Shown here: positions 1-34,506 of the stretch, piece after piece | How positions within the stretch are numbered: the first letter of the stretch is position 1 | How the letters are laid out: each line of letters opens with the position of its first letter | Assembly (NCBI GenBank): GCA_905620445.1 | Contig: CAJQTP010000031.1 | Location: 1-34,506, forward strand | Origin: an uncultured Candidatus Thioglobus sp. | GTDB lineage: Bacteria; Pseudomonadota; Gammaproteobacteria; PS1; Pseudothioglobaceae | Direction of reading: 5' to 3' | Length of the DNA stretch: 34,506 nt | The notes under the pieces: model-generated | Databases searched by the model: none | Told to the model about the DNA's origin: nothing | Seen by the model: the letters and a program-made list of their open reading frames with translations, nothing else | Made by a program: the position numbers and the translations under genes

Positions 1-1146
1 ACTGGTAGCGGTGTAGTCAGCTCCTGCTGTAGCCGTGCCGTTCGACGTTGCGTAGTTAACTGAGACGTCTCGACCGGCGGCCGCTGACAGGGTTACAGTA
101 AATTGTCTGTTGCCGGCAGTTTCATTACCACTAACGTCAGCAATGGATAAGCTTGGGGTCGCATCATTATCGGTAATCGTATACGTATGCTCATCATCAG
201 AGCCAAGGGTTGCGCCAACAGCATTTGACAGAGTCACAATGACGGTTTCATTAGCCTCATCAAGTGCATCATTAACAATACTGGCAATCGTAATATTTTT
301 TTGAGTATCACCGGCATCAATCGTTAATGTGCCATTTGCAAGCGTGTAATCTGTTCCTGAGCCGGTAGCAGTTCCTGTTACCGTATAGTCCACGGTGACA
401 GCTGAGCTAGAGGCTGAAGATAAGTCAACACGTAAGTTTGCAGAGGAGGTTGATTCAGCGCCACTTGAGCTGGAGGCATTAAAGTCAACATCGATCTCTG
501 GTGTTGCAGCAGTAATTACTCGAATGTAATCACCTTTGTCTCCATTTTTAGCACCAATTCTTAGGGTTCTGGCATCCGATCCAATAGAAACCCAGTCTCC
601 TGATCTTGTGGAACTGGATGTGTTGTTTGCATAAAAAACAAAACCCTCCATCTCTCTACCGCTGTATCCAGAAGTACTAGATGTTGGGTAGGTCGCTCCA
701 CTCTTAGAAACATTTGATAAAGAAATGGTCCCTGATGAGCCATAATCAATTCCATATATTTCATTAGAAAAGACTATTTGACCTATCTTATTTTGTCTGT
801 CTGACTTAGAGTGGTCATCGTTTAGGTAAACTAAATACGAATTAATTGGATAAGTAGAAGTGTTTACAGAATGGTTTGTACCGCCATCATCATTGCGGTC
901 TAGTGTTATTGTTCCGGCGTTACTCACATTTTCACGCTCGACAGTTACAACAAAGTCGTATCCAGAGCTTGACCTTTGACCGCTACTGCTTGCCTGACGT
1001 GCGTTAAAGTTAGTCGCACTGTGTTTTTCCTCGACATAGCTGTTTACACTTTCAACACCATTAGAGGCGTCAGCGATGAGCGAAAAAGAGCTCAGGAACA
1101 TTAGTACTAAAACTGCTTTAAACTTTAAATATTTATTATTTATCAT
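1..1146 (-). CDS. Secreted Calx-beta domain protein (C-terminus truncated by window edge)
   Basis: Manual translation of minus strand from ATG at 1146 to position 1 is open (382 codons): MINNKYLKFKAVLVLMFLSSFSLIADA signal peptide, then Calx-beta-like repeat text ...VDYTVTGTATGSGTDYTLANGTLTIDAGDTQKNITIASIVNDALDEANETVIVTLSNAVGATLGSDDEHTYTITDND... Missing from the ORF track because no stop lies in the window. Confidence 0.85.
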   Translation of the reverse strand, partial: MINNKYLKFKAVLVLMFLSSFSLIADASNGVESVNSYVEEKHSATNFNARQASSSGQRSSSGYDFVVTVERENVSNAGTITLDRNDDGGTNHSVNTSTYPINSYLVYLNDDHSKSDRQNKIGQIVFSNEIYGIDYGSSGTISLSNVSKSGATYPTSSTSGYSGREMEGFVFYANNTSSSTRSGDWVSIGSDARTLRIGAKNGDKGDYIRVITAATPEIDVDFNASSSSGAESTSSANLRVDLSSASSSAVTVDYTVTGTATGSGTDYTLANGTLTIDAGDTQKNITIASIVNDALDEANETVIVTLSNAVGATLGSDDEHTYTITDNDATPSLSIADVSGNETAGNRQFTVTLSAAAGRDVSVNYATSNGTATAGADYTATS

Positions 1147-1271
1147 AATGATTAAATATCACACATTAAATGCAATTAAGTAAACCTAATTCACTTAAAA
1201 AAATGGCTGCGTGAAGGGGTTTAATTACCTAGAGTGCGATATTTATAAATACAAATCATGTTAAGAAATGC

Positions 1272-1339
1272 ACTTTACAGTCATGCTCAAGATTAATCAA
1301 TCATCACTTTATGACACTATATGATATTTAATGACATTA
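1272..1339 (+). promoter_or_regulatory. Intergenic repeat copy 1 with phased ATGACA motifs
   Basis: Aligns without gaps to 9649-9716 (27-bp identical core at 1292-1318). ATGACActat/ATGATAttta/ATGACAttaa at 10-bp period (1311-1340). Confidence 0.6.
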
Positions 1340-1433
1340 ATTAGATTTAAAAGGAACTACCGAAAGGTATTTTTAATGGTTTTTAGCGATTTGTTATTCC
1401 CTTAGAAGGCAGGTTTGCAATAGTTATGATATT

Positions 1434-2159
1434 TTACAAATCTGTATCTAGCTTATATGGGGTGCTTAGAAACTTAAAGCCAGATCCATGAACGGTGCGG
1501 ATGGGCGAGCTAATGTCTAGCCCTAGGTCGGATATTTTTTTACGAACTCTTTGTACAATGGCATCTAATGAGTTTGACAACGGAACATCTTCATAGCCAA
1601 GTGATTTCATCAAATCATGGCGATGTACAGTAGCGCTATTCGCACTAAAAATTATATTAACAAAGATATCCTCTTTGGTGGTTAAAGCTACATGCCGGCC
1701 ATTGGGCGAAGTGAGAGTTTGTTCATCGTGGTTGTAGACCCACAGTGGCTGTTGCGTTTGATCAGTGGCGCTTGCAGGGTTTAGATGCTGCACTAGATTG
1801 TTAATTGACATACCCAATTCAACACAGTCAAACGGTTTAGTGATGTAGATATCACATCTGTGTTGATAGCCAAGTGCGCGCTGCTCTGGGGAGGATTGCG
1901 CACTCATAATAACAACACCAATTTCGTTAGATATGTTTTTAATGTAGTCAACCAAATCCATGCCATCACCATCTGGAAGGCCTAGATCGATAATAACTAT
2001 ATCAAATGAATCGCTACCAAAGGCTTTATAAAAATCTAGAATATTGCTCACCGCAGTTGGCAAAAAATGATGATGCTCTAAACATTCAATTACAATAGAT
2101 CGCAATGATGGATCATCTTCTACGATTAAAACTTTAAGACTATTTGACGGCATATGCAT
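1434..2159 (-). CDS. OmpR/PhoB-type response regulator
   Basis: Receiver motifs VLIVEDD, IVIIDLGLPDGDG, YITKPFD; C-terminal winged-helix-like region (TTKEDIFVNIIF...RVRKKISDLGLDISSPIRTVHGSGFKF). Confidence 0.88.
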   Translation of the reverse strand: MHMPSNSLKVLIVEDDPSLRSIVIECLEHHHFLPTAVSNILDFYKAFGSDSFDIVIIDLGLPDGDGMDLVDYIKNISNEIGVVIMSAQSSPEQRALGYQHRCDIYITKPFDCVELGMSINNLVQHLNPASATDQTQQPLWVYNHDEQTLTSPNGRHVALTTKEDIFVNIIFSANSATVHRHDLMKSLGYEDVPLSNSLDAIVQRVRKKISDLGLDISSPIRTVHGSGFKFLSTPYKLDTDL

Positions 2160-2179
2160 GGTTTTTAATTGTACAGAGG

Positions 2180-3835
2180 TTAGTTAGTAAAAAAATTTCC
2201 AGTAGCTTTTTTTTCATTTAGAGCAATCGGAGGGACGGAGTTAAACCCCACTACTATTTGTGTGCCTTCATTTAACTTACTATTTACCTGAATGCTGGCT
2301 TGATGTTGCTTAAGGATTTTGTCAACAATATACAGCCCCACCCCACTGCCTTTAATTTTATTACTGGTGTCCGACCTAAAATGCTTTGTAAAGATTTGCG
2401 CTTGCTCATTTTTGCTAATACCAATGCCTTGGTCGGTAATGGTGAGCTCGTAATCATTGAGCTCTACTATTACTTCGTTGCGACCTTTAGAATACTTAAT
2501 GGCGTTGCTGATTAAATTAGTCACAGCAATTTTTATCAGCCCTTTATCGCCTGATAATTCTACTCCCACTCTTGACGCAGGTCGTTGTGACGTTCTTGCA
2601 TTTGTAACGAACTCAATGTCTCTTTTTGGATTAAGTGCTCTTTGCTCATCAATGGATTTTTCAATGACGTCATGTAAGTTAAAATTCTCAATATTAGGCT
2701 TAAGCAGGGCTGTTTCTATATCAACTTTAGATTTGCCTGTTTTAAGGATTGATTCTAATCGATCACTGGCATTAATAATAGATCCAGCACGCTTTAGCAA
2801 TTTGTCTTCGGACCCTCCGGGTTTTATTCTAATGAGCTCTGCCTCTCCTCGAATGATGGCCAGTGGAGTGCGGTACTCATGGATAATCATATCAATAAAA
2901 CTAAGCTGATTCGTTTTCATTTGATGCATTAAACTAAGTGACTGTTTTGCCTCATTTTCAGAATGTTCAAGCTTTAAATTTAATACTTTCAGCTGTTTAA
3001 TAAAAACACCAATCATCATAAAAGATATGCTTGAAGCAATGATGAATGAATTAAGTTGAAACAATTCCTGGTGGATATTGTCAGACCTAAAAATAGGATT
3101 GCCAGTTGATACGAGATATTGCGCAACAATAGACAGTACAAAAGATGTGATTGCTGCACCGACAACATTGCATCTAATAATTATAGATACATTAAGAATA
3201 ATTAATAATGGAATGATAAAGAAAGGATAGGTTGATAAATTGACTAATGCTAAGTAATAAACATAACTCAAAGTGAGTACTGCTAGAACTATGTGTAATC
3301 GTTGTTTTACTGATGAAGACCATAACACTATAATAAGTGGCGTTAACAATATTTGTGCAATGGCATTACCCGCCCACCAATAAGAAAATACGGTTAAAAA
3401 ATTATGAGCAAGGAGATCCTCAAAGTTGCTGAGGGCTACCAAACCCATTGCTGCGCTAAATGGTTGCAAGACGAATGCGATAACACCAATAAATATTAGA
3501 TAGTTTTTTATCGTGTACTCAGTGATATCAAATTTGATTTTATGAAAAATCCAATAGGCGATCAATATCTCAACAGAATTACTCAACGAGATAAGTATCG
3601 CAGATGATAAAGATAAATCCGATGTTAATGCTAACGCAAGCTGGCCAATAAACACACCAGGAATAATCCTGGCACCATAGATCAGAACAAACGCAAGTGC
3701 AATGCCTTCGGGTAAGAAAATAGAGCTGGTTACTACCCCGAACGAAACGACATACGAAAATGATAATTTACCCAATAAGAAATACAGGATTGCCATAGAG
3801 ATGACTTGTGGGATATTCTTAATATTACTAATCAT
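2180..3835 (-). CDS. Membrane sensor histidine kinase with MASE1-like N-terminus
   Basis: Multiple TM helices with MASE1-like start (LPEGIALAFVLIYGARIIPGVFIGQL), H-box FIDMIIHEYRTPLAIIRGE, N-box NLISNAIKYS, G-boxes DQGIGIS and GSGVGLYIV. 20 bp upstream of the response regulator. Confidence 0.88.
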   Translation of the reverse strand: MISNIKNIPQVISMAILYFLLGKLSFSYVVSFGVVTSSIFLPEGIALAFVLIYGARIIPGVFIGQLALALTSDLSLSSAILISLSNSVEILIAYWIFHKIKFDITEYTIKNYLIFIGVIAFVLQPFSAAMGLVALSNFEDLLAHNFLTVFSYWWAGNAIAQILLTPLIIVLWSSSVKQRLHIVLAVLTLSYVYYLALVNLSTYPFFIIPLLIILNVSIIIRCNVVGAAITSFVLSIVAQYLVSTGNPIFRSDNIHQELFQLNSFIIASSISFMMIGVFIKQLKVLNLKLEHSENEAKQSLSLMHQMKTNQLSFIDMIIHEYRTPLAIIRGEAELIRIKPGGSEDKLLKRAGSIINASDRLESILKTGKSKVDIETALLKPNIENFNLHDVIEKSIDEQRALNPKRDIEFVTNARTSQRPASRVGVELSGDKGLIKIAVTNLISNAIKYSKGRNEVIVELNDYELTITDQGIGISKNEQAQIFTKHFRSDTSNKIKGSGVGLYIVDKILKQHQASIQVNSKLNEGTQIVVGFNSVPPIALNEKKATGNFFTN

Positions 3836-4128
3836 TGGTGAATTTTAAGTTGTAATCGATGTAAATACAATGTTTAGTCATCCTAAAGACTTCGACTTTT
3901 TGGAAAGGAGGCTTTGAGAGCCTTGAGGAGCCATAAACTAAAAGGTCTACATTGATTGAAGGTCAAGGTGAACCTGAGAACAGTTAAGTACTTGTGCAAG
4001 TTCCAGCTACTAACTTAATAACTGTTGGAGCAAGGTTTTCAAGCGGGCTAACCCATAACTCTTGTAATTTGGACCTAGGGTAGGTGTACTTAGCTATCTC
4101 TTTGTAACAGTTAATCAAAGTACAAACT

Positions 4129-4797
4129 TCATTTTAATAGAGATAAGCGAACAAGAGCTGCTGCAAATCCAACCGCTACTGAAACACCATCAATAATAGG
4201 AACTTGATGGAATTTTGTTAGTTGTGCGCTAAGATCGGTCATGCCCGCACAACCCAGCACAATAGCTCCTGGCTTGTCTTCCAATAATGATTTTGATATT
4301 TCGTTCGATATCTTTTGTTGGGCATTACTACCCTTTATTTCTAAGTCCAAAACAGGCACTTCACTAGCTCTAACCTTACAACACATAGAGTTTAAGCCAT
4401 AGTTAATTAGATTTTCTTCAATTATTGGAATAGAAATTGAGAGTGTTGTAACTACAGAAAATTTTTCACCAAGCATCATTGCAGCATGAAAAGCTGCTTC
4501 CCCAATTCCAATGATTGGAATGTTAATCATTTTTCTTGCCTCTGCTAACCCAGTATCATCAAAACAAGCAATAATAATAGCGTTAAAGCCCTCATCATTA
4601 CCTTTTATTATTTCCTCAAATAAACCAGGTAATGCAGCAAATCCATCCTCTCTGCCTTGGATAGAGGCTGGACCATAATTTGGATTTCTAGCAACAATCT
4701 CAACATCGGATGAAGCAGCAGATTTTCCTGCTTCACTGATTTTCTCTGTCATTGATTGAGTAGTGTTCGGATTAATAATTAAAATACGAATACTCAT
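4129..4797 (-). CDS. Asp/Glu/hydantoin racemase family protein
   Basis: MSIRILIINPNTTQSMTEKI, IIIACFDDTGL, IVLGCAGMTDL: typical of the family with two active-site Cys. Confidence 0.85.
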   Translation of the reverse strand: MSIRILIINPNTTQSMTEKISEAGKSAASSDVEIVARNPNYGPASIQGREDGFAALPGLFEEIIKGNDEGFNAIIIACFDDTGLAEARKMINIPIIGIGEAAFHAAMMLGEKFSVVTTLSISIPIIEENLINYGLNSMCCKVRASEVPVLDLEIKGSNAQQKISNEISKSLLEDKPGAIVLGCAGMTDLSAQLTKFHQVPIIDGVSVAVGFAAALVRLSLLK

Positions 4798-4802
4798 TTC
4801 AC

Positions 4803-5522
4803 CTAACCTCCAAGATAAAGTTTTTTTACACGATCATCTTTAAGCAATTCAGCTGAAAGGCCACTTAACGCAATAGATCCAGTCGCCATTGCATAAGCAC
4901 GATGTGAAATACTTAATGCCATTCGTGAATTTTGTTCTACCAATAAAACTGAGACTTTTTCATCACGATTAATTTCCACTATTGATCGCGCAATGTCTTG
5001 AACCAATTTTGGTGCAATGCCAAGAGAAGGTTCGTCAAGTAGTAAAAGTTTTGGTTTCGCCATTAAAGCGCGACCAATGACAAGCATTTGTTGTTCTCCA
5101 CCGCTTAATGTTCCTGCACTTTGGTAATACCGTTCTTTAAGGCGAGGAAAACGAACTAACACCTTCTCTAGCGTTTGTTTAATTCCCGCTTTATCTGTGC
5201 GACTAAAGGCGCCCATCATTAAATTATCTTTAACTGACAAAAATGGAAAAACACGTCTACCTTCAGGCACCATGACAATACCTTTTTTCACAATTTCATC
5301 CGGACTAGCTCCATCTAAACGCTGTCCTTGATAATAAATTTGACCTTCAGTAAGTGAATTTAGTCCTGTAATAACTCGTAAAATTGAAGATTTACCCGCT
5401 CCATTTGCACCAATTAAAGCAACTGTCTCACCCTCGTTAATATGAAGAGATACGCCTTTAAGTGCATAAACATGATCATAATAAAGTTTTACGTCTTCAA
5501 AATTTAATATTTGTGTCGTCAT
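4803..5522 (-). CDS. livF: Branched-chain-amino-acid-type ABC transporter ATP-binding protein (LivF-like)
   Basis: Walker A GANGAGKSS, signature LSGGEQQML, Walker B LLLLDEPSLGIAP; LivF-like MVPEGRRVFPFLSV. Confidence 0.9.
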   Translation of the reverse strand: MTTQILNFEDVKLYYDHVYALKGVSLHINEGETVALIGANGAGKSSILRVITGLNSLTEGQIYYQGQRLDGASPDEIVKKGIVMVPEGRRVFPFLSVKDNLMMGAFSRTDKAGIKQTLEKVLVRFPRLKERYYQSAGTLSGGEQQMLVIGRALMAKPKLLLLDEPSLGIAPKLVQDIARSIVEINRDEKVSVLLVEQNSRMALSISHRAYAMATGSIALSGLSAELLKDDRVKKLYLGG

Positions 5523-5531
5523 TTTAGATTC

Positions 5532-6311
5532 TTATAATCCAATAGAGTCATCTTCACTACCGAGATACGCCTCGATAACAATTTTATTTTCCTGAATTTC
5601 TTTAGGTGTTCCTTCTGCTATTAATTCACCAAAATTAAGGACTACGATTCTGTCTGAAATTTTCATAACAGCTGACATATCGTGCTCAACCAATAGAACA
5701 GTAACGTTACGATCTCGAACGCTACTTACAAGATCAACCATGTGCATTGTTTCATCGTGATTCATACCAGCAAATGGCTCATCCAGTAATAATATTTTTG
5801 GGTTTGTAGCCAAGCCAATTGCAATACCCAAAGTTCTCAAATGCCCTTGTGGTAGGGTGCTAGCTAACTCGTTACCAATATCAGTTATACTTAAAAATTC
5901 TAAGAGCTCATCTGCAGAACGAGCAAATTCACGCTCATCATTTCTTGCAGTTGAAGAGCCTATAAAAAAACCGAAGAGATTTGAATTAGAGCGAAGGTGG
6001 TGAGATATAATTATATTATCTCGCACTGTCATTGTTTTAAATATAGTCGTTTCTTGAAAAGTTCGTACTACTCCCATTCTTGCAACTATATGAGGTGCAA
6101 GATTCGAAATACGTTTACCTTCAAGTAAAACTTCTCCTGAAGTGGTTTTCATGAAAGAAGAAATCATTTTAAACAAGGTGGATTTACCTGCACCATTTGG
6201 CCCAATAACAGATAATATTTCTTGTTTATTTACTTTAAACGAAATATCGTTGTTTGCTATTAAACCACCAAATTTCTTGGTCACATTGTTAATTTCTAAT
6301 ATAGTGCTCAC
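5532..6311 (-). CDS. livG: Branched-chain-amino-acid-type ABC transporter ATP-binding protein (LivG-like)
   Basis: Walker A GPNGAGKST, Walker B ILLLDEPFAGMN, LivG-like RTFQETTIFKTMTV. Confidence 0.9.
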   Translation of the reverse strand: MSTILEINNVTKKFGGLIANNDISFKVNKQEILSVIGPNGAGKSTLFKMISSFMKTTSGEVLLEGKRISNLAPHIVARMGVVRTFQETTIFKTMTVRDNIIISHHLRSNSNLFGFFIGSSTARNDEREFARSADELLEFLSITDIGNELASTLPQGHLRTLGIAIGLATNPKILLLDEPFAGMNHDETMHMVDLVSSVRDRNVTVLLVEHDMSAVMKISDRIVVLNFGELIAEGTPKEIQENKIVIEAYLGSEDDSIGL

Positions 6312-7294
6312 TTTGCTTCTCTTTTGTTACTTTTATTAAATATTCGAAGACTTAGTAAACCATTTGGAAGTACTAAAATTAAGGCGATAATGATTGAAGA
6401 GTAAATGAGTAATTGGTACTTTCCAGTAGTAAAAAGTAAATCCCAACCAAAATAAATAAATAAAGTACCTATCATTGGACCAAAAACATAACCCATCCCA
6501 CCTACGAAAACATTTAGCATAAAGTTAATTGAGTCCGCTACCTGGAAAGTTGTTGGGTATACAGATTGTGAGATAGAAATAAAGATGGCACCACCAATTC
6601 CACCTAGAAATGATGAGATAGAATAAGCAATAATGCGAAGTATTGTGATATTAACCCCAATAGAAGAAGCCAATTCTTCATTTTGCTGCAGTGATCTACA
6701 CAAATGACCAATTCTTGAGTTAACTAATCGATACATTCCTGCAAAAACAAAAATCATTAAAATAACAGCCACATAGTAAAAAGCCAGCTTTACATTAGCC
6801 AATGTAGAGAAGTCAGGAATGATACTAATTCCAAATATTGATAGTTCACCAGGTAGGGCTATAGAAGAAATCCCCTTGGCACCATTTGTAATAGGTAAAG
6901 ACATTGCTGTTAATTTTGCAACTTCAGTCAGAACCAACGTTATCATGGCAAAGTAAACACCACGTAAGCGTAAAATTGAAGCTCCAATTAACATACTAAC
7001 AAAAGAACAAAACAATCCAGCAATAGGGACGCTCAACCAAAAAGAAACGTCATATTTTGTAACTAATATTGCAACTACATAACCACCCGCCAATGCATAA
7101 GCACCTTGGCCAATATTTATTCGCCCAATATAAAATGTTAGCCACACTCCAGAACTAGCGATAGAAAGAAGGGCAACGGAAGTTAACGTGTAATAATAAT
7201 CCCAACGACCCGATATTTCAATCAACCATGGTACTATGCCTAGAATAGTTACAAGGAAAATAAAAAAATAGATGAGTTTTGATGCTTTACTCAA
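6308..7294 (-). CDS. livM: Branched-chain-amino-acid-type ABC transporter permease (LivM-like)
   Basis: Polytopic; GRINIGQGAYALAGGYVVA and GGIGGAIFIS motifs; overlaps livG start by 4 nt. Confidence 0.88.
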   Translation of the reverse strand: MSKASKLIYFFIFLVTILGIVPWLIEISGRWDYYYTLTSVALLSIASSGVWLTFYIGRINIGQGAYALAGGYVVAILVTKYDVSFWLSVPIAGLFCSFVSMLIGASILRLRGVYFAMITLVLTEVAKLTAMSLPITNGAKGISSIALPGELSIFGISIIPDFSTLANVKLAFYYVAVILMIFVFAGMYRLVNSRIGHLCRSLQQNEELASSIGVNITILRIIAYSISSFLGGIGGAIFISISQSVYPTTFQVADSINFMLNVFVGGMGYVFGPMIGTLFIYFGWDLLFTTGKYQLLIYSSIIIALILVLPNGLLSLRIFNKSNKREAK

Positions 7295-7298
7295 AATA

Positions 7299-8168
7299 TT
7301 AACCCCATGGTTTTCCCATTAAGCCTTGAGGCCTAATAGATAAGAAAATCATCAATGAAACGAAAATCAACAAGTAAGTCATATCTCCATAGGCAACAAG
7401 CACAGTAAGTCCAATAGACTCAAGCATTCCTAAAATAAATCCTCCTGCAATAGCACCTGAAATAACACCGGCGCCACCGATCATAACCATCATAAATGCC
7501 TTAATAGAGATCGGGCCACCTATTCCTGAATTAACACCAACGATAGAAACAAGTAAACCGCCAGCAATACCAGCAAGCATAGCTCCTAATGCAAAACCAA
7601 GCATTGAGTATCGCGTCACATTTACGCCCATTAGTTGGGCGGCTACTTTATCCTGCGCTAAAGCTCTCATAGCTCGACCCGGCTTCGAATATTGCATAAA
7701 AAGAATAAAAGTAACAATAAAAGTAATTGCCAAGACACCAATTAAAATTCTATCGTACGGCATAATAATTAAAAAATCCCAATTCATAACACCGTCAATA
7801 ATTTTTGGGACACCGCGCTGCTTTTCTCCAAATAACAACAAAATAACCGCATCTAAAAAAAACGCTAGCCCAGCTGCAAGAAGCATACTACTTTCTTCTC
7901 GTTCAGAATTTTTAAGAACTGGTCGAAAAAGAAATTTTTCTACAAAAGCTCCTAAGATTGCAAGTGTTACAGCCGAAGCTAAAATAGCAACAACAAAAGG
8001 CATCTCAAATCGTCCATAAACTGTGTACGTGACAAAACCACCTAAAACATACATTTGCCCATGGGCAAAGTTAAGTACATTCATTAAGGCAAAAATTAAT
8101 GTTAAGCCAAGTGCAATTAACGCGTATTGCGCTCCTAAATAAACCCCATTAGTTAATACTTGTTCCAT
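7299..8168 (-). CDS. livH: Branched-chain-amino-acid-type ABC transporter permease (LivH-like)
   Basis: NGVYLGAQYALIALGLTLIFALMNVLNFAHGQMYVLGG is characteristic of LivH. Confidence 0.92.
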   Translation of the reverse strand: MEQVLTNGVYLGAQYALIALGLTLIFALMNVLNFAHGQMYVLGGFVTYTVYGRFEMPFVVAILASAVTLAILGAFVEKFLFRPVLKNSEREESSMLLAAGLAFFLDAVILLLFGEKQRGVPKIIDGVMNWDFLIIMPYDRILIGVLAITFIVTFILFMQYSKPGRAMRALAQDKVAAQLMGVNVTRYSMLGFALGAMLAGIAGGLLVSIVGVNSGIGGPISIKAFMMVMIGGAGVISGAIAGGFILGMLESIGLTVLVAYGDMTYLLIFVSLMIFLSIRPQGLMGKPWG

Positions 8169-8219
8169 ATTTTTTCCGTCGAATTCAAACTATAAAGGCA
8201 ACCATTTCACTTTACAAGT

Positions 8220-8254
8220 AAATAAAAAAAGACCAGCAACAAAGTTACTGGTCT
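8220..8254 (-). terminator. Intrinsic terminator/attenuator-like hairpin between the binding-protein gene and livH
   Basis: On minus strand AGACCAGTAAC ttt GTTGCTGGTCT followed by TTTTTTATT; stem 8254-8230 with one wobble. Confidence 0.75.
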
Positions 8255-8285
8255 AATCATTATAAATGTACCATTTGTTTAAAAA

Positions 8286-9470
8286 CTAATCAACCTCTGC
8301 AACAAATAATGTTTCAAATTTACCATTATTGTAAACATTAACCACTAGTGGAATAGAAATTTGACGCTTTTGTCCAAACGAAGACATTCCGACATATTTC
8401 AACACTCTGTCACCCTTTAAGTAAGGATTTGGAGCTGTAAATGTTTCCATTGTGTTTTTGAATTCGTCAACATTATTAATCGCTGCCGGATTAGCTTTCA
8501 AAGTTGCTATGATATATTCAAGTGCGTAAACTTTTGTGTTTGACTCATCATTATATTCACCAAACATTTCTATATAACGCGTAACAAACTTGTCCATTTC
8601 AGCACTTTTAATTTCAGGCGTCGATGCACCACCAACTGAAATAAATCCATTTGCCAAATCTCCAGCACCATCCATCAAAACTTGAGCATCTTGACCTGTT
8701 TCAGTAGAAATCAAACCTTTAAACCCAAGCTCTCTCGCAGAACGGATAAGTTGTGGGGCATTTGCAGGCGCTACGCCTGATAATACCAAAAGGTCCGGTT
8801 GCAACTTAACAATAGGAACAATAACAGGCATAAAGTCAGTAGTGTCTACCTGGTAAGTTACTGTTTTTGAAATAACGTTTAAGCCTAATAATTCTGCAGC
8901 AGCAACACCACCTTCACGTTGACTAAGTGGATCAGATTCATTTGCAGCAATAAATGCTACTGTTTTAACACCTTCATTGTCTTTTAAGTATTTATAAATC
9001 GCTGGTCCTGATTGGTAATTAGCAACCATGCCAAGAATTGCATTTGAGGCTGGTTTTGTATAAAGTGATTTAGGAAAAGCGTACGGAAAATACATAATGT
9101 TTTGCTGTTCTGCAACAGGTCGAACAGCTGCAGCACCATCGTCAACATTAGGGCCAACAACATAATGAATTCCTTTTTGAGCCATCTTTTCCATTCCTGC
9201 AATTGCTCGCTTAGGGTCTTTCTGATCATCAAATGACACAATATTAATGTCATAGGTTGTACCACCTATTTTAACGCCACCAGCATCATTTATTAACGAT
9301 GCCCCTGCTTCCATTGAACGTTGATTTGAAATCCCCCAGGATGCTGCAGGACCACTAGTTACGCCGACAAAGCCAATATCCAAAACTGGATTTACAGCTA
9401 ACACACTCGTACAAATACTCAGTAAAAAAGCGACTACTGGTAAAAGTTTTATATTTTTGTTCATAATCAT
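8286..9470 (-). CDS. livK: Periplasmic substrate-binding protein of Liv-type ABC transporter
   Basis: Signal peptide, then LDIGFVGVTSGPAASWGISNQRSMEAGASLINDAGGVKIGGTTYDINIVSFDDQKDPKRA, typical type I periplasmic binding fold. In-frame ATG at 9464 (MNKNIKLLP) has better spacing to AAGGAG than the annotated ATG at 9470. Confidence 0.9.
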   Translation of the reverse strand: MIMNKNIKLLPVVAFLLSICTSVLAVNPVLDIGFVGVTSGPAASWGISNQRSMEAGASLINDAGGVKIGGTTYDINIVSFDDQKDPKRAIAGMEKMAQKGIHYVVGPNVDDGAAAVRPVAEQQNIMYFPYAFPKSLYTKPASNAILGMVANYQSGPAIYKYLKDNEGVKTVAFIAANESDPLSQREGGVAAAELLGLNVISKTVTYQVDTTDFMPVIVPIVKLQPDLLVLSGVAPANAPQLIRSARELGFKGLISTETGQDAQVLMDGAGDLANGFISVGGASTPEIKSAEMDKFVTRYIEMFGEYNDESNTKVYALEYIIATLKANPAAINNVDEFKNTMETFTAPNPYLKGDRVLKYVGMSSFGQKRQISIPLVVNVYNNGKFETLFVAEVD

Positions 9471-9611
9471 TCTCCTTTTATTGTTTTATTCTCCATGACT
9501 CGATGAATACTGTCATTCTAATTGTTAATAATTATTATCACCTTACAAGATATTCTGCCTGTTGATTGATCTGAGTTAATAATAATGCAGATACATCAAA
9601 AATGAATTATA

Positions 9612-9630
9612 TTAGTAATTAAATTACTAA
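9612..9630. promoter_or_regulatory. Perfect dyad (operator-like)
   Basis: TTAGTAATT-A-AATTACTAA, 9-bp arms with 1-nt spacer, in the divergent livK/repeat-protein intergenic region. Confidence 0.4.
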
Positions 9631-9648
9631 CGAAAAATTAACGACTTC

Positions 9649-9716
9649 ACTTTACATTCATATTTAAAATTAATCAATCATCACTTTATGACACTTTATG
9701 ACATTTCATTACACTA
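9649..9716 (+). promoter_or_regulatory. Intergenic repeat copy 2 with phased ATGACA motifs
   Basis: Ungapped match to 1272-1339; identical 27-mer ATTAATCAATCATCACTTTATGACACT (9669-9695); ATGACActtt/ATGACAtttc/ATTACActag at 10-bp period. Confidence 0.6.
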
Positions 9717-9809
9717 GCTACAAAAGTTAATAATTTTATATTTTCTAATAAAATTTAAGAAAAATAGATTACTATTTCCCTTCTCCAATTCATTACACTT
9801 TTCTTTCTA

Positions 9810-11105
9810 TTGCGCCCAATTTTGAAACAACTACTGTTCGTCTTATTCTCAATGCTTTTGTCATTAAACTCCTATAGTGGCTGGCTAGATAAAACTATTT
9901 GTGTCGAAACGGAAGCCCTAATTAAAGGCAACCTAATCTACTTACTAAATAAAACCAAACCCTTCTCAGGCAAAAACTTATGTAAATATGAGAATGGCGA
10001 AAACGAATCAAAGGGCTTAGTTAGCGATGGCATGCAAGATGATGAGTGGACTCATTGGGATGAAAAGACTCAGGTAGTAGCAGAAAGTTACTTCAAAGAC
10101 GGTATTTTAGTCAGTCAAACGAAGTACTCCTATTATGACAATGGAGTGAAATCGGCTGAAGCGAATTTCAAATATGGTAAGCAGGATGGAAAATGGATGT
10201 CATGGAATGAAAATAATCTAATAGAGATAGAGAGTTATTTCAAAGACGGCGCCTTGGTAAGTCAGACTCAATATTCATATCACGATAATGCTCAGATCCA
10301 ATCTGAGGCAACTTATAAAGGGAATGGCAATAGGGATGGAAAATTCACTGTGTGGTATGAAAATGGCCAGATAGAGGTGGTGGAATATTTTAATGATGGT
10401 GTTTTAGTTAGTCATACTCAATACTCATATTTTGAGAATGGACTGAAATCAACTGAGGCCAATTTCAAAAATGGCAAGTTTAATGGTAAGTCTTCGACCT
10501 GGTATGACACAGGGCAGATAGAATCAGAAGAAAACTTTTTAGAGGATAAGTATGATGGTGACTATACCGTTTGGTACGAAAATGGCCAGATTGAGATAGC
10601 CAAAACCTACAAAAATGGAAAACTTGAAGGTAAATCGAGCTCTTGGTATAAGGATGGACAGCTATGGCAAGAGGTAAATTTTATAGAGGACAAAGAGGAT
10701 GGCAAACTTACAGTTTGGTATGAAGATGGCAAGATCAATAGTGAGGCTAACTTCAAGGATGGTAAGCTGGATGGCAAATTCACAGTGTGGTATGAAGATG
10801 GTCAGATCAATAATGAAGCTAACTTCAAAGACGGCAAGCGCAATGGCAAATTCACAGTTTGGCTTGAAGATGGCCAGATAGACAATGAGGCTATCTTTAA
10901 AGACGCTCAGCAAGTTAGCTCAAGCGTTTGGTCTTACAATGATAAAAATCAGCCCTATCTAAAGAAAAACTTTAAAGACGGCGCTATAGTTAGTCAAACG
11001 GAATACCATCATCATGATAATGGCATGATAGAGATACATTCAAGCTACAAAGATGGCGAGTGTATTAGTAGTGGTGGTGGTTGCTTGCCCGTTCTAGACC
11101 TCTAG
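9810..11105 (+). CDS. Secreted YwqK/MORN-like repeat protein
   Basis: Signal peptide MRPILKQLLFVLFSMLLSLNSYSG (TTG start), then many repeats of the form WYENGQIxxEANFKDGKxDGKFTV. Confidence 0.85.
   Translation: MRPILKQLLFVLFSMLLSLNSYSGWLDKTICVETEALIKGNLIYLLNKTKPFSGKNLCKYENGENESKGLVSDGMQDDEWTHWDEKTQVVAESYFKDGILVSQTKYSYYDNGVKSAEANFKYGKQDGKWMSWNENNLIEIESYFKDGALVSQTQYSYHDNAQIQSEATYKGNGNRDGKFTVWYENGQIEVVEYFNDGVLVSHTQYSYFENGLKSTEANFKNGKFNGKSSTWYDTGQIESEENFLEDKYDGDYTVWYENGQIEIAKTYKNGKLEGKSSSWYKDGQLWQEVNFIEDKEDGKLTVWYEDGKINSEANFKDGKLDGKFTVWYEDGQINNEANFKDGKRNGKFTVWLEDGQIDNEAIFKDAQQVSSSVWSYNDKNQPYLKKNFKDGAIVSQTEYHHHDNGMIEIHSSYKDGECISSGGGCLPVLDL
10335..10905 (+). repeat. Tandem YwqK/MORN-like coding repeats
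   Basis: Repeated DNA such as tgtggtatgaagatggncagatnaatannGAggctaacttcaaggatggnaag, visible at 10716-10900 and in degenerate form upstream. Confidence 0.75.
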
Positions 11106-11177
11106 AAGTAAATCCTTCTCAATGATCACTCTGAGAAATTTTATCAATGAATTTAACGAGAAAATTAAGCCATAAAT

Positions 11178-12500
11178 ATGCAAACTAACTCAACAAGTCT
11201 CACACATAAGAGAGTTTTAGGCGTTGCCGTTCCAATAGTATTGGCTAACGCTACGATTCCAATTTTAGGTGCAGTTGACACAGCAGTCGTTGGGCAATTA
11301 GGCTTAGCTGTGCCTATCGGTGCTGTTGGAATTGGCGCAATCATAATTACAGCAATCTACTGGCTGTTTGGTTTTTTGCGAATGGGCACAACAGGGCTTA
11401 CCGCGCAAGCTATTGGATCGGGCGATAAGTCTGAAACCTCAGCTCTATTGGTTAGAGGAATAATTATTGGCCTCGTGGCCGGCTTGATATTAATCATTAC
11501 CCAGGTGCCTCTATTTTTAGGGGCTCTTCAGTTGTCTCCAGCCTCTATAGAAGTAGAAGGATTGGCACAAAAATATTTAGAAATTAGGGTCTATAGCGCG
11601 CCAGCAGCAATCGCTCTTTTTGGAATTACTGGCTGGCTTATTGCCAAAGAAAAAACTCGAGAAGTCTTGCTGCTTCAGCTGGCGCTCAATGGAATCAATA
11701 TTGTATTAGATTTGGTATTTGTTTTAAAGCTTGGATGGGGAGTTGAGGGAGTTGCTATTGCAACACTGATTGCTGAATGGTCAGGCCTTATATTTGGACT
11801 TTGGCTCGCACGTGAAGGCTTTAATAATGGTTATTGGAAAAACTGGGTTCAAATTTTCGATAGAGCCCGCCTTGTTAAAATGGCTAAGGTTAATAGTGAC
11901 ATAATGATTCGCTCAATTTTGCTCGAGATTGCATTTGTCAGTTTCTTATTTCTAGGGTCAAGCTTTGACGATGCAACCCTTGCTGCAAATCAGGTACTCA
12001 TTCAATTTTTAAATATTACCGCTTACGCGCTTGATGGCTTTGCATTTGCAGCAGAGGCTTTGGTTGGACAGGCGCTTGGCGCTAAAAATCGACAGCTTTT
12101 TCGAAAATCAGTAGTAATGACAAGTCAATGGGGGGTTGGTTCCGTGATTCTAATGGCGTTAGCTTTCTTTGTATTTGGCAATAGCATCATTAATGTCATG
12201 ACAACTGCCAAAGATGTAAGGGTCGTTAGTTATGAATATCTACCCTGGATGGTGATCGCCCCTATGGCCGGAGTTGCTGCGTGGATGCTAGATGGTATTT
12301 TTATTGGCGCTACAAGGACGGCTGATATGCGCAATATGATGTTTGTTTCTTTTTGTATATACTTGATTGCATTAGCACTACTTCTTCCTGCCTATGGAAA
12401 TCATGGGCTTTGGGCTTCATTGATTATATTTTCAATTGCAAGAGGAGTTACTTTAGGATTTAAGTATCCTGCCTTAGAGGGCTCTATAGATTTAAAGTAA
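11178..12500 (+). CDS. MATE family efflux transporter (DinF-like)
   Basis: 12-TM protein; VAVPIVLANATIPILGAVDTAVVGQLG and FRMGTTGLTAQAIG motifs. Confidence 0.88.
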   Translation: MQTNSTSLTHKRVLGVAVPIVLANATIPILGAVDTAVVGQLGLAVPIGAVGIGAIIITAIYWLFGFLRMGTTGLTAQAIGSGDKSETSALLVRGIIIGLVAGLILIITQVPLFLGALQLSPASIEVEGLAQKYLEIRVYSAPAAIALFGITGWLIAKEKTREVLLLQLALNGINIVLDLVFVLKLGWGVEGVAIATLIAEWSGLIFGLWLAREGFNNGYWKNWVQIFDRARLVKMAKVNSDIMIRSILLEIAFVSFLFLGSSFDDATLAANQVLIQFLNITAYALDGFAFAAEALVGQALGAKNRQLFRKSVVMTSQWGVGSVILMALAFFVFGNSIINVMTTAKDVRVVSYEYLPWMVIAPMAGVAAWMLDGIFIGATRTADMRNMMFVSFCIYLIALALLLPAYGNHGLWASLIIFSIARGVTLGFKYPALEGSIDLK

Positions 12501-12507
12501 TATTTAG

Positions 12508-13386
12508 TTAGTCTAGGTATCCAAATTTCCCACTATTAAAGTCATCTATTGTTTGTTTTATTTCTTCATTGGTGTTCATCACAAAGGGGCCATAAGATGC
12601 AATAGGCTCATCGATAGGCTCGCCGCTAAGAATCAGAATAGTTGTATCTTCATCTGCCCTAATTGTGAACTCTTTGCCGTCATTTTCAAAAAGGACAAAA
12701 TGGCTTGCTGGGGCCTTTTCAATATTGTTAATGGTTGCGCTCCCTTTTGTAACTAATAGCCCTGTATTGTGATTTGATTTAAAACTAAAGCTAGTCCCTT
12801 TTCCTTTATTAAGGTGAACATTGTAAAGGCTTAAGGGGGTAAACGTAGAGGCTGGACCTTTGTTACCTTCAAAATCACCCGCGATAATGTCAACAGATCC
12901 CGCATTATTTTCTAATTGAACCGTGGTAATATTTTTCTTATTAAGGTTTTGATATTTCGGTTTCGTCATTTTATCTTTGGCTGGGAGGTTGACCCAAAGC
13001 TGAACCATCTGCATCTCGCCGCCTTTTTTGCCAAAGTTTTTCTCGTGGTATTCTTTATGTAAAATCCCTGAGCCTGAGGTCATCCACTGCACATCACCCT
13101 CTGCAATGATCCCTCCACCACCGCTACTGTCATGGTGTTCAACCCTTCCTTTATAGGCAATCGTAACGGTTTCAATTCCTCTATGAGGGTGAGAGCCAAC
13201 GCCTCGTGGGGCGCCTGAATTTGGAGGAAAGTAATGCGTTGGGCCATAGTCCATCAAAAGGAATGGACTCATACGCTTCATAGTGAGGGGCTCCTCTCTT
13301 CCAAGGATGCCATGAACTCTAAAGCCATCCCCAACAAAATGCAGGTTTCCTGGTGCTATTACTGCTTGTATTGTTCTAAAAGCCAT
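12508..13386 (-). CDS. Pirin family protein
   Basis: PFLLMDYGPTHYFPPNSGAPRGVGSHPHRGIETVTIAYKGRVEHHDSSGGGGIIAEGDVQWMTSGSGILHKE. Confidence 0.93.
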   Translation of the reverse strand: MAFRTIQAVIAPGNLHFVGDGFRVHGILGREEPLTMKRMSPFLLMDYGPTHYFPPNSGAPRGVGSHPHRGIETVTIAYKGRVEHHDSSGGGGIIAEGDVQWMTSGSGILHKEYHEKNFGKKGGEMQMVQLWVNLPAKDKMTKPKYQNLNKKNITTVQLENNAGSVDIIAGDFEGNKGPASTFTPLSLYNVHLNKGKGTSFSFKSNHNTGLLVTKGSATINNIEKAPASHFVLFENDGKEFTIRADEDTTILILSGEPIDEPIASYGPFVMNTNEEIKQTIDDFNSGKFGYLD

Positions 13387-13625
13387 TGTTTTATCTGTAA
13401 ATTTAAATAATTAAAATTATAGATATATTCTAATTCATATAATTGGCTATTTAATGAAACACAATGTTTTAAATAACTAAACAAATGAATGGATAAAAAA
13501 ATGATTTCGTTATTTAATAGCTAATAAGAGGTTACTATCCTAGGTCAGATTGGACTTATTGCCCATTCACATGTAACTGATTTTTATTACGGTATATTGG
13601 GTTTAATTCTTTAATGAGCTTCTAA

Positions 13626-16073
13626 GTGAATTTTTGTAGACTGATTATTGTCGTCATATCTCTATCTCTATTTGGCTGTGGAGGAAAAAGCGGGGGAACT
13701 GCCACGGCAGTTGTTGCTTCAACTCCAAGCTTTCTAGATTCTGGAACGAGTCTTACCTATAATTCTTCGAATGCCTCAACCCAAGCTGCTACAACAGAAT
13801 TTGATAATTTTAACTACTCAAGCGCCTCAAGTTCACAAAACCCATTAGAGGTTATCAATGCTCACAAAGCATATGGATATGGATTGACTGGGTCTGGAGA
13901 GGTAATCGCGATACTTGATGCTGGGTTTAATGTTAGTCATAATGAACTTAATTCAAAAACGATTACTCAGTACGGAACGCAAACTGCAGCAACAGGAGCA
14001 AGCTCAACTCTTGATCATGGGCTCATTGTTTCAAGTATTTCTGCTGGCGAAGATGATGGAACCGGAATGCAAGGCGTCGCACCAGCTGCAAGCCTCCACT
14101 TAGCAAGCTACAATCAAAAAAATGGCAATACATACTATCCAACGCATTGGGCAAATGCAACAGATGATGCCGCAAGTAATGACGCGGTAGTTCAAAATAA
14201 TAGCTGGGGCGCAACAAATTCCACTATTGCTACAGTAAATAGTTATAAGAACAATAATAGTGTAACAATTTCAGCCGCACTTGCAACATATTTTACCGCA
14301 GGTGGTTTGTCATCAAATGAAGCAACAATTAATACTTATATTGATTCTTTAAATAATTTTCAAGATCAGGGTGTTATTGTTTTTGCATTGTCCAATACTT
14401 CATCTCAATCAGATGCTGATGCACATGCGGCATTACCGGAGTTTTATTCACAACTTAATGAGGCTTGGATTACTGCAGTTAATGTCGAAATTACAGGCTC
14501 ATCTGGAAATGAGACTTATACAAGAAAGTCAGCGCCATGTGGTACTACTGGAAAATACTGTTTAGGCGCAGATGGCTTTCAAGTTGTTGGTGCAGCATTT
14601 GATGAGGATGGTGCTACTAATTTATATTGGCAAGGAGGCTCAGGAACATCTTTTGTTGCGCCTCAAATATCTGGCGCTGTTGCATTATTATCAGAAGCTT
14701 TTCCTACCCATACTCCAGCTCAGTTAACAGACAGACTGTTGGCATCTGCTGATAATACTTTCTTTAACCATGACGCAGTAGTTACTTTTGGTAATGGGGT
14801 TAAGCATGGCTATGATGATGAATTTGGTCATGGGATACTGGATATTTATGCTGCCTTAAATCCTATCACTTCTTCGAGTGATAATAGGTCTATGAGTTTA
14901 TATACTGGAAACTCTTTAAATGATAATTCTTCTTTTCAATTAGGTAATTCAAGAATCTTAACGTCAAGCTCATTTGGCGATTCATTGCAAAGAGGATTAA
15001 TTAGTGAAGTTGGCTATACATACGATGATTTAGATGCTGGCTTTAAATACAACTTGAATTCGCATGTTAATTTATCAACTAAAAGCGCTCCTTCAGTCAA
15101 TCTTTCAAAAGAATTAAATCATCTTTCAGAGCCCGTAAATAATTCGTTGCAATCTAAATCATCTATTAATTTAAATGAAGGCATCTCAATTGGACTCATC
15201 TCACTGCCAGTTCAAAAATTCTTTGAATCAAATAATTTTTCTTCGACAAATTTAGAGAATTTCGATACGCCGTATCTAGACTCAAATGATGGTGGCGTAA
15301 GTATTGGGTCCGCTTTTAATTTATCTAATGCACGTTTATTGGTTAGCGCAACACTGCCTATTGAGCTAAGTAATGGACAAAAACTTGGATCTAAAAAAAG
15401 CCTTATAAGCTCACTAGAGTTTGGAGAATCTCAGGGTCAATCTGTCACCTTAATGGCTGGCCTTAGTCAAGAGAATGACAACCTTCTTGGGTCAATAGGT
15501 GCCAACGCCTTTTCTCTTAATGGTGCTACGTCAAGTAGCACTTTTAGCGCCATTAAAGCTCAGAAAAATTTCTTTAATAATCTTTCATTGACCGGGATAG
15601 CAACCCTTGCAAATACAAATATGACGAGCCCGAGTAATAGTATGGTTGATTCTGCAAGCGATGTTAAATCTTCTAGTATTGCTCTAGTTGCGGATATGAG
15701 AAATATATCCAATGACGATCAGCTTTCTTTATTTATTAATCAACCTAATCGAGTTGATGATGGAATTGTAGCGATTAAAACTTCTAGCTTGGCTGATTCA
15801 AATAGAACAATTCAACAAACTGTTAAGAGTATAGATCTTGACTCCTCTTCTCGGCAGTTCAATTATGGAGTATCTTATCGAAAAGATCTCAATGAAAATT
15901 TAGCTTTCTCGCTCAAACATATCATTACAACTAATCTGAATCACAATCGCGATTCAAATAGACTTCATTCAAGTTATATTGGAATGGGCTATAAGGATCT
16001 TAAGCTAGGAATTGCAACGAGCCCTGATGGTTCATCAATTGAATCGGAGTTATCCTATGTCATTACTTTATAG
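13626..16073 (+). CDS. S8 subtilisin-like serine protease, putative lipoprotein with autotransporter-like C-terminus
   Basis: Lipobox-like LSLFGCGG; catalytic-triad context IAILDAGF (Asp), STLDHGLIVSSISAG (His), GGSGTSFVAPQISGAVALL (Ser); C-terminus has alternating beta-strand-like text ending ...SELSYVITL. GTG start. Confidence 0.85.
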   Translation: MNFCRLIIVVISLSLFGCGGKSGGTATAVVASTPSFLDSGTSLTYNSSNASTQAATTEFDNFNYSSASSSQNPLEVINAHKAYGYGLTGSGEVIAILDAGFNVSHNELNSKTITQYGTQTAATGASSTLDHGLIVSSISAGEDDGTGMQGVAPAASLHLASYNQKNGNTYYPTHWANATDDAASNDAVVQNNSWGATNSTIATVNSYKNNNSVTISAALATYFTAGGLSSNEATINTYIDSLNNFQDQGVIVFALSNTSSQSDADAHAALPEFYSQLNEAWITAVNVEITGSSGNETYTRKSAPCGTTGKYCLGADGFQVVGAAFDEDGATNLYWQGGSGTSFVAPQISGAVALLSEAFPTHTPAQLTDRLLASADNTFFNHDAVVTFGNGVKHGYDDEFGHGILDIYAALNPITSSSDNRSMSLYTGNSLNDNSSFQLGNSRILTSSSFGDSLQRGLISEVGYTYDDLDAGFKYNLNSHVNLSTKSAPSVNLSKELNHLSEPVNNSLQSKSSINLNEGISIGLISLPVQKFFESNNFSSTNLENFDTPYLDSNDGGVSIGSAFNLSNARLLVSATLPIELSNGQKLGSKKSLISSLEFGESQGQSVTLMAGLSQENDNLLGSIGANAFSLNGATSSSTFSAIKAQKNFFNNLSLTGIATLANTNMTSPSNSMVDSASDVKSSSIALVADMRNISNDDQLSLFINQPNRVDDGIVAIKTSSLADSNRTIQQTVKSIDLDSSSRQFNYGVSYRKDLNENLAFSLKHIITTNLNHNRDSNRLHSSYIGMGYKDLKLGIATSPDGSSIESELSYVITL

Positions 16074-16452
16074 GCTTAAAAATAAATTACTCCTAACTGC
16101 TATGGCTTTAATGCTTAGCTCATGTTCGGTTATTTCAGAAGAGCTGTCATGTCAGTTTACTGAGATTGACTGTTACCGCTTTGACTACTCATCAATTGAT
16201 AACTTTAAAGATTCAGTAATAGAGCATTCTTTAGAATGGAGCTTGCAAGATCCGAGCGCTGCTTTATCCAATCTAACTGCAAGTAAAGACATTTCGATAC
16301 TGTCCTTAAAAGATTCTGAGTTGCTTATTGAATCTAATCCAGAAGACATTTTTGTTGTTGGGCAGTATATTTCCAAAAACCAAAAACCAAGAGAATGGCT
16401 ATTCACTGCAGAACAAGCTTTTTTGCGGAGCTGGATTTCTCTGAGTCGTTAA
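16057..16452 (+). CDS. Small putative lipoprotein of unknown function
   Basis: The track ORF begins at 16012, but the in-frame ATG at 16057 gives MSLLYRLKNKLLLTAMALMLSSCSVIS, a clear lipoprotein signal. Overlaps the protease 3' end by 17 nt. Confidence 0.65.
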   Translation: MSLLYRLKNKLLLTAMALMLSSCSVISEELSCQFTEIDCYRFDYSSIDNFKDSVIEHSLEWSLQDPSAALSNLTASKDISILSLKDSELLIESNPEDIFVVGQYISKNQKPREWLFTAEQAFLRSWISLSR

Positions 16453-16555
16453 GCCAAAATCAAATAATGGTTAATTTCATGCTAGTATGAATTTTTTAAC
16501 TGTTGTTTGATAATTTTGTTAGCATAATAAATACTAACCGCTTAAAGATAAAACA

Positions 16556-17281
16556 ATGACCAATAAGAATATTCTAGTATTCAAACATATGCCATCTCAA
16601 AATCCGGGTATTTTTCGAGATTTTGCTGATACTCAGAATGTTATTTTTCATGAGATTGACCTTCATGCGGGCGAGAAGATTCCAAATTTAGAGAAGTTTG
16701 ATGGTCTCTGGGTAATGGGAGGATCAATGAATGTCTGGGAAGAGGAAGAGTTTCCTTGGCTGATTGAGGAGAAAGAAGCCATTCATCATGCAGTTAAAGA
16801 TCTAAATATGCCGTTTCTTGGCATCTGTCTTGGGCACCAGTTGCTTGCAGAAGCGATGGGCGGCAAGGCTGAAAAAACGGATCAACATGAGATTGGCTTG
16901 TTTGAGATTGAGCCAACTGAAAAAGGACTAAACCACCCACTCCTTTATAACCTTAAGGGCTCAGATAAGTGGGTGAACGTTCATTTGGTTGAAGTTGTTA
17001 AAATTCCTGAAAATGCACTAATTTTGGCGACATCAAAAAAGTGTAAGAATCATATAATGCAGGTTGGTGATTATGCCTATTCATGCCAGTTTCATCCAGA
17101 GGTTTGCGGTCACACATTAGAAGGCTGGCTGAATATCCCAAACATCCCCGAGGCTCTTGAGGATTTAGTAGGAAAGGATGGTTTACAAGATTTTAAATCA
17201 AGCATGACGGATAACCTAAATGCCAATAATGCGGCCTCTTTAGTTTTATTTAAAAATTGGTGTAATTTAGTATTTAAGTAG
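16556..17281 (+). CDS. Class I glutamine amidotransferase-like protein
   Basis: FLGICLGHQLLAEAMGG (nucleophile Cys) and CQFHPEVCGHT (His-x-Glu). Confidence 0.88.
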   Translation: MTNKNILVFKHMPSQNPGIFRDFADTQNVIFHEIDLHAGEKIPNLEKFDGLWVMGGSMNVWEEEEFPWLIEEKEAIHHAVKDLNMPFLGICLGHQLLAEAMGGKAEKTDQHEIGLFEIEPTEKGLNHPLLYNLKGSDKWVNVHLVEVVKIPENALILATSKKCKNHIMQVGDYAYSCQFHPEVCGHTLEGWLNIPNIPEALEDLVGKDGLQDFKSSMTDNLNANNAASLVLFKNWCNLVFK

Positions 17282-17374
17282 GTAAGCCAATTTATTCAAT
17301 GCTTAAATAATATTAATGTTGCATTGCAATACAATCGATGTCAAAATTAAGATTCAACTACCTATTTTATAAAT

Positions 17375-17719
17375 ATGACTGCTAAACATTGCTCTGAGTG
17401 TCACCAAGCATTCGGTTGCGGGGCGGGTACAGGCAACTGCTGGTGTATGAGTTTCCCACCAATTATGTCGCCTACTCTGGAGCAAGACTGTTTTTGCCCG
17501 TCTTGTCTTGGCGGTGCTATTAATAATAAGATTGATGCGCTTGTTAAGGAGAGTGGTATGGAAAGTTTTCAGAAGCTTGCTGAGCCATATCGAAGCCAGA
17601 GTAAGCTCATTAAGAATGTTGATTTCACGATAGAAGATGATCTATATGTGTTTAGTAAATGGTACCTAATCAAGCAGGGCGAATGCTGCAGAAATGGCTG
17701 TAAAAACTGCCCTTATTAA
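17375..17719 (+). CDS. Cysteine-rich CWC-like plus DUF5522-like protein
   Basis: N-terminal CSECHQAFGCGAGTGNCWCM...CFCPSCL; C-terminal FSKWYLIKQGECCRNGCKNCPY. Confidence 0.7.
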   Translation: MTAKHCSECHQAFGCGAGTGNCWCMSFPPIMSPTLEQDCFCPSCLGGAINNKIDALVKESGMESFQKLAEPYRSQSKLIKNVDFTIEDDLYVFSKWYLIKQGECCRNGCKNCPY

Positions 17720-17732
17720 TAAATAATAAATT

Positions 17733-19097
17733 ATGCATAAATTTGACGACAAAGCCTCCAAAATATTATTAAACGTTCTTTCTCATACCATTGAGCGCTT
17801 AAGTATGGATCCGCCTACGCTAGATTACCCAAAGTCCGTTAAATTTTTTGAAACTAACGCCAAAAGTCTTATTTCTGAGGCAGGTAATTCTATTGATACC
17901 GTTTTTGATCAGTATAAAAATACAATAGAGCAGAGCATTATTTCTGTTGATTCTCCAAGAAATTTAGCTTTTATTCCGTCCGCGCCAACCAAGGCGTCCA
18001 TGATTTTCGATTTAGTGGTTTCTGCTGGATCCCTTTGCGGCGTTTCATGGCAAGAAGCGAGCGGGGCGGTCTGGGCTGAAAATCAAGTTATAAGGTGGAT
18101 AGCCGATCTTGTTGGGTTGCCAGAAAATGCCGGGGGCTGCTTTGTTGCTGGAGGCACGAATGGAAACTTATCCTCACTGGTCGTTGCAAGGGAGGAGTTT
18201 CGTAAGAAAAATCCAGGCAGCTCGAGGCGTTTGGCTATCTTATGTTCGGATCAAACCCACTCTTCAGTTAAAAGCACCGCTCTCGTTATGGACTGTGAGG
18301 TTATTGTTGTGCCAACAAATGAATCCTTTCAGTTAACACGTGAGCTAATTGAAAATGAACTTGTGAGTCATTCTGAAAAGTATGAGAATTTTGATATATT
18401 TGCAGTTGTTGCAACTGCAGGGACGACAAATTTAGGCATTATAGATGGCATCAAGGGTATAGCTGATTTTGCAAAAAAGAATAAAATCTGGTTTCATGTT
18501 GACGGCGCATATGGAGGCGCGGGATTACTATCAGACAACGTTAAAGATTTATTTAGTGGAGTCGAGAGAGCGGATTCATTTATCGTTGATCCACATAAGT
18601 GGCTTTTTGCCCCTCTAGACTGCGCGGCGGTTATTTATAGAGATAAGAGTTTAGCGGCAGAAGTGCACGCTCAAAAGGCGAGCTATCTGGATATACTTCA
18701 TGACGATGAGGAGGGCGACAACCCTTCGGATTACGCTTTTCATTTATCAAGAAGGGCTAGAGGCTTGCCGCTATGGTTTTCTTTGTCAGTATATGGAGTA
18801 GAGGCCTATCGAAATGCGGTCGAGAGTTCCCTTAATATTGCTAGCTACACTGCGGATGTAATCCAGCGCTCAGAGCATTTATCACTATTAATTAAACCGA
18901 CACTTTCAATCGTTGCCTTCGAGCGTATTGGTTGGGACTGGTCAGATTATAAGAGCTGGTCAAAAAAACAACTTAAAAAACAAATCTGTTTTGTTGTCCC
19001 GTCCTCCGTTAGGGGCGCCCCAATTCTAAGATTTGCTTTTGTAAACCCAGGAACAACAGAGGCAATCGTAGATGAAATTTTATTGAGCCTAGATTAA
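17733..19097 (+). CDS. PLP-dependent group II decarboxylase
   Basis: GGCFVAGGTNGNLSSLVVAREEF, VATAGTTNLGIIDGI, WFHVDGAYGG, SFIVDPHKWLF (Schiff-base Lys). Confidence 0.9.
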   Translation: MHKFDDKASKILLNVLSHTIERLSMDPPTLDYPKSVKFFETNAKSLISEAGNSIDTVFDQYKNTIEQSIISVDSPRNLAFIPSAPTKASMIFDLVVSAGSLCGVSWQEASGAVWAENQVIRWIADLVGLPENAGGCFVAGGTNGNLSSLVVAREEFRKKNPGSSRRLAILCSDQTHSSVKSTALVMDCEVIVVPTNESFQLTRELIENELVSHSEKYENFDIFAVVATAGTTNLGIIDGIKGIADFAKKNKIWFHVDGAYGGAGLLSDNVKDLFSGVERADSFIVDPHKWLFAPLDCAAVIYRDKSLAAEVHAQKASYLDILHDDEEGDNPSDYAFHLSRRARGLPLWFSLSVYGVEAYRNAVESSLNIASYTADVIQRSEHLSLLIKPTLSIVAFERIGWDWSDYKSWSKKQLKKQICFVVPSSVRGAPILRFAFVNPGTTEAIVDEILLSLD

Positions 19098-19138
19098 AGA
19101 TCTGCTCATGAGATGCTTCACTATAGATATAGTAAGGT

Positions 19139-19204
19139 TTACTTAATTGGCTTGTCTTTTTTTGGTTTTTTCTTTTCTTTTCTAGAGTCTTTTCCCTTAG
19201 CCAT
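19139..19204 (-). CDS. 21-aa Lys-rich microprotein MAKGKDSRKEKKKPKKDKPIK
   Basis: Minus-strand ATG at 19204, stop TAA at 19141-19139, upstream AAAGGAAATATT gives an SD with good spacing. Too short for the ORF track. Confidence 0.6.
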   Translation of the reverse strand: MAKGKDSRKEKKKPKKDKPIK

Positions 19205-19347
19205 AATATTTCCTTTGTGTTAGTAATTAAGTAATACTTTTATTATCTCCTTTTTATAGCTCTAGAAACACTTCAATAATTCTGGAGCTCAATAAATCCT
19301 CCAAATCTTCATCTAGTTTTTTATCTTTTTAGAGTAGAATTAAGCCA

Positions 19348-19755
19348 ATGAATAAGACGATATTTATCATTGCAATAATTGTTTTTTTGACAGGATGCAG
19401 TCCCGAGGAAAAGGAAAAAATTACAGATTCAACTGCAGGTTACGGCGAAGAGGTTTTTAATAACAATTGTGTAAGTTGTCATGGATCGGAAGGTCGAGGT
19501 CTTGCTAAAAATTGGAAAGTTAAAGATGAGAATGGTAACTTCCCAGCGCCGCCACTTAACGGCACAGCTCATACTTGGCACCACTCACCAGCTCAATTGC
19601 TTTATACCATTAATAATGGAGGCGCTGATATGGGCGGTCAAATGCCTGGATTTAGTGAGCGACTCAATGAAGAGCAAAAACAAGCTTTGATTGATTATAT
19701 TTATAGTTTATGGCCGAGAGAAATCCAAACAAAATATGATGAGAGATTTAAGTAA
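19348..19755 (+). CDS. Class I cytochrome c, putative lipoprotein
   Basis: Signal plus lipobox-like FLTGCS; CVSCH heme motif; distal Met context GGQMPGF. Confidence 0.85.
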   Translation: MNKTIFIIAIIVFLTGCSPEEKEKITDSTAGYGEEVFNNNCVSCHGSEGRGLAKNWKVKDENGNFPAPPLNGTAHTWHHSPAQLLYTINNGGADMGGQMPGFSERLNEEQKQALIDYIYSLWPREIQTKYDERFK

Positions 19756-19815
19756 AAAATATTCAGATTTGGACTTTATACTATTAAACTTTTTAAACCC
19801 TTTTTTATAAGGAGC

Positions 19816-19953
19816 ATGAAATTGAATGATGACCAAGTAGAAAAAATACTAAAAGAGCTCAGAGATATTCGCGGCGTTATGAATAAGGCCTATCAATTAT
19901 TTTGGGGCGCAAGCATATTACTTTTATTAATTCTTGTTGTGGATTTTATTTAA
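19816..19953 (+). CDS. 45-aa single-TM small protein
   Basis: MKLNDDQVEKILKELRDIRGVMNKAYQLFWGASILLLLILVVDFI; SD AAGGAG immediately upstream; stop TAA 5 nt before peptide deformylase ATG. Confidence 0.65.
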   Translation: MKLNDDQVEKILKELRDIRGVMNKAYQLFWGASILLLLILVVDFI

Positions 19954-19957
19954 ATAA

Positions 19958-20530
19958 ATGATTAGACAAATAGTTCAAATTGGAAATTCTGCTTTACGTG
20001 AAATTGCAAATGCAGTTGAAGAAAGTAACATTGCTTCAAAGGAAATTCAAAATCTTGTTGATGACCTTATTGAAACAATGAGAGATGCAAATGGCGCCGG
20101 CTTAGCGTCAACTCAAATTGCGGCTCCGTATCGAATATGCGTTATAGAGGTCAATAAAAACCCTCGCTATCCCTACAAGCCAGATATTCCTTTAACAGTT
20201 TTAATTAACCCTAAAGTAACCTTTCTAACAAAAGATAGAATTAATGTTTATGAGGGCTGCTTATCGGTCCCGAACTTAAGGGGAAGGGTAGATAGGTGTC
20301 CTGAAATTCTAATCGAGGGTTTTGATAGAGAGGGTAAAACTCTCAGTTTTGTTGCAAAGGGTATAAGCGCTGGAACCTTTCAGCACGAGCTTGATCATCT
20401 TGATGGCCTTGTCTTCACCGATCGAATGAATGATGCCAGCTCACTGACAACTATTGATGAGTTCGAAGTAAACCACGAAGAAGAATTTAAGCAACAAGTT
20501 ATTAGTATCGTTAAGAATTATGGCAGTTAA
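19958..20530 (+). CDS. def: Peptide deformylase
   Basis: Motifs GAGLASTQ, EGCLSVP, QHELDHLDG. Confidence 0.92.
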   Translation: MIRQIVQIGNSALREIANAVEESNIASKEIQNLVDDLIETMRDANGAGLASTQIAAPYRICVIEVNKNPRYPYKPDIPLTVLINPKVTFLTKDRINVYEGCLSVPNLRGRVDRCPEILIEGFDREGKTLSFVAKGISAGTFQHELDHLDGLVFTDRMNDASSLTTIDEFEVNHEEEFKQQVISIVKNYGS

Positions 20531-20695
20531 GATTAGTTGTGGTTCACTTTGAAATATAAATAGATAAAACTCAAAACTATTTAAAAGTCCTAAGTAATTG
20601 TTATTTAATAATTTCTTCACATCCTTCTGTATTTAACCGAATTTTTAGAAAATTTTTGTAGATTTGTCGTATTGAATTGTTTATACTAAATTTCG

Positions 20696-20743
20696 TAAGA
20701 ACTAAAAAATGTTCTTATAAGTAAAAAGGAGAGAGTTTACTTA
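20696..20743 (+). promoter_or_regulatory. Two-hairpin amtB leader
   Basis: TAAGAAC(20696-20702)/GTTCTTA(20711-20717) and TAAGTAAA(20718-20725)/TTTACTTA(20736-20743), the second with AAGGAGAGAG as its loop. Confidence 0.55.
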
Positions 20744-20766
20744 AACTAAAAAAAGGAGAAATTGTT

Positions 20767-22176
20767 TTGGAAGATCAAATCTTAGCTTTAACGGCAGAGT
20801 TAGCTGCTGTCAAAAGTGCGGCTCAGGTCACAAACACCATGTTTGCTGAAGCGTACTATTACTTAACAATTCCTTTGATGGTTCTTATTCATGCTGGCTT
20901 CCTTCTCTATGAGATGGGACAGACACGCGTGAAAAACGTACTATCATCAGGAATCAAAAACTTACTCGCGTTCGCGTTTACAATCGTAACGTTTTATCTG
21001 TTCGGTTGGTGGTTCTATTGGGCCTTACCTACTTTTCCAGTTACGTCCCTGGCAGCAGGTGCCGGCTACATGGAAATTTCAGGTTTAGCGTATGCAAGTT
21101 CTATTGCATTACCATGGGGCGATTCTGCTCAGTACATGGGTCCAAATATGGCTGACCACGCGTCAGGTGTGTTCTGGGGTGCTTTTGCATTGTTTGCTGC
21201 AACAACCGCGTCTATTGCTTCTGGCGCACTAATCGAGAGAATACAAACTGTAGGTTGGGTAATCTGTGCGATTGTCCTAGGCTCTTTTGCATGGGTTGTA
21301 GCTGCCGCTTGGGGTTGGCATGCTGATGGCTGGTTAGTAACGCAGTTCGGTTTTCATGACTTTGGTGCTGCAGGACTGGTTCACGCCGTTGCCGGATTCT
21401 TCGCTCTAGGTATTCTAGTTAATCTAGGTCCTCGTGTTGGAAAATTCAATGCAGACGGTACAGCGAATAAAATTTCTGGTCACAACTTACCACTAACAAT
21501 CACTGGTTTAATGCTAATTATTGTTGGTTTCTTCGGCTTCCTAATGGCATGTATCATTTTGCCTGGTGAGGGTTGGAGTTGGTATGCTGATCAAGGTACT
21601 ACCATTTATGGTACTCCAATGACGCTTTCGGCTTTAGCATTTAATGTAGCTCTAGCTGCTTCAGGCGGAATTATCGGTGCATGGGTATTTACTAAAGACC
21701 CGTTCTGGATGATGTCTGGCTGTCTAGCAGGTATTATTTCAGTCGCCTCTGGACTTGATGTTTACTTCGGTTCACACGTAATCATTATTTCACTTGTTGC
21801 GGGCATGATTTTAAAACCATGTGCAGACTGGCTAGAGAGTTTAGGTATCGATGATGCTGTTGGCGCTGTTACGGTTCACGGAACAATTGGCCTATTTGGC
21901 GTTGTTGTTCTTGGTGTGTTCGGTTCTGGTATCCCAGGACTTGGTGCATTTGCTCCAGAAGGCACAGTTGCAATAAGCCTATATGGCCAGATTGTTGGCG
22001 CTGTTGTTATGTTCTTGCTTGGTTTCGTACCTGGATACGTTGTATCTTGGTTGGTTCATAAGGCTGGAATGTTACGTATCCCAGAATCTGTTCAAATCAA
22101 AGGTCTTGACGCAGTCAAGGTTCCTGCTCAGGCTTATCCTGAGTCAATGGTTAGTGACGATTCTGATTCTAAATAA
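20767..22176 (+). CDS. amtB: Ammonium transporter (Amt/MEP/Rh)
   Basis: Amt motifs DHASGVFWGAFALFAATTASIASGALIERI, FGAAGLVHAVAGFFALG, AVTVHGTIGLFGVV; TTG start with AAGGAG upstream. Confidence 0.95.
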   Translation: MEDQILALTAELAAVKSAAQVTNTMFAEAYYYLTIPLMVLIHAGFLLYEMGQTRVKNVLSSGIKNLLAFAFTIVTFYLFGWWFYWALPTFPVTSLAAGAGYMEISGLAYASSIALPWGDSAQYMGPNMADHASGVFWGAFALFAATTASIASGALIERIQTVGWVICAIVLGSFAWVVAAAWGWHADGWLVTQFGFHDFGAAGLVHAVAGFFALGILVNLGPRVGKFNADGTANKISGHNLPLTITGLMLIIVGFFGFLMACIILPGEGWSWYADQGTTIYGTPMTLSALAFNVALAASGGIIGAWVFTKDPFWMMSGCLAGIISVASGLDVYFGSHVIIISLVAGMILKPCADWLESLGIDDAVGAVTVHGTIGLFGVVVLGVFGSGIPGLGAFAPEGTVAISLYGQIVGAVVMFLLGFVPGYVVSWLVHKAGMLRIPESVQIKGLDAVKVPAQAYPESMVSDDSDSK

Positions 22177-22187
22177 GGAGGAATAAT

Positions 22188-22364
22188 ATGGGATATTTTG
22201 CTGAATCTTTTGCAGAACTCTATAATGCCGATGGTTGGATTGATATGGGTATGTATATTGGTGCGGGCAGTTCAATGCCTGGATGGTATACGGTCATTGC
22301 CTCGGTTATGTTGGTAGCGATTTTAGTCAAAGGAAACAATGACGAACAAGATCACTACAAATAG
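22188..22364 (+). CDS. 58-aa single-TM small protein downstream of amtB
   Basis: MGYFAESFAELYNADGWIDMGMYIGAGSSMPGWYTVIASVMLVAILVKGNNDEQDHYK; AAGGAGG SD; 11 nt after amtB stop; before a shared terminator. Absent from the track (under 60 aa). Confidence 0.8.
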   Translation: MGYFAESFAELYNADGWIDMGMYIGAGSSMPGWYTVIASVMLVAILVKGNNDEQDHYK

Positions 22365-22390
22365 TAACCTGTAAAAGTAATAAACTAAAA

Positions 22391-22421
22391 AGGGCAGTAT
22401 GAAAATACTGCCCTTTTTTTA
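22391..22421 (+). terminator. Intrinsic terminator of the amtB transcript
   Basis: AGGGCAGTAT gaaa ATACTGCCCT then TTTTTT. Confidence 0.9.
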
Positions 22422-22475
22422 TTCAATTAACTTTAAACTCAATGCCGTTTAGTCATTAGCCAGGCAATTGAATTA

Positions 22476-23021
22476 CTATAAATCTACCCAAACGAGCTCT
22501 ACGTTGGTATTGTCAAAGAACGTCTGCATTCCCTCTACTGAGATACCGAGTGTGCGATCATTTACCAAAGGGTGGACATAGATCTGTTTGCAGCTTTTTA
22601 ATTCACTATCAACAAAAAGATGAACTCCATTTTTAACGCCATTAATCATCGATAGCGGGGTCACAGCCCCAGGGCGAACGCCAAGATTTTCCATCAACCT
22701 ATCTGCGGAACCAAAAGAAAGACGCCCAGTTCCTAATTTTTTATTAAGTGTCTTGAGGTCTATCTGCTTGTCTTGCTCTGCAACCAGAAGTATGTTTAGC
22801 TTTTTATGGTCACGAAGATAGAGGTTTTTGATATGACCACCACCATCTTCTGAAGATAAAAACTGATCTTGTACCTTCTTGGATTCTTCCACAGTTCTCA
22901 AAGGAGCATGATCTGAGCGCGTATATGCAATTCCCCAATCATCTAGCTTTAGAATAATAGCGTCAGATGAAATTGGAAGGCTGTCTTGAAATTTTGACGA
23001 AGCATCGACTAAATCGTTCAT
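22476..23021 (-). CDS. YbaK/prolyl-tRNA deacylase-like (ProX/PrdX) protein
   Basis: YTRSDHAPLRTVEESKKV, GHIKNLYLRDHKK, RLSFGSADRLMENLGVRPGAVTPLSMIN. Confidence 0.85.
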   Translation of the reverse strand: MNDLVDASSKFQDSLPISSDAIILKLDDWGIAYTRSDHAPLRTVEESKKVQDQFLSSEDGGGHIKNLYLRDHKKLNILLVAEQDKQIDLKTLNKKLGTGRLSFGSADRLMENLGVRPGAVTPLSMINGVKNGVHLFVDSELKSCKQIYVHPLVNDRTLGISVEGMQTFFDNTNVELVWVDL

Positions 23022-23102
23022 TCTATAATCTTACCTTTTAAATTACTCTGTAAGTAGGACCATAATTCCTTAAAAATAAATTTTAGGAGTTATATTAAAA
23101 CT

Positions 23103-24218
23103 TTAAACTTTTAGTAATAGCCTAACAGGGTCTTCAAGTGCATCTTTTATTGAGATTAAAAATTGAACCGCTTCTTTGCCATCAATAATTCTATGGTCAT
23201 AGGATAAGGCAAGATACATCATCGGTCTAATGACTATTTCGCCGTTAACTACAACAGCGCGTTCTTGTGTTTTGTGCATTCCCAGAATAGCGCTTTGTGG
23301 CGAATTTAAGATTGGAGTTGATAAAAGTGAGCCAAAAACGCCGCCATTCGATATAGTGAATGTACCGCCGCTCATTTCCTCAATTCCTAAAGTCCCATCT
23401 TGCGCTTTACCTGCATAATTAAGGATTCCTTTCTCTATGTCGTGCATTCCCATTTTGTGAGCATCACGAAGCACAGGGACCACAAGTCCTCGCTCTGATG
23501 AGACGGCAACAGAAACGTCGCAGTATGCGTGATACTCAATGTCTTCTCCATCTAGATAGGCGTTAACTGTCGGGAATTTTTTTAGCGCCTCGACTGCAGC
23601 CTTAACAAAGAATGACATGAAGCCTAATTTAACAGAGTACTTTTTCTCAAAAGCCTCTTTGTAGCTTTTTCTCATAGCCAATATCTCAGTCATATCAACT
23701 TCATTAAACGTTGTAAGCATGGCTGTATTCTGAGTCGCAGAGTGAAGTCTTTTGGCAATTGTTTTGCGCATGCGGCTCATTGGAACTCTCTCTTCCATTC
23801 GATTACTCGATGGCTGAGATGAGTGAGTTTCTGGAGTGGTTATAGGCTCTTCTTGAACATTCTCTTGAAGATTTATTTCAGGAGTCTCTTCAGTCGTTTC
23901 CTTAGAAGATTCTACTACATCCTGTTTTGGAGTCTCTTTAATAGTTTCTTTGGGAGTCTCAGTCTTGTCGTCATTTTTTTCAGCGTCATCGTCTAAAAGA
24001 GCAAGAATTTGTTGAGCGTTAACCGTCTCACCTTCTTTTGCTAAAATTTCAGTTAGAACACCTGCCTCTTCTGCGGGAACCTCTAAAACAACTTTGTCTG
24101 TTTCAATTTCAACGATCACGTCATCAACCTCTACATAATCTCCAGGCTTTTTATGCCAAGCAGCGACCGTCGCTTCGTTTATAGATTCTGGGAGGACGGG
24201 TACTTTTACTTCTTTCAT
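23103..24218 (-). CDS. sucB: Dihydrolipoamide succinyltransferase (E2 of 2-oxoglutarate dehydrogenase)
   Basis: Lipoyl motif [14 protein letters not shown]; catalytic [18 protein letters not shown]; overlaps sucA. Confidence 0.95.
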
Positions 24219-26917
24219 TTTTTAATGCTCCTAGCTGTGCTCATTGACTGAATGCCTAATGCTTTTTCAATGATGTGGCTTTGGTTAATGTTGTGTTGTC
24301 TAATGCTTCCTTCAGCAGGCGCCGCGTAAAGGTCTCTCGCAACGACATGAAGGGTTTGATTTTTAACGATACTTTCCATAAAATTATGCCTGGAAGTGTA
24401 CCATGCGCCTTGGTTAATTGGCTCTTCTTGGCACCAAACTATGTCCTTGGCATTTGGAAATTTTACAAGCTCTTTCATAAGCTGCTCTTCAGGGAATGGG
24501 TAGAGCTGCTCAAGCCTAAGTATTGCGACATTATTAATCTGATCATCTTGACGACGCGTTAATAATTCATAAAATATCTTGCCACTACACATAATAACGC
24601 GGTCAACTTTTTTAGGGTTGATGTTGTCATATTGCTCTTCATAAACATCTCTAAACTTACCTTCAGTAAACTTATGTAAAGGCGAGGCTGCTAGAGGGTT
24701 TCTGAGTAAGCTTTTTGGCGACATAATAATTAGAGGCGATCTAAATTTTCTTAATATTTGCCGTCTCATCAAATGAAATATTTGGGACGCGGTTGACGGG
24801 ACGCATACCTGCATATTGTGACTCGCACAAAGCTGAAGAAAGCGCTCAAGTCGTGCAGATGAGTGTTCGGGCCCTTGACCCTCAAGTCCGTGAGGAAGAA
24901 GCATAACTAGGTTGGATAGGCGGCCCCATTTGGCTTCAGCTGATGCAATAAATTGATCAATAATTGCTTGCGCGCCATTAACGAAGTCTCCAAACTGAGC
25001 TTCCCAAATAACCAGTGATTCAGGGTTCGCAGTTGCATAGCCGTATTCAAATCCAAGCGCAGCCTCTTCAGACAAGATTGAATCAAATATTTGAACTCTT
25101 CCTTGCTTGTCACTAATGTTTTGAAGCGGCGTGTAATCTTCGTTTGCTAGTTGGTTATGGAGCACTGCATTGCGATGAAAAAATGTCCCTCTTCCGGTGT
25201 CCTGACCTGTAAGCCTAATAGGCGTTCCAAAATCTGTAAGACTTGCATAGGCTAGAGTCTCAGCAAAACCCCAGTCTGCATTAATTTTTCCATCAGCCAT
25301 CTTTTGTCTTTCAGACATCATCTTCTTAACTCGGGGGTGAATCTCAAAGTGATCTGGCACCTTTTGAAGTTTTTTGTTGAGCTCTTTAATTTGTTTTTTA
25401 CTGATAGCCGACTCATAAGGCTCTAGCCAAGTAGCATTGAAGTAATCTTCCCACAGCATTTCCCAGGCTCTTTTGCTTTTATCTTTAGGCTGAATGATAT
25501 TGTAGGCAACTCTATCACCATCTTTAAGTTCCTTACGATAATCACTAATCATAGCGTCAACTTCACTTTGCTCAATAACGCCTTGCTTCATTAATGACGT
25601 CGCATAGTTCGCTCGTGTGGTCGGCTTTTTTCGTATCGCTTGGTACATTAAAGGCTGAGTAACTGCTGGCTCATCGGCTTCGTTGTGGCCATGTCTTCTG
25701 TAGCACATCAAATCAATAACCACATCTTTTTTGTATCGCATGCGGTAATCAAGCGCTAATCGAGTAATAAAACTAACCATTTCTGGATCTTCAGCGTTCA
25801 CATGAAACACAGGAGCATTGATCATCTTAACAACATCCGTACAATAATCCGTTGATCTTGCGTCATCCTGCTTGGAGGTAGTAAAGCCAATTTGATTATT
25901 GATAATAATGTGGACGGTGCCCATGGTTCTATAGCCTCTAGATTGAGACATATTTAGTGTCTCCATCACGATTCCTTGTCCAGAAAAAGCGGCATCTCCA
26001 TGAATAAGGACTGGCAGTATTTGTTGGCGATTTGCATCTTCAATTTTGTCTTGGTGATAGCGAGCGTAGCCCTCAATCACTGGATTCACTAATTCAAGGT
26101 GAGACGGGTTAAACATCAGCGCAAGATGCACATCATCTTTTTCCGTTCGAACGTCGGATGAAAAGCCTTGATGGTACTTAACGTCACCTGTCTGATTCTT
26201 ACCAAGCCCAAGCTCTCCCGCAAACTCTTTAAATAGACTCTCAGCTCGCTTACCCATAATATTGATTAGAACGTTGAGGCGTCCTCTATGAGCCATTCCT
26301 AAGCATATCCTTTTCATTGAATGCTCGCCTGACTGCTCAATTAAAATGTTTAATAAAGGTATTAAGGTGTCACTCCCCTCTAAAGAAAAGCGTTTTTGAC
26401 CAACGTACTTATTATGCAGAAATTTTTCGAATACTTCCGCTGCAGTCAATCTTTGAAGTAGCCATTTTTTATATTCTTTTGAATTTTCTTTCTCGAGCGA
26501 CATGGTTTCAATTTTGGTTTGAATCCATTTTCTTTCTTCAAGGTTAGGAATATGCATATATTCAACGCCAAGACTACTGCAATATGTCTTATTAAGAGAC
26601 GTAAAGAGGTCTCTTAAGGTGCTGCAATTTGGACCTTGGTAAGAGCCCATATCAAAAGTCTTATCTAAATCAGTCTCGCTCAAACCAAACTCCTCCAAAG
26701 TAAATGATGGAGTTGAGTGGTGCCTAGGTCTTTGAAGAGGGTCAAGCTTTGCTCTAAGGTGACCAGAAAATCGAAAAGCATAAATTAAACGAAGAACACC
26801 AAGCTGAGCAGCGCTTTGACTAACTATTGTGGTATTGGAGTTTGATTCAAAATTATTTTCACCATAATCAATAAAGCGATTAATCACATCATCGTGTGAG
26901 CTAGTGTTGTTAGACAT
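24215..26917 (-). CDS. sucA: 2-oxoglutarate dehydrogenase E1
   Basis: [67 protein letters not shown]. Confidence 0.96.
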
Positions 26918-27037
26918 TATTATTGAGACTTAAGGAAAGAAAGAGGGAGGATTTAAATATTTTTTTTGACTGAACAAGGTCAGTTTTATGGCTACTTAAT
27001 AGCATGCAATTTGGCACTTGCTTTGACTTCAAAATAT

Positions 27038-27050
27038 TCACAATTTGTGA
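27038..27050. promoter_or_regulatory. Operator-like dyad in the sucA / S-methyltransferase divergent region
   Basis: TCACAA-T-TTGTGA inverted repeat. A second AT-rich inverted repeat AATTATTAA-aa-TTAATAATT lies at 27101-27120. Confidence 0.3.
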
Positions 27051-27328
27051 GTTAAATATTTAGATTGAAATTATATAGGGAATAGGGTCTGGCAGTAGTT
27101 AATTATTAAAATTAATAATTATTATTGTTGTAATAATATTAATAGGATTCAAAATGAAATTGAGTTACATTGATATATAATTTTCTATTAATTGCACTAT
27201 ATCTAGAATATTGTCATATGAAAAACAACAAATATAGGCTGAATTTATTAAAATTGAGATTAATTAAGGCATTGTATATTTATATTTATACTGATTTTTT
27301 TTGCATAAGTTATTAGTATTTAGTTTAA

Positions 27329-28345
27329 ATGAATAATTTTTTAAAAATTCTACAAGACAAAGAGCACGTTCTTGCTGATGGAGCAACAGGTACCAATTTA
27401 TTTGCAATGGGGCTTGAGACTGGTGATCCTCCTGAGACTTGGAACGTAGATCATAAGGGACGAATTCGCTCTCTTCATCAAGGCTTTATAGATGCAGGAT
27501 CTGACTTGTTTTTAACCAATAGCTTTGGAGGCACTTCCTATAGGCTCAAATTGCATAATCTTGAAAGTAGGGTGTTTGAATTAAACAAGGCTGCTGGAAC
27601 TATCGCAAGGGAAGTTGCGGATAGCGCAGATCGCTTAGTCGTTGTTGCAGGATCAATGGGCCCGACTGGCGAAATGATAGAGCCGCATGGATTGATGACC
27701 TCAATCGAAGCAACTGCGTCTTTTAGAGCTCAAGCAGAAGGCCTTGCAGAAGGCGGCGTAGATGTTTTATGGCTAGAGACGATGTACGCAATGGAAGAGC
27801 TTGAGGCCGCTCTTGATGCGCTAAAAGGTATTGGATTACCTTTTTGCGCAACTATGAGTTTTGATACTGCGGGAAAAACAATGATGGGTATTACCCCAGC
27901 GAATCTTGCGCTTAAAGCCAAAAGTCTTGGCTTAACTGGATTTGGAGCAAATTGCGGTGTAGGCGCGCCAGACACTCTAGCAACAATCAATGACATATCT
28001 CGCAATGTTGGGACAAATACAGTCGTTATTTCAAAGGCAAACTGTGGTATTCCTGAATTCCATGATGGGAATATTGTCTATTCTGGAACTGAGAAACTAA
28101 TGGCGGAGTATGTTCAAATTGCAATGAACTCTGGGGCAAAAATTATAGGTGGTTGCTGCGGAACAACTTTTGAGCATGTAAGGGCAATGCGAAAAGCTAT
28201 GGATGAGCATATAGTAACTTCACCGCCAACCCTAGCTGAAATTGAAGAGAAGGTTGGTATAATGTCAGAAGGCTCTAGAGCAATCTTTAAAGGGGATGAT
28301 TCGAAGCCAACTAAAGACCGTAGGAGTCGTCGTTCTAGAACATAA
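27329..28345 (+). CDS. Homocysteine S-methyltransferase family protein (betaine-homocysteine methyltransferase-like)
   Basis: ADGATGTNLF, TNSFGGTSYRL, GANCGVG, IIGGCCGTT Zn-binding motif. Confidence 0.88.
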   Translation: MNNFLKILQDKEHVLADGATGTNLFAMGLETGDPPETWNVDHKGRIRSLHQGFIDAGSDLFLTNSFGGTSYRLKLHNLESRVFELNKAAGTIAREVADSADRLVVVAGSMGPTGEMIEPHGLMTSIEATASFRAQAEGLAEGGVDVLWLETMYAMEELEAALDALKGIGLPFCATMSFDTAGKTMMGITPANLALKAKSLGLTGFGANCGVGAPDTLATINDISRNVGTNTVVISKANCGIPEFHDGNIVYSGTEKLMAEYVQIAMNSGAKIIGGCCGTTFEHVRAMRKAMDEHIVTSPPTLAEIEEKVGIMSEGSRAIFKGDDSKPTKDRRSRRSRT

Positions 28346-28439
28346 AAGCACTAATTAATTAATTTTATTAGCTGTATTTGTGATAAGATAATTTTACTAA
28401 CAGTATATTTTTTTTTATTCTAAGTAAATTATTCAGTCC

Positions 28440-29087
28440 ATGGCTTCAGTTAATAATAGCGCAATTAAAGAAAGCGTATCAATTGTAAATAAAAATCTTC
28501 CCAGTTTTGGTAGCGATAAACAATTAGAAGCGTCTATAGGAAAGCAAGTTCGAATTTCTAGAAAAAATGCTGGCGTTACTTTACAGCAACTCTCTAAGCA
28601 GTCACTATTATCAGCCAGCATGCTCTCTAAAATTGAGAATGGCCAAATTAGCGCCTCCTTAAAAACAATCCAACTTATCTGTCACGCGCTTAACATCTCT
28701 ATTACATCATTATTTAAGCAGCACGATAAGGATGTAGAGCCAACCTTTATTAAATCAGGGGAAGGGCTGACAATTGAGAGGGCAGGCTCAGACGAAAGTC
28801 GTCACTATCAATTACTTGGACATAACGTGAGTGGGTCTCTTAAAGTTGAGCCTTGCCTTATTACGGTAACCTCAAGGGATTATGATTTTCCTGATTTTCA
28901 GCACAAGGGAGTCGAATTTATTTACATGCTAAAAGGTGAGATGGATTATTACTATGGCACTAAGATCTATCACTTTAAAAAGGGCGACTCCATATACTTC
29001 GATTCAGACAAGCCGCACGGGCCTAAAAAAATAATTAGTGATGAATGCCAGTTTCTAACCGTTATCTGCTCAAATAATTCGGATTAG
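28440..29087 (+). CDS. XRE-family regulator with C-terminal cupin
   Basis: HTH IGKQVRISRKNAGVTLQQLSKQSLLSASMLSKIENGQISASLKTIQLICHAL; cupin EFIYMLKGEMDYYYGTKIYHFKKGDSIYFDSDKPHGP. Confidence 0.9.
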   Translation: MASVNNSAIKESVSIVNKNLPSFGSDKQLEASIGKQVRISRKNAGVTLQQLSKQSLLSASMLSKIENGQISASLKTIQLICHALNISITSLFKQHDKDVEPTFIKSGEGLTIERAGSDESRHYQLLGHNVSGSLKVEPCLITVTSRDYDFPDFQHKGVEFIYMLKGEMDYYYGTKIYHFKKGDSIYFDSDKPHGPKKIISDECQFLTVICSNNSD

Positions 29088-29238
29088 ATTAATTACAAGT
29101 CCTAATATTTTTTGGTTTTTTTAAAAAATTTTATTTCCTTAAACGCGATCTAAAATTTCAACTTTTTTCTTATTTTTTTGCGATTAATTAGAAGAAAATC
29201 AAAGCTTTATTAAATTTCTTTAAAATCAACTAAATTTC

Positions 29239-29268
29239 TTGACAATGGAATATTATTTGGCGTATACT
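29239..29268 (+). promoter_or_regulatory. Sigma-70-like promoter of the gmaS-like gene
   Basis: TTGACA (29239-29244), 18-nt spacer, TATACT (29263-29268). Confidence 0.75.
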
Positions 29269-29276
29269 CGAACTTT

Positions 29277-29365
29277 AATTTGCTGTTACTCCATTTTTTT
29301 GGAGTTAAAAAGAGGCATTCGTATAGTAATTAATTTGCCCTCTATAGCTCAATCAACAGCAAGTT
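29277..29365 (+). ncRNA. Candidate structured 5'-leader RNA (three-stem junction) upstream of the gmaS-like gene
   Basis: P1 AATTTGCTGTT(29277-29287)/AACAGCAAGTT(29355-29365), 11 bp with one U-G; P2 ACTCCA(29288-29293)/TGGAGT(29300-29305); P3 AGAGGCA(29311-29317)/TGCCCTCT(29336-29343) with one bulge. Confidence 0.6.
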
Positions 29366-29426
29366 TATTAGTGTTTTTGTTTTGGTTTATATCTTACGAA
29401 TCAAAATAAAAGCATGCTTAGGGGGT

Positions 29427-29457
29427 AAATCTTTAATAGAGATTTTTTTTATTTTTT
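29427..29457 (+). terminator. Weak terminator-like hairpin in the gmaS leader
   Basis: AAATCT ttaatag AGATTT followed by TTTTTATTTTTT, about 13 nt before the ATG. Confidence 0.4.
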
Positions 29458-29469
29458 CGGAGAGATTAA

Positions 29470-30945
29470 ATGACAGATTTAGAACAGCACGTTAACGAGC
29501 CCGGTCGCGACAAACTTGTAAAAGAAGTCAAGGCTAAGATCGAAGCATTGGGCGTTACATATGTATATTATCAATTTGTTTCAGTTACAGGTCGCATTGT
29601 AGGTAAAGGTATTCCTGCTCGACACTGGGAGAGACTCGCTGAAAAAGGATTTCAACTAGTATATGGCTCAACAGCCAACTTATTTGTAGACCGTCACGGA
29701 GATTATATTGGTTATGGTCCTGAATCTTCTGAACTTGTAGGTCTTCCAGATCCTGACACATTTTGTCAGCTTCCATGGGATAAGAGAGTAGCACGTGTTT
29801 TCTGTAGACTTTATAGAAACCGTGAAGAGCGTGAAAATCCAGGTGAAGCATTAACATCAGATTGTCGTGGTAACTTATATAGACAACACAAAGAATTCCA
29901 AGATCAATATGGGCTAGATATGCGTTGCGGTACTGAGCCAGAAATGATGTGGCTAAAGCGTGGCGATGATGGACAGCCAAATGGTGGAGTAACAAAGCCA
30001 AACTGTTACCACATTGATCAGTTTGAAGAGTTGCGCCCTGTGTTTATGAAAGTTATTGAATATTCAGAGCAAATGGGTCTTGATATTATTCAAGGTGACC
30101 ACGAAGATGCGCCGGGTCAATTAGAGCTTAATACCCAGTTTGATGACGTATTAAGAAATGCGGACCGCTTGACGACTTATCGTCAAATTTGTGCGCAAGT
30201 TGCTCGTGAGTTTGGTTTAATTGCATGCTTCATGAGTAAACCTTTTATGGGAGTATCTGCATCAGGCTGTCACCATAATATGTCTTTATGGGAAGGTGGT
30301 AAAGATGTATTCCATCCAGAAATTGCTGGCGAAGGAGAGCTTCCAGGAATGCCTGGAAACTTTATGTATAAAGAGGGTGGTAAGAATACATTTATGCCGG
30401 ACCCTTCAATCGATGAAAAGATGCCTGGTCCAATTGGCCTTAAGTCAATCGGTGGTGTTATTAAGCATTTACCAGCGCTAACTTCAATTGGCTCTTCTAC
30501 AGTAAATTCTTATCGCCGTCTTTGGGATACTGGCTTTTGGGCGCCAATTTTTGCAGATTGGGGTTATCAAAACCGTACATGTGCACTTCGCGTTTCTGCG
30601 CCAGGGCGTTTTGAATACCGTTCAGTTGACTCAATGGTTAATCCTTACTTAATGGGATCAGCGCTATTAAAGGCTATGGGCGATGGTATTGATAATAATC
30701 TTGATGCAGGTGAGCCTGAAGAGCGCAACATCTATGCAGCAATGGAGGCAGGAAAGCAAGTTAAGAAACTTCCTATGTCTTTAGGTGAAGCATTAAATGA
30801 GTTAGAAAATGATGAGGTAATTAAATCATCGATGCCAAATGAAATGTATACAGTTTTTCACCATTATAAGAAAGATGAATGGGAAAGATTTAATGCCACA
30901 GTTACAGATTGGGATTTAGAGACTTATATAGATTGCTTGCCATAG
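29470..30945 (+). CDS. gmaS: Glutamine synthetase-family protein, likely gamma-glutamylmethylamide synthetase
   Basis: GS catalytic-domain motifs (GTEPEMMW, GDHEDAPGQLELN, CHHNMSLW, NSYRRLWDTGFWAPIFADWGYQNRTCALRVSAPGRFEYRSVDSMVNPY); context with mgsABC-like genes. Confidence 0.8.
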   Translation: MTDLEQHVNEPGRDKLVKEVKAKIEALGVTYVYYQFVSVTGRIVGKGIPARHWERLAEKGFQLVYGSTANLFVDRHGDYIGYGPESSELVGLPDPDTFCQLPWDKRVARVFCRLYRNREERENPGEALTSDCRGNLYRQHKEFQDQYGLDMRCGTEPEMMWLKRGDDGQPNGGVTKPNCYHIDQFEELRPVFMKVIEYSEQMGLDIIQGDHEDAPGQLELNTQFDDVLRNADRLTTYRQICAQVAREFGLIACFMSKPFMGVSASGCHHNMSLWEGGKDVFHPEIAGEGELPGMPGNFMYKEGGKNTFMPDPSIDEKMPGPIGLKSIGGVIKHLPALTSIGSSTVNSYRRLWDTGFWAPIFADWGYQNRTCALRVSAPGRFEYRSVDSMVNPYLMGSALLKAMGDGIDNNLDAGEPEERNIYAAMEAGKQVKKLPMSLGEALNELENDEVIKSSMPNEMYTVFHHYKKDEWERFNATVTDWDLETYIDCLP

Positions 30946-30974
30946 GGCTAAGTTTTCTTTAGTTTTTTTTAGAG

Positions 30975-31000
30975 TGCCCACTTAACGGTGGGCAATTTTT
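30975..31000 (+). terminator. Intergenic intrinsic terminator-like hairpin between gmaS and mgsA
   Basis: TGCCCAC ttaacg GTGGGCA then ATTTTT. Confidence 0.65.
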
Positions 31001-31020
31001 CGGGAAAGGGAGATTATTTT

Positions 31021-31959
31021 ATGTGCGGAATAGCAGGAATTATTCATAAAAAAGCTGGAAAAGGCGTAAACATTGGTCAGCAAATGACATCGATGTTACA
31101 GGCTTTAAAGCATAGAGGTCCAGACTCAACTGGATATGCAATGTATGGCAAAGACAATGGAAATCAAATATTAAGATTTAAAGTTGCTGAAGCCGCTGAC
31201 CTAGAAGGTAGTTATGATATACATGCTATTATTAAAGATCGTCTTGAGACGGTTAATTCACGTCTTACTGAGTTAGGCGTTAAGGTTGTCAAGAAAGAAA
31301 GCCCAACAGAATACGCGCACCGTTATGAGGTTGAATTCTCTGGCGATATGAAAAAAGTTGCTGACTTTGTTGAAGATGTTGAGGGTGTTGAAATTTTATC
31401 TATCGGTAACTCACTCGAACTTGTTAAAGATTTGGGTGATGCATCGGTTGTTTCTGATCAGTACGGCTTAAATGACTTTAACGGTACTCACGGAATTGGG
31501 CATACCAGAATGGCGACAGAGTCTGACGTAGATATTCGCTCAGCTCACCCTTACTGGGCTTATCCATTTAGTGATGTTGCCGTAGTTCATAACGGACAGT
31601 TGACAAACTATTGGACAAATAGACGCTCACTTGAGAGATCAGGACACCGTTTTTCATCCAACTGTGACTCAGAGCTTATTGCTGTTTATCTTGCCGATAG
31701 AATGAGTCAAGGTGACGATTTAGAAACCGCTATGAAAGGTTCAATTGACTACCTTGATGGTGTGTTCACATATTTGGTTGCAACAAAAGATCAGCTTGGC
31801 ATGGCCAAGGATGTTATGGCTGCTAAGCCAATGGTTGTATATGAAGGTGAAGATATGATTGCGCTAGCTTCTGAAGAGGTTGCAATTAGAACTTTATTTG
31901 ATCATCGTATTGAAACATTTGACCCATATCACGGAGAGGTAAAAGTATGGCAGAACTAA
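31021..31959 (+). CDS. mgsA: N-methylglutamate synthase subunit A-like, class II glutamine amidotransferase
   Basis: MCGIAGIIHKK with Cys2 nucleophile, GHTRMATESD, VVHNGQLTNY, SNCDSELIA. Start corrected from the track's 30988. Confidence 0.82.
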   Translation: MCGIAGIIHKKAGKGVNIGQQMTSMLQALKHRGPDSTGYAMYGKDNGNQILRFKVAEAADLEGSYDIHAIIKDRLETVNSRLTELGVKVVKKESPTEYAHRYEVEFSGDMKKVADFVEDVEGVEILSIGNSLELVKDLGDASVVSDQYGLNDFNGTHGIGHTRMATESDVDIRSAHPYWAYPFSDVAVVHNGQLTNYWTNRRSLERSGHRFSSNCDSELIAVYLADRMSQGDDLETAMKGSIDYLDGVFTYLVATKDQLGMAKDVMAAKPMVVYEGEDMIALASEEVAIRTLFDHRIETFDPYHGEVKVWQN

Positions 31960-32789
31960 GAAAAGAAACGTCTCAGGAAATGGGACTTCATGACGAGCAG
32001 TTAAAAGGGAGAACTCAGAAAAAATTCTTCTCTATTGATGAAAGTGAAAATTTAACGTATTTCCACTCATTTGATGTTGACACTACTAAAAGTGCAACGA
32101 TTGATGCCCTTGACATGACGCCAAGAGAAATTAATCGTGAAATCAGAGAGTTAATGGAAAAAGGTATTGGTGATATTACTGTTGATAATCCTATGTCTAG
32201 GCATGGTGTTGGAGTTGGTATCTTAAATAGGCTTAACTTAACTTTCTCAGATAGTTTGGGCTACTTTGGGTGTGGTTTGATTGACGGACCTAATGTTCAT
32301 ATTAAAGGTCGTGTAGGTTGGTCTTGTGCTGAAAATATGATGGCGGGCACTGTTGTAATTGATAAAAATGCTGGCTCTACTTTCGGAGCTGCTATTCGTG
32401 GTGGTGATCTTGTCTGTAAAGGTAGTGTTGGTGCTCGTACCGGTATTGATCAGAAGGGTGGCACAATTATTGTTGGTGGTAAGACGGGCGCATTTTCTGG
32501 ATTCATGATGCAGCGTGGTCGTATGATTGTTCTTGGCGATGCTGGAATGAACTTAGGCGACTCAATGTATGACGGCACTATTTATGTTGGTGGTGAAGTT
32601 GAAGAATTAGGCGTTGACTGTGTTCAAGCAGATATGACTGAGCTTGATGTTCGTTACTTAACAGAGAAATTAGCTCTTTATGGTATGAAGACTCCTAGAG
32701 GCGTTGAAAAAATGCAAAAACATACTTCTGGAAAAATGTTATGGAACTATGCAAATTTAGAGCCAAACGAGAAAAAACTAATTCTTTAA
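31947..32789 (+). CDS. mgsB: N-methylglutamate synthase subunit B-like, GXGXG domain
   Basis: GltB C-terminal-like text GCGLIDGPNVHIKGRVGWSCAENMMAGTVVIDKNAGSTFGAAIRGGDLVCKGSVGARTGIDQKGGTIIVGG; overlaps mgsA by 13 nt. Confidence 0.8.
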   Translation: MAELRKETSQEMGLHDEQLKGRTQKKFFSIDESENLTYFHSFDVDTTKSATIDALDMTPREINREIRELMEKGIGDITVDNPMSRHGVGVGILNRLNLTFSDSLGYFGCGLIDGPNVHIKGRVGWSCAENMMAGTVVIDKNAGSTFGAAIRGGDLVCKGSVGARTGIDQKGGTIIVGGKTGAFSGFMMQRGRMIVLGDAGMNLGDSMYDGTIYVGGEVEELGVDCVQADMTELDVRYLTEKLALYGMKTPRGVEKMQKHTSGKMLWNYANLEPNEKKLIL

Positions 32790-32824
32790 TCGTACATTTA
32801 ACAAATTAAACAAAAGGAAATATT

Positions 32825-34159
32825 ATGAGTGATTCAGAAAACCATAGACTAGGTAAAAGTTTCATCTTCCCTAAAGCAGTGATGGACGATATTCACATCA
32901 AATCTGATTTGGGTAGATACAGAATGAGAGGATTCTCTCTATTTAAAAAAATTCCAACATGGGATGATTTAACTTTTATGCCTGGAACGTTAACCCGTTT
33001 CGTTATTGAGGGTTATAGAGAAAAATGTTTAACTAAAACAATTATTGGGCCAGAGGCTCCAAGACCATTAGAGCTAGACATTCCAATTTATATTACTGGT
33101 ATGAGCTTTGGTGCTTTAAGTTATGAGGCTAAAACAGCTCTAGCTCGTGGCGCTACAATGGCTGGAACTGCTACATGTTCTGGTGAAGGCGGAATGATTC
33201 CAGATGAGAGGCGCTATTCAAGCAAGTGGTTTTACCAGTGTATTCAGTCTCGTTATGGATTTAACCCACAGCATTTACGTTTAGCAGATAGTGTTGAGTT
33301 TTTTATCGGACAAGGTTGCAAGGTTGGTCTAGGTGGTCACCTAATGGGACAAAAAGTTACCGATCAAGTTGCTGAAATGCGCTCTTTACCAGCCGGTATT
33401 GATCAGCGTTCTCCTGCGAGACACCCGGACTGGCTTGGACCAGATGATTTGGCGCTTAAAATTGAAGAGATTCGTGAAGCGACAGATGGTCAGATTCCTA
33501 TCCAGCTAAAACTTGGTGCTGCACGCGTATACGATGATGTGCGTATGGCCGCTAAAACTGGTTGTGATAGTATTTATATTGATGGAATGGAAGGCGGTAC
33601 TGCTGCTGGACCACATATTGCTACAGAAGAAACTGGCGTTCCAGGGATTGCGGCAATTCGACAAGCTCGAAGAGCGATTGACGATGTTGGAATGAGTGGA
33701 AGAATTTCATTGGTCTATGCTGGCGGTATTCGTAATGGTGGTGACGTTGCTAAAGCAGTAGCACTCGGTGCTGATGCAGTAGCTATTGGTCACTCATCTC
33801 TTATGGCGCTTAACTGTAATAGAGATATTCCTGAAGCGGATTATGAAGCTGAAATGGGCGTTAAAGCTGGTGAATGTTATCACTGTCATACTGGACGTTG
33901 TCCGGTTGGTGTTGCGACTCAAGATCCAGAGCTTAGAAAGCGTCTTGATCCGGATGAAGCATCAGAGCGTGTATACAACTTCTTGCACACACTAGCAATC
34001 GAGACTCAAATGATGGCTCGTGCTTGTGGAAAGACAAACATACATTCTTTAGAGCCAGAAGATTTGGCTGCACTTACTATGGAGGCTTCGGCTTGTGCAC
34101 AGGTTCCTATTGCAGGTTCACAGCATACAGTTGGCCGTCCTGATATGACACGTTTTTAA
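32825..34159 (+). CDS. mgsC: N-methylglutamate synthase subunit C-like, FMN/Fe-S glutamate synthase domain
   Basis: YITGMSFGALSYEAKTALARGATMAGTATCSGEGGM, IDGMEGGTAAGPH, CYHCHTGRCPVGVATQ. Confidence 0.85.
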   Translation: MSDSENHRLGKSFIFPKAVMDDIHIKSDLGRYRMRGFSLFKKIPTWDDLTFMPGTLTRFVIEGYREKCLTKTIIGPEAPRPLELDIPIYITGMSFGALSYEAKTALARGATMAGTATCSGEGGMIPDERRYSSKWFYQCIQSRYGFNPQHLRLADSVEFFIGQGCKVGLGGHLMGQKVTDQVAEMRSLPAGIDQRSPARHPDWLGPDDLALKIEEIREATDGQIPIQLKLGAARVYDDVRMAAKTGCDSIYIDGMEGGTAAGPHIATEETGVPGIAAIRQARRAIDDVGMSGRISLVYAGGIRNGGDVAKAVALGADAVAIGHSSLMALNCNRDIPEADYEAEMGVKAGECYHCHTGRCPVGVATQDPELRKRLDPDEASERVYNFLHTLAIETQMMARACGKTNIHSLEPEDLAALTMEASACAQVPIAGSQHTVGRPDMTRF

Positions 34160-34173
34160 GATAAGGAGCTATT

Positions 34174-34506
34174 ATGAGTACTAATGAAGAAACATTTGTA
34201 GTTGGAGCTGATGGTCTTGATTCAGATCGTGAACAAGAAATTGGACAACACATTGGTTATCGATATGATGTAAATCTTGTCCCTGACCTTAAGTTTATAA
34301 CGCCTTTTTTGCAAAAATATATTGACAAGATGGGCTGGAAAGATCTTAACTGGTTAGAAGATATTCATATGGGTTATGAAGGTGACCAAGCTGCTGTTTT
34401 TGATAGAAATATTAATGGTTGGGTAACTATTCCGGACAATATTAAACTTCCAAATAATCAGCAAGAGCGAGACATGATTGCTCGCGAACTATTGGTTAAG
34501 TTTCAA
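34174..34506 (+). CDS. Hypothetical protein, C-terminus truncated by window edge
   Basis: Manual translation from ATG 34174: MSTNEETFVVGADGLDSDREQEIGQHIGYRYDVNLVPDLKFITPFLQKYIDKMGWKDLNWLEDIHMGYEGDQAAVFDRNINGWVTIPDNIKLPNNQQERDMIARELLVKFQ, 111 open codons; SD AAGGAG. Not in the ORF track. Confidence 0.75.
   Translation, partial: MSTNEETFVVGADGLDSDREQEIGQHIGYRYDVNLVPDLKFITPFLQKYIDKMGWKDLNWLEDIHMGYEGDQAAVFDRNINGWVTIPDNIKLPNNQQERDMIARELLVKFQ

Follow-up and report, generated by a model that had tools for sequence, protein, structure and literature searches.

A genus-specific structured RNA leader upstream of gmaS in Pseudothioglobus/SUP05-type marine bacteria, and its possible role as a stabilising 5′ untranslated region

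The gmaS-like gene of a Pseudothioglobus/SUP05-type marine gammaproteobacterium is preceded by a 195-nt leader that is real, genus-specific, and undescribed in Rfam and in the literature searched. Comparison of 24 orthologous loci supports a structured RNA leader with compensatory changes. The explanation that we tentatively favour, at somewhat less than an even chance, draws on analogy with ompA: a structured 5′ UTR of the gmaS-mgsABC mRNA, whose main role would be intrinsic and concern stability and translation. The window referred to below is the whole stretch of DNA analysed, 34,506 nt in length; the promoter, the leader, and the gmaS-like and regulator genes all lie on its + strand.

The source organism was placed by comparison of the GmaS protein, for which the relatives at 97–99% identity are recorded as SUP05 cluster bacterium, Candidatus Pseudothioglobus aerophilus, and uncultured Gammaproteobacteria, with Thioglobus GmaS records slightly more distant than this set. 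The gene order comprises a betaine-homocysteine methyltransferase-like gene, an XRE-cupin regulator gene (28440–29087), the leader, the gmaS-like gene (29470–30945; 491 aa, glutamine synthetase family), and thereafter glutamine-amidotransferase, GXGXG, and glutamate-synthase-domain genes, a set that would fit mgsABC. No NCBIfam model reached its equivalog cut-off for the gmaS-like product, and the gmaS assignment is based on the neighbourhood together with the glnT/glxBCD (= mgsABC) arrangement known from SAR11 (PMC3160333), not on an equivalog model. Between gmaS and the amidotransferase gene lies a GC-rich hairpin, TGCCCAC-TTAACG-GTGGGCA (30975–30994), followed by ATTTTT, and similar hairpins are visible at the equivalent place in congeners. 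This hairpin may fix the ratio of gmaS to mgsABC.

Transcription is predicted to start from a near-consensus sigma-70-type promoter (29239–29268), situated ~200 bp upstream of gmaS and composed of TTGACA (29239–29244), an 18-nt spacer, and TATACT (29263–29268). With 11 of 12 consensus matches it is the top promoter match within 14.5 kb, and it is conserved in all 24 orthologues; the preliminary description had given the same −35 and −10 boxes. The 30 bp of the promoter show 87% mean pairwise identity across the orthologues, and the spacer is 79% identical. In several congeners the −10 box is located inside a perfect palindrome, GGAGTATACTCC, which is a candidate operator. The first pair of P1, the outermost stem of the leader, follows the −10 box by 7–9 nt in 24 of 24 aligned sequences (about 8 nt here), which places P1 at the very 5′ end of the predicted transcript.

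The adjoining XRE-cupin gene, a candidate regulator of this promoter, is syntenic in all 24 orthologous loci and also in L043; its product is PuuR-like in NCBIfam, with a score far under the cut-off. This synteny, the unusually conserved spacer, and the palindrome would be in keeping with a regulator that binds the promoter DNA, with the RNA fold as a minor accessory. We consider control of this kind rather improbable as the principal explanation, given that it leaves unexplained why P1 and P4, G.U pairs included, covary 8–150 nt downstream of the promoter. Transcriptional control by the XRE-cupin protein in addition to the RNA leader is likely.

The orthologues share one layout (24/24), in the order promoter, P1, P4, G-run, weak AU hairpin, U-tract, SD, and ATG. 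P1 is formed by a 5′ arm, AATTTGCTGTT (29277–29287), and a 3′ arm, AACAGCAAGTT (29355–29365), both identified by folding and alignment, and the 11-bp stem proposed earlier is indeed present. Stacked on P1 is the hairpin P2 (ACTCCA-TTTTTT-TGGAGT, 29288–29305), whose U6 loop had also been correctly described; it has these letters in the nearest relatives, and reappears with different letters in several lineages. The hairpin P3 (29311–29343), which pairs 29311–29317 with 29336–29343 and contains a bulge, is found where it had been placed, but this form is limited to the nearest relatives (L002–L007). Although the features listed earlier are all in place, the listing missed the strongest hairpin, P4 (29371–29415), which has an 18-bp AU-rich stem (29371–29388/29398–29415), as well as a conserved, SD-like AGGGGG (29420–29425) that is unpaired in the consensus. 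Further downstream is an AU hairpin, AAATCTTT-AAT-AGAGATTT (29427–29445), correctly located before SD and ATG together with its U run, but weak, with one G-C pair and a folding energy of −3.9 kcal/mol including a G.U extension. The U-tract, T8-A-T6 (29443–29457), directly precedes the SD region, CGGAGAGATTAA (29458–29469).

The 5′ 101 nt of the leader have a folding z of −3.7, and one of 200 shuffles folded equally well. A complete congener genome served for comparison, in which 400 kb contained 71 ORFs preceded by 180 nt or more without an ORF; among these, gmaS had the most structured upstream region (z −5.2) and also the largest T count, 14 of 15 positions in its richest 15-nt stretch close to the start codon. 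A similarly U-rich tract precedes the SD of an oligopeptide-binding-protein gene, OppA-like by eye, in another locus (L144; G006:C1, ~1054158–1055783, minus strand), and some further genes in these genomes may share the pre-SD U-tract.

In a MAFFT alignment of the 24 orthologues, 95.8% of the P1 cells are paired, and four of nine pairs have been changed on both sides (GC/AU, CG/UA, UA/GC, and GC/AU). As for the compensatory changes envisaged in P1, P2, and P3, those in P1 were thus observed, but P3 has been swapped for unrelated hairpins in other lineages, or for no clear hairpin. For the whole structure, 84% of cells are paired, compared with 41–57% when partners are slid by 1–3 columns, a comparison that favours the unslid version since a single member supplied the structure. 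For that reason, all possible helices were scanned without bias, and with no helix named beforehand, covarying cells put P1 in first place and P4 next. The covariation score of the whole structure was 0.257 versus 0.166 in shuffles, and none of 500 shuffles scored as high. Mapped by parsimony onto the gmaS tree, P1 shows 19 pair-keeping versus 7 pair-breaking changes, and P4 shows 23 versus 17. Double changes in one step are few (three in P1 and three in P4), the remainder having passed through G.U. The G.U pairs in these helices, of which P1 has many, show selection at the level of RNA, since they would not be favoured in an inverted repeat acting as DNA.

Conservation along the leader is uneven. 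The P1 arms have mean pairwise identities of 80% and 71%, the P4 stem 69%, the P4 loop 46%, the U-tract 90%, and the SD region 97%. The sequence enclosed by P1 is only 40% identical and varies in length from 57 to 75 nt. With the intergenic stretch upstream of the promoter as neutral yardstick (49%), the P1 interior evolves like neutral DNA; for comparison, gmaS is 61% identical at third codon positions and 96% at first and second positions. The drifting interior, set against arms, U-tract, and SD that are all retained, indicates that the P1 stem matters and that the enclosed sequence does not. Folded alone, the interior has a mean z of −1.1, with values near or above zero in about a third of the sequences.

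Among 29 genomes of the genus, gmaS is present with its 5′ end in sequence in 24, and all 24 have the leader. A covariance model, R1, was built from these same leaders, so that its 24 matches arise by construction and the informative part is the lack of extra copies. R1 gave one strong match per genome, always before gmaS, in 11 of 11 high-quality genomes (E 1e-11 to 1e-24). No further leader copies were found before other genes, and weak second R1 matches (E ≥ 0.16) are mostly antisense on the same site. In the 10 other genera of the order, no genome matched at E ≤ 0.01. Within the family, G073, from another genus, shares the promoter layout and may have a P1 but lacks P4 and the G-run, and its upstream sequence is identical to L043; among relatives with a similar promoter, L043/L141 is the nearest, and P4 and the G-run are missing there. 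G036, of the same family, shows none of the leader layout. As the preliminary description had suggested, the leader lies outside the Rfam families: Rfam 15 at gathering cut-offs gave no matches in the window and none in 20 orthologous loci, and permissive thresholds returned chance microRNA models only, with neither the glnA nor the Downstream-peptide motif among them. Nothing relevant to a leader or riboswitch of gmaS was found in the literature searched.

The leader had originally been interpreted as a metabolite riboswitch, with a P1–P2–P3 aptamer followed by a terminator. This architecture is not supported, given the unconserved P1 interior, a second hairpin that is lineage-specific, a weak terminator, and the lack of conserved alternative pairing. 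A ligand pocket would be expected to be near-invariant at an evolutionary distance where the first and second gmaS positions are 96% identical, and the 40% identity of the P1 interior, against 49% for neutral sequence, is the strongest argument that the comparison provides against the proposed aptamer. An aptamer core with highly conserved unpaired residues is absent within P1, while AGGGGG and the pre-SD region are still conserved.

As for the terminator, a U-run is present, but the stem has a single G-C pair and a folding energy of −2.6 to −5.2 kcal/mol in most sequences, it is broken in L009, and we do not retain it as an intrinsic terminator. It is not listed by a terminator pattern scan that requires three G-C pairs. 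The clear examples of terminators in these genomes, such as those at 22418–22387 in the window and after a tRNA gene in G006, are GC-rich.

Across the orthologues, no conserved mutually exclusive pairing or antiterminator backed by covariation was found. The AAUCUUU segment has two possible partners, the hairpin arm and AGAGAUU at the SD, but its letters are near-invariant and therefore uninformative, and the SD alternative is broken in L010. Two other candidate pairings were rejected. Pairing of the G-run with the P1 interior (P3) reaches −16.2 kcal/mol only in the source sequence and is at chance level in most others, and pairing of the P1 5′ arm with a distal GGYAAAU site involves G.U in some lineages and an A.C mismatch in others.

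A riboswitch of different build would have to place its pocket in P4, AGGGGG, and the pre-SD region instead of inside P1, and its ligand, for example gamma-glutamylmethylamide, methylamine, glutamine, or glutamate, would on binding shift a terminator or the exposure of the SD. A conserved, covarying leader with an unpaired G-run, a hairpin and U-tract ahead of a nitrogen gene, and two possible partners for AAUCUUU is what such a switch might look like, and the apparent lack of Hfq, CsrA, and ProQ (see below) makes protein-free control attractive. We nevertheless regard a riboswitch as unlikely. The P1 interior is unconserved, no mutually exclusive helix is conserved, both the weak hairpin and the SD alternative are broken in individual orthologues, a single gene in a single genus is targeted, and L043/L141, the closest of the relatives that have a similar promoter, does without P4 and the G-run. 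A specific version, in which a genus-specific RNA switch for methylamine/gamma-glutamyl nitrogen assimilation would sense through P4, AGGGGG, and the pre-SD region and expose the SD by repartnering of AAUCUUU, without Hfq, CsrA, or ProQ, appears quite improbable. The hairpin and U-run ahead of the gene could also recall peptide-coupled attenuation, where translation of a short leader ORF chooses between alternative hairpins. This is very improbable: no conserved short ORF with a ribosome-binding site was found among the orthologous leaders, the lineages have no ATG, GTG, or TTG ORF in common, such ORFs almost never have an SD, and leader lengths differ by amounts that are not multiples of three.

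A stabilising, translation-favouring 5′ UTR is the explanation that we favour. The strong promoter would yield an mRNA with a 195-nt structured leader, in which P1, built from the first transcribed bases, would seal the 5′ end and impede 5′-end-dependent (RNase E-type) decay. P4 and the small AU hairpin would hold the remaining leader in local folds, leaving the U-tract and SD single-stranded for ribosome (S1/16S) loading, in line with the general role of U-rich tracts in bacterial initiation. A longer mRNA life and enhanced translation are inferred from this arrangement, and the start site is likewise predicted. For ompA, PMC2777011, citing Emory 1992 and Arnold 1998, describes 5′ UTR elements that stabilise this mRNA. 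Two properties expected of an ompA-like leader are found here, namely a stem a few nucleotides from the predicted transcript start (24/24), and selection on that stem at the RNA level, as seen from P1 covariation, the helix scan, and the tree. RNase E is present in three genomes ~99% complete or better (G006, G028, and G001); searched with Pfam models, these genomes gave no match to Hfq, CsrA, or ProQ, while controls were positive. Rivals that need these proteins are thereby weakened, and among the protein-free mechanisms that are left, a stabiliser requires the fewest assumptions.

Some observations weigh against this favoured reading. In several orthologues, including the source sequence, P1 is absent from the preferred fold of the complete leader; in the source sequence it competes with an alternative pairing peculiar to that sequence, caused by the AGGGGG–P3 interaction noted above. 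Cotranscriptional folding may still favour P1 where the full-length fold does not. The predicted SD accessibility in the full ensemble also spreads widely across sequences, from 0.00 to 0.75. Furthermore, a plain stabiliser leaves the retention of P4 and AGGGGG unexplained. Their retention would suit control of the leader by an antisense RNA or a protein acting in trans on either of them, but with Hfq, CsrA, and ProQ, which are global RNA-binding regulators, undetected in the three near-complete genomes and no candidate partner at hand, we judge such a factor to be rather unlikely.

Pseudothioglobus/SUP05 bacteria are common marine organisms that are hard to grow, and the above search of three of their small genomes found no Hfq, CsrA, or ProQ. 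Retention of the 195-nt leader in all gmaS orthologues compared implies that, even in such genomes, selection acts on the control of methylamine nitrogen use at the RNA level, and the leader is a defined element bearing on the expression level of a key C1/N operon. The R1 model can be used for finding it in metatranscriptomes.

Other gmaS genes have different upstream regions. An Oceanospirillaceae-type leader (L049, L050, L052, L054, L061, and L087), ~90 nt before gmaS, has the pattern GCTT..GGACCT..ACCAA/TTGGT..AGGTCC..AAGC. Like the present leader it has a predicted promoter-near stem around a small hairpin, but the sequence is unrelated, R1 misses it, and covariation support is minimal with six sequences; the five loci of this type that were scanned had no Rfam match. 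In other gammaproteobacteria (L062, L063, L066, L067, L069, L080, L081, and L086), repeated ATTGGTCTA/AATTGTCC-like boxes and GGGTATACC are present upstream of gmaS, resembling by eye GntR-type operators.

Intrinsic terminator and attenuator leaders also present a hairpin and then a U-run ahead of the first gene, but the gmaS hairpin is weak, as given above, and lacks a conserved antiterminator. The glutamine riboswitches of marine bacteria and cyanobacteria (glnA and Downstream-peptide motifs) are likewise RNA leaders of glutamine synthetase-family nitrogen genes; the gmaS leader differs from them in having no Rfam match and no conserved core inside P1. Hfq acts on ompA, and was not found in the three Pseudothioglobus genomes searched. 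There is no sequence relationship between the ompA 5′ UTR and the gmaS leader, the P1 stem of the latter encloses a variable interior of 57–75 nt, and stabilisation is only predicted for it. The similarities to ompA and to 5′-terminal stem-loop stabilisers concern the architecture: a stem at the extreme 5′ end, a further hairpin, single-stranded stretches before the SD, and the presence of RNase E.
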